NCBI GenBank assembly: GCA_030538275.1
Contig: JAUNUH010000004.1
Coordinates: 62,001 to 126,000 of the forward strand
DNA length: 64,000 bases
DNA from: Flavobacteriaceae bacterium
GTDB taxonomy: Bacteria > Bacteroidota > Bacteroidia > Flavobacteriales > Weeksellaceae
Direction of reading: 5' to 3'
Position 1 is the stretch's first letter. Every line of letters begins with the position of its first letter. The position numbers were made by a program, and so were the translations under genes. Positions 1 through 64,000 of the stretch are shown one piece after another. The notes under the pieces are model-generated. The model did no database searches, was not told where the DNA came from, and saw only the letters and a list, made by a program, of their open reading frames with translations.

Positions 1-627
1 GAATTAATCGAATTACAAGGAATTTCTCATGATTTGGCTTATTTAAATTATGAAAGAAACCATACGTGGACAACTAAACTTCTAGAAAACAGCTCATTAC
101 AAGCAGGTTGGATGTTTGATGGTGAGGTTTATCGAGGATTACATGAAGAAAATTTGAATAAAAAAGAGATTTTGTATTTACAAGAGAATTTGATGATTTT
201 GTCTGGACTATATGGAATTTTGCGTATTACCGACCAAGTTTTGCCCTATCGTCTAGAAATGGGAACAGCATTACAAGTAGGTACAAATCAAAATTTATAT
301 GAATTTTGGCAAAAATCACTTACAAATTATGTAAATAAGCAAATTCAAAAAGATGAAATTTTACTCGACTTGAGCAGCAAAGAATACATGTCTGTACTAG
401 ATCAAAAAAAATTGAAAGGAAAAATTATTCAGGTCAAATTTATGGATATGCATCAAGGAAAGCTCAAGCAAATTACGGTTTACTTCAAACAGGCACGTGG
501 CCGAATGGCTCACTTTTGCGCCAAAACACAAGCCAAATCACTGGAAGACCTGAAACAATTCAATGAAATGAATTATGTTTATGATGTGAATTTATCTACT
601 GAAAATACTTTAATCTTTACCCGATAA
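1..627 (+). CDS. yaaA: YaaA family peroxide-stress protein, 5' end outside window
   Basis: The frame is open from the first base, so the N-terminus lies outside the window; 208 codons and the TAA stop remain, about 50 residues short of the E. coli protein. The family (DUF328/UPF0246) limits free intracellular iron during peroxide stress in E. coli. Visible signatures are LNYERNHTW, LSGLYGILR, PYRLEMG, FKQARGRMAHF and the closing LSTENTLIFTR. A TTG near base 34 could be mistaken for a start, but conserved family sequence already precedes it. The next gene begins 2 bases after the stop, which suggests cotranscription. The family call is firm; the biochemical activity in this organism is inferred. 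Confidence 0.9.
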   Translation, partial: ELIELQGISHDLAYLNYERNHTWTTKLLENSSLQAGWMFDGEVYRGLHEENLNKKEILYLQENLMILSGLYGILRITDQVLPYRLEMGTALQVGTNQNLYEFWQKSLTNYVNKQIQKDEILLDLSSKEYMSVLDQKKLKGKIIQVKFMDMHQGKLKQITVYFKQARGRMAHFCAKTQAKSLEDLKQFNEMNYVYDVNLSTENTLIFTR

Positions 628-629
628 AA

Positions 630-2102
630 TTGTTGAAAAAACTACAACAACTTACTGTATTACAGGCACTTTTGATATTCTGTTTGACAGCATTTCTCAT
701 AAGATTTCCGTTTTTCTTTCGAGATTATATCGACCACGACGAGAGTACTTTTATTATCATGGGTCAATCTTTGATCGACGGACATTTGCCTTATCTTGAA
801 TTATGGGATTTGAAACCTCCTGCAGTTTTTTATTTTTTTGCTGGATTGATAGGAATTTTCGGCAAAAGTATTTTTGCTATTCGACTTATTGGCAGCTTGA
901 TTGTAGCTCTTACGGCTTGGTTCACCTATAAAATTTCTTTACATTTCTTCGACAAAATTAGCAGCTTTTTTAGTGGATTACTTTGTATTTATCTTTTAAG
1001 TTTGTTTGGCGCTCTACAAGGTGTAATGTCAGAGCATTTGGCTGCATTACCTTTGACTGCAGGCTTGTTTTTCCTTATTAAAAAACAAAATTTTACTTTT
1101 TTATTACTCAGCGGAATGTGTTTTGGGCTTGCTATCATGTTTCGGCTTAATTTAGCTTATGCTTTGTTTTTCATTTACGCTTATATCTTGATTCAAAATG
1201 GATTACGACTACAAAATGTTGTAAAAGCTGCAATTCTTACCTGTGGTAGTTTAATTATTTTCTTTATAATTGCTACACCTTATATTTTTACTCAAAACAC
1301 ATCTATTTTCATTTCGTCAGTGTTCGAGGCTTCCTTGGCATATAGTAATGTGGATTGGGCTAAAATGTTAAAAACTCTTCCACTGGTAATAGGATTAATC
1401 CTTTTAAGTCTTTTAAGTATTAAATATTTATCAATTAAAGGACGAAAAAGTGATTTTATCTTATTAATTATCATGATAATTGGCCAGGGAATAATGTTTT
1501 TCAAAGGCGGAAAGATTAATGGGCATTATTTAATTCAAGTATTTCCATTTTTGATTATTCTGGTGATTGCATTCAGTCAAAAAATTACATTAAATAATAA
1601 ATTCCAAAAGATATTATTTCCCATAATTTTATTTGTTTTGTTGGCTTTACCTGTAGAAACCTACTTAGAAATCAGAACAATTCTTCAATCAAAATCTACA
1701 ACTGGAAGTTTTTATAATGGTGAAGGCCATACAATCCCAAGATATTTGATTCAAAAATTCGGAAAAGAAAAGGCTAAAAACAGTTTTTTTCTTAATGAAC
1801 ATATCGCTTACTGGAATCTGGACAGCCGGCCTCCTACTGCTGCTGCAACACATCCTAGTAATATTTTCAGAGAAAGCGTTTACCCATATTTACCTGTATC
1901 TCAAGGAAATCCAGAAATGGAGCTTCGCTATATTTTGGAGCAGATTCAACCCAATTTTATTGTTTTGGACGAAGGTAGAATTCCCATGGAGAAAGGTTCT
2001 AACACGTATGATATTTTTTTAAAAAACCTAGAAACTCAATACATTCATGAAAAAGAATTTGGAAATAATGGTCGTGTAAAGCTTTACAAAAGAATAAATT
2101 AA
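630..2102 (+). CDS. GT-C fold membrane glycosyltransferase (GT39/ArnT-like)
   Basis: A 490-residue polytopic membrane protein with many hydrophobic segments. A DHDES motif (about residues 35-39) follows the first membrane helix, in the place where GT-C glycosyltransferases of the PMT/ArnT type carry their acidic catalytic motif in the first extracytoplasmic loop. Such enzymes transfer a sugar from a polyprenyl-phosphate donor to lipid, glycan or protein on the outer face of the inner membrane. The acceptor cannot be read from sequence. The start is one of two consecutive TTG codons (630 or 633), 2 bases after yaaA; no ATG is available nearby. The 3' end overlaps the convergent gene by 4 bases. 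Confidence 0.75.
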   Translation: MLKKLQQLTVLQALLIFCLTAFLIRFPFFFRDYIDHDESTFIIMGQSLIDGHLPYLELWDLKPPAVFYFFAGLIGIFGKSIFAIRLIGSLIVALTAWFTYKISLHFFDKISSFFSGLLCIYLLSLFGALQGVMSEHLAALPLTAGLFFLIKKQNFTFLLLSGMCFGLAIMFRLNLAYALFFIYAYILIQNGLRLQNVVKAAILTCGSLIIFFIIATPYIFTQNTSIFISSVFEASLAYSNVDWAKMLKTLPLVIGLILLSLLSIKYLSIKGRKSDFILLIIMIIGQGIMFFKGGKINGHYLIQVFPFLIILVIAFSQKITLNNKFQKILFPIILFVLLALPVETYLEIRTILQSKSTTGSFYNGEGHTIPRYLIQKFGKEKAKNSFFLNEHIAYWNLDSRPPTAAATHPSNIFRESVYPYLPVSQGNPEMELRYILEQIQPNFIVLDEGRIPMEKGSNTYDIFLKNLETQYIHEKEFGNNGRVKLYKRIN

Positions 2103-2542
2103 GATTTAGGAATTATTTTTTCGCGCATCAATACATCCACTATTTTTCCTCCTAGCCAAGAAAACGGAAAAAAGATTAAAAACAAACCTATTTCGTACCA
2201 AGTGGGATGATTGGTAAATATTATTATGTCCACAACAGCCATTAAAAAAAGAATAAGACCTACCAAAATGGCATAAGCTTGCCTTGCTTCTTTTACTAAA
2301 AAAGCTGTGAGAACTCCGCCTAGGCATGCGCCTACACCACAACTTATGAGCAATGCAATAAAAAAATTGGTGGGTGCTTGTTTCAATACACTTTGCCAAT
2401 AGACGTACACATCACCTTTTTGAGATAGTACAATATTATCCAGTTCGTCAAACCATAATTTATTGGCTGTAATAGCAAGCGTAATTATCGTCATGGCCAA
2501 TGCCAAGCCTGCCAACACGGAAAAAGTATTTCGCACCCACAT
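2099..2542 (-). CDS. Four-helix integral membrane protein of unknown function
   Basis: A 147-residue protein with four predicted membrane segments (about residues 5-28, 57-84, 90-111 and 117-138) and no recognisable catalytic motif. The second segment is rich in small residues (GVGACLGG), which suggests tight helix packing. Its ATG overlaps the TGA of ridA upstream in a TGATG arrangement, so the two are almost certainly translationally coupled. It converges with the glycosyltransferase gene with a 4-base overlap. I do not recognise the family beyond 'small Bacteroidota membrane protein' and assign no function. Confidence 0.7.
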   Translation of the reverse strand: MWVRNTFSVLAGLALAMTIITLAITANKLWFDELDNIVLSQKGDVYVYWQSVLKQAPTNFFIALLISCGVGACLGGVLTAFLVKEARQAYAILVGLILFLMAVVDIIIFTNHPTWYEIGLFLIFFPFSWLGGKIVDVLMREKIIPKS

Positions 2543-2919
2543 CAGAGTACAGCAATCATAGAAATTTCTACTTGAACATCTTTAGGGAGTTTTGCTACTT
2601 GCACGGTTTCACGTGCTGGGTATTTCCCCTCTTTTAAGTAAGAGCCATAAACTTCGTTTACCAATGGAAAATCATCCATATTTTTCAAAAAAATAGTTGT
2701 TTTGACCACATTATCAAAGCTTGCTCCTGCCTCATGGAGTACAGCTGAGAGATTTTTCATGATTTGATGCGTTTCGTCACCTGCATCACCCGAAATCAAT
2801 TCTCTATTTTCAGGATTCAGGGCAATTTGTCCTGACAAAAACAACATATTATTCACCATAACCCCTTGACTATACGGCCCAATGGCTTGTGGTGCTTGAT
2901 TTGTATTGATATGTTTCAT
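2542..2919 (-). CDS. ridA: RidA family enamine/imine deaminase
   Basis: A 125-residue protein of normal length for the RidA (YjgF/YER057c) family, which hydrolyses the reactive enamine/imine intermediates released by PLP enzymes such as threonine dehydratase. Signatures are QAPQAIGPYSQ near the start, LFLSGQIALNP, a TTIFLKNMDDF strand and YPARETVQVAKLP, which holds the conserved Arg of the substrate pocket, followed by VQVEI. It is cytosolic and normally trimeric. The downstream membrane-protein gene starts on its stop codon. lptD lies 11 bases away (convergent end to upstream start on the same strand), so the three minus-strand genes may form one transcript. Confidence 0.93.
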   Translation of the reverse strand: MKHINTNQAPQAIGPYSQGVMVNNMLFLSGQIALNPENRELISGDAGDETHQIMKNLSAVLHEAGASFDNVVKTTIFLKNMDDFPLVNEVYGSYLKEGKYPARETVQVAKLPKDVQVEISMIAVL

Positions 2920-2930
2920 TTGTAATTAAA

Positions 2931-5558
2931 TTAAAAATTAGTTCTGTTTCTGAATTCCCGTTCTTCGTATTTTACAGCGTCGCGCAAGAAATTAGCCTTG
3001 ATCCCTATGAAAAAATTCCAAGTTTTATAATCTCCAAAGGGATTCAGACTGAAATCAATTACGAAACTACGCAAATCTCTGGAAAAAGTGAAATAAGTTC
3101 CTGCAAAATCCATGGCTTGCAAGTCTATAGAAGTTCTTCCGCTGAAGGCCCAATGAGGTGTAGGTGAAATGCTCCCCACCAAACCTACGGTCGTTGTATT
3201 GGTAGCCTCCTGCCTCAAATTCAAGCTACGGTTGTAGCTGAAATCAACTGCCAAACGCCAAGGTGTCAAAAACTTAGCATAATTATTTTCATCAAAATAA
3301 TAATCTTCATATCGAATTCTACCACGAGTATCATATTTCATTTCTCTCTTACCGAATAAATCTTCTGTAAGATTATAATTGAGTCGAATGCCCATATTGG
3401 TGAATCGTGGCGCGCCTATTTTGTCAATTTTTATACCATTGGGGTAGGTATCATTTATCAAAGTTTGATACGGATCTATAGTTGCTCGGAAATTAATTCC
3501 CATTTTATTTTGAAACAAACTGGTTCTACCCGAAATATTTATTGGACTGAGTTTCAAACTATCTGCTGCAAAATTATAACTACCAGAAATATTTAAACTT
3601 TCAAATATTTTAATTTTTTGAACACCCAAAGAATCATTTCGGCTTCTTACTTTCATTTCTAAATTATTATTAATTCCAAAATTCAAACTTTGAGAAAGTC
3701 CACGGCTTGGCGACCCATAAACACCTTCTTCGAAAATGGAATAAAACACCTCACGCCCATCTTCGGTAAAATAAGAATCGTAATATCCCCAAAAATCAGT
3801 ACCAAAATCTGGTCGATAGCTAAATCCTATTCGAGGAGAAATCATATGTCGCAATGCTTTGATTTTTTTGTCATCATCTATGGTCCCAAAATTCCACGTT
3901 CCATATAATGTCGTCTGTAAAGAGGTTCCCACATTGAAGGTACGGTAAGAATCAAATCCATTGTTTTGAATGGTATTTACCTGTTGACTATTGTCGTCAT
4001 AATATCGCTGTATGGTCTGCAAAGTCCAGGTTTCGTCATATGCAGCATTAAAACTTAACGGAAAATATCTGCCAATTGTAGTACCCGTATTAAAGTTGAA
4101 TCGATGTTGCGCTCCATTTTTCATATCGTCGAACATACGTTCTGTAAATACATCATCGTCTGTGGTATAAATGATATTTTGCAGATTAAAACCATAATTC
4201 ATTCCCATGCTTTGCAACAATCCTTTTTTACTGCCAGATTTAGGTGCAAAAGGATAAATAGTGCTCATATTCACCGTGAGTTGAGGCAGATTGAAAGTGG
4301 CTTTACCCAAATCATTTGAGTTGTTATTGGTATTTTGACTGTGGGTAAGCGTCAATGAGGCCGTAAAAGGGGCGTTCGGGAAAGTTTTGGTAAGTGAGAT
4401 TGAAGAATTCACATTATTTTGTAAATAATTTCCTGATGAAATTCCATAATTACTAATTCCTTGTCTGAAGAATTGTGCGCTTTGAAAATTAACCCCTGCA
4501 CTGAAAATTAAATTCGGATTTGCTTTTGGATCTTGTCTATGATTCCAAGCCAATCTATAATTGGTAGATTTGTTATAAGAAGACAAACCTTTAATACCTG
4601 TAATTCTTTTTTCCCAATCAAAATTAAATCCTCCAGAAAATCGATATCTTTTCAAATAGGTTGAAATGGCATGCAATCCTAGACTACCACGAGTATAGAC
4701 GTCACCTGTGATGGCCAAATCCAAATAATCACCAAATGGAATATAAAAACCAGCACCTTGTAAATAGAAACCTACCTCTTCTCTTTCACCAAAGCTAGGC
4801 AACAAAATACCAGCACTTCTACTATCACCCATGGGCAAAAAAGCAAAGGGTAATGCCAAAGGGGTTGTTACTTCGTGAATTTTCATTACAATGGGTCCGG
4901 TAATTACCTTCCGGTCTTTGCCCTGCAAATATTTGGCAACTTCGGTTTGTAGATAATAATCTGCAATTGAATCTTTTCTCTGGATAAAATAGGTATCTGT
5001 CGTGTAGCCTACCTTTCGCATTCCCGATATGGAATCATTATACTGCTTCACAACTCCAGCAATAACGACACCTTGGTCAGACCCCATACTTTCTTCTGTT
5101 CTCACATTAAAAGCCTTTCCTTGCCGGGTATTTATATTTATCGTAAAGCTATGATACTCAATTTCTTTATTCCCCTGTTTGACTTTGGCGGGCTCGGTAA
5201 TTCTACCCAAGGAATCTTCTTTTCCCACGGCATATACATCCCCAGTTTGCCAATTGATATCGATATAATCTGCCTCAATTTGCAAATCAAGGTATTTTAC
5301 AACAGCCTCTGTTACCAAATAGGTGTGTTGATTTTTATAATCGTGAAACTGATCATAGGAAACATAATCTACAATATCCTGTAACTTTTCCTTTCTTTGA
5401 ATAGTGTCATTTGTATTTATTACATTTAGCCTCTGAATATTTGTAATAGAGTCCATTTGATAAATATTAATACTATCATTTCCAATTTGTGCTACCACAA
5501 TGTTGAAAAATAGTAGAAAAAATATACGAAGAGTAGTATTAAATACGTTAAATGCCAA
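2931..5558 (-). CDS. lptD: LPS-assembly outer membrane protein LptD (Bacteroidota type)
   Basis: An outer-membrane beta-barrel of about 875 residues. The N-terminal hydrophobic segment (LRIFFLLFFNIVVAQ) acts as signal peptide. It is followed by an OstA/LptA-like jellyroll region (strands around VTEAVVKYLDLQIEADYI) and the long barrel, which begins near FAFLPMGDSRSAGILLPSFG, a conserved LptD stretch, and ends with alternating strands up to the C-terminal aromatic residue. It should insert lipopolysaccharide in the outer leaflet. The frame extends to a TTG at 5597, but that codon lies inside a TATTTTTG -7 box, so I place the start at the TTG at 5558. No ATG occurs before the signal segment. The gene is divergent from the amidase gene. 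Confidence 0.9.
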   Translation of the reverse strand: MAFNVFNTTLRIFFLLFFNIVVAQIGNDSINIYQMDSITNIQRLNVINTNDTIQRKEKLQDIVDYVSYDQFHDYKNQHTYLVTEAVVKYLDLQIEADYIDINWQTGDVYAVGKEDSLGRITEPAKVKQGNKEIEYHSFTININTRQGKAFNVRTEESMGSDQGVVIAGVVKQYNDSISGMRKVGYTTDTYFIQRKDSIADYYLQTEVAKYLQGKDRKVITGPIVMKIHEVTTPLALPFAFLPMGDSRSAGILLPSFGEREEVGFYLQGAGFYIPFGDYLDLAITGDVYTRGSLGLHAISTYLKRYRFSGGFNFDWEKRITGIKGLSSYNKSTNYRLAWNHRQDPKANPNLIFSAGVNFQSAQFFRQGISNYGISSGNYLQNNVNSSISLTKTFPNAPFTASLTLTHSQNTNNNSNDLGKATFNLPQLTVNMSTIYPFAPKSGSKKGLLQSMGMNYGFNLQNIIYTTDDDVFTERMFDDMKNGAQHRFNFNTGTTIGRYFPLSFNAAYDETWTLQTIQRYYDDNSQQVNTIQNNGFDSYRTFNVGTSLQTTLYGTWNFGTIDDDKKIKALRHMISPRIGFSYRPDFGTDFWGYYDSYFTEDGREVFYSIFEEGVYGSPSRGLSQSLNFGINNNLEMKVRSRNDSLGVQKIKIFESLNISGSYNFAADSLKLSPINISGRTSLFQNKMGINFRATIDPYQTLINDTYPNGIKIDKIGAPRFTNMGIRLNYNLTEDLFGKREMKYDTRGRIRYEDYYFDENNYAKFLTPWRLAVDFSYNRSLNLRQEATNTTTVGLVGSISPTPHWAFSGRTSIDLQAMDFAGTYFTFSRDLRSFVIDFSLNPFGDYKTWNFFIGIKANFLRDAVKYEEREFRNRTNF

Positions 5559-5594
5559 ATTACAATGATTACTTTTGCATTGAAAAACCGGCCT

Positions 5595-5602
5595 CAAAAA
5601 TA
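5595..5602 (-). promoter_or_regulatory. -7 box of lptD
   Basis: On the minus strand this reads TATTTTTG, a full match to the Bacteroidota -7 consensus TAnnTTTG. It lies 30-40 bases before the TTG at 5558 and on top of the upstream TTG at 5597, which therefore cannot be a start on a transcript made here. Confidence 0.5.
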
Positions 5603-5618
5603 GTAAAAATTTGCCTCA

Positions 5619-6989
5619 ATGAACAGATTTAGGGATATTAACATTAAACTCTTATTATTTTTCCTGATTTGCATAGGATTGCAACATACTGCTTATACGC
5701 AAAAGAAAAACGAAAAGTTTGTATTGGTCTTGGATGCTGGCCATGGTGGAAAAGATCCAGGAGCAAGAGGAGTTGTTGAAGATGAGAAATATATAGCTCT
5801 GGACGTCGTTTTGCGATTGGGTAAATTGATAGAAGATCATTACAAAGACGATGTAAAAGTAATTTATACGCGTCGAGATGATACCTTTCTAGAACTTTCT
5901 ACACGTGCCAATATTGCCAACCAACACAAGGCAGATTTCTTTGTTTCAATTCATTGTAACGCAGCCAGACCTACTGCATATGGTACCGAAACCTTCGTTC
6001 TAGGAACCGAACCGCATCGTTCTGATGATAACTTCAGCATTGTAAAAAAAGAGAATTCTGTAATTTTACTTGAAGAAAATCATGAAGAAAAATATCAAGG
6101 CTTCGACCCTACCTCTCCAGAATCTGTGATTGGCCTCACTCTTATGCAAAATGTACATTTGGAAAACAGCTTGAAATTTGCAGATCAAGTCGAAAAAAAC
6201 TTTGTAAACAAAGACAAACGCTTTAGCCGTGGCGTCAAACAAGCTGGATTTTTGGTATTATGGCGCACAGCTACCCCGTCTGTTTTGATAGAACTTGGAT
6301 TTATTTCTAATCCAGAAGAAGGAAGATATTTGGCCTCTATCGAAGGAAAAAAAAATTCGGCAGAATCAATTTTTAATGCCTTTAAAACGTATAAAAGAGA
6401 ATGGGATATAAAACGCGGCCACACCATTAAAGAAAACGCACCCGTTATTGTCGATAAAAAAGAAGAAAAAAAAGCAGAAGCAGAATCACCCGTAGAGGGA
6501 ACCAAATACAAAATCCAGTTTTTGACTTCATCCCGCAAATATCGACCAACAGCACCCCAACTCAAAGGATTGAAACCCGTGGAAATCGTAAAGGATGGAA
6601 AAGTTTATAAATATTATTACGGCGAAACCAATTATATTTCTAAACGTGATGCTAATTTAAACCGTGTTAAAAGAGCTGGATTCCCGGATGCATTTGTGGT
6701 TGAAATTCAAGACAAAAAATCAGCTTCAAACACAAAAGAAACATCAAATACAACAAGAAACGAGGGTTACCGAATTCAAATTTTGACTTCTCAAAAAAAT
6801 TATGATGCGCATGCACCGCAGATGAAAGGTGTAAAACCTGTCGATAAATTCGCAGAAGGCGGCCTATACCGATACTATTTTGGATGGTTTGATACGGAAG
6901 CAGAGGCCAGAAATGCGCTGCCAAACATCAAAACCAGAGGATTTGCTGATGCCTTTATCGTAAAATTCAAAAATGGCAAAAAAGAATAA
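5619..6989 (+). CDS. N-acetylmuramoyl-L-alanine amidase (Amidase_3) with two C-terminal SPOR-like repeats
   Basis: A 456-residue exported peptidoglycan hydrolase that cleaves the amide bond between MurNAc and the stem peptide. A signal segment covers about residues 11-27. The zinc amidase domain (about 33-260) shows LDAGHGGKDPGARG, SIHCNA and the catalytic SVLIELGFISN. The C-terminus holds two related modules of about 70 residues (about 294-363 and 381-452). Each begins with Y-[KR]-I-Q-[FI]-L-T-S, passes K-P-V and Y-Y-[FY]-G, and ends G-F-x-D-A-F-[VI]-V. They resemble SPOR domains, which bind glycan strands stripped of stem peptides. The ATG lies 22 bases from the divergent lptD region. It probably acts in division or cell-wall turnover. 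Confidence 0.9.
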   Translation: MNRFRDINIKLLLFFLICIGLQHTAYTQKKNEKFVLVLDAGHGGKDPGARGVVEDEKYIALDVVLRLGKLIEDHYKDDVKVIYTRRDDTFLELSTRANIANQHKADFFVSIHCNAARPTAYGTETFVLGTEPHRSDDNFSIVKKENSVILLEENHEEKYQGFDPTSPESVIGLTLMQNVHLENSLKFADQVEKNFVNKDKRFSRGVKQAGFLVLWRTATPSVLIELGFISNPEEGRYLASIEGKKNSAESIFNAFKTYKREWDIKRGHTIKENAPVIVDKKEEKKAEAESPVEGTKYKIQFLTSSRKYRPTAPQLKGLKPVEIVKDGKVYKYYYGETNYISKRDANLNRVKRAGFPDAFVVEIQDKKSASNTKETSNTTRNEGYRIQILTSQKNYDAHAPQMKGVKPVDKFAEGGLYRYYFGWFDTEAEARNALPNIKTRGFADAFIVKFKNGKKE

Positions 6990-7095
6990 TCGATTGATTG
7001 TACGAATGTTACAGTAGTATTTTTTAATTTTATTTTAAAAATTAAAAATCTTTAAAATATTTCCTTTCTATTGTTTTTCAATAATAGTTAAATTT

Positions 7096-7125
7096 TTGTC
7101 TGTTAACAGCGATTATTTATCTTTG
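7096..7125 (+). promoter_or_regulatory. Promoter of the mlaD-type gene (TTG-19-TATCTTTG)
   Basis: TTG at 7096-7098 and TATCTTTG at 7118-7125 are separated by 19 bases. This matches the Bacteroidota -33/-7 promoter fully. It supports the TTG start at 7145 rather than the one at 7127, which would lie at or before the transcription start. Confidence 0.7.
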
Positions 7126-7144
7126 TTTGAATAAATATTTTATT

Positions 7145-8173
7145 TTGAAAATATCAAAAGAATTAAAAATAGGTGTAGTTTCAATTTTGTCATTTGCCGC
7201 ATTTTTTTGGTTATTCAGGTTTTTACAAGGTGAAAACCTATTTACCAGCGGCAAAGTTTTATACGCAAAATATAGTGATGTAGATGGACTTCTACCTACC
7301 AAACCTATCAATGTAAATGGCTTACGCGTAGGGCGCGTAGATGATATATTGATACAAGAAGGAAAAGACAGCTTATATTTTGTTGTAAAAATGATTATTG
7401 AAAAGGATATCGACTTTACAGTAAATACCGTAGCAGAAATTTACGAACCCGGAATTATGGCGGGTAAAATGATCAAGTTAAACCTAAGTTATGACGGACC
7501 ATTGGCAAAAAGCGGAGATACCTTAATAGCCGCAGACAACCCATCGCTCATGACCATGTTGTCGAGCAAATTGGCACCAACACAAAACAGAATTGACAGC
7601 GTTTTGGTAACGCTCAATACAGCCCTGAACAGATTTGGCGCCATGGCCGATGAAGAAACCAACCAAAGTCTGAAGCAAGTTTTACGTCAATTGGATGCTT
7701 CTATTTATGCCTTGGGACGCACGGCAAATTCTGTAACTACCACCTCAGACAATGCCGACATTTTGATTACTACAACCAATAGAAATTTTGATGCCCTAGC
7801 GGCAGATACGAGAAGTATGGTAAACACCGCCAATACCACCATGGGGAAATACGGCCAAGTTGCAGATAAAATAAACAGGGTAGAATTTGAGGAAACCATC
7901 AATCAATTGAAAGATGCTACTTCCAATTTGAATAAAACGCTGGCTAGAATTGAAAATGCCGATGGAACACTCAACAAGGTTATTAATGATCCAGAATTAT
8001 ATAATAATTTAAACGCAACTGCAGAAAACCTAAATGGGCTGATGAAGGACCTCAAAGACCGACCAGACAGATATGTTCAGTTTTCTGTATTTGGTAAGAA
8101 ATACAAAGAACCAAAAAATTCTGAAACCAAAATAATCATAGAAAATCCTGACGAAGTACAAATAAAGCCATGA
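7145..8173 (+). CDS. MlaD/MCE-domain protein, lipid-transport substrate-binding component
   Basis: A 342-residue protein. One N-terminal membrane anchor (GVVSILSFAAFFWLFRFL) is followed by the MCE domain (about residues 35-120, with VDGLLPTKPINVNGLRVGRVDDI, given here in shortened form VDGL...GLRVG). A long helical, Asn/Thr-rich tail probably forms a coiled coil across the periplasm. MCE proteins carry phospholipids between inner and outer membranes with an ABC transporter. The start is taken as TTG 7145, 20 bases after a perfect promoter, and gives the usual KISKELKIGVVSI N-terminus. The last 4 bases overlap the start of the Fe-S oxidoreductase gene, so the two are cotranscribed. The permease and ATPase partners are not in this window. 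Confidence 0.88.
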   Translation: MKISKELKIGVVSILSFAAFFWLFRFLQGENLFTSGKVLYAKYSDVDGLLPTKPINVNGLRVGRVDDILIQEGKDSLYFVVKMIIEKDIDFTVNTVAEIYEPGIMAGKMIKLNLSYDGPLAKSGDTLIAADNPSLMTMLSSKLAPTQNRIDSVLVTLNTALNRFGAMADEETNQSLKQVLRQLDASIYALGRTANSVTTTSDNADILITTTNRNFDALAADTRSMVNTANTTMGKYGQVADKINRVEFEETINQLKDATSNLNKTLARIENADGTLNKVINDPELYNNLNATAENLNGLMKDLKDRPDRYVQFSVFGKKYKEPKNSETKIIIENPDEVQIKP

Positions 8174-9489
8174 CCAGTCTAACCCATCTATCACAAGTCT
8201 TTTTCGCCATTGCGCTATTTGGCGGTGTAGGATATTTTATATATAATATTCGCAAAATTTTTAGAAATATCAATCTAGGAAAACCTTCTGGGCGTACAGA
8301 TAAACCTGAGGAAAGATGGGCGCTAATGGCACTTGTAGCTATGGGACAAAGCAAAATGATGGCAAGACCCTGGGCTGGGCTATTACATATCTTGGTATAT
8401 GCCGGATTTGTTATCATCAACCTAGAAATGCTGGAAATCGTAATCGATGGTTTATTTGGGACGCATCGAGTTTTTTCGTTTTTAGGTGGCTTTTATGATT
8501 TTCTAATTGGTAGTTTCGAAATTCTGGCATTACTCGTTATTATTGCAGTTGCCGCATTTTGGATACGAAGAAACATTCGCAAAATTCTCAGATTTCACAA
8601 ACCAGAGATGAAAGGCTGGCCTAGAAAAGATGCAAACAATATTCTATACATAGAATTTGCGTTGATGATTTTTTTCCTATGCATGAATGCTGCAGATTAC
8701 TACGCACACCAAAAACAAAATATAGACTTGGCAGGGGCGTTTCCAGTTTCGAAAAATCTTTTCTTTTTTTTCGAGGCACTTTCATTAGGTACCCTACAAA
8801 TTATAGAAAGAGTGATGTGGTGGATGCATATTCTAGGCGTAATATTCTTCCTAAACTACCTTTATTGGTCTAAACATTTTCATATTTTATCTGCTTTCCC
8901 CAACGTTTGGTTTTCAAAATTAGAACCTAAAGGTGAATTCAATAATCTAGAAAGTGTAAAAAAAGAAGTTGAAATGATGTTGAATCCAAATGTGGATCCA
9001 TACGCCATGCCAGCAGAGGATACAGTTTCCGAAACTTTTGGTGCAAAAGACGTTTTTGACCTCACACGTGCTCAATTACTCAACGCATATACTTGTACAG
9101 AATGTGGTCGGTGCACATCAGAATGTCCGGCAAATCTCACAGGAAAATTACTTTCACCCAGAAAAATTATGATGGATACCCGCGACCGATTAGAAGAAGT
9201 GGGAAGAAATATCGAAAAAAATGGTCAATTTATTGATGATGGAAAATCCTTGATAAACCACTACATCACGCCAGAAGAGCTCTGGGCATGTACCACCTGT
9301 AATGCTTGTGTACAAGCTTGTCCGGTAAATATCGACCCCATGTCTATCATTGTAGATTTAAGAAGATATCTGGTCATGGAAGAATCTGCTGCTCCAACCG
9401 AGTTGAACCTTATGATGCAAAACGTAGAAAACAACGGTGCTCCATGGCAGTTTAATAGTGCAGATCGATTGAATTGGGCAAATGATTAA
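8170..9489 (+). CDS. Membrane Fe-S oxidoreductase with HdrC-like dicluster domain
   Basis: A 439-residue protein. The first half has about five or six membrane helices of NarI/HdrE type. The C-terminal half carries two 4Fe-4S motifs: CxxCxxCxxxCP from Cys309 (CTECGRCTSECP) and again from Cys374 (CTTCNACVQACP). It would pass electrons between a membrane quinone or haem and a soluble partner. Its ATG overlaps the mlaD-type gene by 4 bases (ATGA). In related genomes I expect a second (Fe-S)-binding protein with CCG domains directly downstream. Here only non-coding sequence follows, so the redox partner must be encoded elsewhere or be lost. Electron donor and acceptor are unknown. Confidence 0.85.
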   Translation: MTSLTHLSQVFFAIALFGGVGYFIYNIRKIFRNINLGKPSGRTDKPEERWALMALVAMGQSKMMARPWAGLLHILVYAGFVIINLEMLEIVIDGLFGTHRVFSFLGGFYDFLIGSFEILALLVIIAVAAFWIRRNIRKILRFHKPEMKGWPRKDANNILYIEFALMIFFLCMNAADYYAHQKQNIDLAGAFPVSKNLFFFFEALSLGTLQIIERVMWWMHILGVIFFLNYLYWSKHFHILSAFPNVWFSKLEPKGEFNNLESVKKEVEMMLNPNVDPYAMPAEDTVSETFGAKDVFDLTRAQLLNAYTCTECGRCTSECPANLTGKLLSPRKIMMDTRDRLEEVGRNIEKNGQFIDDGKSLINHYITPEELWACTTCNACVQACPVNIDPMSIIVDLRRYLVMEESAAPTELNLMMQNVENNGAPWQFNSADRLNWAND

Positions 9490-9912
9490 GGCTATAAATT
9501 AAATCATTTACCTTATTCAAAACCTCTATTTATGTAATTTCTGACTTGCTGCAAAAAAGCTAAAAACCATGTAGAAATACTTGGTTTTTTTTATGTAAAC
9601 TGTTTATAAACCAACTGAACAGTTTATTTATAAATCATTCATTTATTAATTTTTTTAATATTTATAAATCATTCGTAATCAAATGGATTAATATCTGCTT
9701 TATGAAATTTTTGTTTTGAATAGAAAAATAAGATAGGTGAACTGAGTAAAAAAGAATTAATCCTAAAAAAACACAGGTGTAAAAATATGGAATGCTTCAA
9801 AATTTCACAAAAAATAAACTTTTTGAATATTTGAATAAATTTATTTTCATTTTCATAAAAAAAGTGTAGCTTTAGGAATGCTTTATGCTGCAACTATTTA
9901 AAAAAAATTATT
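9490..9912 (+). other. 423-base non-coding stretch with weak hairpins and a short direct repeat
   Basis: No gene is supported here; the open frame on the minus strand (9669-9893) is low-complexity and AT-driven. AAAAACCA at 9562-9569 pairs with TGGTTTTT at 9582-9589 and runs into Ts, a plausible terminator for the Fe-S gene. AAACTGTT/AACAGTTT form a second dyad (9597-9625). The 15-mer ATTTATAAATCATTC occurs at 9626-9640 and again at 9660-9674. Confidence 0.4.
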
Positions 9913-10545
9913 ATGGAAGAGAAAGAATTAATTTTAATCAATGACAGAAATTGGGCTACAATTCGCCTAAACGGCTATAACGGAAACATTTCTGTTGGAG
10001 GTGGAGGCTCACAGGGAGATGTAAGTTTTCACAAAAGTGAGGGCCAGCAAACCATTCATATCGATGGTGGAAACGCCAATATTACTATGGGCGGCGAAGG
10101 CTCTCAAGGAGACATCACCATGTTGAATACAGATGGTCAACAGACCATTTGGCTGGATGGTGGAAATGGAAATATTACCTTGGGAGGTGGTACTTCTCAA
10201 GGAGATATTACCTTGTTGAATACAGATGGAAATCAAACCATGCACATCGATGGCGGAAATGCCAATATAACCATGGGAGGTGCTGGATCTCAAGGAGATA
10301 TCACTATGTTGAATGCCGATGGTAAACAAACCATTCATTTGGATGGCGGTAATGGGAATTTGACCATGGGAGGTGCTGGTTCACAAGGAGATATCACCTT
10401 GCTCGATCACAATGGCAAACAATGCGTGCATATAGACGGCGGAGATGGAAAAATCACATTGGGGGCAGATAAATCTATCGTAATCGATCCAGCAAACGGC
10501 GATATTTTAATTCATGGAAAATCCATAAAAAAACTGTTGGAATAA
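9913..10545 (+). CDS. Tandem 31-residue repeat protein, probable beta-solenoid
   Basis: A 210-residue protein without signal peptide or membrane segment. From about residue 15 it consists of six copies of a 31-residue unit of the form [QKN]-Q-T-[IM]-H-[IL]-D-G-G-N-[AG]-N-[IL]-T-[ML]-G-G-x-x-S-Q-G-D-I-T-[ML]-L-N-x-D-G; the last copy is degenerate. Copies two and four share NANITMGG while three and five share NGN, so the pattern also has a 62-residue period. The last 20 residues (DPANGDILIHGKSIKKLLE) form a distinct cap. Regular Gly/Asn turns every 31 residues suggest a right-handed beta-solenoid. I do not recognise the function; a surface, scaffold or tail-fibre-like role is speculation. The gene stands alone, with long gaps on both sides. 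Confidence 0.8.
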   Translation: MEEKELILINDRNWATIRLNGYNGNISVGGGGSQGDVSFHKSEGQQTIHIDGGNANITMGGEGSQGDITMLNTDGQQTIWLDGGNGNITLGGGTSQGDITLLNTDGNQTMHIDGGNANITMGGAGSQGDITMLNADGKQTIHLDGGNGNLTMGGAGSQGDITLLDHNGKQCVHIDGGDGKITLGADKSIVIDPANGDILIHGKSIKKLLE

Positions 10546-10627
10546 GCATCAAAAAGTAATTTTGAAAGTTGAATAGATTTTTTGTTAGAATTTTTACAAA
10601 AATTATTAATTTTCTATGGATAAAAAA

Positions 10628-10654
10628 ACCACCCGATTCAAGGAATCGGGTGGT
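10628..10654 (-). terminator. Strong rho-independent terminator reading on the minus strand
   Basis: ACCACCCGATT (10628-10638) and AATCGGGTGGT (10644-10654) form an 11-bp perfect stem with a 5-base loop. The uninterrupted T-tract follows only on the minus strand (GGT followed by seven Ts); on the plus strand the stem is followed by As. No known minus-strand gene lies upstream, which implies an unannotated short minus-strand transcript starting between about 10660 and 10840. Confidence 0.6.
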
Positions 10655-10844
10655 AAAAAATTACTTATGAAAAAACTTAATTATGAGTTATACCTTTTAG
10701 ATTACCAAAATCAAAAAAGGTTGCATGAAAGTTTTAGTTTTAACTTTTTCATCTCCAAATTGTTAAACTTTAGCAAAAATAAAGCTTCGTTCATTTAACA
10801 TTCACTTAATATCTCCACCTTATATTTAGAAATTTATTACAGAT

Positions 10845-11846
10845 TTGAAGATATTATATGGAATTCAGGGAACTGGAAATGGTCATGTGAGTCGCGCACG
10901 TGAAATTATTCCCGAACTCAAGCGTCACGCAGATGTTGATATTGTGTTAAGCGGTACGCATTCAGAAGTGAATGTAGGGCACGACATCAAATTTCGGTTT
11001 CATGGATTGGGATTTGTATTCGGCAAAAAAGGAAATGTGAGTATTCCCGAAACGATTCAAAACTTCAAAATCAGAAATTTCATTCAAGAAATTAGATCCT
11101 TGCCAGTAGATGAATATGATTTAATAATTCAAGATGTAGAACCCGTTACTGCTTGGGCTTGCCGTTTGCAGAAAATTCCTTGCGTTGAAATGAGTCACCA
11201 AATCTCACTAAGCTCGCCAAAAACACCTAAAATCAAAGGATTTCATTGGGGTAAATTTATCCTAAACCATTATACACCACATTCCTATAAAATGGGTTTT
11301 CATTTTCAAAAATATGACGACTTTATCCACACTCCAGTTATTCGTTCAGAAATCAGGAATTTGAAACCTGTATTTGGAGAAGAATATTTGGTCTATCTTC
11401 CTGCCTTTGGAGATATTGAAATTCAAAAATTTTTAAGTCCTTTTACTGAGGAAAGATTCAGAGTTTTTTCTAAACATAGCACACAATCCTATGATAACAA
11501 AAATATTAAATTCGAAAAGATTGATAATCACAAATTTATATCTGCATTGGCCAATTGTAAAGGATTGATTACAGGAGCAGGATTTGAAAGTCCAGCCGAA
11601 GCTATTTTTTTAAATAAAAAATTAATGTGTGTTCCAATGTCCAATCAATACGAGCAATTATGTAACGCCAAAGCATTGGAAGAACTTGGAATTCAGGTAG
11701 TTTGGTCAAGAAATAATATATCACAGGCTTTAACGCAATTTTTGGCATCTGATGAAAGGATACATTTAGAATTCCCAGATGAAACCGCCTTTTTAGTGGA
11801 TAATTTGGTCCAAAAATTTAGAAATAATCAATTGTTTACATTCTAG
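10845..11846 (+). CDS. Glycosyltransferase-like protein (MJ1255/UDP-glycosyltransferase type)
   Basis: A 333-residue cytosolic protein resembling the GT-B family often annotated 'glycosyltransferase family protein' (MJ1255-like). The N-terminus has a Gly-rich loop (YGIQGTGNGHVSRA) and the C-terminal half the nucleotide-sugar pocket pattern (LITGAGFESPAEAIFLNKKLMCVP, shown in part: GAGFESPAEA) followed by NQYEQLCNA. Start is the TTG at 10845, giving MKILYGIQGTGNGH, the usual N-terminus; no ATG is available close by. Upstream TATATTTA is one base off the -7 consensus. Donor and acceptor are not predictable. It is followed by rsmE 63 bases later. Confidence 0.8.
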   Translation: MKILYGIQGTGNGHVSRAREIIPELKRHADVDIVLSGTHSEVNVGHDIKFRFHGLGFVFGKKGNVSIPETIQNFKIRNFIQEIRSLPVDEYDLIIQDVEPVTAWACRLQKIPCVEMSHQISLSSPKTPKIKGFHWGKFILNHYTPHSYKMGFHFQKYDDFIHTPVIRSEIRNLKPVFGEEYLVYLPAFGDIEIQKFLSPFTEERFRVFSKHSTQSYDNKNIKFEKIDNHKFISALANCKGLITGAGFESPAEAIFLNKKLMCVPMSNQYEQLCNAKALEELGIQVVWSRNNISQALTQFLASDERIHLEFPDETAFLVDNLVQKFRNNQLFTF

Positions 11847-11909
11847 CATTCATAATTTATTCAAAAAATTAACAATTCTTCTTATATTCCTCCTTTAATT
11901 GAAAGTGAA

Positions 11910-12617
11910 ATGAAATTATTTTTGGCTCGAATTCAAGATAATACAGCATTAATTACCTCAGACGAGGCACATCATATGCATAGAGTATTGCGTCTGGATC
12001 AAGGAGATGAGGTTTTTGTAACCGATGGAAAAGGATTAATTTTTAAAGGCATTATTCAGTCTTTGGATTCAAAAGTTGCGGTAGTTTCATCATTAAATCA
12101 AATAGAGAATTTCCAAAAGAGAAATTACAAAATAGAAATTGCTGTAGCACCAACCAAGCAAATCGACCGAATCGAGTATTTGCTGGAAAAGGCTATTGAA
12201 ATAGGGCTAGACGGATTTTTTCCTATGATTACTTTTCATTCTGAAAGAAGAAAAATCAATCATGATCGACTAGAACGCATCGCGCTTTCGGCTATGAAAC
12301 AATCTCTCAAAGCAGATTTGACGCAGATACATCCACTGATGACATTTGAGGAAATAATTCATCAAAATCTTGATGCTAGCTGTCATCAATTTATTGCACA
12401 TTGTCATCCAGATATAGAGGTTTATCCTATAAAATCTGTAATCAATTCCAATCAATCATATCGATTTTTAATAGGTCCAGAAGGTGATTTTTCCAAAGAA
12501 GAAGTTCAGCAAGCCATCAAATTGGGTTACACGCCTGTTTCTCTAGGAAATCAAAGAATGCGTACAGAAACTGCCGCTTTGTCATGTGTCATGTTAACAC
12601 ATTTTTTGCATATATAA
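11910..12617 (+). CDS. rsmE: 16S rRNA (uracil-1498-N3) methyltransferase RsmE
   Basis: A 235-residue SPOUT methyltransferase that methylates N3 of U1498 in 16S rRNA with S-adenosylmethionine. The N-terminal PUA-like domain contains HHMHRVLRLDQGD. The C-terminal knotted domain shows the family hallmarks ALSAMKQSLKA, LIGPEGDFS (SAM-binding loop) and LGNQRMRTETAAL. Length and motif order are normal. It converges on the DUF493 gene with only 4 bases between the two stops. Confidence 0.95.
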   Translation: MKLFLARIQDNTALITSDEAHHMHRVLRLDQGDEVFVTDGKGLIFKGIIQSLDSKVAVVSSLNQIENFQKRNYKIEIAVAPTKQIDRIEYLLEKAIEIGLDGFFPMITFHSERRKINHDRLERIALSAMKQSLKADLTQIHPLMTFEEIIHQNLDASCHQFIAHCHPDIEVYPIKSVINSNQSYRFLIGPEGDFSKEEVQQAIKLGYTPVSLGNQRMRTETAALSCVMLTHFLHI

Positions 12618-12621
12618 ATGA

Positions 12622-12939
12622 TTATAACATAATTACGCCATCCACTTTGGCCACCTCACGGTAAAAATGGATAACTTGATCGGCATCAAACGCAAAAATA
12701 ACGACCGTAATGCTGGTATATTTACCTGTTTTGGATTCTTTCATTGAAAACTGGGGTCTGGCATTATCAAACACGCCTTGAATTTGAGCTATTTTTTTGT
12801 TTTCGGTCGGAACGATAAATTTATAGGTGTAATTTGTAGGAAAATTTTCCACTTTATTCAATTCATTTTTCAGACTGGCATAAAATTCCTCGGGCGTACG
12901 TTCGTTATTTTCTTCTTGACCGTTATGTTGATCTTGCAT
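12622..12939 (-). CDS. DUF493 (YbeD-like) small protein
   Basis: A protein of about 105 residues. The acidic Gln/Asn-rich N-terminus is followed by the compact alpha/beta DUF493 fold (from PTNYTYKFIVP), with GKYTSITVVIFAF and the closing VAKVDGVIML characteristic of YbeD-type proteins. YbeD has an ACT-like fold and a suggested regulatory role near lipoate biosynthesis genes in E. coli; no such genes are next to it here. The frame extends seven codons further to 12960, but MQDQHNGQEEN from 12939 is the more typical start. The start region faces the divergent recQ gene 90 bases away. Confidence 0.82.
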   Translation of the reverse strand: MQDQHNGQEENNERTPEEFYASLKNELNKVENFPTNYTYKFIVPTENKKIAQIQGVFDNARPQFSMKESKTGKYTSITVVIFAFDADQVIHFYREVAKVDGVIML

Positions 12940-13029
12940 TTTTATAAATTTATTACACATGGGAACGAAAATAATGCCAATTGTATTTTACTGTCTTTTT
13001 GTACAATTTAAAACGTATTTTTGTACCAA

Positions 13030-14901
13030 ATGTCAGTCGATCCAAAACAAATATTGAAAAAACACTGGGGTTATGATGAATTTTTACCACCGCAAGGAGA
13101 AATTATTCAAAGTATTTTAGACGGAAAAGACACTTTTGCACTTTTACCTACGAGTGGTGGAAAATCCATTACATTCCAAGTTCCTGCCATAGTTCTAGAC
13201 GGGGTTTGCCTTGTAATTTCACCTTTGATTGCGTTGATGAAAGATCAAATTAAAAACTTGAAAAAAATTGGGGTAAAAGCAGAAACCATTTCCTCCGAGC
13301 TCAGCATGCAAGACATTCAAATTATTCTAGACAATTGTCGATTTGGAGGGGTAAAATTACTATATATTTCGCCTGAAAGGTTGAATTCACAGGAATTTTT
13401 GAATCATTTAAATTCGATAAATATTTCTTTCATTGCAATTGACGAGGCGCATTGTATATCTGAATGGGGACATGATTTTCGTCCGGCATATTTAGAATTA
13501 AAAAAATTAAAAGAAATTTATCCCGAAAAACCCATTCTGGCACTCACCGCCACGGCTACTCCGTATATTCAAAACGAGATTATTCAGAATTTGCACATGC
13601 AAAATCCGGTAATTTTCAAAAGGTCTCTCCAAAGAAAAAATCTGGCCTATCGTGTTCAATACGCAGAAGATAAATTATCTGAACTCACCCAACTCTTGCA
13701 TCAATTACCGGGTTCTTCTATTGTATTTTGCCGTACCCGAAAAGAAACATATGAAGTAGCCATGTTCCTAAAAAAAATGGGATTTGATGCCGACTTTTAC
13801 CACGCAAGGCTATCGACAGAAGAAAAAAATAAAAAACAAAAACATTTTATTCAATCCAACCAACAAATTCTAGCCAGTACAAATGCATTTGGAATGGGAA
13901 TAGACAAACCAGATGTTCGCAACGTATTTCACCTTTCACCACCGGCCAGTATAGAATCCTATTTTCAAGAAGTGGGACGGGCAGGCAGAGACGGCAAATC
14001 TGCACGGGGAATAATGCTCTATAGCAGTCTTGACAAGAAAAATACATTTAAACAATTCAGATCTTTTTTACCCAATAAAAAAGAATTTTTAGAAATAATT
14101 CGGAAATTATATAATTACTTCACCATTGGTGAATTTGAAAAATTGGAAGGTCAAAAAGCTTTTTCTGAGCGGAAATTTCGCGAACAATACAAATTTTCTA
14201 AAGGAAAAGTAAAAGAAATTCTTCGATTTCTCGAACAGCAAAAAATCATCGAAATACACCATTCACAACATGATAGCTTGGTCAAAATTCTGATTGAAAA
14301 CCGAAATTTTCAAGATGAAAACTCCAATAAAGGAAAGGTTCTGAGCTTTCTTGCTCGAAATTATGGCGGAATTTTTAATGATGCTACTCCAATTGATGAA
14401 TTGTATATCTCTAGACATTTACAATTAAGCTCAAGTTTTGTAAAAGAAAAATTACACCAACTGCAGGATACCGAAACCATTTTTTATCGTGACGCAGCTA
14501 TTATCAAAATCTCCTTTTTGGCCGCAAGAGATGATAATTTTGCCAAAGTTTCACTTTATCCTAAATTTGAAAATCTGCAACGAATCAAGTGGCAACGGCT
14601 AAATGCCATGTACTTCTATGCAGAAGATGAAAACCAATGTAAAAGCAGAATGTTGCTGCGGTATTTTGGTGAAAAAAAGACACAGAATTGCGGTATTTGC
14701 AGTTATTGCAAGTCTCAACTTTTTCAAACAAAACCAAAAGAAAGTGATGTATTAAATTATTTATCTTCCGGTAATCGAGTGAGTGAAGAAATATTTTCCT
14801 ATTTTGCTGATTATGAACATGAAGGAGTAATTGATGTATTGCAAAATCTACTCGACGAAGAAAAAATTAAATTTAAATTACCTAATTTGTATTTTGTATG
14901 A
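13030..14901 (+). CDS. recQ: RecQ-family ATP-dependent DNA helicase
   Basis: A 623-residue 3'-5' superfamily 2 helicase acting in recombination and fork repair. Visible are the Walker A motif LPTSGGKS, motif Ia LVISPLIALMKDQ, the DEAH box IDEAHC followed by ISEWGHDFRP (the RecQ aromatic loop), LTATAT, FGMGIDKPDVRNV and EVGRAGRDG. The RQC-type zinc-binding cysteines (CKSRMLLRYFG...CGICSYC) follow at the C-terminus. An HRDC domain is not evident, which makes it a short RecQ form. ATG 13030 is preferred over the in-frame TTG 13021. The stop overlaps fmt by 4 bases (ATGA), so recQ and fmt share a transcript. Confidence 0.95.
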   Translation: MSVDPKQILKKHWGYDEFLPPQGEIIQSILDGKDTFALLPTSGGKSITFQVPAIVLDGVCLVISPLIALMKDQIKNLKKIGVKAETISSELSMQDIQIILDNCRFGGVKLLYISPERLNSQEFLNHLNSINISFIAIDEAHCISEWGHDFRPAYLELKKLKEIYPEKPILALTATATPYIQNEIIQNLHMQNPVIFKRSLQRKNLAYRVQYAEDKLSELTQLLHQLPGSSIVFCRTRKETYEVAMFLKKMGFDADFYHARLSTEEKNKKQKHFIQSNQQILASTNAFGMGIDKPDVRNVFHLSPPASIESYFQEVGRAGRDGKSARGIMLYSSLDKKNTFKQFRSFLPNKKEFLEIIRKLYNYFTIGEFEKLEGQKAFSERKFREQYKFSKGKVKEILRFLEQQKIIEIHHSQHDSLVKILIENRNFQDENSNKGKVLSFLARNYGGIFNDATPIDELYISRHLQLSSSFVKEKLHQLQDTETIFYRDAAIIKISFLAARDDNFAKVSLYPKFENLQRIKWQRLNAMYFYAEDENQCKSRMLLRYFGEKKTQNCGICSYCKSQLFQTKPKESDVLNYLSSGNRVSEEIFSYFADYEHEGVIDVLQNLLDEEKIKFKLPNLYFV

Positions 14902-15851
14902 AATCAAATTTAAGAGTTCTATTTATGGGTACGCCAGACTTTGCTGTACACATATTACGCAGTATTCACCAAGCTGGATACAACATTGTAGGTGTAGTTT
15001 CTGTACCAGACAAACCCGCTGGCAGAGGGCAAAAAATACTGGAATCCTCTGTTACCCAATTTGCCAAGGAAAATCAATTAAACTTGCTACAACCCTCTAA
15101 ATTAAAGTCGAAAAAATTTATATCCGAATTAAATGATTTACAAGTAGATGTTGCGGTGGTGGTAGCTTTCCGAATGTTACCAGAGGTCATTTGGCAAATT
15201 CCCAAATTAGCAACTTTTAATCTACACGCCTCACTATTACCACAATACCGAGGTGCAGCACCTATTAATTGGGCCATCATCAACGGGGAAAACGAAACTG
15301 GCGTTACTACATTTTTAATCGACAAATATATCGACACAGGACATATATTATTACAACAAAAAATAGATATTCTTCCCAATGAAACTGCGGGTGAATTACA
15401 TGATAAATTAATGTTTGCCGGAGCTGAATTAGTTTTGGAAACTCTACGTGGTATAGAAGAAGGAACCCTTTTACCCCAAAAGCAAAACAACAAATTTCCC
15501 CTGCAGGCAGCACCAAAAATATATAGAGATGATTGCAAAATAAATTGGAATCTACCCTTGGAACAAATTCATAACTTTATTCGAGGGCTCAGCCCCTACC
15601 CCGCAGCTTGGACAATTTTTTCACATCTTGAAGACAAAAAAATCTTGAAGATTTACAAGTCTTCTATTCAATACAGGGATCATATTTTGATGCCAAAACA
15701 ATTTATTATAGAGAATAATAGACTCGGAATCACACATCCCGAGGGTATTGTTTGGCTAGATGAGCTGCAACTCGAAGGAAAAAAACGATTAAAAGCGCGA
15801 GAATTTATAAATGGTATAAGTATTTCTGAAGAAACTCAAGTTGTTGATTGA
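14898..15851 (+). CDS. fmt: Methionyl-tRNA formyltransferase
   Basis: A 317-residue enzyme that formylates initiator Met-tRNA using 10-formyl-THF. The N-terminal catalytic domain shows VLFMGTPDFAV, the NLHASLLPQYRGAAPINW stretch with the catalytic Asn-His pair, and TGVTTFLID...DTGHIL with the catalytic Asp. The C-terminal OB-like domain that contacts the tRNA begins near KINWNLPLEQIHNFIRG. The length is typical. The start codon overlaps the recQ stop; the HU gene follows after a 159-base gap with its own promoter. Confidence 0.96.
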   Translation: MKSNLRVLFMGTPDFAVHILRSIHQAGYNIVGVVSVPDKPAGRGQKILESSVTQFAKENQLNLLQPSKLKSKKFISELNDLQVDVAVVVAFRMLPEVIWQIPKLATFNLHASLLPQYRGAAPINWAIINGENETGVTTFLIDKYIDTGHILLQQKIDILPNETAGELHDKLMFAGAELVLETLRGIEEGTLLPQKQNNKFPLQAAPKIYRDDCKINWNLPLEQIHNFIRGLSPYPAAWTIFSHLEDKKILKIYKSSIQYRDHILMPKQFIIENNRLGITHPEGIVWLDELQLEGKKRLKAREFINGISISEETQVVD

Positions 15852-15947
15852 CAATACAATTCAACCAATTAATGCGTGTTTTGGGAATTTTCAATGAATA
15901 TTTTGAAAAAAAATTCAATAAATTATTATAAAAAAAAGCCGCAAGCC

Positions 15948-15977
15948 TTGTTTATATGCGGATTAAGATTATATTTG
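15948..15977 (+). promoter_or_regulatory. Promoter of the HU gene (TTG-19-TATATTTG)
   Basis: TTG at 15948-15950 and TATATTTG at 15970-15977 lie exactly 19 bases apart, 33 bases before the HU ATG. It is a full consensus Bacteroidota vegetative promoter, as expected for an abundant nucleoid protein. The -33 box sits inside a small dyad (CCGCA...TGCGG, 15940-15961). Confidence 0.75.
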
Positions 15978-16010
15978 TTATATAATCAATAACTTAAAAT
16001 TTATAGTATT

Positions 16011-16307
16011 ATGAACAAATCAGATCTAATCGATGCTATGGCTGCAGATGCAGGCATCACAAAAGTTCAAGCAAAAGCGGCTTTAGATTCATTTACCAGC
16101 AACGTATCAAAATCATTAGCAGATGGTGGTAGAGTTTCATTAGTTGGCTTTGGGTCCTTTTCTACAGCAGAAAGAAAAGCACGTCAGGGAATCAATCCAC
16201 AAACCAAAAAACCCATTCCAATTGCGGCTAAAACCGTTGCGAAATTCAAAGCTGGCTCTGAATTATCAGATGCTGTAAACGCTACCAAGAAAAAGAAAAA
16301 GAAATAA
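16011..16307 (+). CDS. HU-family nucleoid DNA-binding protein
   Basis: A 98-residue HU/IHF protein: dimerisation helices (MNKSDLIDAMAADAGITK...), GFGSFSTAERKARQGINPQTKKPI as the beta-arm region that intercalates in the minor groove through its conserved Pro, and a C-terminal Lys run (KKKKKK) as extra DNA-binding tail. It bends and compacts DNA and assists recombination, possibly including integration of the nearby island. Monocistronic: consensus promoter upstream and a strong terminator at 16332-16358. Confidence 0.95.
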   Translation: MNKSDLIDAMAADAGITKVQAKAALDSFTSNVSKSLADGGRVSLVGFGSFSTAERKARQGINPQTKKPIPIAAKTVAKFKAGSELSDAVNATKKKKKK

Positions 16308-16331
16308 TCTAATCTTTTACTCTAATATCAG

Positions 16332-16358
16332 CCGAATCCTAACGATTCGGTTTTTTTT
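16332..16358 (+). terminator. Terminator of the HU gene
   Basis: CCGAATC (16332-16338) pairs with GATTCGG (16344-16350) across a 5-base loop, followed by eight Ts (16351-16358). It lies 25 bases after the HU stop on the same strand. Confidence 0.85.
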
Positions 16359-16502
16359 GCTCTATATAAGCCAAAATACTTATAATTTAATAATATAATT
16401 TAAAAATGTTATAAAGTTTAAATATAATTTAAATCACTTATATTTAGCTTTTATTAGCAATTTTACTTATATTTGTAGCAAAACATTTACCAAAATAGTA
16501 TT

Positions 16503-17099
16503 ATGATTGCTGTCATTACTGCCGATTTAATAGAATCAACGCAATTTCCTCATTGGAAAAAATCCTTAATATCCGATTTCAATGCATTCGGTAAAAAAAA
16601 TATAGACTGGAGTATTTACCGTGGAGACGGAATTCAGATTCGAATAGAAAATCCGGCAGAAGCACTCAGATATGCACTTTTGTTAAAATCTATTATTTTA
16701 CAGATTGACAAACTGAATGTACGAATTGCCATCGGTTTGGGCGACGAAAGCGAAAAGACGACAATGGTGACGCATAATGCGGGTTCTGCTTATGTGAGCT
16801 CAGGTCGATTACTTGAAAACATCCATCAAAATCTTGAAATCCAATCAAGTTTTGAAGATTTAAACTTGGGACTGAATGCAGGATTTGCCCTGTTGAACGC
16901 GCTTTGTGAAAACTGGAAACCCGCAGTTGCTCATATTTTTAAATTAAAACTTTGGCATCCAGAAATGAATCAGAAAGACATTGCTAATAAGCTCAAAATC
17001 ACACAGCCAGGTGTAAGCCAAGCGCTTGCTCGCGGAAATTGGCACGAAATAGAAAAATATTTGGTATATTTTCATTTTTTAATTCAACAAAGAGCATGA
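16503..17099 (+). CDS. SatD family protein
   Basis: A 198-residue protein with the SatD family N-terminus (MIAVITADLIESTQF) and a C-terminal helix-turn-helix-like region (QKDIANKLKITQPGVSQALARGNW). SatD was first reported in a Streptococcus acid-tolerance locus, but its molecular function is not established; the HTH points to DNA binding. A TATATTTG -7 box (16468-16475) lies 27 bases before the ATG, with a weak -33 partner. The TGA overlaps the ATG of the DUF3307 gene by 4 bases, the pairing commonly seen for these two families, so they probably act together. Confidence 0.85.
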   Translation: MIAVITADLIESTQFPHWKKSLISDFNAFGKKNIDWSIYRGDGIQIRIENPAEALRYALLLKSIILQIDKLNVRIAIGLGDESEKTTMVTHNAGSAYVSSGRLLENIHQNLEIQSSFEDLNLGLNAGFALLNALCENWKPAVAHIFKLKLWHPEMNQKDIANKLKITQPGVSQALARGNWHEIEKYLVYFHFLIQQRA

Positions 17100-17884
17100 C
17101 TTTTTTAATTCTATTGCTGGCAGCTCATCTTATTGGTGACTTTTTATTGCAGCCGAGTGCTTGGGTACGTTCCAAATTCGAAAAAGGAATCGCTTCCTCG
17201 GGTTTTTGGAAACATATCGGGGTTCATGCTATATTACTGATAATCATAGGATTCCTATACCCTGAATTTTATTTTGCTTTATTTTTTGTGATTCTAGGAC
17301 ATACTCTAATTGATGCGGGAAAAATTTATTTTTTACAAAATTCAACAAATGTTAAACGCCGAATTTGGGCATTTTTACTCGATCAATTGGCGCATGTTTT
17401 ATTGATTGTTCTGATTTCTTCACAAACAAGTCTATACTTTGATTTCACTTACTTTTTACAAGCTGATTTTTTGTTGATTTGCACAGGAATTCTGTTTATC
17501 ACGCTTCCGTCATCGGCGTTAATCAAAGTACTTCTTTCACCATATGCCCATGTAATTGAAATGGCCGAAAATGAAGATAAAAAAGACTCTTGGCGCGATT
17601 TAATTCTACAAAATGAAGGCCCTATCGAAGTTCAAAAATCACTAAAAAACGCGGGGCAGTACATTGGCATCATCGAGCGGATTTTGGTTTTTACCTTTAT
17701 TCTTATTGGCCAATGGTCGGCGGTTGGATTTTTGATTACGGCCAAATCCGTATTTCGTTTTGGCGATCTGAACCATGGTAAAAACCGACAATTTACCGAA
17801 TATGTTTTGATTGGCACTTTGTTGAGTTTTGGTATTGCCATAGGCTCGGCAATTCTAATTGAATTTATTTTGACACAAATGTAA
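17096..17884 (+). CDS. DUF3307 polytopic membrane protein
   Basis: A 262-residue membrane protein. The N-terminal DUF3307 domain begins with LLLAAHLIGDFLLQ, the family hallmark with a conserved His and Asp in the first helix. It continues with HTLIDAGKIYFLQ, another conserved His/Asp helix, then a hydrophobic C-terminal half ending LIGTLLSFGIAIGSAILI. Function is unknown; the polar residues buried in helices suggest a channel or enzyme in the membrane. An upstream in-frame ATG lies inside satD; I chose ATG 17096 because it gives the conserved N-terminus and a 4-base overlap with satD. Confidence 0.83.
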   Translation: MTFLILLLAAHLIGDFLLQPSAWVRSKFEKGIASSGFWKHIGVHAILLIIIGFLYPEFYFALFFVILGHTLIDAGKIYFLQNSTNVKRRIWAFLLDQLAHVLLIVLISSQTSLYFDFTYFLQADFLLICTGILFITLPSSALIKVLLSPYAHVIEMAENEDKKDSWRDLILQNEGPIEVQKSLKNAGQYIGIIERILVFTFILIGQWSAVGFLITAKSVFRFGDLNHGKNRQFTEYVLIGTLLSFGIAIGSAILIEFILTQM

Positions 17885-17885
17885 A

Positions 17886-18533
17886 TTAAGGTGCCAGCCG
17901 TTCGCGAACCCAGTCATAATCCGCATTCAGAGAAAAACGGAATCTATCGTGCAAACGATTGGGTCTTCCTTGCCAGAATTCAAAACTTACAGGTCGCACC
18001 AAATAGCCTCCCCAATATTGAGGACGATCTGGTGGCGACCCCTTCAAGGAAATTTCCATTTCATTTTGTTTGTTTTCCAGAAAATCTCTCGATGGTACCA
18101 CTTCACTTTGGGGTGAAATTACAGAACTAATTTGGCTCAAAACCGGTCTAGATTCAAAATATCCATCTGATAAATTTTCTGCCAATTTTTCTGCCTCTCC
18201 TTTGATTATGATTTGTCGCTCAAGACCTGGCCAAAAAAATGAAAGACAAATTTTTCTATGATTTTCAATTGCTTTTCCTTTTTCACTTTCATAATTCGTA
18301 AAAAAAATAAAGCCCTCGTGCGTGTATTTTTTGAGTAAGACAATCCGGGTTTTGGGAAATCCATCCAATCCGTAAGTGCTTACAGACATGGCATTTGCCT
18401 CATCTACCAATGGACTTTCCACGGCTGCATTGAACCATTCTCGAAATAGCTCCAATGGGTTTTCGGGTAAATCAGATTCGCTCAAGGCAAATTTATCATA
18501 AGACTTTCGAAAATCACTCAAGTCTTGTTTCAT
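17886..18533 (-). CDS. pdxH: Pyridoxamine/pyridoxine 5'-phosphate oxidase
   Basis: A 215-residue FMN enzyme that oxidises pyridoxine- or pyridoxamine-5'-phosphate to PLP. The fold signatures are AMSVSTYGLDGFPKTRIVLLK (N-terminal FMN-binding strands, shown in part), FFTNYESEKGKAIENH, LSFFWPGLERQIIIKGEAEKL, PPDRPQYWGGYLVRP and FEFWQGRPNRLHDRFRF, which carries the substrate-binding Arg-x-His pair near the C-terminus. The length is typical. It converges with the DUF3307 gene one base after its stop. A TATCTTTG -7 box at 18565-18558 on the minus strand serves it. Confidence 0.95.
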   Translation of the reverse strand: MKQDLSDFRKSYDKFALSESDLPENPLELFREWFNAAVESPLVDEANAMSVSTYGLDGFPKTRIVLLKKYTHEGFIFFTNYESEKGKAIENHRKICLSFFWPGLERQIIIKGEAEKLAENLSDGYFESRPVLSQISSVISPQSEVVPSRDFLENKQNEMEISLKGSPPDRPQYWGGYLVRPVSFEFWQGRPNRLHDRFRFSLNADYDWVRERLAP

Positions 18534-18550
18534 AAAATATTATTTTTATA

Positions 18551-18567
18551 TCTTTATCAAAGATAAG
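18551..18567. promoter_or_regulatory. Dyad in the divergent pdxH/yqgE promoter region
   Basis: TATCTTT-ATC-AAAGATA is a 7-bp dyad with a 3-base centre. On the minus strand it contains TATCTTTG (18565-18558), a full -7 match for pdxH; on the plus strand TATCTTTA is one base off consensus for yqgE. The 41-base gap therefore probably holds two overlapping divergent promoters. Confidence 0.5.
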
Positions 18568-18574
18568 ATTTAAA

Positions 18575-19132
18575 GTGCAAACAAAAATCATTCAAAAAGG
18601 AAGCGTACTCATCGCCAGACCCACATTACTCACCGACGTGTTTCATCGATCGGTGGTGTTACTTACAGACCATTCCCCCAACAATGGCTCTATTGGTTTT
18701 GTGCTCAACAAACCGCTCACCCACACGGTGAATGACTTTTTACAAGACATCAATTCCAATGCAATTGTATATGAAGGCGGACCGGTAGATCAAGAAAATA
18801 TTTTCTATATCCACAAAAGACCAGACCTCATTTCTGAAAGTGAAAAAATCACCGAAAATTTATTCTGGTCAGGGCATTTTGATGATGTAAAACATGCGTT
18901 AAATAATGGTTATATCAACGATGATGAAATTCGTTTTTACTTGGGATATTCTGGTTGGGCCAGCGAACAATTACAAACAGAAATAGAGAATAATGCCTGG
19001 AATATAAATAATGAATTAAATTTTGATTTCTTTGATAAATGGAAGGTGAATTTATGGAAAGAACAAATGAAAAATCTTGGTGGTGAAAACCTTATTTGGT
19101 TTAATATGCCAGATAATCCCATGTTGAATTAG
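18575..19132 (+). CDS. YqgE/AlgH family protein
   Basis: A 185-residue member of the YqgE/AlgH family (DUF179): KGSVLIARPTLLTDVFHRSVVLLTDH at the N-terminus (core: IARPTLLTDVFHRSVV), SIGFVLNKPL, YEGGPVDQENIFYIH, FYLGYSGWASEQLQTEI and a C-terminal Trp/Met-Pro tail. The family is widespread and often described as a transcriptional or redox-linked regulator, but its biochemical role is not established. Start is GTG 18575; no ATG precedes the conserved region. It is divergent from pdxH with a 41-base shared promoter region. Confidence 0.88.
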   Translation: MQTKIIQKGSVLIARPTLLTDVFHRSVVLLTDHSPNNGSIGFVLNKPLTHTVNDFLQDINSNAIVYEGGPVDQENIFYIHKRPDLISESEKITENLFWSGHFDDVKHALNNGYINDDEIRFYLGYSGWASEQLQTEIENNAWNINNELNFDFFDKWKVNLWKEQMKNLGGENLIWFNMPDNPMLN

Positions 19133-19167
19133 GTTAAAATTAAAATTTCATTCTAATTTACTTGATT

Positions 19168-19599
19168 TCATCTATCCAATCGTTTAAATTCTCCTTTTTT
19201 ATTAAAATATAGTTCCAAATCGTTATCAAGTTCAACTTTTTGTCCATTTCTTTCAGCTTCCCACTCCCGAATTGTTTTTCCTGGATAATTTCTTTTGACA
19301 TATTCCAAAATCTCGGGTAATATCACCTGGTCTGGCAGAGCAAAATCAGATTTAATTGAGGTAACTCTATAATCTTTGTTAAAATCTATTTCTACACCGT
19401 TTGTAAGTTTTATTTCGTATTTTAAATCTCCTTTTTCACCTTCCGTTTCGGCTTCAAATATTTTTTCAGCAGGAAAATTTTGACTCACATACATCACAAT
19501 AGGTTTTGGAATTTCTGAATTTGACAATTTGCGTTCCTGTGCAGACAAAAACGAGAAAGCCATTAAACCTAATAAGATTAAACTCGAATATATTTTCAT
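19168..19599 (-). CDS. Exported PepSY-like (DUF2874) protein
   Basis: A 143-residue periplasmic protein with a signal peptide (MKIYSSLILLGLMAFSFLSAQ) and two PepSY-like repeats: one around IPKPIVMYVSQNFPAEKIFEAE and the matching ILPEILEYVKRNYPGKTIREWEAE, each ended by a D-F-N-K or Y-F-N-K turn. Such proteins are common in Bacteroidota envelopes and may modulate proteases; function is unproven. The frame extends 15 codons upstream, but the ATG at 19599 starts the signal peptide. Its 5' flank ends at the left attachment repeat (19651), so before island insertion this gene lay directly downstream of mnmE. Confidence 0.78.
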   Translation of the reverse strand: MKIYSSLILLGLMAFSFLSAQERKLSNSEIPKPIVMYVSQNFPAEKIFEAETEGEKGDLKYEIKLTNGVEIDFNKDYRVTSIKSDFALPDQVILPEILEYVKRNYPGKTIREWEAERNGQKVELDNDLELYFNKKGEFKRLDR

Positions 19600-19650
19600 A
19601 TTTCTATATTTTTTCAGAAAAAATGGAATCAAAAACTTAGCCAAATAGAA

Positions 19651-19668
19651 TCATTTCCCGATACAAAA
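19651..19668. repeat. Left attachment-site repeat (18 bp)
   Basis: TCATTTCCCGATACAAAA. Read on the minus strand it encodes the same Phe-Cys-Ile-Gly-Lys-stop as the mnmE 3' end, with GGG in place of GGA for Gly. It marks the chromosome-island junction on the PepSY-gene side. Confidence 0.85.
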
Positions 19669-19703
19669 TATGAAATACATTGATTTAATCAGCGTTTCAA
19701 ATG

Positions 19704-19724
19704 TTTTTGTGTCTATTCTGTGTC
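19704..19724 (-). promoter_or_regulatory. Left-end arm-type repeat (GACAC pair)
   Basis: On the minus strand this holds GACACAGAATAGACAC followed by five As, i.e. two GACAC boxes 11 bases apart. The right end has the same arrangement on the opposite strand (33035-33054, period 10). It starts 36 bases inside the left attachment repeat, a normal distance for integrase arm sites. Confidence 0.55.
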
Positions 19725-19894
19725 AAAAGTTGGGAAAATAAGCGAAATTATCGGCTAAAATCGGAAAATTATTTACCGCATATTTGCGGTGATTAGAACA
19801 GTTATTCTCCGCAAAAAATATCAATTCTACATCTTATTTCTTGGAATATCATCTGATACTATCAAATTTTAAAGTATCTAAAACTTATATATTT

Positions 19895-21718
19895 CTATCT
19901 TAATTTTTTACAAATTTCATCTATTGTATCAGATAACTCTTTGAAAAGCAAATCTTGAACCTGAAAAATTTTCTTGTTATTTGTTTTTTTGACTATTAAA
20001 GAGTTTAATTCTTCAAGAAATACTAAGTCCGAACTTAAAAAATCTTTAATATTAACTGACTTATACCTATCATTTAATAATAGATTAAATTCAGAGAGTG
20101 TTTCATTCTTTATTGATTGTAAAGCGTCAAATAGTTCATTGGGCTTTAAGAGTTCAAATAATTCTTTCCTAACCTGATACTCGCTAAATATATCGGTAAC
20201 TAATTCGCCATTATCTTCTGAAAGAGCAATTATAAGTTTATTAACTTTAATTGTTTCTTTTTTTGCTACAATAGATTTATGGGCTTCTTTTATCAATTCA
20301 ACAATAACTTGGTCATAATCTTTTGTCCCGAAATGAAAGATGGAATCATAAAGTCTTTTATCACTTTCTTCTCTTGATTTAGCTATATTAATTCCATTAG
20401 ATAATACATCTTGAATTTCTTGAAGTGATAGGTTAATTAACTTATTATTGGAAAAATAATTGAAAAAGTTAGAAATCTGTAAATAATCATAGATACTATA
20501 TTTGCCATTCTTTGAGTATTCCAAAACTTCATTAAAAAGGTCAGTAAACTCATCATTTGGTAAATGTCTAAAATTGTAGTTAAGTAATTTTCTGAATGCA
20601 GTTGTTTCTTTTGGTATTTCTATTGGGTATCTTGATTTTAACTCATTTGAAAATTTATCTGTGTCAAGATAACCTGTTAAAATATATTGGTATATTGATG
20701 GATAAAAGCAATAAATAGAAATGTTATTTTGCAGATATTTTTCGTGAAATAATTCTAATTCCGATTTAGGTTTTTCTTTTTTAGCTTCGCGGTCAGAATT
20801 GTTATCATTTAGAAGTTGAGAAAAATTAAACAATGAAAAAGCAGAATTAATATCGTCATATCCTTTAAAATCTTCAAAGTCATTTGATGTTAAATTCCCT
20901 GTTTTAAATTCAAGAGTAACAATGAGTGTGAACAATAATACTTCATCAGAATAATTAGCGTGATTTTTTATGAAAGGATATATTTTACTCAGACTTTCAA
21001 GATAAAATGCTATGTTTCTTAAATTTTCTTGTTTGTATTCTTTTAATAGACTATATATGAATTTATTTTTTCCTTCCAGAAAAGCATAAAATTCGGAATT
21101 AGTGTCAATATATTTTTCAAAAAGCAATGGAAAAGAATCAGGCAGATTATTTTTAAAATTTAAAATTCGCCCTACTACTTTTTCTTTTATTGAATTATAG
21201 TTGTCATCCTTATCAAGTATCTTGCTTTCATCTGATAAAAAAACGACTTTGGAATTTTTATGCTCAACAAAATTATTTACATACCCCAAAACTTCTGATA
21301 GTGGTATTTTACACCTTTCTAAATCATCAAAACAAAGAACATTTTTTGAGAATAATGTTAAATCAATATCCACATCTTTGATAAGTTCTTCTGTATCTAT
21401 GCCCCATTTCCCCTTTATCCACTGAAAAGCAGCATTTTTTGATAGTTTGCCAATCGAAGCACTATTTTTTATGTCTAATTTGTTAAGAAATGGTATCAGT
21501 TTTATTTTTAGTTGATAGTCTAACGTTTCTATCTTGCTTATGCCATTAAGTGATAAATAAACAGGCGTTAACTTAGCTTCCTCTGCAAGTTTTGCAAGTA
21601 TATTTTTCCAATAATACGTTTTACCACTTCCCCAAGCACCATTAATAAGCAAAGCATAATTTGTTTTTTCCGTTTTCAAATAATCAGTGAAAACATCTTC
21701 AATATAATTGTTTTTCAT
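19895..21718 (-). CDS. KAP-family P-loop NTPase
   Basis: A 607-residue protein. The N-terminal 170 residues show a KAP-type P-loop ATPase core: Walker A GAWGSGKT at 27-34, a hydrophobic beta strand (VYLSLNGIS), Walker B NVLCFDDLERC at 126-136 with the DDLER typical of KAP proteins, and a sensor-1-like strand SKVVFLSDESK. The remaining 430 residues are helical, without recognised domains or clear membrane helices. KAP NTPases include PifA, which excludes phage T7, so a defence role is reasonable. It is the last gene of a minus-strand operon, 22 bases after the 182-residue gene. No effector domain is visible, so the killing or blocking activity may lie in the helical region or in a partner. Confidence 0.82.
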   Translation of the reverse strand: MKNNYIEDVFTDYLKTEKTNYALLINGAWGSGKTYYWKNILAKLAEEAKLTPVYLSLNGISKIETLDYQLKIKLIPFLNKLDIKNSASIGKLSKNAAFQWIKGKWGIDTEELIKDVDIDLTLFSKNVLCFDDLERCKIPLSEVLGYVNNFVEHKNSKVVFLSDESKILDKDDNYNSIKEKVVGRILNFKNNLPDSFPLLFEKYIDTNSEFYAFLEGKNKFIYSLLKEYKQENLRNIAFYLESLSKIYPFIKNHANYSDEVLLFTLIVTLEFKTGNLTSNDFEDFKGYDDINSAFSLFNFSQLLNDNNSDREAKKEKPKSELELFHEKYLQNNISIYCFYPSIYQYILTGYLDTDKFSNELKSRYPIEIPKETTAFRKLLNYNFRHLPNDEFTDLFNEVLEYSKNGKYSIYDYLQISNFFNYFSNNKLINLSLQEIQDVLSNGINIAKSREESDKRLYDSIFHFGTKDYDQVIVELIKEAHKSIVAKKETIKVNKLIIALSEDNGELVTDIFSEYQVRKELFELLKPNELFDALQSIKNETLSEFNLLLNDRYKSVNIKDFLSSDLVFLEELNSLIVKKTNNKKIFQVQDLLFKELSDTIDEICKKLR

Positions 21719-21740
21719 AGTAAGGGGAAGATTCTTTTAA

Positions 21741-22289
21741 TTATTTTTCACTCAACTTCAACATAGCTTTTGCTACACTTAAAGCAGATTTATCGTATTC
21801 TTCGTGTCCATATCCGTGCTTTTCATTTAACTCATAAAATGCTCGATATATATCAAATGGATTTTGAGATTCTCCCACCCATTGCACAATAATATCTAAG
21901 ATTTCATTCATAACAGGTTGATAAGTCATTCTACCGTCAGACTTTCTTACACCATTATTGTCAGACTTTCGTTTTCCTAAATTTAGAAAGATGTTTTTTT
22001 CGTCGTAGATAATATCTCTAACTTCTTTAAAATCTTTTCCTTTTGGAAGAAAATCCATTAAAAGTTTTCTAATCCCGTTGTAATATATTCTATATTTTTC
22101 TTCGGGATTGTCAAACTCTTTTCCAATTAATTCTCTTAGCTCATTAATTTCTTCAATATTACCCGTATCCGAATTAATGGACAATTGTTTTCCAACTTTC
22201 TCATTGGCTTTTTGCAAAAGTTCTAATCTTTCTAAATCAGCTTGTGATAACCCTTGCTCTTTCTGAATTTTTTTATTTTTATCTTCCAT
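21741..22289 (-). CDS. Unknown 182-residue protein between ImmA-like and KAP genes
   Basis: I do not recognise this protein. It is highly charged and helical. The N-terminal third is Lys/Glu/Gln-rich and probably a coiled coil (about residues 1-60). Later come EEKYRIYYNGIRKLLMDFLP, shown in part as YRIYYNGIRK, and a C-terminal helix pair (GYGHEEYDKSALSVAKAMLKL, part: DKSALSVAKAML). No signal peptide or membrane segment. It is 11 bases downstream of the ImmA-like gene and 22 bases upstream of the KAP NTPase gene, so all three are on one transcript. An adaptor linking peptidase and ATPase is a guess from position. Confidence 0.68.
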   Translation of the reverse strand: MEDKNKKIQKEQGLSQADLERLELLQKANEKVGKQLSINSDTGNIEEINELRELIGKEFDNPEEKYRIYYNGIRKLLMDFLPKGKDFKEVRDIIYDEKNIFLNLGKRKSDNNGVRKSDGRMTYQPVMNEILDIIVQWVGESQNPFDIYRAFYELNEKHGYGHEEYDKSALSVAKAMLKLSEK

Positions 22290-22300
22290 ATCGTATATTT

Positions 22301-23491
22301 TTATTTAATTTCTAAAACAGATTTTATTTTTTCGCTCGCCACCGCAATACTCTCATTATCCCAAGTAATAGGATTCAGTTTTTTAATAGCGTGGTTATAA
22401 TCGGGGTAAAATTCTTTATATGCTGCGTGATAATTTTTTCCGTATAATTTATCTTGATACCACGTAAAAAAGGAATAAACAATAGATTCGTGAATTTCAT
22501 TTTCTTTTGCAAACTTTGAAACCATATAAGGGTTATTTACATATCTTTTTATGAAATGAAACTTATCTTCTGAAAAGAAAAATTCTCTCGCAAAAGAATC
22601 TGCTTTTTCTTCAATTAGGAATAAATCATTGTCCCCTGTTAAATGAAAACTATTAGTTTCTATCAAGTCATAGTCAAATAAAACGTGATGTAACTCGTGC
22701 AATAATGTGAACCAAAGTGTTGGATATTTTTTATTAAAATCCGTAATTACAACACAGGGCTTATTATTTATAACAAAGGTTGCACCTCTAATCTGTGTTG
22801 TAGATAAATAATTTTGAAAAATTACAGTAACCCCAATATTATAAAGTGCTTTGCAGACAGTAAATAAACCGTCTTTAACATCTTGTGAATATGGTTTGAT
22901 TTTTACAATAAGCTCTTTTAATCGTTCTCTATTGTATTCATTAGGATTATTTATAACTCTGAATGTTTGATAAGCCGATTTTATCCAAAAATCTTTCATT
23001 TTATCTGAAAAATTCTTTTTCGTTCGACTATACAATGGTTCATCAAGTTCTTCTTCAAACTCTCTTATAGACTTATATCCAAAAAACGAGAGAACTTTAT
23101 TGACTAATTCGTCAGTATCATCTTTACTATCAAAGAAACCCAACTTAGTTAGTGTCTTTACATCAAAATTCTTAACAATAAAGGTTGCTTTTCGAGCATT
23201 TTCAATAGAAGCAATATTATCTATGCTCTGATTTTTCAGAACTATCTTTATAAACTCATTTACATCATAATTTATAAACTCTGCTATTTTAACAACGTGA
23301 ATTAAATTAGGTTGTTTAGCTGTTCCGTTTATAATTTCTTCAAATACATCTTTGTCAATATTAAGAAGTTTTAATGCTTTTGTTTTACTTATATTATATT
23401 CTAAAAGTTTTTGTTCAAAAACATCTTTAATATTGATTGATTCTTCTGAAAAAATAGATTCAAGTAATTTATTTATATCTACATTTTCCAT
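22301..23491 (-). CDS. HTH + ImmA/IrrE family metallopeptidase
   Basis: A 396-residue protein. The N-terminal 85 residues look like an XRE-type helix-turn-helix (SKTKALKLLNIDKDVFEEII...). The C-terminal half is a gluzincin-type ImmA/IrrE peptidase with HELHH at 265-269 and the third zinc ligand in IEEKADSFAREFFF (Glu294/295). ImmA-type enzymes cut a repressor to release gene expression, and IrrE-type enzymes cleave a DNA-damage repressor. In this operon it could sense infection or damage and activate the KAP NTPase, or cleave the 182-residue protein. It is first in the operon and has a full-consensus promoter 20-49 bases upstream. It is twice the size of the other ImmA-like peptidase in the island. 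Confidence 0.82.
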   Translation of the reverse strand: MENVDINKLLESIFSEESINIKDVFEQKLLEYNISKTKALKLLNIDKDVFEEIINGTAKQPNLIHVVKIAEFINYDVNEFIKIVLKNQSIDNIASIENARKATFIVKNFDVKTLTKLGFFDSKDDTDELVNKVLSFFGYKSIREFEEELDEPLYSRTKKNFSDKMKDFWIKSAYQTFRVINNPNEYNRERLKELIVKIKPYSQDVKDGLFTVCKALYNIGVTVIFQNYLSTTQIRGATFVINNKPCVVITDFNKKYPTLWFTLLHELHHVLFDYDLIETNSFHLTGDNDLFLIEEKADSFAREFFFSEDKFHFIKRYVNNPYMVSKFAKENEIHESIVYSFFTWYQDKLYGKNYHAAYKEFYPDYNHAIKKLNPITWDNESIAVASEKIKSVLEIK

Positions 23492-23510
23492 AAAAAGAGA
23501 ATTTACCCCG

Positions 23511-23540
23511 CAAATATACAGAATTAAATCATCATATCAA
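23511..23540 (-). promoter_or_regulatory. Promoter of the ImmA-like/KAP operon
   Basis: On the minus strand TTG (23540-23538) and TATATTTG (23518-23511) are separated by 19 bases, a full consensus. Just upstream are GGGTAAATACC (23551-23561 region) and its counterpart near 23571-23579, possible operator half sites for an HTH protein. Confidence 0.65.
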
Positions 23541-23627
23541 ATAAAAAAAGGGTAAATACCTTCAATTATTTTTTAATACCCTCAAGCGATTCATTATAAT
23601 TATAAAAACGTATAGTGAAATTCAAAA

Positions 23628-24557
23628 TCACTTATTTCCTGCAAATGAAATAGGATATGTTTTTCTCATTTTTATATTTTTGCCTTGTGATTGTGCAGGT
23701 GTCCACTTCGGCATATTTGTAAAAACTTTTTCTATTTCATTTTTCAAACCAATAGGAATGGTTTGTTTAATCTCTACATTATTAACAGAGCCGTCTTCAT
23801 TTACAACAAAATTCACAATTACTTTACCTGAAAAGTGTTGTGCAGATTCAGGAACATTAAGGTTTTGAATAATATATTGTTGCAATTTGCTGTTTCCACC
23901 TTTAAAAACTGCTTCTTTTTCTACTGCTATATATTTTATTGAGTTTTCTTTTTGATTGTCAGAATTGCTTTCTATCGGCGTTTCTTTAATGTATTTATAG
24001 TTGTTGTTGATGAATGTTGACAAAATCTCTATATCTTTTGCTTTCATTGATACAATATTTGGAACATTGAATGATTTTATAAAGAAATAGGTGTAATCTC
24101 CACTCATCTTTGAAATATTATGTAAAAAAATACCTCTTAAATTTTCATCTAATAAAACCTTGTCTAATTGAGTTTTAATTATTTCTCTTGGAACTGTTGT
24201 CTCTTCAATTCCTAAGGCATTCATAATTAAATATGAATTTTTAGGATTCCAAGAATCTTCAATATTCACATTGATTTTACAAATGGCTAGAAATTGTTTT
24301 AATGCTTCTTTTTGTTCATTGGTTAATTTGATGTTTGGATTTTTAAAAGGTTTTGGTTCATTTTCAAGTTTTACTTTTTCTTCAAATGGTGGTGGAGTCC
24401 AATCTAAAATTTGTACCTCATCATCGTTTATTTCTTCATCATCTTGAAAACTTGATTTATGTTGTTCGTTTAGAAATTGAATTTTTCTTGTTTCTAAATT
24501 ATATTCAAATTTGCCATTATATTCTGGACAACAATTCGGAGCATTTACGCCATACAA
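23628..24557 (-). CDS. TonB C-terminal-domain protein fragment (same frame as upstream gene)
   Basis: A 309-codon open stretch whose last 100 residues are a TonB_C domain: PESAQHFSGKVIVNFVVNEDG (part: GKVIVNFVVNEDG), VEIKQTIP, MPKWTPAQSQGKNI and a closing strand. The N-terminus has neither signal peptide nor membrane anchor and no ATG; only a TTG at 24557 is available. Reading upstream in the same frame there is no stop until a single TGA at 24608-24606, which is the stop of the signal-peptide gene upstream. Most likely it is the C-terminal half of one exported protein of about 497 codons, broken by one nonsense codon. Confidence 0.6.
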   Translation of the reverse strand: MYGVNAPNCCPEYNGKFEYNLETRKIQFLNEQHKSSFQDDEEINDDEVQILDWTPPPFEEKVKLENEPKPFKNPNIKLTNEQKEALKQFLAICKINVNIEDSWNPKNSYLIMNALGIEETTVPREIIKTQLDKVLLDENLRGIFLHNISKMSGDYTYFFIKSFNVPNIVSMKAKDIEILSTFINNNYKYIKETPIESNSDNQKENSIKYIAVEKEAVFKGGNSKLQQYIIQNLNVPESAQHFSGKVIVNFVVNEDGSVNNVEIKQTIPIGLKNEIEKVFTNMPKWTPAQSQGKNIKMRKTYPISFAGNK

Positions 24558-24605
24558 TACACATTTTCCGTAAATAATATCGTTTTTAATTTGAGTAATA
24601 TTGAG

Positions 24606-25121
24606 TCAGTTAGTAAAGATATAATTATGTTCATTGCTATAACAATTTCTATCTCCCTCATTAAACTTTGAAATAACAAACTGATAAAACTTTTCTTTTA
24701 AATCAGTCGTTAGCATTTTATTATAGGTTATTTCATTATTAGCAATTGTTGCAAAAAATGCAAAATCTCGATAGTAAGCACTTCCACCAATACAGTTATC
24801 TAACTCAAATTTTACTAAGAAATTGTCATTGAAATTGATTACTTTTTTATACACGATTTGCAACGGATAATCTGCGTTTTCTTCATTGTCAAAATCTAAA
24901 ATACGCTTTTTGTATTTATTGCAAATTTCGTCTGTAACAGTTCTATAAATTTTGTCTTTGTTCAGTTGATTGATGTACTTCTCAAAAGCAATTTCTTGGG
25001 ATTGGTTTAATTCTACATACTCTGTACTTCTAAATTCTTTAATCGCATTAGGATTATTTTGGGCGTAAATCTTTGTGCAGAAGATTAAAAGAGCCAATAA
25101 ATAAAATGTTTTTGTTGCCAT
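24606..25121 (-). CDS. Exported protein of unknown function, probably the N-terminal half of a split TonB_C gene
   Basis: A 171-residue protein with a signal peptide (FYLLALLIFCTKIYAQ) and no recognised domain; it contains three Cys in the mature part. It ends at TGA (24608-24606). The next 48 codons and the TonB_C region below continue in the identical frame, so I read the two as one gene interrupted by a nonsense codon. If intact, the product would be a periplasmic protein of about 500 residues with a C-terminal TonB-like fold. The gene is divergent from the small XRE regulator gene; dyads lie between them (CACTCG...CGAGTG near 25167-25186). Confidence 0.6.
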   Translation of the reverse strand: MATKTFYLLALLIFCTKIYAQNNPNAIKEFRSTEYVELNQSQEIAFEKYINQLNKDKIYRTVTDEICNKYKKRILDFDNEENADYPLQIVYKKVINFNDNFLVKFELDNCIGGSAYYRDFAFFATIANNEITYNKMLTTDLKEKFYQFVISKFNEGDRNCYSNEHNYIFTN

Positions 25122-25205
25122 AATTACTTTTTCAATTATAGAACAAAAGTAATCAAATCTAAAAACACTCGCACCTGTACGAGTGAATATTTTTGATTAA
25201 TAAGC

Positions 25206-25230
25206 GAGTTTAACTCAAAATTTTTGAGTT
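25206..25230. promoter_or_regulatory. Palindromic operator directly before an XRE gene
   Basis: AACTCAAAATTTTTGAGTT (25212-25230) is a perfect 9-bp dyad with a single central base, and the next base is the A of the XRE ATG. GAGTT-T-AACTC (25206-25216) overlaps it, giving three alternating GAGTT/AACTC half-sites. Autorepression by the 82-residue XRE protein is the simplest explanation. Confidence 0.6.
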
Positions 25231-25479
25231 ATGGAAAATGTTGATTTAGAACCGATTGAACAATATGTAATTGATACTGTTAGGAAGATAAGAATGGAAA
25301 AAGGCATTTCTCAAAAAGACTTTGCATATATGATGAATCTATCTATCGGATTTATTGGCGATGTGGAAAGTCCGAAATCAAGAGCAAAGTATAATATTTC
25401 TCATTTGAACAGATTGGCAGATGTTTTAGAATGTTCGCCAAAAGATTTTTTGCCTGATGTACCTTTTGAAAACAAATAG
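25231..25479 (+). CDS. Small XRE-family transcriptional regulator
   Basis: An 82-residue single-domain helix-turn-helix protein: EKGISQKDFAYMMNLSIGFIGDVE spans helices 2 and 3 (recognition region: LSIGFIGDVES) and LNRLADVLECSPKDFLP the closing helices. It would bind DNA as a dimer. A perfect palindrome ends at the base before its ATG, so it probably represses itself and perhaps the divergent exported-protein gene. It lies in the cargo part of the island. Confidence 0.85.
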   Translation: MENVDLEPIEQYVIDTVRKIRMEKGISQKDFAYMMNLSIGFIGDVESPKSRAKYNISHLNRLADVLECSPKDFLPDVPFENK

Positions 25480-25501
25480 TTTATTTCTTCAAATATTTTC
25501 T

Positions 25502-25912
25502 TTATTTTAAATTTGTATTTATCGCTTTTAAGATTTCGTTTTGCTTATTCTCAATGTCATTTGATTTCCATAAATCACTAATAGGATATATTATGGTCAT
25601 TACAGAAGCTATGATACTTAACATTTTATACGATTCTTCATTTTGAAAAATTTTAAAAACAAAATTTTCTTGGTTACCGTATTTTGAATACAAATAAGGA
25701 ACTCCTAAATAAATAATAAGAAACAATACAAATGCTAATACTATTAAGAATCCTGTCCTCTTAAATTTTATGGTTGTTTCTTCTTTTAAAATATAAATTG
25801 CATGGCTTTTTTTCAAATTCAATTCCTCATCGCTTAAATTTTCAAAACTCTTTTTATCACTTTGAATGTTAATATCTCTACCAACGTTGATGTTTTTATT
25901 TTTGTCAAACAT
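25502..25912 (-). CDS. Two-TM membrane protein of unknown function
   Basis: A 136-residue protein. The first 40 residues are polar with a strand-like NINVGRDINIQ segment. Two hydrophobic segments follow (about residues 52-75, FLIVLAFVLFLIIYLGV, and 96-112, MLSIIASVMTIIYPI), with a polar loop of about 20 residues and a short helical tail. It starts 17 bases after the 447-residue gene, so the two are cotranscribed. Small two-TM proteins often act as membrane-disrupting effectors next to a sensor in defence operons; that reading rests on context only. Confidence 0.65.
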   Translation of the reverse strand: MFDKNKNINVGRDINIQSDKKSFENLSDEELNLKKSHAIYILKEETTIKFKRTGFLIVLAFVLFLIIYLGVPYLYSKYGNQENFVFKIFQNEESYKMLSIIASVMTIIYPISDLWKSNDIENKQNEILKAINTNLK

Positions 25913-25929
25913 TTTTATTAATTTTTAAA

Positions 25930-27231
25930 TCAATAATTATTTTTTCCATATAGCAAAACATTTGAAATCAAATATCTTAGTTTAAACTTTAAATCATAAT
26001 CCATGTCTATCATTTCCGCTTTCTGACAAACTTGTAACAATTTTGCAAGATTATCAATATGCTGAAAAGAACTCCTTTTGAATAAATCTCTTAGTCTAGT
26101 TATTCCTTTGAATGGACTATTGATATTATCAATTTTTTCTTCAATTTTAGCTCTCAATTCATCGGGAGTATTAGTTGTGGCGATATTCTTGAAATCTTTT
26201 ATATAATCATCTATTGAATAAATTACAGAACTTAGATTATCAAACAACAATAATACATTCTCAACGCCTGTAACATGACTCGTTGACATTTTATATTTAA
26301 TTTCATTATCCTTAAATTTTGGAAATAAAAATATCGTATTTTCATTATTCTGTAAAGGTGTTAATTTTAATGAATGGGTAAAAGAAAGTGACCTATCACC
26401 AAGGTCATTGTTTTTTATCAATATTGAAGAAGATATAAATTGACTAATTTCATCTACAAAAACGGGATTTCCAGATGAAACCATAATGTCAATTTTTGAT
26501 TCATTTAATGATAGCGAATTAATTTCTAAATTAAGTCCTTTGTCATTTTGCATCGCTTTATGCAAAGATAACATCGCAATTACAAAACAGAAAGAAACTC
26601 CATATTCTTTGTATGCTTTCGAGGTTATACTTCTTAGAAAATAATTGCCTTTCTTGTCTTTAAGAAATCTAAATTTTCTCTCTTGAACTGAAGAAGGACT
26701 TCTTTCATATTGTCTCTTCCAAGAGCTATTTACATCATTTATAAGAATGTTTCTATCAGTTAAATTAGAAAGGGTTTTGTTGCTTTTAGATTTCAAATAA
26801 TTAACATACTTTGATAACTCACGGTCATTGTAAAACATAGATGCTGAATCATATTCTACTTTGGCATTCAATTCATCATAAACAAGACCATCATCATCAT
26901 TCAAAAAATCAAACTTAAAATACAATTCAGGTTTGTTTGTAATTTCTTCAGGTTCAACAAAAAATGCTTCTACATGATTATTACTTGACCACAAACTAAC
27001 ATATTCGTATATATTGGAAACATATTCTACATATTTATAAGCAGTTCCAATATTTCCGATGTTAATATGAAAATCTAACGAAGACAAATCATAGTGTTTA
27101 ATAATTACTTCTTTAAATTTCTCATCTTTGATTAAATCTAAAAGTTTTTCAGCTTTGATTATATTTTGTGAACTCTGTTTTTCAAAAGGTGGAACAGTAA
27201 CCTGTACAAACGGTTTGTTAAAAATTTCCAT
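25930..27231 (-). CDS. Unknown 433-residue protein, partner of the two-TM protein
   Basis: I do not recognise a family. The protein is soluble, without signal peptide or membrane helices. A mixed alpha/beta N-terminal region (about 1-130) contains an acidic stretch (FDFLNDDDG). The middle region (about 150-300) is strand-rich with FLFPKF near its end, and the C-terminal 100 residues are helical with LRDLFKRSSF. No catalytic motif stands out. The frame continues 14 codons upstream to 27273, but the ATG at 27231 is better placed after the terminator of the upstream small gene. It is followed by the two-TM gene; the pair forms a separate cargo unit. Confidence 0.62.
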   Translation of the reverse strand: MEIFNKPFVQVTVPPFEKQSSQNIIKAEKLLDLIKDEKFKEVIIKHYDLSSLDFHINIGNIGTAYKYVEYVSNIYEYVSLWSSNNHVEAFFVEPEEITNKPELYFKFDFLNDDDGLVYDELNAKVEYDSASMFYNDRELSKYVNYLKSKSNKTLSNLTDRNILINDVNSSWKRQYERSPSSVQERKFRFLKDKKGNYFLRSITSKAYKEYGVSFCFVIAMLSLHKAMQNDKGLNLEINSLSLNESKIDIMVSSGNPVFVDEISQFISSSILIKNNDLGDRSLSFTHSLKLTPLQNNENTIFLFPKFKDNEIKYKMSTSHVTGVENVLLLFDNLSSVIYSIDDYIKDFKNIATTNTPDELRAKIEEKIDNINSPFKGITRLRDLFKRSSFQHIDNLAKLLQVCQKAEMIDMDYDLKFKLRYLISNVLLYGKNNY

Positions 27232-27251
27232 TTTTTTGTTTTTTAATATTT

Positions 27252-27277
27252 TTAATAAAAAGGGGCGTTTCACCCCT
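27252..27277 (-). terminator. Terminator after the 50-residue gene
   Basis: AGGGG (27261-27265) and CCCCT (27273-27277) form a short GC-rich stem; on the minus strand it is followed by TTTTTATT. It separates the small membrane-protein gene from the 433-residue gene downstream. Confidence 0.55.
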
Positions 27278-27284
27278 CATCGTT

Positions 27285-27437
27285 TTAATTTGTTTTGGAT
27301 AATGAAGCAATACCAATAAGTACAAGCATCACAAAAGCACCAACAGCTAATAAGTTAGCATTTGAACCTTTTGCGTGTATGCAACTGTCTTTGTAGCATA
27401 AACTCACATTATCATTCTTGTGTAAAAATCTCTGCAT
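27285..27437 (-). CDS. 50-residue single-TM small protein
   Basis: A short gene of 50 codons plus TAA. The product has a polar N-terminus with two cysteines (SLCYKDSCIHAKG) and one C-terminal membrane segment (LLAVGAFVMLVLIGIASL). A terminator directly follows the stop and supports it as a real unit. The CxxxxC pair before a single helix is unusual; a membrane-bound regulator, toxin-like peptide or metal-binding peptide are all possible. No family is known to me. Confidence 0.55.
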   Translation of the reverse strand: MQRFLHKNDNVSLCYKDSCIHAKGSNANLLAVGAFVMLVLIGIASLSKTN

Positions 27438-27519
27438 AAGCAATAATTTTTAAATTCATTAATTACGTTTTTCACTTCTCGACAGAAAAACTTTGACGAA
27501 TACACTTTGAAGTGGTATC

Positions 27520-27693
27520 TTACTTTTCTTTACGAACTCCTTTGAAAGGTTTGTTGTCAGAAGTTTTTACATCCATAAATCTACCCGTGTTTGCATCACG
27601 TTTTACCCAAGAATCTATTTTTGGGTTGTAGGTCTGTGAACGTTCTCTAACAGCACCTTTTCTGGAATTGTCTTTCGGTGGATTTGTTGCCAT
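27520..27693 (-). CDS. 57-residue conserved Bacteroidota small protein
   Basis: A 57-residue basic protein, MATNPPKDNSRKGAV at the start, then RSQTYNPKIDSWVKRD, TGRFMDVKTSDNKPFKGVRK, ending in KEK. I recognise this pattern as a small protein found widely in Bacteroidota mobile elements and chromosomes, of unknown function. Lys/Arg-rich and without hydrophobic core, it may bind nucleic acid. It is divergent from the XRE-ImmA pair and shares the dyad-rich region 27694-27884 with it. Confidence 0.68.
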   Translation of the reverse strand: MATNPPKDNSRKGAVRERSQTYNPKIDSWVKRDANTGRFMDVKTSDNKPFKGVRKEK

Positions 27694-27783
27694 CGTTTAA
27701 CAATTTTTTGAATTACTAATATTTCTTTTAACTTCACGACATAAAAGATTTGACGTTGTATAAATATATTGTTTCATATTTAA

Positions 27784-27840
27784 TACAAATGTTTCTACAA
27801 AGAAACGGATAATATTTGTATTATCAAAGAAACATTTGTA
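27784..27840. promoter_or_regulatory. Nested dyad cluster controlling the XRE-ImmA switch
   Basis: Three nested perfect dyads: TACAAATGTTTCT (27784-27796) with AGAAACATTTGTA (27828-27840), 13 bp per arm; GTTTCT-ACAA-AGAAAC (27791-27806); and GATAATA-TTTG-TATTATC (27808-27825), the last over a -7-like AATATTTG. Further GAAAC/GTTTC half-sites flank it on both sides (27770s and 27850). The arrangement resembles a phage-type operator region between divergent genes. Confidence 0.65.
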
Positions 27841-27884
27841 CTTTTACCGAAACATTATTAACAATAACTAAAAAGTTACTGACA

Positions 27885-28220
27885 ATGAGCACTTCATTAG
27901 ATACCAAAAAGTTTTCCGAGATGATAAAATCTAAAAGAGGAAATATAGGTTTAAGAAATTTAGCTTCTGAAATTGGAGTAAGTGCTTCTACTTTATCAAG
28001 GATAGAACAAGGAAATTTACCTGATATTGATACATATTTGAGATTGTGCGAATGGTTAGAGGTCTCTACTGATTATTTCACAAAATCAACATCTAATGAT
28101 GATATTCAAAATGAGGTAATTGCTCATTTGAGAGCTGACAAAACTTTACCTGCATCAACTTCGGAAGCACTAATACAAATGATAAACCTTGCTTATGCCT
28201 CTGCAAACAAAGACAATTAA
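27885..28220 (+). CDS. XRE-family repressor of the element
   Basis: A 111-residue protein with an N-terminal XRE helix-turn-helix (KRGNIGLRNLASEIGVSASTLSRIEQGNLP, core: ASEIGVSASTLSRIEQG) and a helical C-terminal tail that could dimerise. The ATG at 27885 is preferred over an upstream TTG that would run through the operator. It overlaps the ImmA-like peptidase gene by 26 bases. By analogy to ICEBs1 ImmR, it probably represses excision and transfer genes of the island and is inactivated by the peptidase. Confidence 0.83.
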   Translation: MSTSLDTKKFSEMIKSKRGNIGLRNLASEIGVSASTLSRIEQGNLPDIDTYLRLCEWLEVSTDYFTKSTSNDDIQNEVIAHLRADKTLPASTSEALIQMINLAYASANKDN

Positions 28221-28788
28221 ATACAGACGAGGGTTTAAAAAATGGACTGATGAAACTGTAGTAGGATTAAGAAAGGAATTAGGATTGTTTGCTTCTTCAC
28301 CACTTTGTGCTTTTGAATTATGTAAATATCTTGGTATTCCAATACTAGAACCATCTAATGTTCAAGATTTACCACAAGATAAATTAGATGAACTTTTAGG
28401 CAAAGGTGCTAAACATTGGTCTGCTGTAACTATTCCTTTGGAAAATGAGAATTACTTAATTATTCATAATCCAAGTCATTCCCCTGCAAGACAACAGAGT
28501 AACTTAATGCACGAAATAGCTCATATTCTCTGTAAACATAAGGTTTCTAATCAAATTAAGGAAACAGGATTGGCTGGTTTTTTAAGAAATTTTGATGTTG
28601 AACAAGAAAATGAAGCGGAATGGTTAGGTTCATCTTTACAGTTACCAAGACCTGCTCTTTTATATTCTTTAAAAAAGAATATGACAGTTGAAGAAATTGC
28701 AGGACATTATAATTGTAGCGTAGATATGGTACAATATAGGATTAATATTACAGGAGTGAAAAAGCAACTAAAATATTTGAAATATTAG
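28195..28788 (+). CDS. ImmA/IrrE family metallopeptidase (anti-repressor)
   Basis: A 197-residue gluzincin-type peptidase: HEIAH at residues 106-110 gives two zinc ligands and the catalytic Glu, and EQENEAEWLGSSLQLPRPALL gives the third ligand (core: ENEAEWLGSSL). A C-terminal helix (MTVEEIAGHYNCSVDMVQYR) follows, common in this family. It overlaps the XRE gene by 26 bases, so production is coupled. In ICEBs1 the equivalent ImmA cleaves ImmR and triggers excision; I infer the same here. It is distinct from the larger HTH-ImmA protein of the KAP operon. Confidence 0.85.
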   Translation: MPLQTKTIKYRRGFKKWTDETVVGLRKELGLFASSPLCAFELCKYLGIPILEPSNVQDLPQDKLDELLGKGAKHWSAVTIPLENENYLIIHNPSHSPARQQSNLMHEIAHILCKHKVSNQIKETGLAGFLRNFDVEQENEAEWLGSSLQLPRPALLYSLKKNMTVEEIAGHYNCSVDMVQYRINITGVKKQLKYLKY

Positions 28789-28870
28789 TTGCTTGATACT
28801 TTACTTTTAAGAGCTTTCTTTTTTCTGCTTGATATTTTTATCAACTTTTGTATTTCGTGCTGTTATACTG

Positions 28871-29287
28871 TCAGTAATTAATGAGATACCGAAAGATTAT
28901 TGTTTCTTTGGATTTTCTTGTATTGACAGACAATGCAAATTTTTGATTTTTGGTATTAAAAACAAATTCGTCATAATATTGATGACCTTTGTGTTTTACA
29001 TCTAATAAAGTTTCATTAATGTTTAACTCATTTTTTAGGTTTGTCTTGAAGTCGGTCTTTACTTTTCTGAAATAAAATTTGAGGTTTTTTCTGCTTGTTT
29101 CTTGTGCGTGGAACGAAAGCATTATCATTTCATCATCTTTTTCTAACACAAGTATAGGTTTGGTAACAAGCATTTCGTTTACATCATATTCTTGTGGATT
29201 TATCGCTATTTTTTCGCAGATTAACCCAATTACTCTATAATTCTGAAATTCGTTCAGTTTTATGGCTGTATTTTTTAGTGTATTCAT
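28871..29287 (-). CDS. Unknown 138-residue protein
   Basis: No recognised domain. The protein is rich in beta-strand-like alternations (VLVLEKDDEMIMLSFH, part: PILVLEKDDEM; KFYFRKVKTDF) and ends in strands FALSVNTRKSKETIIFRYLI, part: KETIIFRYLINY. No signal peptide or membrane helix. It lies 48 bases downstream of the replication-initiator-like gene on the same strand and may be cotranscribed with it. Confidence 0.55.
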   Translation of the reverse strand: MNTLKNTAIKLNEFQNYRVIGLICEKIAINPQEYDVNEMLVTKPILVLEKDDEMIMLSFHAQETSRKNLKFYFRKVKTDFKTNLKNELNINETLLDVKHKGHQYYDEFVFNTKNQKFALSVNTRKSKETIIFRYLINY

Positions 29288-29335
29288 CGTTTTTTGTATG
29301 TTTTTATCATCTTAGTTACATAGTAATTTTTACAA

Positions 29336-30214
29336 TCAACTTTCCATTAATTCGTCCCAAGTGTCAGAAAATTGTTGAATGAGTTTAGGTTTTAATTGCT
29401 GTTCTCCGTACTCGTTTATTATTTCTGTCAATCTTTGTTTTTGATTATTAAAGGTTCTTGGATTTGTTTTCTGTAATGATTTTCTATAAGTAGGATTTTG
29501 CCATTTCACACATAAATTTCGGTCAAGTGTTCTTAATTCTTCAATCGGAATAGTATTGTCGTAAAGTATGACATTTTCAAAAGTTTCTAAAAATATTTTC
29601 TTTAAATAAATGAGCTTGTCTTTGTCTATCAAATCTTCAAAAGTGTCAAAATATACGGGTCGTAAAAATCGTTTTTTGTGAACTTTTACTTCATACCTCA
29701 ACAACTCAAAAGGTAATTCGTATTGCATTGACTTACTGTATAGTTTCAACTGATATTCTTGCAAAACACATCTTTTGCCAATACTTCTTTTGTTGTCGCC
29801 GTCCATATCTTGAAAGAATTTGTTTTTGTAGTTAAGTGCTAAATCTGTTGTTTCTAACGCATTCAACGGTTTTTCTAATTGAATATTCAAACCAAACTCG
29901 AAAGATTTAAGTTTCAGCTCGTTTGGGCGTGAATAAAGGGTGTCTGACAAACTATGTATCGCACAAGCTAAATCGGAGTAGGGTAAATTGGTGTAATTTT
30001 CTTCATACCAATATTTGGTAATACTACCCGTGAAATCGAGCCAGTCATTATATCCTACTTTGGTTTTGCAACTTGTTTTCTTATCGTTATGCCAAAAATA
30101 TTTTATTGGCTTGTCAGAGTGATAAGGTATTCCTTCAACAAACTTAATGTCTTCTCGTTCTAAAAATGTTCTGTGATTCGGAATCATTCTAAAAATGTGT
30201 ATAAAATCTATCAT
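29336..30214 (-). CDS. Possible phage/plasmid-type replication initiator
   Basis: A 292-residue protein that I place only tentatively. It starts MIDFIHIF, has internal strands (FEFGLNIQLEKP), then LYSKSMQYEL and FELLRYEVKVHKKRFL. That order recalls the Rep/gene-II-like replication proteins of small phages and plasmids, where an 'LR-E-V' strand precedes the catalytic helix. A single candidate Tyr-containing helix (LIYLKKIFLETF) is present, but I cannot confirm an HUH motif. Together with the excisionase-type HTH gene 6 bases upstream it would form a replication or mobilisation module, a composition seen in small Bacteroidota integrative elements. Confidence 0.5.
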   Translation of the reverse strand: MIDFIHIFRMIPNHRTFLEREDIKFVEGIPYHSDKPIKYFWHNDKKTSCKTKVGYNDWLDFTGSITKYWYEENYTNLPYSDLACAIHSLSDTLYSRPNELKLKSFEFGLNIQLEKPLNALETTDLALNYKNKFFQDMDGDNKRSIGKRCVLQEYQLKLYSKSMQYELPFELLRYEVKVHKKRFLRPVYFDTFEDLIDKDKLIYLKKIFLETFENVILYDNTIPIEELRTLDRNLCVKWQNPTYRKSLQKTNPRTFNNQKQRLTEIINEYGEQQLKPKLIQQFSDTWDELMES

Positions 30215-30220
30215 TGCAAA

Positions 30221-30541
30221 TTACATTTTGAAGTTTTCAATCATTTTCTTTGCAATGGACGAGTAGTCTTCTGTCGTGTTGATTTTACCTTTTTCAATGT
30301 AGTTTTTCAGGTCTTCTACTTTGAATAAGGAAATCTTATTGTTCGGCTTATAATAAACGATTTTATTTGCAGACATCACTTTATACAAGGTACTTTTAGA
30401 AATACCCAAATAATTTGCTGCTTCTTCTACATTCAAGTATTCTTTCTGTTGAATACTCAAATTTTCAAGCATCTGTTTTAATGTCTGTAATTCCGAAATT
30501 AGTAATGCCTCTGTACTCATCTTAATTGCATTTGATGGCAC
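30221..30541 (-). CDS. Excisionase/AlpA-type helix-turn-helix protein
   Basis: A 106-residue protein. An N-terminal coiled-coil-like segment (ALLISELQTLKQMLENL) precedes a MerR/excisionase-type winged HTH: YLNVEEAANYLGISKSTLYK, then NKIVYYKPNNKISLFKVEDLKNYI (core: ISLFKVEDLKNYI). Such small proteins direct recombination (Xis) or regulate integrase and replication genes in Bacteroidota elements. It sits 6 bases upstream of the replication-initiator-like gene. ACTCT/AGAGT half-sites in the 110-base gap upstream (30542-30652) may be its targets. Confidence 0.82.
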   Translation of the reverse strand: MPSNAIKMSTEALLISELQTLKQMLENLSIQQKEYLNVEEAANYLGISKSTLYKVMSANKIVYYKPNNKISLFKVEDLKNYIEKGKINTTEDYSSIAKKMIENFKM

Positions 30542-30652
30542 AAGAATACATCAGTAAGCATACGAGAATCCACTCTAAATAGGCGATTCAGAGTAGTTTG
30601 TTGTTATAATATTCGGTATTTTCGAGTGTTTGGGAATTACTCTGAAAAGAGA

Positions 30653-31456
30653 TTAGTTTTCAAAACAGAGTAAAATTTTAAGAGATTTATCGAGTAAAGA
30701 AGTGTCTTTTACCTTATCATCATTTCGAGAATATTTTTCTTTGGATAAAGATTCAATCTCTTGTGTAAACTTATTTTTATACTCAATCATATTAGGAATA
30801 ATGTCAAGATAATTATTTCTGTCAAAATCAAAATATTTACCCTTATCTGTTTCTGCAATTTTTTGCATCAAATAATAAAAATGATTAAGTGGTTTTTTCC
30901 AATAAATTCGTTTTTCATTAGGCATAAATCTATCTTTAAAAAACTTCTTGAAGTCTTCATATTCGACTTCAATATATCCACTCCTTACTAATGAAGTATG
31001 AAATCTTACAATGTTTTCTGCCTTACATTTATAGCTCAATCCTTTTATTGAGCCATCATCAAATGCTTTTGTTTCTTTCTTGTTGTAATGATTGATGTAG
31101 TTCGGAATTGTTGAACTTATCAGTTCTTTAAATGCTTTATCCCTTTGTTCTAATGCTTCAATTTTAAGTTCATCAAAATAAAGAATTTGCTCTGCTGGTG
31201 TTAGTTTTTCGAGTTTAAAATCGTTTGGGTTTATTGGAATATTTGCAATGATTATCTCTTGTAAATCTTCGAATTCTTTGTTGTGTAAATTATTCTCAAA
31301 ATAATCTTTCAGCACATCTAATCGTTCTAAAATTGCAACTTTATCATTGTTGAATTGCGAAAGGTGATTGCTTAGAAATTGCTTAGCATTTAGTTCACTC
31401 AACATAAAATTCAGTGCAAAATCGTCTATATTCGTTCTGTTGCTCATTTTATCCAC
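30653..31456 (-). CDS. Unknown 267-residue Bacteroidota element protein
   Basis: A helical, charged protein without signal or membrane segment. The stretch RFHTSLVRSGYIEVEYEDFK then KKFFKDRF and IYWKKPLNHFYYLMQKI resembles a module that recurs in Bacteroidota mobile-element proteins of unknown function. It lies 28 bases downstream of the integrase gene on the same strand, so it may belong to the recombination operon. The ATG at 31447 (MSNRTNID) is an equally possible start. Function is unassigned. Confidence 0.65.
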   Translation of the reverse strand: MDKMSNRTNIDDFALNFMLSELNAKQFLSNHLSQFNNDKVAILERLDVLKDYFENNLHNKEFEDLQEIIIANIPINPNDFKLEKLTPAEQILYFDELKIEALEQRDKAFKELISSTIPNYINHYNKKETKAFDDGSIKGLSYKCKAENIVRFHTSLVRSGYIEVEYEDFKKFFKDRFMPNEKRIYWKKPLNHFYYLMQKIAETDKGKYFDFDRNNYLDIIPNMIEYKNKFTQEIESLSKEKYSRNDDKVKDTSLLDKSLKILLCFEN

Positions 31457-31484
31457 TTAACTATTATGATAATATTGCACAAAA

Positions 31485-32567
31485 TTAGTCATTATCTGAC
31501 TTTAAAAGATTTACCGCATTTCGTAAATCTATATTAATTACTTTGGCATAAATCATCGTAGTTTTTATATCTTTATGATTGAGTAATTTGCTTAAATGAA
31601 CAATGCTTACTCCTTTGTGCAACATTATTGTAGCAAACGAATGTCTTGCACAATGGAATGTAATTGCCTTTTTAATATCTGCCATAAAAACCCATTCTCT
31701 CAAAATAGTATTCATCCAACTATTGTAATTTAAGTCTTTAAATATTTCTTCATCTGGATTCTCTGTTTCTCGAAGAAATTTGATGGCATCTTTTACGATT
31801 GGCAAATATTGCAATTCATCTGTTTTTTGTCTGTGAAAAGGAATTGTATAGTTTCCTTCAAGGTCTTTCTTAATATTTTTCCATTTCAGATTTTTAACAT
31901 CAGCATACGCCATTCCTGTTTTGCACGAAAATAAAAATGCTTTTTTTAGTAAAGGATTTTTACATTCTGTATTTTCAAGTTTTGTTATTTCCTCTTCTGT
32001 CAAATATTCTCTGATTGCGTGTTTTACTTTTGGTGCTTTTACATCATCGGCATAATCAACATCAATCATTCTGTCTTTAAATGCTTTATGTACACCGTGT
32101 AAAACCACATTAAAATAATTTGCCGAAGATGAGGTTTTAAGTTGTTGTATATCAATTAAAAAACACTTAAAATCATTTAGCCAATCTTCATCTAAATCAA
32201 TAAATTTTATTCCATTTGGTGCAAATTCATTCAAATGTTTCAATGCAGATTTCCAAGTAGAATAATTTTCGCCTGAACTTTCTCTTTTTTTGGTTAGAAA
32301 CTCGAAATAATCAATGAAATCATCAATTTTATGTTTAGGTTTCTTAATTCCAAATTTATTATTTTGAATTTGTAAATTCAGTTCATATTTAACAACATTT
32401 TCGAGTTTCTTTATTTCTTTGTTGTATTCTCGTTCTTGTTGATTTTTGGGATTGTCAAAAAGAACTAAATCCGTCTTTTGTCGATGTCTTTTACCATTCA
32501 CATAGTAATCAAACCAAATTCGGCTCTTACCGTCTTTTAGAGGTCTTAAAAATGAACTTATTTTCAT
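31485..32567 (-). CDS. Tyrosine recombinase (integrase) of the island
   Basis: A 360-residue site-specific recombinase: N-terminal arm-binding region (about 1-75), SAM-like core-binding domain (about 80-185) and catalytic domain. Catalytic residues visible are Lys248, His305-x-x-Arg308 (TFHCARHSFAT), His331 (LLNHKDIKTTM) and the nucleophile Tyr340. The first catalytic Arg, normally in a TGLRxxD motif, is Ala220 here (KTGMAYADV). Loss of Arg I is known in IntDOT of CTnDOT, so activity is still likely. It lies close to the right attachment repeat at mnmE, shares a 4-base overlap with the upstream zinc-finger/HTH gene, and is the obvious agent of integration. Confidence 0.93.
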   Translation of the reverse strand: MKISSFLRPLKDGKSRIWFDYYVNGKRHRQKTDLVLFDNPKNQQEREYNKEIKKLENVVKYELNLQIQNNKFGIKKPKHKIDDFIDYFEFLTKKRESSGENYSTWKSALKHLNEFAPNGIKFIDLDEDWLNDFKCFLIDIQQLKTSSSANYFNVVLHGVHKAFKDRMIDVDYADDVKAPKVKHAIREYLTEEEITKLENTECKNPLLKKAFLFSCKTGMAYADVKNLKWKNIKKDLEGNYTIPFHRQKTDELQYLPIVKDAIKFLRETENPDEEIFKDLNYNSWMNTILREWVFMADIKKAITFHCARHSFATIMLHKGVSIVHLSKLLNHKDIKTTMIYAKVINIDLRNAVNLLKSDND

Positions 32568-32956
32568 ATTTCCGATTTAATTAAAACTTTTCGTTCGCTA
32601 ATTTTTTTCACTATAACCTTGTTTTCTTTAATCACACGATATAATGTCTTTCTACTAATTCCTTTCAATTTACAATATTCATCAGGCGATAGATATTTTT
32701 CAGAATCAGTCATTTGTTGATTCAGCAACTTACTTAATGTTATTTGAATTTGGTTAAGTAATTCTGCTTGATGTTGTAATTGTCGTTTTACAAAATCTTC
32801 AAAATTTATTTCGAGGTCTAATTCATTTCTTTTGTTCGCCTTATATGCTCTTGAATTACAAGTATGACTACAATATTTTGTGGTTCTTTTTTGTGCATCA
32901 AATTCCTTTCTACAAAACAAGCAAACTTTCTTATATGTTTTAATGGTTAAAAGCAT
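32564..32956 (-). CDS. Zinc-finger plus HTH protein coupled to the integrase
   Basis: A 130-residue protein with two parts. Residues 12-33 form a Cys4 zinc finger (CLFCRKEF...YCSHTC), and after a coiled-coil linker (about 55-85, QLQHQAELLNQIQITL) residues 88-120 form an excisionase-type HTH (YLSPDEYCKLKGISRKTLYR). It probably acts as directionality factor or transcription regulator of the integrase. The stop overlaps the integrase ATG by 4 bases. The four phased GGACA boxes start 8 bases upstream of its ATG, so it may autoregulate there. Confidence 0.8.
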   Translation of the reverse strand: MLLTIKTYKKVCLFCRKEFDAQKRTTKYCSHTCNSRAYKANKRNELDLEINFEDFVKRQLQHQAELLNQIQITLSKLLNQQMTDSEKYLSPDEYCKLKGISRKTLYRVIKENKVIVKKISERKVLIKSEI

Positions 32957-32963
32957 ATTTAAC

Positions 32964-33054
32964 GGACATAAGAGGACATAGATGGACAGAAGTGGACAAA
33001 CTCATATTTTAAACATTTCAAGATTTAATTTTTAGACACAAATAGACACAAAAA
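32964..33054. promoter_or_regulatory. Phased GGACA/GACAC repeats at the right end of the island
   Basis: GGACA begins at 32964, 32974, 32984 and 32994, an exact 10-base period (one helical turn). GACAC occurs at 33035 and 33045, again 10 bases apart, each followed by an A-run; a further GGACACAAAC lies at 33087-33096. The cluster separates the zinc-finger/HTH gene from the right attachment repeat. The GACAC pair matches the inverted pair at the left end (19704-19724), so integrase arm sites are the best reading; the GGACA series may be arm sites or operators. Confidence 0.6.
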
Positions 33055-33189
33055 ATAAATTTGTGACCAAATCTAAACATTTTTTTGGACACAAACGCTA
33101 AAAATATGAAAACATCAGAAAATTAAATGTTTGTAACTATCTGATTTATATGGTATTTTGTTTCCGATAGTTTCCGTTACTTTCTTTGG

Positions 33190-33207
33190 TCATTTTCCGA
33201 TACAAAA
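33190..33207. repeat. Right attachment-site repeat within the mnmE 3' end (18 bp)
   Basis: TCATTTTCCGATACAAAA; on the minus strand it encodes the MnmE C-terminus Phe-Cys-Ile-Gly-Lys and the TGA stop. The pair with 19651-19668 differs at one base, a synonymous Gly codon change. Confidence 0.85.
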
Positions 33208-34584
33208 CTCACCAAAAATAGTTCCCAGGATATCACGGTCAATTTCGATAGCGCCGGTTATACTGCCCAATTCACGAATGGCTTCGCGTATATCTTGTGC
33301 CAACAAATCGCCCGGAATCTCCATTTCCATACCCTGCTCTATGGCTTGTAGTGCAAGCATGGTAGATTGCAATGCGTTCAAATGTCGTACTTGGGTTATC
33401 ACCTGCGCATCTTCCTGATGCCAAGATTTTACATATTTGGCAATTGAAGTTCCTAGTGAAGCAACTTGTGACGTATTTTTAGCAGATATCGCAAAAGATT
33501 GAATTATTACAAAATGATTTTTTATTTTTTGAATGAACTCTTCAGATAAAAATTCTTCAGAAATATCATGTAAATCTATTTTATTTTCAATTAAAAATAA
33601 ATGTATTTCCTTATCAAAAAGAGGTTTCAGCATTTCATATATTTCATCCAAACTTACATCTCTACGATCATATAAAAACAAAACTAATTTTGATTTCAAT
33701 GCGTTGGAAATTGAGCGTTTCACACCCATAGATTCAATGACATCATCAGTCTCGCGCAACCCAGCAGTATCCATAAGGCGCAATTTGATTCCGTCCACCA
33801 CAATTACATCTTCTATAGTATCCCGAGTTGTACCTGCAATATCAGAAACTATGGCTCGCTCTTCTTTCAACAAGGCATTGAGCAAAGAGGATTTACCCGC
33901 ATTAGGTTTCCCAAGAATAGCCACGGAAACCCCTTGTTTTATAGCATTTCCATATTCAAAAGAATCAATAAGTGGTTGTATATGAGATTTAAGATTTTGA
34001 ATCAACATTTTGAAATCATCCCGATTCGCAAATTCCACATCTTCATCAGAAAAATCCAACTCGAGCTCCATCAAAGCAGAAAAACGAATTAAATCTTTGC
34101 GCAAAACAGCTAATTGCTTCGAAATTCCACCTCGCATTTGGTTCATAGCAACTTCATGAGAAGACTTTGAATCAGAAGCAATTAAATCTGCCACAGCTTC
34201 TGCCTGAGCCAAATCCATTTTACCGTTCATAAACGCTCGCATCGTAAATTCGCCCGGAGCAGCCATACGAACACCTAAATCCAAAAACAACTGAATTATT
34301 CTTTGTTGAATATAGGGCGAACCATGGCAAGAAATCTCTACAACATCTTCTCCCGTATAGGATTGTGGCGAGACAAAAACAGAAACCAAAACCTCATCTA
34401 CGATTCCTGCACGATCTCGAATTCGCCCAAAATGAACCCTGCCTGTCCCCGATTTTCGCAAATTTTTTCGATCAAAAACCTGCTGCGTAATTTCAATCAC
34501 ACCTGTGCCCGAAAGCCTTATCACAGCAATCGCCGCAACCGAACTTCCAGTTGCAGGTGCTATTATAGGTTCATTCGGATTCAT
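33190..34584 (-). CDS. mnmE: tRNA modification GTPase MnmE
   Basis: A 464-residue enzyme that, with MnmG, installs the 5-aminomethyl-type group on U34 of certain tRNAs. The N-terminal folate-binding domain (MNPNEPIIAPATGSSVAAIAV, part: IIAPATG) is followed by a helical domain and an inserted G domain with GKPNAGKSSLLNAL (P-loop), DTAGLRETDD (G3) and the NKID G4 motif. The C-terminus ends in the essential FCIGK, intact despite being the integration site: the 18-bp attachment repeat supplies the final codons and stop. It remains full length and presumably functional. The mnmE 3' end is also the known target of SGI1-type islands. Confidence 0.96.
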   Translation of the reverse strand: MNPNEPIIAPATGSSVAAIAVIRLSGTGVIEITQQVFDRKNLRKSGTGRVHFGRIRDRAGIVDEVLVSVFVSPQSYTGEDVVEISCHGSPYIQQRIIQLFLDLGVRMAAPGEFTMRAFMNGKMDLAQAEAVADLIASDSKSSHEVAMNQMRGGISKQLAVLRKDLIRFSALMELELDFSDEDVEFANRDDFKMLIQNLKSHIQPLIDSFEYGNAIKQGVSVAILGKPNAGKSSLLNALLKEERAIVSDIAGTTRDTIEDVIVVDGIKLRLMDTAGLRETDDVIESMGVKRSISNALKSKLVLFLYDRRDVSLDEIYEMLKPLFDKEIHLFLIENKIDLHDISEEFLSEEFIQKIKNHFVIIQSFAISAKNTSQVASLGTSIAKYVKSWHQEDAQVITQVRHLNALQSTMLALQAIEQGMEMEIPGDLLAQDIREAIRELGSITGAIEIDRDILGTIFGEFCIGK

Positions 34585-34616
34585 AAGAGCCTTGTATTCT
34601 ATTGAATATCAACAAA

Positions 34617-35315
34617 TTAATTCCTATCAATAACCTGATATAATTCAAAATTAAGAATTACAGAAGTATCTGGTCCAAATCCAAATGTATTGCGATCACG
34701 TCCAAAGACCAAGCGACTGGGAACTACTATAACACCTTGAAAATCAACTGCAGGCAAATCCAAAGCAGATCTCCCCGTAGCCTGGAAATGCTTCAAACCA
34801 TCTTGCACACCTTCCATTTCGTACCATTCTGCACGATTATCATTGGTTGAATTTCGATGATGATAAAATGAAGGATCCCATATCGGATATCCAGTTGTAT
34901 TAATAGTAGAACTGAAATTTACCGGCTCTGAATAATTGACAGAATCACCATTCTTTCTAGCATTATAATACAACAACTCATACTGAATCAATATACTATC
35001 ATTATCAGGATTTACCACAGACCGACCTTCTGCCAAATGACCTGGTCGTTTTACAAACCAATATCCAGCATTAGCACGTTCTGCGTTAGACATCAAAGAA
35101 GGCATAGCATCATCAGAGCTCACATCATCCCTGAATTTGGTGATTTTTCCTACTTCGTTAAAATAATGCTCATTCAAAAACTTCAAAATCGTTGCATCAT
35201 CCACTTGGTTTTGCTCCTCCTGCGGCAACAAATTATTCCCGTCATCATCATTTTTACAAGACGTAAATCCAATCAACAAAACAGAAAAAAACAATCCCAA
35301 ATATTTTAAATTCAT
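34617..35315 (-). CDS. FKBP-like peptidyl-prolyl isomerase lipoprotein
   Basis: A 232-residue lipoprotein: signal segment LKYLGLFFSVLLIGFTSC with lipobox Cys, then an acidic Asn/Asp linker. The C-terminal region resembles an FKBP-type PPIase (EWYEMEGVQDGLKHFQ, then GVIVVPSRLVFG and the final strand SVILNFELYQVID), the place where FKBPs have the W-x-x-G-L and I-P-x-x-L-A-Y-G elements. Several active-site aromatics differ, so catalysis is uncertain. It is probably anchored to the outer membrane facing the periplasm. The frame extends to 35426, but ATG 35315 begins the signal peptide. It lies 32 bases upstream (5'... downstream in transcription) of mnmE's start region on the same strand. Confidence 0.72.
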   Translation of the reverse strand: MNLKYLGLFFSVLLIGFTSCKNDDDGNNLLPQEEQNQVDDATILKFLNEHYFNEVGKITKFRDDVSSDDAMPSLMSNAERANAGYWFVKRPGHLAEGRSVVNPDNDSILIQYELLYYNARKNGDSVNYSEPVNFSSTINTTGYPIWDPSFYHHRNSTNDNRAEWYEMEGVQDGLKHFQATGRSALDLPAVDFQGVIVVPSRLVFGRDRNTFGFGPDTSVILNFELYQVIDRN

Positions 35316-35453
35316 ATTTACCAAATTAAAAGTTGTGCAAGATACAAAGATTATTATTTCTTGACGAAAATCCCAAGCCATTGGTTGCTTATTTTGATTT
35401 GGAATTAATGTTTTCCCGCGTGTCAACTCATCCCTTCGAGTTTATATTCCGTT

Positions 35454-35539
35454 GGCGGGACCGGGAAATGATGGGCTGCTTGCCTTCCCTAAAAGGCCAA
35501 GGCTAAGGCCGCGGACCGCTAGCCCATCATTCCCTAAAC
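35454..35539 (+). repeat. Dispersed structured repeat, copy A (about 86 bp)
   Basis: A GC-rich island in AT-rich DNA. It runs from GGCGGGACCGGGAAATG to TTCCCTAAAC. GGGAAATGATGGGCT (35463-35477) pairs with AGCCCATCATTCCC (35521-35534), and the middle holds TTGCCTTCC and GGCCGCGGAC. The second copy lies inverted at 58821-58905 with the same ends and middle but a different, still complementary stem. The flanking region 35316-35633 holds no gene. Confidence 0.7.
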
Positions 35540-35633
35540 ATGGATAAAATCACCCTTCGTATTTTATCAAAATTATACATTCAATTCCTAGGTAAATTAA
35601 GGCACAACCTAGCAAAAATAGTATATTTACCGC

Positions 35634-36017
35634 ATGAGAATTGATAAATTTCTTTGGTTTGTACGATATTACAAAACACGTAGCATAGCCACCGACGAAA
35701 CAGGAAAAAACCGAGTTTGGATCAATAATATTCAAGCCAAGCCAGCCAAGGAGGTATTGGTGGGCGACCATGTAAAAGTTCGTAAAAATCAAATTTTTTA
35801 TGAATTCGAAGTGCTGCAAATCCCCAAAAACAGACAAGGGGCCAAGACGGTTTCATTGTATATTAAAGACAAAACAGCCATAGAACAACTAGAAATTCTC
35901 GAACAACATAGAAGCTCACAAAATTATTATCGAGAAAGAGGTGAAGGAAGACCTACCAAAAAAGACCGACGAGATTTAGACGACTTTATGTCAGATTTTG
36001 ATGATTTTGAGATATAA
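35634..36017 (+). CDS. S4-domain RNA-binding protein (Hsp15-like)
   Basis: A 127-residue protein with an N-terminal S4 domain, MRIDKFLWFVRYYKTRS, the alpha-L RNA-binding motif, followed by VWINNIQAKPAKEVLVGDHV. The C-terminal half is basic then acidic (DLDDFMSDFDDFEI). Hsp15-type proteins bind stalled 50S subunits carrying peptidyl-tRNA; that role here is inferred from the family. The 3' end overlaps the convergent aroK gene by 32 bases, so the acidic tail and the end of aroK share DNA. Confidence 0.9.
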   Translation: MRIDKFLWFVRYYKTRSIATDETGKNRVWINNIQAKPAKEVLVGDHVKVRKNQIFYEFEVLQIPKNRQGAKTVSLYIKDKTAIEQLEILEQHRSSQNYYRERGEGRPTKKDRRDLDDFMSDFDDFEI

Positions 36018-36522
36018 TTTTATCTATAATTTCATTACAAATTACTTCTGCAGACCTTACTGCCGCAGGTACAATATAATGCGCCTGTTGATAAAATATA
36101 TTTCGCTCAAAAAGATGTTTTGCAACAAATTCAGTTAGATTTTCATCATTTACATGCGCAATTAATGGTCGATGTAATTTTTCCAATTTCAATCTTTCGG
36201 CCAAATGCACAGGAGATAAGTACAAATAAATCGTAGTACTATGCTTTTTCAACAGGTCCAAATTGTCATAGAAAACCGGCGTTCCACCACCTGTAGCCAA
36301 CACATACTCACTCTTTGATGACAAAAAATCAGCAAGAATTTTATTCTCATTTTTCCTGAAATATATTTCTCCTTTAGACGAAAAGATTTCTTGAATCGAG
36401 CTATTATTATCAAGCTCAATCAAATCATCCAAGTCATAAAAATCAACACCTAATCGTTTGGCAAGTATTTTCCCTACATGACTTTTACCACTTCCCATAT
36501 ATCCCATTAAAGAAATTTCCAT
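35986..36522 (-). CDS. aroK: Shikimate kinase
   Basis: A 178-residue P-loop kinase that phosphorylates shikimate in aromatic amino-acid biosynthesis. Visible are Walker A GYMGSGKSHVG, the shikimate-binding DLDDLIE, EIYFRKNE with the substrate Arg, the GGGTP motif, and the lid region RLKLEKLHRPLI. Length is normal. It converges with the S4 gene with a 32-base overlap and is divergent from the tRNA-Lys promoter. Confidence 0.94.
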   Translation of the reverse strand: MEISLMGYMGSGKSHVGKILAKRLGVDFYDLDDLIELDNNSSIQEIFSSKGEIYFRKNENKILADFLSSKSEYVLATGGGTPVFYDNLDLLKKHSTTIYLYLSPVHLAERLKLEKLHRPLIAHVNDENLTEFVAKHLFERNIFYQQAHYIVPAAVRSAEVICNEIIDKIISQNHQNLT

Positions 36523-36594
36523 AGCTAATCTATTCGTTTACAATCAAGTATATTTATTTACGAAATTAAGTAATAAATTAATATTAAAATTTGT

Positions 36595-36624
36595 TTGGAC
36601 AATATAAATTTCGTCTTATATTTG
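36595..36624 (+). promoter_or_regulatory. Promoter of tRNA-Lys (TTG-19-TATATTTG)
   Basis: TTG at 36595-36597 and TATATTTG at 36617-36624 are 19 bases apart, full consensus. The tRNA starts 24 bases after the -7 box. Confidence 0.75.
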
Positions 36625-36647
36625 CAACCCGTTACAAAAAGGTAACA

Positions 36648-36720
36648 GACCCGGTAGCTCAGTTGGTAGAGCACAACACTTTTAATGTTGGGGTCCTGGG
36701 TTCGAGCCCCAGCCGGGTCA
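36648..36720 (+). tRNA. tRNA-Lys (anticodon TTT)
   Basis: A 73-base cloverleaf: acceptor stem GACCCGG (36648-36654) with CCGGGTC (36713-36719) and discriminator A; D-arm GCTC-AGTTGGTA-GAGC; anticodon arm CAACA-CTTTTAA-TGTTG with TTT; T-arm CTGGG-TTCGAGC-CCCAG. CCA is not encoded. It reads AAA/AAG codons. Confidence 0.97.
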
Positions 36721-36727
36721 CTACCAC

Positions 36728-36767
36728 AAATCCTAATTCATGTATAATCAATGAGTTAGGATTTTTT
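36728..36767 (+). terminator. Terminator after tRNA-Lys, inside a duplicated block
   Basis: AAATCCTAA (36728-36736) pairs with TTAGGATTT (36756-36764) and runs into Ts. Much of the hairpin belongs to the block repeated after tRNA-Leu. Confidence 0.6.
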
Positions 36768-36797
36768 CTTTTAAAAAAGATTGAATTTGTTACCATA
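36732..36797 (+). repeat. tRNA-flanking block, copy 1
   Basis: About 66 bases running from CTAATTCATGTATAATC through GAGTTAGGATTTTTTC to AAGATTGAATTTGTTACCA, almost identical to 38388-38454 downstream of tRNA-Leu. A third partial copy (GAGTTAGGATTTTTTT) is at 36851-36866. TTGTTACCA is repeated at 36787 and 36799. The rest of 36798-37076 has no gene I can support. Confidence 0.7.
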
Positions 36798-37076
36798 ATT
36801 GTTACCAAGAATTTTAAAAGGTGAAAAAAGTTTGGTGTAACTGCTACCTTGAGTTAGGATTTTTTTAATCAACAATTTTAATCTTTTAACCTGAAAATAC
36901 TTTTGAAGGAATTACAACCCATAAAATATTGTTATTTCTGATTTTTCATGAATTTCCTTTCTTTTTGTAATTTAATATTTTCCTCACCGTCGATGCCGAT
37001 TACAATTTTTGTAGCTTTAAAAAAAATATGACCGCAAATTGCAGCCAGATACTATTTTATGAAAGGACAGGATTGG

Positions 37077-37328
37077 CTAAGTATTTAGCGTATCAACTTC
37101 ATCTTTTTTTATAGAATTAGTTTTTGTATCATTTGGCCTACCACACAAAGTAAACTCTCCGGTATCAATGTCATATTTTAAATTCCTATCCATCCAATCA
37201 TCGTAAACCCAATATTTTCTCATATTACCAGAATCCCTGTACTCCATCATCAAATTAATTTCTTCATCGGTAACCTCTTTTTCCGCTTCTGAATTTTTGG
37301 TAAATCCAAAATAAAAACTAATAACCAC
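37077..37328 (-). CDS. Small membrane-anchored protein with uncertain start
   Basis: An acidic protein of about 83 residues (EAEKEVTDEEINLMMEYRD, part: DEEINLMMEYRD). The GTG at 37328 is the only usual start codon. However, the frame is open upstream and encodes Trp-Trp-Ile-Leu-Leu-Ile-Val-Val, completing a membrane helix, until it meets the TAA of the preceding gene in the same frame. An intact version would probably start with Met-Asn-Asp-Trp-Trp; the ATG appears lost or replaced. No family recognised. Confidence 0.45.
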   Translation of the reverse strand: MVISFYFGFTKNSEAEKEVTDEEINLMMEYRDSGNMRKYWVYDDWMDRNLKYDIDTGEFTLCGRPNDTKTNSIKKDEVDTLNT

Positions 37329-37355
37329 AACGATTAGCAGTATCCACCAATCATT

Positions 37356-37589
37356 TTACCAATCGAAAAATATATAAAACAATGCTCCAAATAGAAGTAT
37401 TGCCCCCAGCACAAACAGGATTACAAAAACGCTGTATATGATGCCAAATATGCCGTTGAAGAGTGAGTGAAATAAGTTAATAGCTGTAAGTTTTTCAATT
37501 TCAAATTTAATCATATTTTTTTTTAGAAAATCATTTGAATTTATCATAATTTGATGATTGTAATTATTATAAATAAACTCGTAGTGCAT
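37356..37589 (-). CDS. Small membrane protein of unknown function
   Basis: A 77-residue protein from ATG 37589 (an upstream ATG at 37649 is in frame but less likely). The first half is polar (HYEFIYNNYNHQIMIN). The second half is one long or two short membrane segments (GIIYSVFVILFVLGAIL and LFGALFYIFF). It is followed in the same frame, after a single TAA, by the next small membrane-anchored gene. The pair stands alone between the two tRNA genes; function unknown. Confidence 0.5.
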   Translation of the reverse strand: MHYEFIYNNYNHQIMINSNDFLKKNMIKFEIEKLTAINLFHSLFNGIFGIIYSVFVILFVLGAILLFGALFYIFFDW

Positions 37590-37694
37590 TATATATTTGC
37601 CACGAATCTTCGATTTCACTGCATAAATTAATATCCTGATATTTAACAACTTATATTACGATTGATAACGCATTACGAGTTAAATAAATAAAAA

Positions 37695-37721
37695 AATCCG
37701 GCAGTACGACACTGCCGGATT
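37695..37721 (-). terminator. Terminator of the 133-residue lipoprotein gene
   Basis: AATCCGGCAGT (37695-37705) and ACTGCCGGATT (37711-37721) form an 11-bp perfect stem with a 5-base loop; on the minus strand it is followed by six Ts. It lies 40 bases beyond the lipoprotein gene stop. Confidence 0.85.
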
Positions 37722-37761
37722 AAGTTTAAAAACCTTTCATCCAAATAGAATGGAAAAATTA

Positions 37762-38163
37762 TTACTCAAAATAGGTGTGATAAGTTTGGAATGATCCCTC
37801 TAATTTTTTTACAACTTTGTCTGCTTGGGCCGCATCTGGGGCATTTTCAAGTTCTTTTACAATTTCCATATGTGGATGCAGCCACTTATGCAATTCGTCA
37901 TGACTTTTTCCTTCCATGGTGCAACTTTTTATCAATTTTGCATTTTGATCTTTTAAATTTTGTGCCAGCAAAGCATAATCACCATCATAATCTTGCAGCA
38001 TTTCTTCACTTGTAATTACAAAAGGTTTCATCTCTTCATTTACCTTCCATTTTTCTCCCGCATTGAGTTCAATTGGCTCGCCATCGTTGTGACTGTGCTT
38101 GGTGCATTGTACAAAATTTAAGCTAAATGCTACTACAAACAACATTAAAAAAAACTTCTTCAT
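37762..38163 (-). CDS. Small helical lipoprotein
   Basis: A 133-residue lipoprotein: signal MKKFFLMLFVVAFSLNFVQC with Cys20 as lipidation site, followed by a His-rich start (KHSHNDGEP), then a mostly helical domain (MLQDYDGDYALLAQNLKDQ and ELHKWLHPHMEIVKELENA, parts). His residues near the lipid anchor and in HKWLHPH could bind metal. Monocistronic, with a strong terminator downstream. No family name assigned. Confidence 0.72.
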   Translation of the reverse strand: MKKFFLMLFVVAFSLNFVQCTKHSHNDGEPIELNAGEKWKVNEEMKPFVITSEEMLQDYDGDYALLAQNLKDQNAKLIKSCTMEGKSHDELHKWLHPHMEIVKELENAPDAAQADKVVKKLEGSFQTYHTYFE

Positions 38164-38293
38164 TTTACTTCTTTTTGATTTTGATTATTTTGAATGGTAA
38201 AGTTCGGTATTATTTCCCAAACCCATTATTATTTAAATCATAATAGTATTTTACTTATTCCAAAAATTCTCCTTAAATTTGCGCACTTTTATC

Positions 38294-38375
38294 GCTCACG
38301 TGGAGAAATTGGTAGACTCGCCATCTTGAGGGGGTGGTGTCGCAAGACGTGCAGGTTCGAATCCCGTCGTGAGCA
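38294..38375 (+). tRNA. tRNA-Leu (anticodon GAG)
   Basis: An 82-base class II tRNA: acceptor GCTCACG (38294-38300) with CGTGAGC (38368-38374) and discriminator A; anticodon arm CCATC-TTGAGGG-GGTGG with GAG; variable arm TGTCGCAAGACGT; T-arm GCAGG-TTCGAAT-CCCGT. A TAAATTTG -7 box (38274-38281) lies 12 bases upstream. It reads CTC/CTT codons. Confidence 0.95.
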
Positions 38376-38387
38376 CAATAATAAATT

Positions 38388-38454
38388 CTAATTCATGTGT
38401 AATCAATGAGTTAGGATTTTTTTTCTTTTTAAACAAGATTGAAATTGTTACCAA
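38388..38454 (+). repeat. tRNA-flanking block, copy 2
   Basis: CTAATTCATGTGTAATC through GAGTTAGGATTTTTTTT to AAGATTGAAATTGTTACCA, nearly identical to the block after tRNA-Lys. It starts 12 bases after the tRNA-Leu 3' end. Downstream, TTGTTACCA is followed by an inverted TGGTAA. Confidence 0.7.
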
Positions 38455-38482
38455 AGATGGTAAAATTTGTCATCTAGAGCAC

Positions 38483-38521
38483 AAAAAAACCTTAATTTCT
38501 GCTGAACAGAATTAAGGTTTT
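38483..38521. terminator. Bidirectional hairpin downstream of tRNA-Leu
   Basis: An A-run followed by AACCTTAATT (38488-38497) pairs with AATTAAGGTT (38510-38519) and a T-run. The stem continues inward with one bulge (TCTG/CAGA). The A-run before and T-run after let it work in both directions. Confidence 0.6.
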
Positions 38522-38541
38522 TATTTTTATTTCTAAACAAA

Positions 38542-38566
38542 AAAATCCGGCATTTCACCGGATTTT
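38542..38566 (-). terminator. Terminator of the TonB-type receptor gene
   Basis: AAAATCCGG (38542-38550) and CCGGATTTT (38558-38566) form a 9-bp stem around a 7-base loop; T-run on the minus strand. It lies 18 bases beyond the receptor stop codon. Confidence 0.8.
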
Positions 38567-38584
38567 CTTTTTCAATACAATTGA

Positions 38585-41062
38585 TTAGAAACCAATGCCT
38601 GGTTGTCCCGCATCGCTTTGGTTTTGCTGTTTGTTGGCTCTTGTTTTTACCTTTCCACCAAAATTATAGGTGAGTCCTAGGTAAAAAGTTCGGCTTTCCC
38701 AACGGAAAGTTCCTTCTTGATGAACCGGTGTATCATTGATAGAATGTGAATAAAACGTATTGAAAATATCGCTGAATCTTGTCGAAAGTGTTCCTTTTCC
38801 TTCCGCAAAATTATAGCGCAATCCAATATCCTGACGGAACATCGGTTTTCGAACGCCTTGCAATTGTGCTCTTTCACCTATATACATGGTGAATAGTTGT
38901 AATTTCAACTTATTGTTCAAAGAAAAATCGTTGCTCAAACGACCCGTAAAAATGGTACTTTCACGCTCCAATCTTTGGCCACCATACGCAAATCCTTTGA
39001 GCGTTGATTGATACAAATCCAATCCGCCATTCATAGACCACCAAGCATTATTTTTCAAAAACCAAGACAATTCGGCGCCATAGGATTGCGAATCGTCCAC
39101 GTTTGCGCTTCGCATAATGATGATTTCGGGATTTACTTCATCCAAAAAGATCAACTGACTCATTTGGTCATGAATTTTTCGGTAAAATACTGCTGCATTT
39201 ATATTTCCTCTTTTACCTACAGTTCGCATATATCCAAGTTCATAGGAATCAGTAAATTGCGGCTTCAAATTCGGATTTCCTTCTTGACGCGCATTTGCGG
39301 TTTGCCACTGCCGAATCGGGCTTAGTTGCCTTACACCTGGTCGGTCAACACGACGGCTGTAGTTTAAACTAAACTGGTCATTTTCAGTCGCTTGATAGGT
39401 AAAAAATGCAGAAGGATATAAGTTGGCATTGTCGCGCTTCAAATCACTTGTTTCATTGGGAATATCCTGACTTCCGGTGAGGCGTGTAAGCAAATCTTCG
39501 TTCACAAATTCATGGCGCAAACCCAATTGCATCCCAATTTTTTCCCACTGATATCCAAAATTCAAATAGGTAGCAAATATAGTTCGATTAAAGTCAAAAT
39601 AAGTGTCTTGTGCTTGTAAGACTCCGGCTAGTGCTCCATTTTCATAAAAAGGCAATACCTGCGTATTATCGAGTTGATTTTCGGTGGCGTCTGATTGAAA
39701 TTGTGATCCTGCTTCAATTTTTCCTTTTTCCCAAACCGGCAAGGTATAATCAAGTTTAAAACGTGAAAAATTGAAATTTTGCTCTTGTAATTGTTCATAA
39801 ATGCCCAAAGCAAGTGCCAATTCTTCATCTGAAACGCCTCTGCGAGCCGACTGCCAATTGAATCCGGAATCACCATTCCAAGCGGAATTTGAATAAAATC
39901 CATCAAATTCAATTTTATGCCCTTTCTTTTCGAATTCGCGACTGAAATTTAAGCTGTAATCGCTTCCGTGATTATCATATTCATACAACGATTTATCAAT
40001 CAGTGGATTAGCTATATTTGGATAATACAAAATTGATGAATTATCCATTTCCATCATACCAAAATTCTGATTGGTATAGAAGGTCATAGCCGTTTTATCA
40101 TTTATAAACCAATCCAAACCAGCCTTGAATCGGTGCGAAGTATTTTTGGAAGGTAAACGGAAATCCTGTTTAATATTAGTGTCAAAATTTTCCATAAATC
40201 CCGACATATTACTTTCGCCAAAATTGGTACTGTAACTTCCAAAAAGATTCACATTTCCGGTGTTGAAATTTCCATTCACCGATGCATTGTAGCTGTTTTT
40301 GGCACCACGTGTATAGCCCAAAGTTGTGCTTACATTATAGCCTTTACGTTTTTCTTTAATCGTAATAATATTCACGATTCCAGAATTTCCATCCGGGTCA
40401 TATTTGGCGGAAGGATTGGTGATAATTTCAACTTTATCAATGGAATTGGATGGAAGTTGACGCAAGAGTTGATCGATGGGAACCGAGCTTGGTTTTCCGT
40501 CCACTAAAACACGCACATTGGTATTTCCGCGCAGGCTCAATGCACCAGATTGTTGATCTACGTTGAGCGATGGAATATTATTCAAAACTTCACCTGCAGA
40601 AGCGCCTGCACTCACCAAATCTTGCCCTACGTCCACTACTCTTTTATCAATTTCGGTTCGGATTTTTGAAACCTGCGCGCGCGCCTCTGTTGTACCTAAT
40701 TGAACCACATTTGCAGTGAGGGTAATTTCGCCCAAAAGCGTATTTTCGGAGTCAATATTTACAATTTGCTCATACGCAGGGCTATCGCCGACGGTAATTT
40801 TGAGAATATATTTTCCAAACTTCTGGTTTTCGAGCACAAAACTTCCATCACCTTCGCTGAAGGTGCTGTCAATCACTTTTCCGCTTTCGTCCAGCAATTC
40901 TACCGTTGCATTGCCAATTCCCAAACCATCGGGACCTATCACTACTCCGCTTACATTTCCCACTGTTTTGGCAATCACCATAGGTGTTTCCAGCATAAAA
41001 TTTGAAGCAGCAAAAACTGATGAATATCCAATCAGAGCAAGACAAAACACAATTCTTTTCAT
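38585..41062 (-). CDS. TonB-dependent outer membrane receptor-like protein
   Basis: An 825-residue outer-membrane protein. Signal MKRIVFCLALIGYSSVFA is followed by a carboxypeptidase-regulatory-like beta sandwich (about 33-115, GNVSGVVIGPDGLGIGNATVEL, part: GVVIGPDGLGIGNATV) and a plug domain with VLNNIPSLNVDQQSGALSLRG (part: GALSLRGNTNVRVLVDG). A long barrel closes the protein (SLNYSRRVDRPGVRQLSP, PNLKPQFTDSYELGYMR, TFYLGLTYNFGG). It has the form of the Bacteroidota 'outer membrane beta-barrel family', which takes up peptides or metal complexes, but no substrate can be read. No SusD partner is adjacent, so it is not a glycan-utilisation pair. Divergent from the DUF2520 gene. Confidence 0.88.
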   Translation of the reverse strand: MKRIVFCLALIGYSSVFAASNFMLETPMVIAKTVGNVSGVVIGPDGLGIGNATVELLDESGKVIDSTFSEGDGSFVLENQKFGKYILKITVGDSPAYEQIVNIDSENTLLGEITLTANVVQLGTTEARAQVSKIRTEIDKRVVDVGQDLVSAGASAGEVLNNIPSLNVDQQSGALSLRGNTNVRVLVDGKPSSVPIDQLLRQLPSNSIDKVEIITNPSAKYDPDGNSGIVNIITIKEKRKGYNVSTTLGYTRGAKNSYNASVNGNFNTGNVNLFGSYSTNFGESNMSGFMENFDTNIKQDFRLPSKNTSHRFKAGLDWFINDKTAMTFYTNQNFGMMEMDNSSILYYPNIANPLIDKSLYEYDNHGSDYSLNFSREFEKKGHKIEFDGFYSNSAWNGDSGFNWQSARRGVSDEELALALGIYEQLQEQNFNFSRFKLDYTLPVWEKGKIEAGSQFQSDATENQLDNTQVLPFYENGALAGVLQAQDTYFDFNRTIFATYLNFGYQWEKIGMQLGLRHEFVNEDLLTRLTGSQDIPNETSDLKRDNANLYPSAFFTYQATENDQFSLNYSRRVDRPGVRQLSPIRQWQTANARQEGNPNLKPQFTDSYELGYMRTVGKRGNINAAVFYRKIHDQMSQLIFLDEVNPEIIIMRSANVDDSQSYGAELSWFLKNNAWWSMNGGLDLYQSTLKGFAYGGQRLERESTIFTGRLSNDFSLNNKLKLQLFTMYIGERAQLQGVRKPMFRQDIGLRYNFAEGKGTLSTRFSDIFNTFYSHSINDTPVHQEGTFRWESRTFYLGLTYNFGGKVKTRANKQQNQSDAGQPGIGF

Positions 41063-41272
41063 TCTATAATTTATATAATATTTTAATTAGTATGTATAAC
41101 ACAGTATTTGTTACAACAAATGACTGGATAGATTATTTCTACTTTTACAACAGAATAGACGAACAAGTAGGAAAAGTGTTACAAAAAATAATAAAATAGT
41201 TTCTGAATTAAATTAATTTAAATCGGCAGGTTGTGTTTCTTTGTAAATCAATGGTATTTGTATATTTACACC

Positions 41273-42049
41273 ATGAATCAAATCAGAACAGTTTCTATCA
41301 TAGGTGCCGGAAATGTAGCTTTTCATTTGGCGCGAGCATTTGTAGAAAACACCATTCAGGTGAATCAAATATACAATCGAACGCTGCAACAGGCTCAAAA
41401 GATTGGCGAGGCTCATCAAATTAAATATACAGATAAAATTTCTGAACTTGTAAAGTCGGATTTATTTGTAATTGCTGCTTCTGATTCTGCCATAACAGAA
41501 CTATCATTGCATATACCCTTTGATGATGTGATGGTGGTGCACACCTCTGGTTCTATCCCCATGAATGCATTGAGAGGAGATTACAAAAAGGGTGTTTTTT
41601 ATCCTTTACAAACTTTTTCCAAGGGTAGAAATCTGGAATATGATGAAATTCCGATTTTTATAGAAACGGAAAAATCAGAAGATGAAAAAATTCTTTTTCA
41701 ATTTGCAGATAGAATTTCAAATCATGTAGAAATAATTAATTCAGAACAGCGTGCTCAGCTACATTTGGCGGCTGTATGGGTTTGTAATTTTGTAAATCAC
41801 ATGTATTATATTGGTGAAAAATTGACAACTGATGCAAATTTGCCGTTTGATTATTTGAAGCCTCTTATTGAAGAAACTGCAGCAAAAATAAAATCATTAT
41901 CACCTTATGACGCCCAAACAGGGCCAGCTAAACGTGCTGATCATATTGTAATGCAAAAACATTTGGAACTCTTGCAGAATCAGAATTTTAAGGATATGTA
42001 TGAAAAAATAAGTAAATCTATAGCAGAAATTTATAAAAATGAATTATAA
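41273..42049 (+). CDS. Rossmann-fold DUF2520 protein
   Basis: A 258-residue protein with an N-terminal NAD(P)-binding Rossmann fold (VSIIGAGNVAFHLARAF) and the C-terminal DUF2520 helical domain (LAAVWVCNFVNHMYYIGEK, then PLIEETAAKIKSLSPYDAQTGPAKR, part: YDAQTGPAKRAD), as in prephenate- or ketopantoate-dehydrogenase-like folds. Substrate unknown. ATG 41273 gives the usual start; an upstream in-frame codon at 41231 does not. It overlaps kdsC by 11 bases, a pairing I have seen repeatedly in Flavobacteriia, so they are cotranscribed. Confidence 0.86.
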   Translation: MNQIRTVSIIGAGNVAFHLARAFVENTIQVNQIYNRTLQQAQKIGEAHQIKYTDKISELVKSDLFVIAASDSAITELSLHIPFDDVMVVHTSGSIPMNALRGDYKKGVFYPLQTFSKGRNLEYDEIPIFIETEKSEDEKILFQFADRISNHVEIINSEQRAQLHLAAVWVCNFVNHMYYIGEKLTTDANLPFDYLKPLIEETAAKIKSLSPYDAQTGPAKRADHIVMQKHLELLQNQNFKDMYEKISKSIAEIYKNEL

Positions 42050-42560
42050 ATCCAAATTAAATGAAATTAAGGCCATTGTTTTTGATGTGGATGGCGTTTT
42101 AACGGACGGTTCGGTGCTGATTTTACCCGATGGCAATATGTCACGCAGTATGAATACACGAGATGGATATGCCATGCAACTTGCTGTTAAAATGAATTAT
42201 CCTGTTGGAATTATTACCGGTGGAAGAGATATGGGTGTTGTTTCTCGTTTGAATAACTTGGGAATTACCGATATTTACACTGGTTCTCACAATAAAATAG
42301 AGGATTTCAAGGATTTTTTGTTCAAGTACCATCTTCAAGCTTCAGAAGTGTTGTATATGGGAGACGATATTCCCGATCTTGAAGTGATGAAAATGTGCGG
42401 ATTGCCTTGTTGTCCCAAAGATGCAGCGCCAGAAATTCGAAAAATATCTTTGTATATTTCACAAATTCAAGGTGGTAAAGGATGTGTACGAGATATTATA
42501 GAACAATTATTAAAAGTACAGGGAAATTGGGAAAATGATACGCAAACGACTTCTATCTAA
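42039..42560 (+). CDS. kdsC: HAD phosphatase, KDO-8-phosphate phosphatase type
   Basis: A 173-residue HAD-superfamily C0-type phosphatase: DVDGVLTDGSV (nucleophile Asp and acid/base Asp), GIITGGRDMG (motif II Thr region), KIEDFKDF (Lys) and MGDDIPDLEVM (motif III Asp pair). Length and lack of cap domain match KdsC, which releases Kdo from Kdo-8-phosphate for the LPS inner core, consistent with the LptD in this window. A related substrate such as a neuraminic-acid phosphate cannot be excluded. Cotranscribed with the DUF2520 gene. Confidence 0.85.
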   Translation: MNYKSKLNEIKAIVFDVDGVLTDGSVLILPDGNMSRSMNTRDGYAMQLAVKMNYPVGIITGGRDMGVVSRLNNLGITDIYTGSHNKIEDFKDFLFKYHLQASEVLYMGDDIPDLEVMKMCGLPCCPKDAAPEIRKISLYISQIQGGKGCVRDIIEQLLKVQGNWENDTQTTSI

Positions 42561-42561
42561 A

Positions 42562-43335
42562 TCATGGAATTATTAAGCTAAAATCATCTTTATCTTCCAA
42601 AAATTTAAATTTCTCGCGGGTTTTATGTAATATTTCTTTATTAATTTCAAATATCATGATATGCTCATGTGGTTGAAAAAATTCACAAGCAAATCCCAGA
42701 GGATCGTACACCATACTATCGCCGCTATGCATTATGCCATTGTTGTCTTTACCAATTCTATTGACGCCGATACAATAACTTAGATTTTCTATGGCACGTG
42801 CTTTCAAAAGTTGAGTCCACGGATAACTACGCCTTTCTGGCCAATTGGACAAATAGAAAACCACATCATATTGTAGATTATTTCTGCTCCAAACTGGAAA
42901 TCGTAAATCATAGCAAATTTGGGGCATGAATTTCCAACCTCTGAATTCTATCAATTTACGATCTTTACCCGCTGTGTACTCTTCATTTTCTTTGGCCAAA
43001 GAAAACATATGTCTTTTATCATAAAAAGCAAATGTCTCGTTGGGATCGGTCCAGTATAATCTGTTAAAGTACTGATGGCTGATTTTTGTAGGAACACTAC
43101 CTGCAAATGCCGCGTTTTTTTCAATGGCTTTCTCTTGTAAAAATTGGAAAGAAATTCCGCAAAATTCTTCGGCATATTGGGATGGATTCATGGTAAATCC
43201 TGTAGAAAACATTTCTGGCAGTAGAAAAACATCCGCCTCTACCCCTAATAATATTTGATTGATTAAATCAAAATTAGCCTGAGGATTTTCCCAAACTATA
43301 TCATATTCTAATAAGGCAATTTTTATATTTTCCAT
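42562..43335 (-). CDS. Carbon-nitrogen hydrolase (omega-amidase/YafV type)
   Basis: A 257-residue nitrilase-superfamily enzyme with the Glu-Lys-Cys triad: Glu41 in LLPEMFSTGF, Lys in FYDKRHMF (about 110) and Cys in MPQICYDLRFP (about 142). The sequence around the Cys is typical of YafV/omega-amidase, which hydrolyses alpha-ketoglutaramate or ketosuccinamate in methionine salvage and glutamine transamination. The 5' end overlaps the PAP2 phosphatase gene upstream by 13 bases; it converges with kdsC. Confidence 0.9.
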   Translation of the reverse strand: MENIKIALLEYDIVWENPQANFDLINQILLGVEADVFLLPEMFSTGFTMNPSQYAEEFCGISFQFLQEKAIEKNAAFAGSVPTKISHQYFNRLYWTDPNETFAFYDKRHMFSLAKENEEYTAGKDRKLIEFRGWKFMPQICYDLRFPVWSRNNLQYDVVFYLSNWPERRSYPWTQLLKARAIENLSYCIGVNRIGKDNNGIMHSGDSMVYDPLGFACEFFQPHEHIMIFEINKEILHKTREKFKFLEDKDDFSLIIP

Positions 43336-44021
43336 TCAAAGCTTTGCTTAAAACTAAGCATTATTTTGTTATTGGCAAAAACCAAATCAAAAACGGATTG
43401 ATTGAAGGTTTGGAAATGGAATTTCTGCAGCATCATAAATGAAATAAAAAAAGATAGAATTCCCAGAATTCCGCCAAATAAAACATCTTCTATAAAGTGC
43501 TGTGATAGATAAACCCTAGAATACCCGACCAAAAAAGCAAAAAATACCATGACATATTGAACATGGGTTTTTCTATAATTATAAAATGCCAAAAGTAGGA
43601 ATAACGCAAATGCAGAAGCCGTATGTCCCGAAGGGAAAGAATACATCTTATACAAATGTACACTATCTACTATATGCAATTGATCTATAGGGATTAACGC
43701 ACTGGGACGCAATGCATCATAAAAAACGATTTTCTTGAAAAATTGCGCCAAAAGCCCTGCGATAAGACATGTGAGCACGCTCCATATAAAAACTCTAAAA
43801 CTAGCAAAACACAAAAGATAGGGAAGCAAAATCAACGCAAACGAAGCATCTCCAATGGCTGTAATATGGTAAAAAAACGCATCGGCAAATTCAGAGTGAA
43901 AACCGTTGAGAAACAAATGAAGTTCAGTTTTATCTGATTCTAGTGTAATCAGTAGAATAAAGAGGAATAAACTGAATGATATGATCAAAAAAGGTCGAAG
44001 TTGGAAGATGATATTTTTCAT
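43323..44021 (-). CDS. PAP2-family membrane phosphatase (first of two)
   Basis: A 232-residue six-helix membrane phosphatase. PAP2 motifs are visible: KKIVFYDALRPS (motif I K-x6-RP), YSFPSGHTA (motif II PSGH) and SRVYLSQHFIEDV (motif III SR-x5-H-x3-D). Such enzymes dephosphorylate undecaprenyl diphosphate, phosphatidylglycerol phosphate or lipid A. The stop overlaps the carbon-nitrogen hydrolase gene by 13 bases; a second PAP2 gene is 65 bases upstream on the same strand. Confidence 0.9.
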   Translation of the reverse strand: MKNIIFQLRPFLIISFSLFLFILLITLESDKTELHLFLNGFHSEFADAFFYHITAIGDASFALILLPYLLCFASFRVFIWSVLTCLIAGLLAQFFKKIVFYDALRPSALIPIDQLHIVDSVHLYKMYSFPSGHTASAFALFLLLAFYNYRKTHVQYVMVFFAFLVGYSRVYLSQHFIEDVLFGGILGILSFFISFMMLQKFHFQTFNQSVFDLVFANNKIMLSFKQSFEWKI

Positions 44022-44086
44022 GCTTCAAACCTATGAACTGCATATTATTCAAGGGTTAAATTGATGCTATGATTATATGAATTAAA

Positions 44087-44737
44087 TTATTTTTTAATCA
44101 ATTTATCATTAAGAAATGGTAATTGAATCCAATACCAAAAATAATAAGCAAAAATGACAATGGAAATTCCAATAAAAGCACCTGCAGCCGTATCCAAAAC
44201 AAAATGTTGAGACAAATACATTCGAGAAAATGCTGTAAGCACAGCAAATATGGCCAAAACAGCTTGATAAATGCGATTTTTGATTAATATGGCCAAAAAC
44301 ATAAAAATAAAAAAGCCCGTTGCGGCATGACCCGACGGAAATGTATAGGTAATTCCTTGTTTGATTCCTTCGATTAAATGTAATTCTATACCTTTTTCCT
44401 GAAAATAATGAGCAGGACGCAAATGATCTACAAACAACAGTCTCTTAAGAGATTGCACTGTTACTGCTTGCAAAAAAGCACTTGTTATAAAGATTAAAAT
44501 CATTCGAAAATTGGATTTCCAGATTAACCATAAAAACAGAGCCGCTCCAAAAAACCATTCTCCAGTTTTGGTATAAAAACTAAAAAAACCATCTGCTATG
44601 GGATGATGATACTTATTGAGAATCAAATGAAAACCATCTTCTCCAAATAACTTTCCTAATACCATCGCTGTAATAATATACATTACCGAAATCAATAAAA
44701 ACGGCCAGGTTTTGACGATGATATCTTGTCTGTGCAT
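44087..44737 (-). CDS. PAP2-family membrane phosphatase (second of two)
   Basis: A 216-residue paralogue of the neighbouring phosphatase, with KRLLFVDHLRPAHYF (motif I), FPSGHAATGF (motif II) and SRMYLSQHFVLDT (motif III). The loop before motif II (EKGIELHLIEGIKQG) aligns with the Asp/His-rich loop of the neighbour. The two probably arose by tandem duplication and may divide undecaprenyl-diphosphate recycling and lipid A phosphate removal between them; which does which is not visible. Confidence 0.9.
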   Translation of the reverse strand: MHRQDIIVKTWPFLLISVMYIITAMVLGKLFGEDGFHLILNKYHHPIADGFFSFYTKTGEWFFGAALFLWLIWKSNFRMILIFITSAFLQAVTVQSLKRLLFVDHLRPAHYFQEKGIELHLIEGIKQGITYTFPSGHAATGFFIFMFLAILIKNRIYQAVLAIFAVLTAFSRMYLSQHFVLDTAAGAFIGISIVIFAYYFWYWIQLPFLNDKLIKK

Positions 44738-44817
44738 ATTTGTCTAATGTAAAACAAAGATAAATTAATTTCAACATTTGAATAAACTCTTGTCCTTTTT
44801 ATGAGTTTATAGCCTTG

Positions 44818-44946
44818 ATTGCAGCGGCATCATGCGCCGGTAAATGCGCTCAACAATAGTGGCAAACAAAAGTGTAACCTAGTGGATCTCTTTGTTTGCC
44901 CCTATTGATAAGCATTCACCAAGCATGATATAGCGGAAAGCAAGAT
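44818..44946. repeat. MITE-like imperfect inverted repeat (about 129 bp)
   Basis: CAATAGTGGCAAACAAA (44854-44870) pairs with TTTGTTTGCCCCTATTG (44891-44907) with one mismatch around a 20-base loop. The arms continue outward with matching blocks ATGC and ATCATGC and TTGC, at slightly different spacing, to about 44818 and 44946. The segment is richer in G+C than its surroundings and encodes nothing. Confidence 0.6.
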
Positions 44947-44951
44947 TAGCT

Positions 44952-44989
44952 TCAAAAAAAAATCGCCTGCAAATAATTTACAAGCGATT
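44952..44989 (-). terminator. Terminator of the S46 peptidase gene
   Basis: AATCGC (44961-44966) and GCGATT (44984-44989) with extended weaker pairing inside; nine Ts follow on the minus strand. It starts 22 bases after the peptidase stop. Confidence 0.75.
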
Positions 44990-45010
44990 CCCTCTTTATA
45001 TGAAATTTGA

Positions 45011-47155
45011 TTATTGAACCAATTTCAACTCATCAATAATATTTTGCGCACCCGCAAATTTGTCGATAATAAATAATACGTAGCGAATATCTACATTAAT
45101 GGTTCTTTGTAATTCTTTTTCGAATTCGATATCGCCCGACATAGCCTCCCAGTTTCCGTCGAATGCCAAACCTATAAGCTCTCCTTTTCCGCTGATAACG
45201 GGTGAACCAGAGTTACCTCCAGTGATATCATTGTCGGTAAGAAAGTTGACATGAAGTCTTCCATCTGGAGCGGCCCATCGGCCATAATCCTTTGTATTAT
45301 AAAGCTTTAACAATTTTACAGGATGATCAAATTCTTCGTCTCCGGGTACATATTTCATCATTGTACCTTGCAATGTGGTAAAATAATTTGAAGGATCGTC
45401 GCTCGGTCTCACAGGATTTTCTGGCAATCCTGCCACTTTTCCTGTAGATAAACGCATGGTAAAGTTGGCATCCGGATAGAAAATTCTTTCTGGATAAGTA
45501 GCGCGTAATCCGCTGATGAATTTTCTGTAGTTTTCGTCATAATCGGCTTGTAATTTTTTCTGTGCATCAGGTACATTTCTCAAGCTATTGACCAATGCGG
45601 TCGAGAAAGGCGTTAAAACATCCTTTTTGATGGCATCTTCATTTTTAGCATTTATAGCGGCTATAACCTTGTCTGCGCTTACAAAAACGGATTGGTTTCT
45701 TACTGCTGATGCAAAAGATTCAAAATTTCTATGTTGTTGTTTGATTGCGTTAACTTCTGGAATTATGTCTTTGGCAGGAATTTCCTGTACATAGCCGTTT
45801 AACAATGCGGTGAGGATATCAATTTCTGTAGTTGTATCCAGTTTTTCGTACATATCTTGAATTTGCTGCGTAAGTTTTGGCAACATTTCCGCTTGATTTT
45901 CTGGTGTTTGTTGTTTGTACGAATCCCATAAATTGTTGATTGTGTAGGGTAAACGAGATAGTTGGCTACCGCTCCAGAATCCTCTTATCAGGTAAGTTCT
46001 GTTTCGCACATAATCATTGGAACCATCATAATATTTCTGAATATTAGAAACGACTTTTCCATAGTTGGCTTTATCTTTTTGCGCCCATGTGTTGAAATCT
46101 TTTTCGTAAGCTCTCTTTTTATCTACCGTTTTTAATTTACCTAGTGCTTCCGTCATTCCAATTCTATTTTTCCAGTAATTAGCTAGACGAGAATATGAAG
46201 AAGCATAGTTGATGCGCACTTTGTCTGATTTGTCCATATTTTTCTTCATGGCCACCATAGCTGTATTTGCTGCGCTGATCCAAGCGGGGAACTCTACTTT
46301 GGTTGCTTGTTCTATACCATAAGACGTCATATATCTAGAGGTACTGCCTGGGTATCCAATTGTCATGGCAAAATCACCCGCTTTGACCCCGCTAATTTTG
46401 ATCGGAAGAGAATGTTTCGGTTTTAGAGGAACATTACTAGGAGAATATTCTGCTGGATTACCATTGGCATCTGCATACACACGAAACAAGGCAAAGTCGC
46501 CCGTATGTCTTGGCCATTCCCAATTGTCTGTATCTCCACCATATTTACCGATAGAAGAAGGTGGTGCACCCACCAATCGAACATCTGTATAGTCTTGATA
46601 TACAAAATAGTAAAACTCATTTCCGCCATAGAATGATTTCACTTCTACTACATATTTGCCATTTTCGGCATTTTCTGTTTGAATTTTTTCAAATTCTGCG
46701 GCAATAGCTTCACTTCTAGCCTGTGCTGCCATATTGGGTTTCAACTTTTGTAGAACCCGGTCTGTTACATTATCCATTCTTATAAGATAACGCACGTATA
46801 GATTTTCGGGTTTTATTTCTTGGGATTTTTCGTAAGCCCAAAATCCATCTTTCAAATAATCGTTTTGTTCAGAAGAAAGTTCGGCGATTACCCCATACCC
46901 ACAATGGTGATTAGTAAGTAGAAGTCCTTGATCAGAAATCATTTCTCCTGTGCAATATCCACCAAACTGTACAATTGCATCTTTCAAGCTTGAATTGTTT
47001 ACGCTATAAATTTCTTCGGGCGTTAATTTCAACCCTTCTTTTTGCCAATCCGAGTATTTAAGGCGTTCGATAAAGGTCATCAACCACATTCCCTCATCTG
47101 CCCATGCAAATACGCTCAAAAATGCAAGGCCAAGGCTCAATAAAGTTTTCTTCAT
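45011..47155 (-). CDS. S46 family dipeptidyl-peptidase (DPP7-like)
   Basis: A 714-residue exported serine peptidase that removes dipeptides in the periplasm. Signal MKKTLLSLGLAFLSVFAWA; the mature start DEGMW is the S46 hallmark whose Asp binds the substrate N-terminus. Catalytic His lies in LLTNHHCGYG and Ser in NDITGGNSGSPV. The specificity position in FDGNWEAMSGD is Gly (about residue 667), as in DPP7 (hydrophobic P1), rather than the Arg of DPP11 (acidic P1). This supports a proteolytic, amino-acid-using lifestyle. A TAAATTTG -7 box lies at 47192-47185; terminator at 44952-44989. Confidence 0.93.
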   Translation of the reverse strand: MKKTLLSLGLAFLSVFAWADEGMWLMTFIERLKYSDWQKEGLKLTPEEIYSVNNSSLKDAIVQFGGYCTGEMISDQGLLLTNHHCGYGVIAELSSEQNDYLKDGFWAYEKSQEIKPENLYVRYLIRMDNVTDRVLQKLKPNMAAQARSEAIAAEFEKIQTENAENGKYVVEVKSFYGGNEFYYFVYQDYTDVRLVGAPPSSIGKYGGDTDNWEWPRHTGDFALFRVYADANGNPAEYSPSNVPLKPKHSLPIKISGVKAGDFAMTIGYPGSTSRYMTSYGIEQATKVEFPAWISAANTAMVAMKKNMDKSDKVRINYASSYSRLANYWKNRIGMTEALGKLKTVDKKRAYEKDFNTWAQKDKANYGKVVSNIQKYYDGSNDYVRNRTYLIRGFWSGSQLSRLPYTINNLWDSYKQQTPENQAEMLPKLTQQIQDMYEKLDTTTEIDILTALLNGYVQEIPAKDIIPEVNAIKQQHRNFESFASAVRNQSVFVSADKVIAAINAKNEDAIKKDVLTPFSTALVNSLRNVPDAQKKLQADYDENYRKFISGLRATYPERIFYPDANFTMRLSTGKVAGLPENPVRPSDDPSNYFTTLQGTMMKYVPGDEEFDHPVKLLKLYNTKDYGRWAAPDGRLHVNFLTDNDITGGNSGSPVISGKGELIGLAFDGNWEAMSGDIEFEKELQRTINVDIRYVLFIIDKFAGAQNIIDELKLVQ

Positions 47156-47314
47156 TATTATTTAATTTAAATTCGAGTATCTTACAAATTTAAATAATAG
47201 AATTGAATTAGCCTCTTATTTCATTTTAAAACCTGTAAAAAAGACGGAAAAAATCAATTTTACTCTTGCAGAAGGTTTAAATTTGCCAAACATTGAACAA
47301 GGCTAAATAAAAAC

Positions 47315-47357
47315 TGACACAATGTCACAAGCATCGTATTGGCAACGTATTTGCCAA
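47315..47357 (+). promoter_or_regulatory. Two dyads before grpE
   Basis: TGACA-CAA-TGTCA (47315-47327) and TTGGCAA-CGTAT-TTGCCAA (47339-47357) are both perfect dyads. The second ends 3 bases before the ATG at 47361. They are candidate binding sites for a heat-shock regulator. The ATG at 47322 lies inside the first dyad, so it is an unlikely start. Confidence 0.5.
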
Positions 47358-47360
47358 ATA

Positions 47361-47921
47361 ATGAAAAAATCGAAAAAAATGAACGAAGAAAACCCAGAGT
47401 TTTTGGACGAAAATACACTTTCGAATGATGACCAAGCATTCGAACCTATGGATGAAGTTGCAGACAAAGCAAATTTAGAAGAAAATAGGAATGCAGAGTT
47501 GGCCGAATTAAAATATAGAAATTTACGGTTGTTTGCAGAATTTGAAAATTTCAAAAAACGAACCGCAAAAGAGCGTTTAGAATTGAGCAAATACGCCAAT
47601 GAGTCATTACTTCAAGACCTACTGCCTGTTTTGGATGATTTTGAAAGAGCTGTGAAAAATCTTTCAGACGCAGATGACAAAAACATGTTGAAAGGCGTTG
47701 AACTCATTCAACAAAAGTTAATGAAAACACTAGAAAACAAAGGTTTAAGCCAAATCAACATTCAAGCTGGTGATGATTTTGATGTAGAAACGCAAGAAGC
47801 TGTCACCCAAATTGATGCTCCCCAAGCAGATTTAAAAGGAAAAATAGTAGATATTATAGAAACGGGATATACACTCAACGACAAGGTAATTCGCTTTGCC
47901 AAAGTAGTGGTTGGAAAATAA
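47361..47921 (+). CDS. grpE: Nucleotide exchange factor GrpE
   Basis: A 186-residue DnaK co-chaperone that releases ADP. The N-terminus is acidic and disordered, then a long helix (LAELKYRNLRLFAEFENFKKR) and the C-terminal beta domain (QAVTQIDAP-type GDDFDVETQEAVTQ, KIVDIIETGYTLNDKVIRFAKVVVGK, part: GYTLNDKVIRFAKVVVG). The frame is open from 47322, but that ATG is inside a dyad; I prefer ATG 47361, or ATG 47379 as alternative. dnaJ follows after 15 bases, so they form a heat-shock operon. Confidence 0.93.
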   Translation: MKKSKKMNEENPEFLDENTLSNDDQAFEPMDEVADKANLEENRNAELAELKYRNLRLFAEFENFKKRTAKERLELSKYANESLLQDLLPVLDDFERAVKNLSDADDKNMLKGVELIQQKLMKTLENKGLSQINIQAGDDFDVETQEAVTQIDAPQADLKGKIVDIIETGYTLNDKVIRFAKVVVGK

Positions 47922-47936
47922 TATTTTTTAAAAAAA

Positions 47937-49049
47937 ATGGCCAAACGAGATTATTACGAGGTGCTGGGTGTAGAAAAGAATGCTACTGCAGCAGAAATTA
48001 AAAAAGCTTATCGACAAACCGCACTAAAATTTCACCCGGATCGGAATCCAGGAAACAAAGAAGCTGAAGAAAAATTCAAAGAAGCGGCCGAGGCGTATGA
48101 GGTACTGAGCGACGAAAATAAACGTGCACGTTACGACCAATTTGGTCATGCAGGCGTGGGCGGAGCCGGCGGATTTGGCGGTGGAGGAATGAATATGGAA
48201 GACATTTTCTCCCAGTTTGGAGACATCTTTGGTGGTGCATTTGGTGGTGGATTCGGCGGATTTGGCGGTGGACAATCTCGTCAACAACAGGGTTCTAACC
48301 TGCGAATTCGGGTAAAAATAAATTTGGAGGAAATGATTGAAGGTGTAACTAAGAAAGTAAAAGTTACCCGAATGAAATTGCATAAAGATGCCACATTCAA
48401 AACTTGTCCTACGTGTAAAGGCCGTGGGCAGCAGGTTCGTGTGGTAAATACCATGCTGGGGCAGATGCAAACTGCAACCACTTGCGCAACTTGTCATGGT
48501 TCTGGAAAAATTGCAGATCATATTCCTAATGGTGCCAATAATCAAGGTTTGATTAAAGAAGATGAAACCGTAGAAATTAAAATTCCAGCGGGTGCAAGAG
48601 AGGGAATTCAACTGCAAATGCGCGGGAAAGGTAATGAAGCCGCCTTTGGTGGACCGGCAGGAGATTTAATCGTAGTCATCGAAGAAGAAAAACATCCAGA
48701 ATTACAGCGAGATGGAAATAATTTGCACTATGACCTATCGGTGAGCCTGCCAGATGTGATTTTGGGTGCAGAAAAAGAAGTACCCACCGCAACAGGCCGT
48801 GCCAAAATCAAAATCGAACCGGGCACACAAAGCGGTAAAATTTTGAGATTAAAAAATAAAGGAATTCCAAGTCTTGAAGGTTATGGTACAGGCGATTTGT
48901 TTGTACATGTCAATGCATTTATCCCAGAAAAATTAACAAAAAAACAAAGAGAATTTTTTGAGCAAATGCGTGAAGACGATAATTTTGACCCCGTGAATCA
49001 ACATGAAAATAAATCATTTTTTGAACGTGTAAAAGATATGTTCGATTGA
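47937..49049 (+). CDS. dnaJ: Chaperone DnaJ (two zinc motifs)
   Basis: A 370-residue type I J-protein: J domain 1-70 with the HPD that activates DnaK, a Gly/Phe-rich linker (about 73-112), a central region, and C-terminal substrate-binding beta domains, followed by a dimerisation helix. Only two CxxCxGxG motifs are present (CPTCKGRG and CATCHGSG), against four in E. coli DnaJ, so one zinc site instead of two. I believe this is usual for Flavobacteriia. It forms an operon with grpE and is followed by a clear terminator. Confidence 0.95.
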
Positions 49050-49072
49050 AGGGATTATAAAATGAATTAATA

Positions 49073-49101
49073 AAAGTGCGGTCTAGAACTGCACTTTTTT
49101 T
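49073..49101 (+). terminator. Terminator of grpE-dnaJ
   Basis: AAAGTGC (49073-49079) pairs with GCACTTT (49091-49097), with Ts continuing to 49102. It lies 24 bases after the dnaJ stop. Confidence 0.8.
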
Positions 49102-49180
49102 TATTTTAAATAACTATTTTTATCCCTGATTACATATGATTTTGAATAAAAATTAATACCTTTTGAGTTTTAATTTACGA

Positions 49181-50203
49181 ATGAAAATTCTAATTCTTTT
49201 TTTACTTTTTGGTTGTCTCCACGCGCAAACGCTTTATCCATTCAATATTTTTGATGAACGTGTTGAGGATTATGAAAACACGACTTTCAAAATTTGTTTT
49301 GATTCTAATGGTGATTTGAAATCATTGAATTATGTTCCCTATTTATCATCATTGGAGAGGCCAGATTTAAAATCTATTCTAGAAGAATTTTATATGAGTC
49401 CAAAATTTGAGGCTAAAAAGAGTCATTTAAACGCTTGTTATATGTCTTCTTCTATCCAAATCAATCCGAAATATGAAAATGCAAAAGCCAATAAAAAATC
49501 TTGTGAAAATATGCATGAAGGCCAATTTGTATATGGCAAGACTAATTTGAACGGAGCTTTGATTTATATTACTCATAATCAATTCTTTGAAAAATCACAA
49601 TACGGAAATTCCACGGCGCAAATTGTATGGGATGATGCGTGTAACTACAGCCTTACCAACCTTGTTATAGGTAACGAGGCCTGTGAAAATTGTAGAGTAA
49701 AAGTTGAAATTGTTGATGCAAACGAGCATACTTTTTTTCAAATTTCATCCTTTTCAAATCTTAAGCAATTTCAGGAATTACAAAAAGTAAATTCTTTGTC
49801 GCTTCAAGATTCTTCACAATTGTATTTTGCCAAAAACAAAAATCCGCAAACATCTGAGGTGGTGGATGCTTTTATAGAATTTAATTCAAAAGAAATCAAG
49901 TTTTTTAATATCGTTTTTAGCATTGGAAATGCTACAAATATTCATGGAAACACGCAATCTAATGCAGAATTTAGAATGATAAAATCTTTTCGGGAAAATA
50001 ATTCGTATTGGGTTGAAGGAAATTTTAGTATGAATGGAGTTTCGTTTCCAATTGAATTTTCAATGGATATAAACGAAACAAAAGATGAAATTAGACTGCG
50101 TTCGGAAAAAATTATTTTCGACCCAGAGCTTTGGGAATTTTTACCGGAAGATCATTATTTGGCTCATGGTGAAATGGAATTTACACTTGAATTTACCCAA
50201 TGA
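49181..50203 (+). CDS. Exported protein with YceI-like C-terminal region
   Basis: A 340-residue protein. Signal ILILFLLFGCLHAQ (possible lipobox Cys in FGC, but LHAQ allows ordinary cleavage). The first 200 residues contain several Cys (TFKICFD, NACYM, KKSCENM, CENCRV) that could form disulfides. The last 130 residues resemble a YceI lipocalin-like barrel: EIKFFNIVFSIGNATNI, YWVEGNFSMNGVSFPIEFSM (part: VEGNFSMNGVSFPIEF), EIRLRSEKIIFD. YceI proteins bind isoprenoid lipids. Frame opens at 49163, but ATG 49181 starts the signal. Function unproven. Confidence 0.7.
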   Translation: MKILILFLLFGCLHAQTLYPFNIFDERVEDYENTTFKICFDSNGDLKSLNYVPYLSSLERPDLKSILEEFYMSPKFEAKKSHLNACYMSSSIQINPKYENAKANKKSCENMHEGQFVYGKTNLNGALIYITHNQFFEKSQYGNSTAQIVWDDACNYSLTNLVIGNEACENCRVKVEIVDANEHTFFQISSFSNLKQFQELQKVNSLSLQDSSQLYFAKNKNPQTSEVVDAFIEFNSKEIKFFNIVFSIGNATNIHGNTQSNAEFRMIKSFRENNSYWVEGNFSMNGVSFPIEFSMDINETKDEIRLRSEKIIFDPELWEFLPEDHYLAHGEMEFTLEFTQ

Positions 50204-50205
50204 AA

Positions 50206-51510
50206 TTAATCTACAACTTCGCCAAACAAATCAAATTCAGAAGCGTCGTTAATTTTTACGTTTACAAATTCACCCATGGGTAAATAGATATTTTCTGCAG
50301 GTATTAGTACCTCATTATCAACATCTGGAGAATCAAATTCGGTGCGTCCTACAAAAAAATCTCCTTCTTTTCTGTCGATCAAAACTTTGAATACTTTTCC
50401 AATTTTTTGCTGATTCAACTCCCAAGACACCTGTGATTGAATTTCCATAATTTCTTCTACTCTTCTTTCTTTCACTTCTTGTGGTACATTATCTTCCAGA
50501 TGGAATGCATGTGTATTTTCTTCGTGTGAATAGGTAAAACAGCCCAATCGATCAAATCTTTGTTCTGCTACCCAGTTTTTCATTTCTTGAAAATCTTCTT
50601 CAGTTTCACCGGGATATCCACAAATCAAAGTTGTACGTATTGCCATTCCGGGCACTTTTTCTCTGAAAGATGCTAGCAGTGCGTTGGTTTTTTCTTTGGT
50701 AGTACCGCGGCGCATCGAAGTTAGAACAGATGTAGAAATATGTTGAAGTGGAATATCAATATAATTACATATTTTGGGTTCAGATTTAATCACTTCTAGT
50801 ACATCTTGCGGAAAACCAGTTGGGAAAGCGTAATGCAAACGAATCCATTCTATTCCATCAACTTTTACCAATTCTTTCAACAAATCGGCCAAAGCTCTTT
50901 TTTTGTATAAATCGAGTCCGTAATAGGTCAAATCTTGTGCAATTAGGATCAACTCTTTGGTTCCATTTTTTGCTAATTTCTTGGCCTCTTTCAACAATTC
51001 TTCTATGGGTGTAGAGCGATGATTGCCACGCATCAGTGGAATCGCACAAAAAGAACAAGGTCTGTCACAACCTTCTGCAATTTTGAGGTAGGCATAATGT
51101 CTAGGTGTGGTCAACAAACGTTCGCCAACAAGCTCATGTTTATAATCTGCACCCAGTGCTTTTAATAACATAGGAAGTTCGCGTGTACCAAAATATTGAT
51201 CGACATTGGGGATTTCTTTTTGTAATTCTGGCTTGTATCTTTCACTCAAACAACCAGTTACAAAAACTTTTTCGACTTTCCCAGCTTCTTTAGCCTCTAC
51301 AAATCGCAAAATCGTATCTATGGATTCCTGTTTGGCATTTTCTATAAATCCGCATGTATTGATTACGACAATATCTCCACTTTCTTCGTGAACCACTTCT
51401 TTACCATTGGCTATTAACTGCCCCATAATTACCTCTGAATCATAGACATTTTTGGAGCAACCAAGCGTTATCATATTGATTTTTTTCCGACCAGTGGATT
51501 TTGTGCGCAT
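50206..51510 (-). CDS. rimO: Ribosomal protein S12 methylthiotransferase RimO
   Basis: A 434-residue radical-SAM enzyme that adds a methylthio group to Asp88 (E. coli numbering) of protein S12. N-terminal UPF0004 domain with TLGCSKNVYDSE, TCGFIENA and GCLSERY gives the auxiliary cluster cysteines. The radical SAM motif is CDRPCSFCAIP. A C-terminal TRAM domain (from SWELNQQKIGK to LFGEVVD) binds the substrate. EGCDRPCSFCAIPLMRG-type sequence (part: CSFCAIPLMRG) separates RimO from MiaB. It converges with the YceI-like gene after 2 bases. Confidence 0.95.
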   Translation of the reverse strand: MRTKSTGRKKINMITLGCSKNVYDSEVIMGQLIANGKEVVHEESGDIVVINTCGFIENAKQESIDTILRFVEAKEAGKVEKVFVTGCLSERYKPELQKEIPNVDQYFGTRELPMLLKALGADYKHELVGERLLTTPRHYAYLKIAEGCDRPCSFCAIPLMRGNHRSTPIEELLKEAKKLAKNGTKELILIAQDLTYYGLDLYKKRALADLLKELVKVDGIEWIRLHYAFPTGFPQDVLEVIKSEPKICNYIDIPLQHISTSVLTSMRRGTTKEKTNALLASFREKVPGMAIRTTLICGYPGETEEDFQEMKNWVAEQRFDRLGCFTYSHEENTHAFHLEDNVPQEVKERRVEEIMEIQSQVSWELNQQKIGKVFKVLIDRKEGDFFVGRTEFDSPDVDNEVLIPAENIYLPMGEFVNVKINDASEFDLFGEVVD

Positions 51511-51603
51511 ATTGTAAATTCAAGCTGCAAAGTTACGCAATTAATAAAAATTTACATTTATAAAACCGATTGAACCTGGTTCCGAAATTTGGAGTAAAAT
51601 AAA

Positions 51604-51627
51604 AATTCCCCGAATATTCAGGGAATT
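51604..51627 (-). terminator. Terminator of the NlpC/P60 gene
   Basis: AATTCCC (51604-51610) pairs with GGGAATT (51621-51627); on the minus strand it runs into five Ts. It is 24 bases beyond the NlpC/P60 stop. Confidence 0.75.
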
Positions 51628-51651
51628 GATTTATAAAAAACACGTAACATA

Positions 51652-52293
51652 TTAATTATTTTTCACCAATTGGTCTTGATAATCGGGTCCAAAAACACGT
51701 TTGGCAAATCTGTATCTTTTGCTCCAGTAAGTCATTGATAGAGGAGAAATTGTAACGCCTGTAGAAGAGCCTGCATGAATAAACATGATATCATCTTCTG
51801 TCACCTCTACTACCATTCCTACGTGGGAAATATTGGAACGTGGTGAGTTGGAAAAAAACAACATATCCCCTGGTTCTATGTCTCGACGTTTCACCTCTTC
51901 ACCCAGAAGTGCCTGATTACGCGACACACGTGGCAATGTGATTTCATTTGATGAATAAACACTCTGCATAAACGCCGAACAGTCTATACCATTTCTAGTT
52001 GTTCCTCCATAGACATATGGCGTTCCAATATAGGTTTTGGCTTCAGAAATGAGACTGAAAATAGTTGACTTTCTTTCTTCAAATGACATAGCTTTTCCTA
52101 TTTCTCGCAAAATCATAATTTCGAGCTCACTCAAAACCTCTTCTTGCTCTTCTGGAAGATCAATTTCATTTTTAACATTTTCCGAATTGTTATGGTATGA
52201 AAATTGGTTATTATTGGTAACGAATGAAGGTCCACTTTGACCTTGTAATTTTGAAGTAAAAATTAGAATCCCGATTAGGATTAATGTTCTCAT
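51652..52293 (-). CDS. NlpC/P60 (C40) peptidoglycan endopeptidase
   Basis: A 213-residue exported cysteine peptidase that cleaves within peptidoglycan stem peptides. Signal segment LILIGILIFTSKLQGQ; a helical linker; catalytic domain from SLISEAKTYIGTPYVYGG with Cys in IDCSAFMQ, His in ISHVGMVVE and the third polar residue His in FIHAGSS. ATG 52293 is preferred to 52308 because it begins the signal. Monocistronic, with its own terminator. Confidence 0.92.
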   Translation of the reverse strand: MRTLILIGILIFTSKLQGQSGPSFVTNNNQFSYHNNSENVKNEIDLPEEQEEVLSELEIMILREIGKAMSFEERKSTIFSLISEAKTYIGTPYVYGGTTRNGIDCSAFMQSVYSSNEITLPRVSRNQALLGEEVKRRDIEPGDMLFFSNSPRSNISHVGMVVEVTEDDIMFIHAGSSTGVTISPLSMTYWSKRYRFAKRVFGPDYQDQLVKNN

Positions 52294-52428
52294 GTGTGTT
52301 GGTAGCATAGATAGAAAACTTTCTAAATCGGGATTAAAATTACTTTTTTAGTTGATTCCAACAATTGCATTTATAAGGTTTAGCAAAAATTTAACTCGTT
52401 TTAACAAAAAATTAAGATGAAAGAGGCT

Positions 52429-54357
52429 TTAAATCAATTTGTGTAATTCAAAAACCAGTATTCCACCTGCTTCCAACTCGGTAGATAACCAGTGATCTTC
52501 AAAGCTATAAAGTCTATCTGATAGATATTCTTGATAGGAGTTATTGTAGGTACCATATAATTCGAGGAAAAACTTTTCATCTTGATTTAAATTGATATTC
52601 ATCACGACCAAAATACTTTTCCATGGTTGAAATGCATCAAATCGTTCAAAGGCAATCACATTACCAAAACTATTTTCTGGATAATGTATAATCAAGGTTC
52701 TTTCATCTCCTGTAGCTATCCAAACTTTATTTTTTTGTCTTAATAAGGCTATTTTTTGAATGAATTCTACCATATTATCATTTGCTGTCCAATCCAATGC
52801 AGCTGCATTAAATAAGGGTAAATTATAATTTTTGTAAAATTCTAATTGCAAATCGTCAAAGTTTAAACCCGTATTGACAGGATGTTTTTCATTTAATTCA
52901 TAGCCTGTATGAATAAAGGGAATGCAGCTTGGCAAAAAAGCATTAAGCGTGTAATATTGTTTTTTGATTTTTGGATGGGAAATTCTGGGCGTGTTATGCG
53001 TTTCTGGAGTGCCAAAAAACGGCAAAGGCAGTTGTGCTCTTGCGGTAATCATCATATTTCTGAGCCCTACTTCATGTTCTGTAAATTTCCATTCAAATCC
53101 AAGACAAGCATTGAAACCTGTGGTTCTACTACTGTACAATATTTCGAAATTTTCTTCCCAAAAGCCAAAATCTGGATCAATATTTCTGGCTTTTTCAATA
53201 ATTTCTTTTAACAAGTCTGCGGGTAAGGCATGTCCCATGTCTAGCATGATTCCATCAATACCAAATTTTTGTTGATAATGCGGAATAATTCCAGTGAGTG
53301 CATCCCACAGGGCTTGATTTCTATTTTCTGGAAGTGCCAGTTCGGGATGGTAAAAACGTAATGTATTATATGCGGTATAATTAAAATTATCTGGAGCATC
53401 TTGCGGAATATACATCCTCAAATAAGTTACATCATCCCAAGCTGGTTGCAAATCATCTGGTGGCCAATCTGCAAATGCACCTGCAATTACCGCCTCTTCC
53501 CCACGCTCAGTTTTTGCATAGTATTTTCCATGGACTAATTCAATATTATCTTTATTAGGCGGTAGAACAAATAAATTCTGATAAGATTCATTCGGAGCGA
53601 TAAATTCTCCTTTTCCATTAAAAATATTTTTAATTTGTTTTAAATCTTCTTTCGAAAATTCTGGTGAAGTAAAATCATTTGCATTTTCTTTTTTAATCCA
53701 ATAAAACCATTCTGGAAATTGTTTAATCCAGTCACTGTCTAGTGAAGCTGTACGCAGTACAAACTCTGTAACCACCCGTATTTCTAACATGTGACAAGCT
53801 TCTGTGAGAGCCGAAAATTGTTCTTCTACCGAAAAAGGAATGGCGGTTTCGGCCAAATTTTCATCGAGTTGATAGGGATTTTTGATGGCATAAGGCGATC
53901 CTGAATCACCTCGATTGCCATCTTTTCCAATTTGGGTAATCGGCATGAGATGCAAAACGTTTATACCCAATGATTTGAGGTAGGGAAGCATGGCAATCAT
54001 CTTCAAAAATGTACCCGTTTTTTTGATTCGATGATTCGCAGAAAAATAATCTTTTAAATCTCCGTTTCCAGAATGATCAAACGCACTTGTAAATCTGGGA
54101 AAAGCATTATATACCTGTGCATGATACGACCAATCTCCACCAATGCCATGCAATTCGTTGCGGCAAAGTGAAATGGATTGTTTGTAGTTCCTTCCTTGAT
54201 CCTGAATTAATATTTCACCTATTTTCTCAAGGTAAAAATCATTAAAAGAAGTAGAAAAAATTCCATTTCCCGAGTAATTCATCCATAATTCGGGAACTTG
54301 ATAATTATTGATTTCTAAATCATTAGATTGTAAATAGTAAAATATTTTCTTAAGCAC
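52429..54357 (-). CDS. GH13-family alpha-amylase-like protein
   Basis: A 642-residue cytosolic TIM-barrel protein. Region II GIDGIMLDMGHALP carries the nucleophile Asp, FWEENFE the acid/base Glu, and region IV reads TPETHNTPRI. In classical GH13 enzymes the last catalytic Asp is in an H-D pair; here it is His-Asn, which suggests altered chemistry such as transfer to phosphate or a changed donor, in the direction of GlgE-type enzymes. An N-terminal beta domain (1-100) and a C-terminal beta domain (560-642) frame the barrel. It has no signal peptide, so acts on intracellular glycogen-like glucan. No other glycogen genes are adjacent. Confidence 0.75.
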   Translation of the reverse strand: MLKKIFYYLQSNDLEINNYQVPELWMNYSGNGIFSTSFNDFYLEKIGEILIQDQGRNYKQSISLCRNELHGIGGDWSYHAQVYNAFPRFTSAFDHSGNGDLKDYFSANHRIKKTGTFLKMIAMLPYLKSLGINVLHLMPITQIGKDGNRGDSGSPYAIKNPYQLDENLAETAIPFSVEEQFSALTEACHMLEIRVVTEFVLRTASLDSDWIKQFPEWFYWIKKENANDFTSPEFSKEDLKQIKNIFNGKGEFIAPNESYQNLFVLPPNKDNIELVHGKYYAKTERGEEAVIAGAFADWPPDDLQPAWDDVTYLRMYIPQDAPDNFNYTAYNTLRFYHPELALPENRNQALWDALTGIIPHYQQKFGIDGIMLDMGHALPADLLKEIIEKARNIDPDFGFWEENFEILYSSRTTGFNACLGFEWKFTEHEVGLRNMMITARAQLPLPFFGTPETHNTPRISHPKIKKQYYTLNAFLPSCIPFIHTGYELNEKHPVNTGLNFDDLQLEFYKNYNLPLFNAAALDWTANDNMVEFIQKIALLRQKNKVWIATGDERTLIIHYPENSFGNVIAFERFDAFQPWKSILVVMNINLNQDEKFFLELYGTYNNSYQEYLSDRLYSFEDHWLSTELEAGGILVFELHKLI

Positions 54358-54377
54358 AAGTTGTTTTTCTGAGGTTT

Positions 54378-54434
54378 ATAAAGGTATGGAATAATTTGAA
54401 ATAACTTGGCTAAATTAGAAATCCATACCTTTAT
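54378..54434 (+). promoter_or_regulatory. Terminator-like hairpin in the leader of the M28 peptidase operon
   Basis: ATAAAGGTATGGA (54378-54390) and TCCATACCTTTAT (54422-54434) form a 13-bp perfect stem with a 31-base loop followed by seven Ts. It lies between divergent gene starts, 17 bases before the M28 ATG. It could attenuate the operon or end an unseen short leader transcript. Confidence 0.5.
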
Positions 54435-54451
54435 TTTTTTAAAAAAAAGCT

Positions 54452-55723
54452 ATGCGTTATTTCATTATTTTGATTTTTTCTTTTGGGCTCATTGGCTGTT
54501 CTGGTAAAAGAAATGTCATGCAATATGCAGAAAATCAAATTACTACCCTGGCTTCAGAAGCCTTTTATGGTAGAGGCTACACAGCAAACGGCTTACAACT
54601 TGCAGAAAATTACATCGCTCTAGAATTTCAAAAATTACAATTAAAACCTGTTTATCCCTCCTATCGACAAAAGGTAAGCTATCCCGTAAATATTATAGAA
54701 AATTCTAGTTTGAAAATTAATGGTGACGAAAAATCCTTTGGATTTGAATATCTTATCTCACCACAAGCTGAAACGGAAACTTTTATTGCAGAGACCTTCA
54801 ATGTGAGTCATTTGCTTTTGGACCACAGCATTGGGGATGAAAAAGACATGTTTAAATTATTAGCGTTGAACAAAGGGAATATACCCGTATTGGACTTTCG
54901 ACATGTGAATACCGATTTGAATAAAACGCTTTATGCACTTTCTGCCTATTTAGATCAGGAAAAAACCCTTTATGATTTTCCTGCAATTATACATATCCAA
55001 GAAAAATTGCCTCATAGTATTGCAAGCGAACAGGATAATTTTTTAATAATTCAGGTCAAAGAAGATATTCCCGATGCTTCGTTGATAGAAATAAATAATC
55101 AAAGTCGATTAGAAAAAAATTTCACATCACACAATTTAGTGGGTAAGATTTCGGGAAAAAACAGTGATAATGCCATTTTTATCACAGCTCATTATGATCA
55201 TTTGGGCTTGGTGAATAATACCGTTTTTTATGGCGCCAATGATAATGCCAGCGGAATGAGCATGCTATTAAATTTGGCTAAATATTTCAAACACCATCAA
55301 CCGAATTATGACCTATATTTCTATGCTTTGACGGGTGAAGAAGCTGGATTACAAGGAGCTATTGAAGCTGTAGAAAACTTGCCTGTTTCACAAAATCAGA
55401 TCAAATTTTTGATTAATCTCGATATTGTAGGCACGGGAGAAGAAGGAATTCAAGTGGTGAATGGATCGATTTTCAATAAAGAATTTAATTTATTACAAAC
55501 CATTAATTCAGAAAAAAATCTTTTACCACAAATCAAAACACGTGGAGAGGCATGTAATTCAGACCATTGTCCCTTTTATGAAAAAGGAATTTCATGTTTT
55601 TTCATTTATACATTGGGCGGAAATTCCGCATATCATGACCCCTTGGATAAAGCAGAAACCTTATCTTTGAAAGCTTATTTTGAACTTTTTCAACTTTTAA
55701 CCGAATTCATCCAAAAATTATAA
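54452..55723 (+). CDS. M28 family zinc aminopeptidase lipoprotein
   Basis: A 423-residue lipoprotein (MRYFIILIFSFGLIGC, Cys16 lipobox). The di-zinc M28 domain starts near residue 215: His in ITAHYDHLG, bridging Asp in YGANDNASGM, Glu pair in LTGEEAGLQG, Asp in LINLDIVGTG and the last His in AYHDPLDKAE. A PA-like insert precedes it. It probably trims peptides in the periplasm, in keeping with the S46 peptidase. The amidohydrolase gene starts one base after its TAA, followed by an overlapping Rrf2 gene: a three-gene operon. Confidence 0.9.
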   Translation: MRYFIILIFSFGLIGCSGKRNVMQYAENQITTLASEAFYGRGYTANGLQLAENYIALEFQKLQLKPVYPSYRQKVSYPVNIIENSSLKINGDEKSFGFEYLISPQAETETFIAETFNVSHLLLDHSIGDEKDMFKLLALNKGNIPVLDFRHVNTDLNKTLYALSAYLDQEKTLYDFPAIIHIQEKLPHSIASEQDNFLIIQVKEDIPDASLIEINNQSRLEKNFTSHNLVGKISGKNSDNAIFITAHYDHLGLVNNTVFYGANDNASGMSMLLNLAKYFKHHQPNYDLYFYALTGEEAGLQGAIEAVENLPVSQNQIKFLINLDIVGTGEEGIQVVNGSIFNKEFNLLQTINSEKNLLPQIKTRGEACNSDHCPFYEKGISCFFIYTLGGNSAYHDPLDKAETLSLKAYFELFQLLTEFIQKL

Positions 55724-55724
55724 T

Positions 55725-57473
55725 ATGAAGATTCTTGGAAAATTGTTAATTCTTTGCCTTGTTGTTTCTTGCAGCATGACACCTCCACAAAAAAATGATA
55801 AATACCCTGACATGCATTTTGAATCGGTCATTACCAACGCTTTGGTATTGATGCCAGATATGACGACGCAAAAATCTACTATATTTTTAAGTGAAGGTAA
55901 AATTATTCATGTTGAAAAAGAAAATTATAAAAATTCTGCAATGCTAGAAGGTCTATTATCTACGAATAATTCGATTGAAGTAATTGATGCACAAGATAAT
56001 TTTGTAATGCCTGGATTGATTGATGCTCATGCTCATTTTATTGCTTTGGGGGAAAGCAAAGCCAATTTGGATTTTCTGGGTACAGAATCTTGGGATGAAA
56101 TTGTTGAAATGGTAAAAAACAAGGCGACCAAAACGCCAAAAGGTCAATGGATTGTAGGTCGTGGTTGGCATCAAGAAAAATGGAAGACATTACCTGAAAA
56201 GCTGGTTGAGGGTTTTCCTGTTCATGATGAATTGTCGCAAGTGGCCGCAGATCATCCTGTCATGTTGGGACATGCGAGCGGTCATGGACTCATTGCCAAT
56301 CAAAAAGCCATGGATTTAGCCGGCATTACGCCTCAAAGTCAGATTCCAGATGGTGGTGTAATGCTGCTGAAACCCGACGGAAAACCCAGTGGAATTTTTC
56401 AGGAAAATGCTATGCAGTTGATTTATACGGCGATAGAAAATTCCAAAAAAGATCTTTCTACAACCGAAAAAGAAAACCTATTTATGGAATATCTGCGTTT
56501 GGCAGAGGCAGAATGTTTATCACAAGGCATCACAACGGTACATGACGCTGGAATCGATTGGAATACCGCGCAAAAATTTCTGAAACTTGCAGATGACAAC
56601 GAATTAAATGTTCGGTTGTATGCGATGATGAGCGACAAAATGCTACAAAACACCGATAAAACCCAATTAAAAAATCATATAGAAAAAACCAGAAATCATC
56701 CATTTTTTACAAATACAGCAGTGAAGGCATTCGCAGATGGAGCATTAGGCTCTCGTGGTGCCTGGCTGCTAGAAGATTACAGCGATATGCCAGGCTATCG
56801 TGGCGAAAATGTTACACCCATTGAAAATTTAAAAAAATCAGCACAAATGTCTGCAGAGTTGAATTTACAACTTTGTATTCATGCGATTGGCGATCGTGGA
56901 AACCGTGAAGTTATAGATATTTTTGAAGAAATTTATCCCAACGAACTCGGCGCTAAAAGATGGCGGATTGAGCATGCACAACATTTGAATCCAAAAGATA
57001 TTGAACGAATTGCCCATCTGGAAATTCTGGCAAGTATGCAGACGGTACATTGCACTTCTGACGCGCCCTATGTGGTGAGAAGACTTGGAGAAAAACGTGC
57101 AGAGCAAGGGGCCTATGTCTGGCAAAGTTTGTTGAAAAAAAATGTACATCTAGCCAATGGAACGGATGCTCCTATAGAAAAAATCAATCCTTTTGAGAAC
57201 TTATATGCCGCGGTAACACGCAAACGAATAGATACAGGACTTGAATTTTATCCAAATCAAAAATTATCACGAAAAAAAGCACTTCAAATGTACACACAAG
57301 ACAATGCCTATGCTGCATTTCAAGAGAATTGGAAAGGAAAAATAGCAAAAGGATTTGCAGCAGACATCATCATTTTAGATAAAAATCTTCTTGAATGTAG
57401 CGATGAGGAAATTCTCGACACTAAAGTTTTATTCACACTCGTAAACGGAAAAGTAAAATACCGTTCAAAATGA
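55725..57473 (+). CDS. Amidohydrolase (YtcJ-like) lipoprotein
   Basis: A 582-residue lipoprotein (ILGKLLILCLVVSC, Cys16). Amidohydro_3 type: metal ligands in GLIDAHAHFI, the AFADGALGSRGAWL region (part: ADGALGSRGAW), LQLCIHAIGDRGNREV (His) and RIEHAQHLN (His), and Asp in NGTDAPIEKINPF. It hydrolyses an amide or related bond; the substrate is not known for most members. Start follows the M28 stop by one base; the stop overlaps the Rrf2 start by 4 bases. Confidence 0.9.
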   Translation: MKILGKLLILCLVVSCSMTPPQKNDKYPDMHFESVITNALVLMPDMTTQKSTIFLSEGKIIHVEKENYKNSAMLEGLLSTNNSIEVIDAQDNFVMPGLIDAHAHFIALGESKANLDFLGTESWDEIVEMVKNKATKTPKGQWIVGRGWHQEKWKTLPEKLVEGFPVHDELSQVAADHPVMLGHASGHGLIANQKAMDLAGITPQSQIPDGGVMLLKPDGKPSGIFQENAMQLIYTAIENSKKDLSTTEKENLFMEYLRLAEAECLSQGITTVHDAGIDWNTAQKFLKLADDNELNVRLYAMMSDKMLQNTDKTQLKNHIEKTRNHPFFTNTAVKAFADGALGSRGAWLLEDYSDMPGYRGENVTPIENLKKSAQMSAELNLQLCIHAIGDRGNREVIDIFEEIYPNELGAKRWRIEHAQHLNPKDIERIAHLEILASMQTVHCTSDAPYVVRRLGEKRAEQGAYVWQSLLKKNVHLANGTDAPIEKINPFENLYAAVTRKRIDTGLEFYPNQKLSRKKALQMYTQDNAYAAFQENWKGKIAKGFAADIIILDKNLLECSDEEILDTKVLFTLVNGKVKYRSK

Positions 57474-57913
57474 TTTCAAAAAAAGCCAAATACGCCATCA
57501 ACGCACTGGTATATCTTGCCAAAATTCCTAAAAATCAACCTATTAGTGTAATGACAATTGCAGAATCACAAAATATTCCGCTTAAATTTTTAGAAAATAT
57601 TCTAGCCGAGCTCAAAAAAGCTAAAATTGTGGACAGCAAAAGAGGCAAATACGGTGGATATTTTCTAAATCATCGAGCAGAGGAAATACATATGGCGACC
57701 ATAATGCGCATGTTTGATGGCGCAATAGCCATCTTGCCGTGTGTTACCTACAGATATTACAAAAAATGTGAAGAATGTGAAGACGAAGCCACTTGTGGCA
57801 TACGACAGGTGGCCATGGAAATAAGGAATGAAACCGTAAAAAGACTCAAAAATGCAACCCTTGCCGATATTGTAAAGCGAGAAAAAAATTTAAAAGAAAA
57901 AAAATTATTTTAA
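57470..57913 (+). CDS. Rrf2-family transcriptional regulator
   Basis: A 147-residue regulator: winged HTH MISKKAKYAINALVYLAK through IPLKFLENILAELKKAKIV (part: FLENILAELKKA) and the wing SKRGKYGGYFLNH. The sensor segment has Cys in LPCVTYRYYKKCEECEDEATC, a C-x9-C-x2-C-x5-C pattern (here given by spacing) that could hold an Fe-S cluster as in IscR or NsrR. It is the last gene of the M28-amidohydrolase operon by a 4-base overlap, an odd partner for peptidases. Regulons of such proteins usually concern Fe-S, nitric oxide or cysteine metabolism. Confidence 0.9.
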   Translation: MISKKAKYAINALVYLAKIPKNQPISVMTIAESQNIPLKFLENILAELKKAKIVDSKRGKYGGYFLNHRAEEIHMATIMRMFDGAIAILPCVTYRYYKKCEECEDEATCGIRQVAMEIRNETVKRLKNATLADIVKREKNLKEKKLF

Positions 57914-57972
57914 TTCATACTGTTTTAATATGAATTAAAATTAAAGTAAATTTGCTGGATTTTTCTATTAAA

Positions 57973-58686
57973 ATGCTGAAAATATTCGGTTTTGTAGGTA
58001 TGTTTTTTTCTCTGTTGCTATTCGGACAAAATTCGATTGAGCACCAACAACTTGTATGGTATGGATATAATCTAAATCTAGAAACCAAAAATCAAATCAG
58101 CATTAAGCAAGAAATTGAAAATCGCTCATTTTTATCACCTTGGAGACAGAATATTCTATTATCTACAACACAAGTCGAAAAGAATTTGGGCTCTAATTGG
58201 AAGGCAGCAGCAGGTTTCACGTATTTTTTGCAAACTATTCATCCGCCAAATAGCCATTCCGTCAATCGTACAGAGTTGCGTCCCCAATTTAGCTTTTCTT
58301 ACAAACAAATTTTACATGAAAATTGGCAATTGAACCATAGATATCAAGGAGAATTGAGATGGATTGAAAATAATTTGAATGATATAGCGTTGACTGCGTT
58401 ACGGTTACGTTATAGAATTCAGTTGCAGCATCAATTATCAGAAAAATTGAAATTAAAATTATTTGAGGAGATTCATATCAATACTTTCAAGAATTCATCA
58501 TTGGCAATTTTTGATCAAAACCGGGCGGGAATTGCATTTCAATATTCTTTAATGCCCAGTCTGGATTTGGAATTAGGTTATTTAAATTGGTATCAACAAC
58601 GCAATATAATGGGCGAATTTTATGATCGTAATATTTTGAGATTTACAATTTATCATCAAATTGATTTGGGTTCTAAAGCGGAGTAA
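57973..58686 (+). CDS. DUF2490 outer-membrane-type protein
   Basis: A 237-residue exported protein. Signal MLKIFGFVGMFFSLLLFGQ; the rest consists of alternating amphipathic strands (QLVWYGYNLNLET, YRIQLQHQLSEKLKLKLFEE, part: RIQLQHQLSEKLKLK, DLELGYLNWYQQ) and ends in ILRFTIYHQIDL, typical of DUF2490 barrels of the outer membrane. Function unknown. ATG 57973 is preferred over an in-frame TTG at 57952. It stands apart from the operon upstream by about 60 bases. Confidence 0.8.
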   Translation: MLKIFGFVGMFFSLLLFGQNSIEHQQLVWYGYNLNLETKNQISIKQEIENRSFLSPWRQNILLSTTQVEKNLGSNWKAAAGFTYFLQTIHPPNSHSVNRTELRPQFSFSYKQILHENWQLNHRYQGELRWIENNLNDIALTALRLRYRIQLQHQLSEKLKLKLFEEIHINTFKNSSLAIFDQNRAGIAFQYSLMPSLDLELGYLNWYQQRNIMGEFYDRNILRFTIYHQIDLGSKAE

Positions 58687-58820
58687 TTTTATATTGGGAT
58701 ATTTGATTTTATATTTTGATATAATTTTGATTTTACCTTAACTGAAATCAGAATTAAAACATTGATTTTCAATATTAATCACTAATTTTTCGTAAATCAA
58801 GAAACAGGAATTTTTTTCAT

Positions 58821-58905
58821 GTTTAGGGAAAAATTTGCTGTGCGTCCGCGGCCTTCAGCCCTGGCCCCAAAAGGAAGGCAAACGCAAATATTTCCCGTTC
58901 CCGCC
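58821..58905 (-). repeat. Dispersed structured repeat, copy B (about 85 bp)
   Basis: The reverse complement runs from GGCGGGAACGGGAAAT to TTCCCTAAAC and carries TTGCCTTCC and GGCCGCGGAC, as in copy A. Its stem GGGAAATATTTGC/GCAAATTTTTCCC differs in sequence from that of copy A but still pairs. It is the only feature in the 345-base gap 58687-59031. Confidence 0.7.
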
Positions 58906-59031
58906 ACGAAATGTAGTAGCTAGGTAAAATCTGAATCTGCGGGAAAACATTATTTCAAAAATATTTTCAATCTTCAACAATTGTGAATTTGCATGAAAAT
59001 TGCTGAAAAATGTTAAATTTTCTTTTAAAAA

Positions 59032-59952
59032 ATGGCATTTATCGACTATTATAAAATTTTGGGTGTAAGCAAAACCGCTACTGAAGCGGAAATTAAAAAA
59101 GCCTATCGCAAATTGGCGCGTAAACATCATCCAGATTTGAACCCGAATGACAAAGAAGCAGAGCAGCGTTTTCAACAGTTGAATGAGGCCAATGAGGTGT
59201 TGAGCGATGCAGCAAAGCGGAAGAAATATGATGAATATGGTGAAAATTGGAAACATGCAGATGAGTTGGAGCAGATGCGCAAGCAGCAACGACAATATCA
59301 GGGCGGTTCGTTTGGCGATGGCGGACAGGGGTGGTCTGAGGCTTACACCGGAAATTTTGACGAGGGGCAGTTTTCTGATTTATTTGGGGATTTATTTGGC
59401 AGCAGGTCGGGCGGATTTAGAAGTCAGAGAAATTCGGCCCGTTTTCGTGGACAAGATTTTCATGCCAGTCTTGAGTTGAATCTACGTCAGGCCGCAGAAA
59501 CGCATAAACAAACGCTCAACGTGAATGGAAAAAACATTCGAATCACCATTCCGGCGGGTGTGTATGAGGGGCAGGAAATCAAGTTGATGGGCCATGGTGG
59601 AGAAGGCGTAAATGGTGGTCCTAAGGGGGATTTGTATATAACTTTTAAAATTTTGCCTGATAGAGAATTCCGTCGTGATGGAGATAATTTGTATAAAACA
59701 GAAAAAATTAATTTGTACACAGCGGTTTTGGGAGGAGAAATTACTTTGAATACATTTGATGGACAGGTAAAGTTGAAAGTAAAACCTGGAACCCAAAATG
59801 CTACGAGAGTGAAATTGAGTGGAAAGGGTTTTCCCAAATATAAAAACGAGGGTCAATTTGGAGATTTATTTGTAACTTATGAAGTGTTGATTCCCACGTC
59901 TTTAACCGACAAACAGCGTGAATTATTTGAAGAATTATCAAAAACGAAATAA
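59032..59952 (+). CDS. cbpA: DnaJ-like co-chaperone CbpA
   Basis: A 306-residue type II J-protein. J domain ([24 protein letters not shown] at the usual place in RKHHPDLNP), a G/F-type linker with Gln/Gly, and the two C-terminal beta domains ([42 protein letters not shown]). No zinc region, which separates it from the DnaJ of this window. CbpA assists DnaK and binds curved DNA in E. coli. cbpM follows directly (no gap), and the regulator-partner pair confirms the call. Confidence 0.92.
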
Positions 59953-60237
59953 ATGGAAACGAGATATATAAAAATTACGGAATATTGCGACAAAGAGAAG
60001 GTTGATATTTCTTTTTTGCTTGAATTGGCGCAAGAAGGAATTCTACATATTGAACGAGTAGAAGAAATCGATTATTTGAATCGTGAAGATTTGCGAAATA
60101 TTGAGATGTTTAGTCGCTGGCATTATGATTTGGGGGTGAATACAGAGGGAATTGATGCCATGAGGCATATGTTACAAAGAATAAGGGAAATGCAAAATGA
60201 AATTCAAATTTTGCAGCGAAAATTAGACTTTTTTTAA
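59953..60237 (+). CDS. cbpM: Chaperone modulator CbpM
   Basis: A 94-residue MerR-type-fold protein that binds the J domain of CbpA and inhibits it. It starts the base after the cbpA stop. Visible parts are the N-terminal YIKITEYC helix-turn-helix-like region, IDYLNREDLRNIEMFSRWHYD (part: LRNIEMFSRWHYDLGVN) and a long C-terminal helix LQRIREMQNEIQILQRKL. Length matches the family. Confidence 0.88.
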   Translation: METRYIKITEYCDKEKVDISFLLELAQEGILHIERVEEIDYLNREDLRNIEMFSRWHYDLGVNTEGIDAMRHMLQRIREMQNEIQILQRKLDFF

Positions 60238-60262
60238 TAAATTTGAATAAATTTTCAACATT

Positions 60263-60823
60263 ATGAAAAAATTATTTTTACTTTATTTCATATTCATCAT
60301 TTTTGGATGAAGTTCAGACAACGCTGAAAATTCGGATCCCGAAGAAGATGCTCCAAGCCTGTTTGGCAACTGAAAGCTGGAATATATAATTGATGTAGAA
60401 AGTCATCGCTGGAATCCTGAATTGATATGTAATGGTGACTCAGAATTGTTTATGAATATTGAGGAAACAGAAAATGACTCCATTTTTAGCATCCATGGAA
60501 TTACGCCTTATAATTGGTTGGGTATGCAAGAATTCACTGTAAATAATGGAAGTTACCAGAGTAAACACTTTACTGCAAGCCTTGCCGAATGTCAACCGGC
60601 CTATCTCGTTCCCAACTGTGTTGTTGATGGCAATTCATTTGACGAAATTATGCATCGTATTTTCACTCAGAATTGGAGTGCCGCGGGCAGCGAGGGGCAA
60701 ATCAATCTAAAAATACATATAAAAACAGACAGTTTACGTTTTATAGATCCATTACAACAATCGATTGTTTACTGGAAAATCGTTGAGTACCCCAGGATTT
60801 CAGGCGAAATTTTGTTTTTCTAA
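60263..60823 (+). pseudogene. Broken lipoprotein gene with two in-frame TGA codons
   Basis: From ATG 60263 the frame encodes a lipoprotein signal (MKKLFLLYFIFIIFG), then TGA at 60308-60310 exactly where the lipobox Cys should be, followed by Ser-Ser-Asp-Asn. The second TGA (60371-60373) is after SLFGN, where a Trp is expected (lipocalin-like G-N-W-K-L). The rest (MNIEETENDSIFSIHGI and more) is open to the stop at 60821. Both are one base from the expected codons (TGT/TGC and TGG), so two nonsense changes in an otherwise intact gene of about 187 codons are the best explanation. The 3' end overlaps the convergent SRPBCC gene by 24 bases. Confidence 0.75.
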
Positions 60824-61201
60824 TTTATCGGCAATTGTTTCTATAAAGGTGGTTAGTGGTTTTTTTGCCATCATTTCTACCATTGGGTTGAATTTGCCAT
60901 CAAATTGAATAAAAGCCTCTGATGCATTGTCATCTACCGCAGAAATGATAACTTTCATCTCATAATTAAAGGCATCGTTGGGTGATTCGAAAAGGATAAA
61001 ATCAGGTGCTTGTGTTTCTTTTAACTTCAAGCCAACCTTGGGCATTCCTTTGAGTTGAACAAAAAAACCATTTCCGCTTTCATGTACAGAAAATTCGGCA
61101 TTGTCTGGCATTAAATTTTGATAATTATTCAAATCGCTCAGATATTCATAAGCGGCTTGTTGTGGGATAGGCATTTGAACTTTTTTACTTTCGAAATTCA
61201 T
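60800..61201 (-). CDS. SRPBCC (Bet v 1-like) protein
   Basis: A 133-residue protein with the START/Bet v 1-like fold: an N-terminal strand (SKKVQMPIPQQAAYEYLSD), a strand-rich middle (FFVQLKGMPKVGLKL, EAFIQFDGKF) and a long C-terminal helix (PLTTFIETIADKLEKQ). It would bind a hydrophobic ligand or partner in the cytosol. No catalytic residues are evident. It is divergent from the Nudix gene. Confidence 0.83.
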   Translation of the reverse strand: MNFESKKVQMPIPQQAAYEYLSDLNNYQNLMPDNAEFSVHESGNGFFVQLKGMPKVGLKLKETQAPDFILFESPNDAFNYEMKVIISAVDDNASEAFIQFDGKFNPMVEMMAKKPLTTFIETIADKLEKQNFA

Positions 61202-61259
61202 ATTGTTAAAAATTTAGATATCCAGTAAAAATATATTAAGTTTGGATAATCAAATTCAA

Positions 61260-61871
61260 ATGTACAAAGTTTTTGTAAATAATCGTCCTTTGCGCATCGG
61301 TCGTTTTCCCGAAAAGAATATGAAAAATTTAGCTTTTCAGAATTCGGCTGATTTTGAAGTTGCAATACATTTATTATCAAGTCACACGCCTGAAGTAAAT
61401 ATTTATGCAGAAAAACCAGAAAAGGTTTGGTCTGAATTTCAAGCCTATTTTACCCAAATTTTTGCGGCTGGCGGTTTGGTATTTAATCAAAAAAAAGAAT
61501 CCCTTTGGATTTATCGTTTAGAAAAATGGGATTTACCCAAAGGCAAAATGGAAGCCGGTGAAACCCCTGAACAAACTGCGATTCGTGAAGTGGAAGAAGA
61601 ATGTGGTATTATGGGATTAGAAATCATTCAAGCTTTACCTACCACCTATCATTTGTATTTTCACAACACCTATATTTTGAAGGTAACTTATTGGTTTGAA
61701 ATGATTTATAATGGAAGTGAAATTCTGCATCCCCAGCATGAGGAGGGAATTTCGGAGGTGCGATGGATGTCTGAAAACGATTATCCCATCATTTTGCAGC
61801 AAACCTATGCCAATATAGTTGATTTGCTGCAAGAAACAATACCGTCAAAGTTCTTCGACAAAATCGATTAA
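61260..61871 (+). CDS. Nudix hydrolase
   Basis: A 203-residue protein. The Nudix box G-x5-E-x7-R-E-x2-E-E-x-G is complete: GKMEAGETPEQTAIREVEEE and on to CGI (about residues 104-126 here). An N-terminal region of about 85 residues precedes it, longer than in minimal Nudix enzymes. It would hydrolyse a nucleoside-diphosphate derivative. The TAAGTTTG -7 box (61237-61244) overlaps the TTG at 61242, so ATG 61260 is the start. The 3' end overlaps the convergent aminotransferase-like gene by 27 bases. Confidence 0.88.
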   Translation: MYKVFVNNRPLRIGRFPEKNMKNLAFQNSADFEVAIHLLSSHTPEVNIYAEKPEKVWSEFQAYFTQIFAAGGLVFNQKKESLWIYRLEKWDLPKGKMEAGETPEQTAIREVEEECGIMGLEIIQALPTTYHLYFHNTYILKVTYWFEMIYNGSEILHPQHEEGISEVRWMSENDYPIILQQTYANIVDLLQETIPSKFFDKID

Positions 61872-62651
61872 CTGTGAGGTTATTTCAGTGGAATAATTCT
61901 GTTTTTTGAAATTTGAAACAGAAATAATTCCAAATCCATCTCTAGCAATAAAAATTTCATCTGCTTTGACCAGGCTAAAAGGGAAAATTTCTTCTTCGAT
62001 TACCGTATCAAAGTAGGGTGCATGACTTGCTGCAGCCAAAGTCACTGTTCGCAAAACATCGTCTTTGGCTCCATTTTCCAGTTTTGGAGTTGCGATTTTA
62101 TTTCCATGAATGACAAAGAAATTTCCATAAATCGAGCGAGCGATACTTTTTGATTCATTGAGTAAAATGAGGTCATTTAAATCATTTTCTTGTGCGAATT
62201 TCATCAAAATACGCTCTTGCGGTATCGTAAAATGGATTCTATGATGAAAACCGCTAGGCATGTGGGTTTCTCTATATTGATCTATTTGAAAAAGACTGTT
62301 GAAATGCCAATTCTCTGGCAATGCAGCAGCTGTAACCCAGAAATCGGTTTGATCGAAATTTTGGCTAACATTGAAATAGACCACCGCGTTTTCAAGTCCA
62401 GATTCGCTTTGTAATTTTACAATTTCGGAATAGAAAAAATCGGGTGTGAAACTGATGGGAATGTCCATCCTGGCCATACGCATATTTGCCATTAAATGGA
62501 AATAATGCTTTTCCTGAAATAGAAATCTACCATTGAAGAAACGAATTTTTTCCTGAATCACCTCTCCTCTATGCACAGCTGCATGATCCAATGAAAATAC
62601 TGGGGTTGATTTATCAACTAGCTTGCCGTTGACATTTACTATAGGAAACAT
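61845..62651 (-). CDS. Class IV aminotransferase-like protein, catalytic residues not evident
   Basis: A 268-residue PLP fold-type IV protein: N-terminal NVNGKLVDKSTPVFSLDHAAVHRG (part: PVFSLDHAAVHRGEV) and GRFLFQEKHYFHLMANMRMAR (part: HYFHLMANMRMA) match class IV enzymes (BCAT, PabC). In the position of the PLP Lys it reads HRIHFTIPQERI, no Lys; where class IV enzymes have Gly-x-x-x-E-x-x-x-x-N it reads NESKSIARSIYGN, with Ala for Glu. It may be a PLP-free relative with another role. It is followed by a START-like gene upstream on the same strand, a pairing common in Bacteroidota. Confidence 0.75.
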   Translation of the reverse strand: MFPIVNVNGKLVDKSTPVFSLDHAAVHRGEVIQEKIRFFNGRFLFQEKHYFHLMANMRMARMDIPISFTPDFFYSEIVKLQSESGLENAVVYFNVSQNFDQTDFWVTAAALPENWHFNSLFQIDQYRETHMPSGFHHRIHFTIPQERILMKFAQENDLNDLILLNESKSIARSIYGNFFVIHGNKIATPKLENGAKDDVLRTVTLAAASHAPYFDTVIEEEIFPFSLVKADEIFIARDGFGIISVSNFKKQNYSTEITSQLIDFVEEL

Positions 62652-62655
62652 AATT

Positions 62656-63039
62656 CTATGAACCGATGGTATGTTTCAAGTCTTCTAACTGACTTCTCCA
62701 CAACTCTTTAGCCTCTTCGATATCATCTTCTTCTGCAAAGTCGATTACGATCAACGAAACATCATTTGTGAGTTCATCTACCTGGATTTTAATTTCAAAA
62801 AAATACTTTGTATCCTCATCATATTCCCATCGGTAACGAACATATTCATCATATTTAGAACGAATAAGATAAGCAACATCTTCGTAGCCTCCGTCCCAAA
62901 TAAAAGTGAATTTCTCTCCACGTGAATTAACATTTTCTGCAAACCATTCAGACAAGCCTGAAGGTGTCGCTATATAATTAAACAAAAAACTCGGAGATGC
63001 ATTTACCGGCATTTCTATTTCGAACTTCTTTTTGGACAT
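62656..63039 (-). CDS. START-like domain protein (Bacteroidota type)
   Basis: A 127-residue SRPBCC/AHSA1-like protein: KKKFEIEMPVNASPSFLFNYIA, part: VNASPSFLFNYIATPSGLSEW, then FTFIWDGGYEDVAYLI and YVRYRWEYDED, ending in a helix (AKELWRSQLEDLKHTIGS). A cytosolic ligand- or chaperone-binding role is likely. The ATG at 63039 is preferred to 63051 by family N-terminus. It precedes the aminotransferase-like gene by 4 bases, so both are in one transcript. Confidence 0.85.
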   Translation of the reverse strand: MSKKKFEIEMPVNASPSFLFNYIATPSGLSEWFAENVNSRGEKFTFIWDGGYEDVAYLIRSKYDEYVRYRWEYDEDTKYFFEIKIQVDELTNDVSLIVIDFAEEDDIEEAKELWRSQLEDLKHTIGS

Positions 63040-63254
63040 ATGATACTTCATTTATTAAAGTTTCGCAATATAATCAAAGAAAGCATATATAAAAACAAAG
63101 TTGTAAAATTTAGAATAAAATCACGTAAATATTTTAAAATAGGAATAAAACGCTCCTTTATATTCAACCTAATGAGCCTATTATTTTTACAGAATTATTT
63201 CAAAACCTAAATGTATTTTCAGTGAAAATGCTAAAAAATGTGTAATTTTATTCC

Positions 63255-63911
63255 ATGAAAAAACTTACAGATTTATCTGAAAATAATTCAATTCTCACGT
63301 CTTGGGTGAATCAACTTCGATCGGTCGAGATTCAAAATGATCGGTTACGATTCAGAAGAAATTTGGAGCGAATTGGTGAGATTGGGGCGTTTGAAATTAG
63401 TAAAACGCTGAAATTTCATGAGGTAAATATCCAAACACCTTTGGGCAAAAAAAGTAGTTTTGAATTTACAAAACAACCAGTTGTAATTACCATTTTACGT
63501 GCTGGAGTACCCCTATTTCAAGGCGTTCTGAACTATTTTGATTATGCAGACAGTGGATTCGTGGGTGCATATCGCAAGCATGGAGATGGTAATGATTTCC
63601 AAATCCGACAAGAATATGTGACTTGTCCAGATATTCATGCTAGGCCATTGATAGTCACCGATCCTATGTTGGCAACTGGTGCATCATTGGCAGAAGCCAT
63701 GTATGAAATATTAAAAATCGGAAAACCCTCGGAAATACACATTTTATGCGCTATTGCTGCAAGGCAAGGAATTCAGAAAATTCAATCAGAATTTCCCGAT
63801 GTCCATATTTGGTGCGGCACTATAGACGAAAATCTAGATGAAAGAGGTTATATTGTACCAGGTCTTGGAGATGCTGGAGATTTAGCATTCGGTAGTAAAT
63901 TGCAGAAATAA
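63255..63911 (+). CDS. upp: Uracil phosphoribosyltransferase
   Basis: A 218-residue enzyme that makes UMP from uracil and PRPP in pyrimidine salvage. Visible are TILRAGVPLFQG, the Gly-rich PRPP loop IVTDPMLATGASLAEA, and the uracil-binding tail LDERGYIVPGLGDAGDLAFG. Length and motif order are normal. Last gene of the window; the remaining 89 bases show no gene. Confidence 0.95.
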   Translation: MKKLTDLSENNSILTSWVNQLRSVEIQNDRLRFRRNLERIGEIGAFEISKTLKFHEVNIQTPLGKKSSFEFTKQPVVITILRAGVPLFQGVLNYFDYADSGFVGAYRKHGDGNDFQIRQEYVTCPDIHARPLIVTDPMLATGASLAEAMYEILKIGKPSEIHILCAIAARQGIQKIQSEFPDVHIWCGTIDENLDERGYIVPGLGDAGDLAFGSKLQK

Positions 63912-64000
63912 CGGTCAAAAACCTTATTTTCCTTTCTTAATTACTGATTTTTTTTTGTGAAAAACCCATTTAAAATTCACTTACAAAGTGTAATTTCACC

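Follow-up and report, generated by a model that had tools for sequence, protein, structure and literature searches.

The locus described here raises the question of what four identical GGACA boxes, starting at 32964, 32974, 32984 and 32994 in exact 10-bp steps, are doing between the 3' end of mnmE and a two-gene operon for a zinc-finger/HTH protein and a tyrosine integrase. An earlier note on this DNA grouped them with GACAC boxes at 33035 and 33045 and with GGACACAAAC at 33087 as "operator or integrase arm". All of these boxes lie where it placed them in the window (the whole 64-kb stretch of DNA that was analysed), but the grouping comes apart: there are two types of site, the GACAC boxes being of the integrase arm type and the GGACA array, which reads TGTCC on the gene strand, going with the zinc-finger/HTH protein. 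The two site types had been overlooked, as had inverted GACAC boxes at the far end of the element and an inverted copy, TTTGTGACC (Table 1).

A phased array at the integrase end of an island in mnmE

The final 18 bases of mnmE, a bacterial gene for tRNA modification, are repeated directly, with one mismatch, at a distal position, and from these repeats we conclude that the window holds a 13.5-kb element in the 3' end of mnmE. As expected of a site-specific integrative element, the two cores, 13.5 kb apart, flank an integrase. The zinc-finger/HTH gene overlaps the integrase gene by 4 bp, and the array begins 8 bp upstream of its start codon. Read on the gene strand, the array is TTTGTCCAC TTCTGTCCAT CTATGTCCTC TTATGTCCGT.

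Table 1. Positions of the array, the attachment cores, the arm-type sites and the associated genes in the window
Feature	Position	Strand	Basis or remark
Phased array, four TGTCC boxes (gene strand; GGACA on +)	32964..32998	-	10-bp steps and comparison of relatives
mnmE, target gene; its 3' end is the source of the core	33190..34584	-	
Attachment core, int end, last mnmE codons (TTTTGTATCGGAAAATGA, FCIGK stop)	33190..33207	-	
Attachment core, distal end (TTTTGTATCGGGAAATGA)	19651..19668	-	17/18 identical to int-end core
Tyrosine integrase, 360 aa (Arm-DNA-bind_5, SAM_5, Phage_integrase)	31485..32567	-	
Zinc-finger (CxxC...CxxxC) + long helix + wHTH protein, 130 aa, excisionase family, proposed array reader (K103 in S-R-K-T)	32564..32956	-	
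Candidate operon promoter, Bacteroidota -7 element TAGATTTG	33068..33075	-	Consensus match only
Two integrase arm-type sites, TTTGTGTCTA on gene strand (GACAC boxes), 10 bp apart	33033..33052	-	
Inverted arm-like site TTTGTGACC	33060..33068	+	Sequence
Third integrase arm-type site TTTGTGTCCA	33086..33095	-	
Two distal-end arm-type sites (TTTGTGTCTA, TTCTGTGTCA)	19706..19725	+	Orientation opposite to int-end sites

Within the window the GGACA/TGTCC array is confined to the int end, ahead of the zinc-finger/HTH gene, and it is the only place in the 64 kb where GGACA recurs at 10-bp spacing. The three-box pattern has a chance expectation of 0.05 per window with up to two mismatches allowed, and at no other place in the window is a GC-rich 5-mer (at least three G/C) repeated four times in 10-bp register.

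The cargo of the island includes a gene at 19895-21718, the final one ahead of the distal end, whose product has a KAP P-loop domain and matches the candidate defence family PDC-S49 (5.5e-74). Two M78-peptidase proteins (22301-23491 and 27816-28788), one with an upstream HTH partner, are likely to be regulator/protease pairs; the protein at 22301-23491 also partially matches PD-Lambda-2_B. At the distal ends of several mnmE islands, including L290 (690-1331) and L306 (679-1320), the last gene before the core encodes a conserved 213-aa protein resembling DUF6266, although only a look-alike in L039 was confirmed as belonging to that family. Several genomes carry more than one copy of the zinc-finger/HTH gene or tandem attachment cores; the occurrence of either in one place in G1111 C25 (L313, L300) and G040 C133 (L069/L078) suggests stacked islands at mnmE.

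Conservation of phase and position in relatives

Relatives were collected by whole-genome searches and by one scan of genome contigs, the scan giving 80 named loci across Bacteroidota. The comparison set comprised 59 non-redundant upstream regions, 50 of them at 216-433 bp from an mnmE-type core. Within 110 bp ahead of the start codon, the best match averaged over the 59 regions was 18.9/30 at lag 10 and 17.5/30 at lag 20, against about 12/30 at all other lags from 4 to 25. For integrases without the zinc-finger/HTH gene, the raw lag-10 score was misled by T-tracts near the core, a problem cleared by a composition-weighted score together with lag 20. Just inside the core of mnmE-site integrases L020-L029, T-tracts recur with a period of about 10 bp and are possibly intrinsic bends or host-factor sites.

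The phasing is linked to the zinc-finger/HTH gene. With lag 20 set apart, lag 10 scored highest in 44 of the 50 mnmE loci that have the gene but in only 5 of 14 same-site integrases that lack it (Fisher p 0.0002), and the lag-20 score was 19.2 with the gene and 6.5, the baseline, without it. The five exceptions come from tandem arm pairs and similar repeats; a run of at least three boxes was found at none of the mnmE-site integrases lacking the gene, although arm motifs are retained there. Homologues on other target sites (L031, L063, L064, L076) likewise have no array.

Most relatives have an array in exact 10-bp steps ahead of the zinc-finger/HTH gene, with 3-60 bp between array and start codon in most loci. 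The box itself varies (GATACA, GTTACA, GCTACA/GCAACA, GCACCA, GGCACA/GACACA, GAAACA, GGACA, TTGAC, GACAG, TGTCC) around a general form of G-N-N-A-C-A followed by four loose bases. Conservation of the boxes in related elements, which the earlier note had proposed as a check, is therefore found in their 10-bp phase and position but not in their letters, and a literal sequence search would miss it for that reason: among 296 genomes the GGACA pattern itself recurs in only two others, G263 and G272. The G263 pattern belongs to a true relative at mnmE. That of G272 was rejected as a relative, being an unrelated dispersed repeat with no integrase alongside.

The G272 arrays, in a genome of the same family, are intergenic (L267, C1:80314-80358; L269, C1:568481-568575; L276, C4:198486-198560) and consist of 5-12 GGACA/GGTCA/AGACA boxes in 10-bp steps after a hairpin-like sequence, TTCGGAAAAACGTCTCTTTTTCCGAAG. 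Such long arrays in a related genome would fit the idea that the window array is a chance repeat or one of a dispersed family with no role here. We regard this as so improbable as to be negligible, since none of 300 simulated windows contained a GC-rich 5-mer four times in 10-bp register and since the position and phase of the array are conserved phylum-wide. A second class of array, with CTTA-ended boxes in 10-bp steps, was seen in the Sphingobacteriales-type loci L179-L207, farther upstream at 130-230 bp from the start codon.

Assignment of the two site types to two proteins

Relatives at mnmE have two sets of motifs between the core and the operon. Set A lies near the core at both element ends and takes forms such as TTTGTTGCC, TTTGTTGCT and TTTGTACC; its form in the window is TTTGTGTC[CT]A, that is, the GACAC boxes at 33035, 33045 and 33087 and those at the distal end. 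Set B is the run of boxes in exact 10-bp steps directly ahead of the zinc-finger/HTH gene. Set A motifs are present on most of 14 distal ends, roughly 50-100 bp from the core, whereas the set B array is present on none of the 14, the window's included.

Covariation separates the two sets in the same way. In partial Mantel tests the array followed the zinc-finger/HTH protein with Int held constant (r 0.37, p 0.002) and did not follow Int with the zinc-finger/HTH protein held constant (r -0.04, p 0.62). The arms behaved the other way round, following Int (r 0.47, p 0.001) but failing to follow the zinc-finger/HTH protein (r 0.10, p 0.14). Arm motifs were unreliably extracted for L011, L026, L061, L171 and L172, which added noise to these tests, and the pattern was repeated in an extended set of 44. 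The first Mantel run and the column scan described below took the window in the GGACA orientation; the Mantel result is unchanged when the window is left out.

Judged by their presence at both ends of the window's element and by the dependence of arm sequence on Int across the family, the GACAC boxes behave as putative integrase arm sites. That the array might be a set of extra arm sites is suggested by the TGTCC that it has in common with the arm sites of the window (TTTGTGTCC), and by arm pairs in other loci that are likewise 10-11 bp apart. We nevertheless consider this very unlikely: the distal ends lack the array while most keep arm motifs, array sequence does not follow Int when the zinc-finger/HTH protein is controlled for, and same-site integrases without the zinc-finger/HTH gene retain arms yet show no run of at least three boxes. 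The broader proposal that every box is an integrase arm is ruled out by the distal ends and the Mantel tests. Some recognition may still be shared between array and arm boxes, because both contain an NNNACA-like core.

The assignment of the array to the zinc-finger/HTH protein is sharpened by a single residue. When every column of both proteins was scanned against box positions, the top column was the X of an S-R-X-T motif in the recognition helix of the zinc-finger/HTH protein (z 12.1, box position 2); the best integrase column reached z 6.2. Methionine at this position goes with GATACA/GTTACA, tryptophan with GCWACA, threonine with GAAACA and lysine with TGTCC. In the first set, all 15 loci with M had GATACA/GTTACA-type boxes, and all 10 with W had GC at box positions 1 and 2. 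The rule was fixed before new loci were collected, at which point T was known from a single example. New non-redundant loci with arrays then gave GCAACA/GCTACA for W (4/4), GATACA for M (1/1) and GAAACA for T (7/8, not seven independent events because several T loci are close kin). New S-R-R-T proteins had G[GA]CACA boxes. There were two exceptions: L222, a T-type protein with GATACA, and L227, a W locus at which no array was detectable.

The trees carry at least 14 changes of the recognition-helix residue and about 14 of box position 2; the supported independent contrasts all agree (3/3, 3/3 and 2/2), numbers too small for significance on trees that are weakly resolved. Across the family, one recognition-helix residue largely predicts the sequence of the box. 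GGACA on the gene strand in L032 and L177 had raised the possibility that the window array is flipped, with GGACA as the box. This was ruled out by L230, a divergent new protein with the same K residue as the window and a TGTCC array on the same strand; TGTCC is therefore the box, and the window array need not be taken as flipped.

The protein to which the array is assigned has several features of an Xis/Cox/Apl-type recombination directionality factor (RDF). It has a small wHTH DNA-binding domain, and its relatives score 47.9 bits with the excisionase model TIGR01764 (cut-off 28.8) and well over the cut-off for HTH_17; the window protein is divergent and lies under both cut-offs (19.7 bits with TIGR01764). 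PHROG excisionase families phrog_66 and phrog_575 were also matched, and Pukovnik Xis is its sole sequence relative of solved structure (profile match 2.3e-5). In an AlphaFold model (pLDDT 91) the protein folds into a small hairpin resembling a zinc finger, a long helix and a wHTH whose recognition helix starts at K103. The structures nearest to the wHTH are Pukovnik Xis, BldC-DNA, lambda Xis-DNA, the lambda Xis filament complex and RdfS. The scores of these structures are modest if taken alone (Z 6.1-7.3 over 44-47 residues, wHTH part only), and the top ranks are occupied by excisionases and BldC. As for other RDFs, the gene adjoins that of a tyrosine integrase in most loci, with an overlap or a gap of a few bases, and direct repeats one helical turn apart lie in the attachment region, their reader being assigned by covariation only. 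Some relatives have serial HTH_17 domains, of which Pfam marks three in L032 and inspection by eye suggests about four each in L059 and L062; this raises the question of whether one molecule could span several boxes.

Proposed role of the array and comparison with known systems

At RDF operators, direct repeats recur once per helical turn; head-to-tail binding there bends the DNA for excision, and some RDFs also repress promoters (PMC7498355). We consider it very probable, on comparative grounds, that the array is where the zinc-finger/wHTH protein binds and that it would both bend the int end for excision from mnmE and let the operon limit itself. While the phasing, position and int-end restriction of the array, its association with the zinc-finger/HTH gene and the box/residue covariation are computed, we infer binding, cooperativity, bending, excision control and self-repression as follows. 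Each 10-bp box would take one zinc-finger/wHTH monomer, the monomers lining up head-to-tail along a single face of the helix in the manner of Xis, Cox, Apl and BldC. Their occupancy would bend the int-end attachment region, so that integrase on the core and on the arm sites at both ends would cut the island out of the mnmE 3' end. The zinc-finger/HTH protein thus probably helps this mobile island to leave mnmE. Cooperative binding on one face, which the earlier note had suggested, is well supported by the sequence comparison for the array, but the boxes it had counted together are assigned to two different proteins.

The array directly adjoins the start codon of its own gene, so that a protein bound there should also hold down expression of the zinc-finger/HTH-integrase operon, and the array is probably self-regulating. 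TAnnTTTG elements, of the Bacteroidota -7 type, occur upstream of the array in 32/50 loci (37 seen and 12 expected, three times chance), which places the array probably within the transcribed leader of the operon. These elements, the 3-60 bp between array and start codon in most loci and the purely transcriptional role of the homologous BldC would all suit an operator at which the zinc-finger/HTH protein does nothing but repress its own operon, with no direct part in excision. We think such a restricted role unlikely, as the family match of the protein is to excisionases, the array is sited inside the attachment region, where it accompanies an integrase operon, and RDFs often do both jobs (PMC7498355).

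The mechanism that we favour, an excisionase array, is of a known kind. In a literature search covering papers available without subscription, no description was found of a zinc-finger excisionase family on mnmE islands, of arrays conserved in phase and diverse in letters or of a single-residue code. Excisionases are usually described as relaxed in binding specificity, RdfS being one for which no consensus site had been found; the present family supplies, phylum-wide, dozens of natural protein/array pairs in which a 10-bp phase is fixed and the letters change. With so many pairs and one predictive residue, both excisionase specificity and cross-avoidance between islands become testable by single substitutions. 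Our suggestion, possible if on balance doubtful, is that Bacteroidota islands competing for mnmE carry a zinc-finger excisionase with a one-residue box code, and that the boxes have diversified so that excisionases do not cross-act at the shared site. The phased array also offers a simple genome signature for island ends and for the operator.

Among known systems, CTnDOT Xis2c and Xis2d are Bacteroidota RDFs that act with a tyrosine integrase. Lambda Xis, Pukovnik Xis, RdfS and P2 Cox share with the zinc-finger/HTH protein the wHTH fold (VIA-align Z 5.2-7.3 over 44-46 residues) and its proposed action at attachment regions with a tyrosine integrase, but lack its N-terminal treble-clef-like zinc finger and long helix and the two to four HTH domains of some relatives; unlike RdfS, with no consensus site, it is paired with sharply defined boxes that covary with one residue. 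BldC of Streptomyces is similar in its MerR-like wHTH, and its cooperative binding to direct repeats (PMC5859096) is like that proposed here, yet it is a developmental regulator outside any integrase operon. SGI1-type islands, which are gammaproteobacterial, also use the 3' end of trmE/mnmE (PMC8409611), the target being the point of likeness. Apl of phage 186 is a small excisionase that also represses, and its short operators are direct repeats 10-11 bp apart, several in a row, at the attachment site (PMC7498355). Apl has no N-terminal zinc finger and uses separate arrays at att and at early promoters, whereas here one array lies between the arm sites and the start codon of the gene for its own proposed reader.

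Follow-up and report, generated by a model that had tools for sequence, protein, structure and literature searches.

A dispersed intergenic repeat of Profundicola with covarying helices around a conserved core

The genome of a marine Profundicola bacterium (Weeksellaceae; G000, 2.49 Mb in 20 contigs) carries seven copies of an intergenic unit of 131–136 bp, which begins with ATGTT and ends with AACAT in the copy alignment and folds through three helices, one of which has arms that are nearly unrelated between copies. At a probability of about one half, we read it as a small non-autonomous mobile DNA element that is recognized mainly by its shape; a structured RNA family is the main rival. Sequence identity is the usual means of recognizing dispersed repeats in bacteria, and these can usually be linked to a transposase. 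In this family the pairing and a short core are kept while the arms and loops drift, so that repeat finding based on identity misses copies, and no known mobilizing enzyme is linked to the element.

Copies in the window and in the genus

Two copies lie in the window, the 64,000-nucleotide stretch of DNA analyzed here. Copy A occupies 35408..35541 on the plus strand (134 bp) and copy B occupies 58819..58950 on the minus strand (132 bp). They match R1 with 122.8 and 121.9 bits, scores that define bounds only because both copies were among those on which R1 was trained. The preliminary description had placed both copies correctly while leaving out the 5' third (approximately 50 bp), and the end sequences and middle blocks it quoted as common to A and B are present in both. 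The 16-base GGCGGGANCGGGAAAT has just two mismatch-free occurrences in the window and four with up to three mismatches, a number reached by none of 100 shuffles. The G+C content is 0.54 in A and 0.48 in B, whereas their 120-base flanks have 0.28 and 0.22, respectively, and the window as a whole 0.338, in line with the excess noted earlier. The intergenic position was likewise borne out, each copy lying between larger ORFs. A TTG-started ORF (58855-59295) overlaps B and another (34617-35426) reaches to within 10 bases before A; both look spurious or over-extended.

A dispersed family had been proposed from A and B, and a search for all copies with a covariance model found seven in the genome (A and B, plus a single copy on each of contigs C2, C3, C4, C11, and C13) rather than a mere pair lacking covariation. 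Four more are present in P. chukchiensis KMM 9724 (G001), one of two congeners compared. Beyond the seven, nothing in the genome reached E ≤ 0.05, and the model found no full-type copy in the other congener, a third Profundicola genome (G002). The core pattern (TGCCTTCC, spacer, GGCC, spacer, GGCCGCGGAC) matched seven times in G000, three times in G001, and not at all in G002, and its backwards control gave no match in any of the three. The core is retained in 7/7 own-genome copies; the fourth P. chukchiensis copy (L094) has one change within a core block. A 22-base match, L007/L010, was discarded as chance. Among 31 stretches of the contig collection with the core pattern, helices were found in only three, all from P. 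chukchiensis; the remaining 28 and two viral stretches were judged by eye to be without them.

Fold, covariation and the nature of the folded strand

Three helices are supported: P1 (ATGTTT/AAACAT), which closes the unit, P2 (TCCCGC/GCGGGA), and P3, whose arms vary around a core that is nearly invariant between copies. On the plus strand of copy A, the P1 5' arm ATGTTT (35408..35413; paired 10/10) meets AAACAT at 35536..35541, the 3' arm given by the pairing test of the aligned copies. The P2 5' arm TCCCGC (35414..35419) is separated from its partner GCGGGA (35455-35460) by a variable loop of 35 nt (35420..35454), as seen in the copy alignment. The P3 arms GGGAAATGATGGGCTGCT (35463..35480) and CGCTAGCCCATCATTCCC (35517..35534; own duplex −26.0 kcal/mol) enclose the conserved core TGCCTTCC..GGCC..AAGGCCGCGGAC (35481..35516), delimited by the core pattern and the alignment. 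In copy B, on the minus strand, the P3 5' arm GGGAAATATTTGCGTT (58881..58896; own duplex −15.0 kcal/mol) and 3' arm GCACAGCAAATTTTTCCC (58826..58843, from the arm-swap test) flank a core located by its pattern at 58844..58880.

The claim of a selected stem with compensating changes was upheld in 10 of the 11 Profundicola copies (L094 was left out). All 16 tested pairs are standard in every copy (160/160 cells), a percentage biased upward because the structure was derived from the same 10 copies, and 6/16 pairs have changed on both sides. P1 of the C3 copy reads ATGTTG/CAACAT, a T-A to G-C change on both sides, and P2 in three copies reads TCGCGC/GCGCGA, a C-G to G-C change on both sides. Covariation is strong, scoring 0.36 where shuffles average 0.145 (0/500 as high) and slid partners give 0.02–0.13; a measure of further pair types was not above shuffles in these 10 copies (498/500 equally high). 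That the stem arms differ and still pair each with its own partner was confirmed by duplex energies after arm swapping, an independent test. The mean P3 duplex energy over the seven own-genome copies is −18.2 kcal/mol for own arms and −8.8 kcal/mol for swapped arms, and only one of 5040 arm permutations, the identity, reaches the own total. Three P. chukchiensis copies in the same table add little, since their arms are near-identical. An outer stem, P0, is weak in the own-genome copies (96/5040 permutations equally good), and a putative core hairpin, P4 (CCTT with AAGG/GGGG), was spotted by eye. A coding reading was dropped: the own-genome copies, by eye, open a small ORF from ATG with C-terminal frames that disagree, and the P. 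chukchiensis copies hit early stops.

Covariation of paired positions raises the possibility that the copies are structured small RNA genes, every one of them transcribed and functional, which would explain why the core is kept while the arms drift. The nearly invariant core amid widely diverged arms and loops fits selection on each copy. Its retention in all seven own-genome copies, the lack of any further copy at E ≤ 0.05, and a plus strand of copy A that folds better than 200/200 shuffles also speak for such genes. However, the two strands fold about equally (no preference among 12 Profundicola-type elements, p = 0.85), copy B taken by itself gives no significant fold (z −1.44, 15/200 shuffles as good), the copies are off orthologous positions where compared, and no Rfam family matches. 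In a wider set of 37 elements folding is slightly better on the minus strand (p = 0.04), which is possibly compatible with a transcribed minus strand. P3 is also almost devoid of G-T pairs: on the plus strand, the seven own-genome copies have 99 Watson-Crick and no G-T pairs, and nine copies have 120 and two, respectively, while the helices of the 10 aligned copies contain one G-T cell in 160. As a general rule, RNA helices with compensating changes are richer in wobble pairs. Their scarcity here leans toward DNA rather than RNA as the substrate without proving it, and we regard the small RNA genes as possible but not probable.

Genomic sites and gene context

The sites compared between genomes were those of A, B, C4, and one P. 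chukchiensis copy. For site A, the homologs of both flanking genes (query 1415-2160 and 2423-3503) lie on one G001 contig with the element absent, and the interval of 262 bases in the own genome is 158 bases there. At site B, both congeners have the DnaJ gene and lack the element. The DUF2490 gene (57952-58686) that adjoins copy B is missing together with it from the homologous place in both. An empty site may equally reflect loss, as at B, where the DUF2490 gene is missing too. The gene beside the P. chukchiensis copy has its G000 homolog on C9, a contig without any copy, and the synteny search for the C4 site gave none. Among related genomes, the element thus seems to be gained and lost.

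The copies use both strands and stand in every arrangement to their genes: of the seven in the genome, two lie between divergent genes, one between convergent genes, two along co-directional genes, and two against them. This variety speaks against a cis-acting mRNA element, that is, a terminator, antiterminator, or leader. In addition, the plus-strand flanks tend to be T-rich before and A-rich after the element, so that neither strand has a downstream T-run, and the scanned neighbor genes share no function that we could find. Some bias is seen in the wider set that carries the CTTGAT box described below, where 31 co-directional copies point against the genes beside them and 16 in the direction of those genes, with 3 divergent, 10 convergent, and 20/80 unresolved, although these copies are non-independent. 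A cis-acting role is unlikely on balance.

The mixed gene orientation, together with variable helices that contain almost no G-T pairs, makes a shape-recognized mobile DNA element the best reading, though not a proven one. In the proposed mechanism, an exposed strand would fold three ways, with P1 closing P2 and P3 and the asymmetric conserved core near the tip of P3, and a protein encoded elsewhere would recognize the core and the junction, such that the arms need only pair. The number of copies, their boundaries, the covariation, the intergenic positions on both strands, and the two sites that are empty in congeners are observed directly; mobility, the single-stranded DNA substrate, and the trans-acting protein are what we infer. 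Against mobile DNA, no transposase was found, none of the copies was observed in transit, the inverted match at the termini spans just 6 bp, and none of the 11 copies shows a consistent target-site duplication. Direct repeats of at least 4 bases near the ends are absent in 8/11 copies, with A/T-rich matches only in the other three, and the empty sites are too diverged for a base-exact junction.

Wider relatives, the CTTGAT box and known systems

In a family search of 296 genomes, the model matched five: G000, G001, G002, G030, and G003. The G003 match (28.9 bits, P2 pairs broken in three places) was discarded as chance, and the weak matches in G002 and G030 are convincing as true relatives. 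Those in G002 keep P1 and a P3 with a much shorter P2 and loop, indicating that the long loop is dispensable. A further module, the box, is a hairpin whose loop reads CTTGAT, with an A-rich stretch and then ATCAA(G) behind it, an arrangement capable of forming a pseudoknot. It precedes all four P. chukchiensis copies, two G002 relatives (one box degenerate), and the G030 copy, and is absent from 7/7 copies in G000. The box is found in 15/120 family genomes and, in a stricter form, in 17/247 Bacteroidota genomes (backwards control 0), and also on plasmids of Persicobacter and Aureibacter. On plasmids of Parabacteroides distasonis and the fusobacterium Ilyobacter polytropus, the loop and tail are jointly changed to CTTGAA/TTCAAG; family genome G132 has a third instance of CTTGAA. 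Across 48 distinct boxes, the hairpin arms form 9.19 pairs on average with their own partner and 7.53 when shuffled (0/2000 as high). Downstream of the box there is usually a stem around a lineage-specific domain, according to a minimum-energy partner search that had no shuffled control and chose an inner partner for the G001 copies. Similar hairpins with other loops occur in 20 stretches of the viral collection, and thus the box itself may be more general.

The element fits no catalogued family tested here. In a window scan, no Rfam 15 family reached its gathering score over the element, and the scanned copies had no sub-threshold match at E ≤ 5. Flavo-1 RNA, described in PMC9723704 as flavobacterial, with many copies and no consistent orientation to transcripts, resembles the element, which is likewise flavobacterial, multi-copy, and of mixed orientation. 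However, Flavo-1 (RF01705), a lead of the preliminary description, gave no covariance match over the element; a sub-threshold match (26.2 bits, cut-off 42) lies approximately 150 bases from a G002 relative, off the element.

The other lead, a RAYT-like transposase, found no support in G000, where Y1 transposases gave no match (the assembly being 95% complete). As a REP/REPIN moved by a RAYT (Y1) transposase, the element would be expected to be short, intergenic, multi-copy, and hairpin-forming with palindromic arms, as it is, and Y1 proteins are present in 4/8 genomes examined, G001 included. However, no Y1_Tnp match was found in G000, G002, G030, or the G067 genome with its 25 box copies, and the unit of 131–136 bp, with a three-way fold of three helices and a long conserved core, far exceeds the 20–40 bp given for REPs in PMC3733652. 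A REP origin is very improbable.

The element resembles MITEs in being short, dispersed, without evident coding capacity, and apparently absent from corresponding sites in relatives, but differs in its 6 bp terminal inverted match, its lack of target-site duplication, and its covarying internal arms. By definition, the terminal inverted repeats of MITEs measure at least some 10 bp. With integron attC sites, the element would share a folded single strand in which structure outweighs sequence. attC sites carry the boxes R''/R' (RYYYAAC/GTTRRRY) and go with an integron integrase; such core boxes were not seen by eye in the copies, and no cassette arrays surround them. An integron-like array in G067 was also rejected, since polysaccharide and other genes, rather than cassettes, lie between its dispersed boxes. 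Neither copy A nor L106 nor the Parabacteroides unit matched the phage collection, and the Ilyobacter unit did not match E. coli genomes. The literature searched, which included PMC2864571 and PMC9723704 but left out most subscription papers and preprints, yielded no description of either the element or the box, and a text search for box strings returned no paper.

The Profundicola element may belong, as one branch, to a larger family so far absent from catalogues; common ancestry with the other box-borne domains is suggested by the box they share but not demonstrated. A bolder proposal, which we hold as doubtful, is an unnamed mobile family spanning the phylum and defined by architecture, in which a 5' hairpin loop CTTGAW would pair with a downstream WTCAAG as a pseudoknot, a closing stem would surround interchangeable arms, and machinery other than RAYT would read the folded single-stranded DNA (or RNA), with a crossing into Fusobacteriota. 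If this pseudoknot-headed family is real, the intergenic DNA of Bacteroidota commonly contains an element missing from the catalogues, one on which the idea that folded DNA drives mobility could be tested.

Several observations were made alongside. The 25 exact box copies in G067 (Weeksellaceae; L128, L129, L130) are often in the same orientation around a polysaccharide biosynthesis cluster, and some of them are separated by only 200–400 bases. In L116 and L117, two 5' box modules stand in tandem, as by entry of one unit beside another or by duplication. P. chukchiensis has a second repeat, of the type GTCATTCTGAG..TGACTCAGAATCT, upstream of 3/4 copies (L018 8570-8640 and 11945-12015; L094). 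Four viral-collection stretches (L181, L184, L185, and L192) contain another dispersed folded unit, a hairpin TTACTTTTTTGAAAAAAAGTAACCAAAA followed by an AACTTTTG../..CAAAAGTT stem and then a T-rich/A-rich hairpin. Finally, a SAM-II riboswitch (RF01726, 68.9 bits) lies at L087 1944-2002, in a Weeksellaceae genome.
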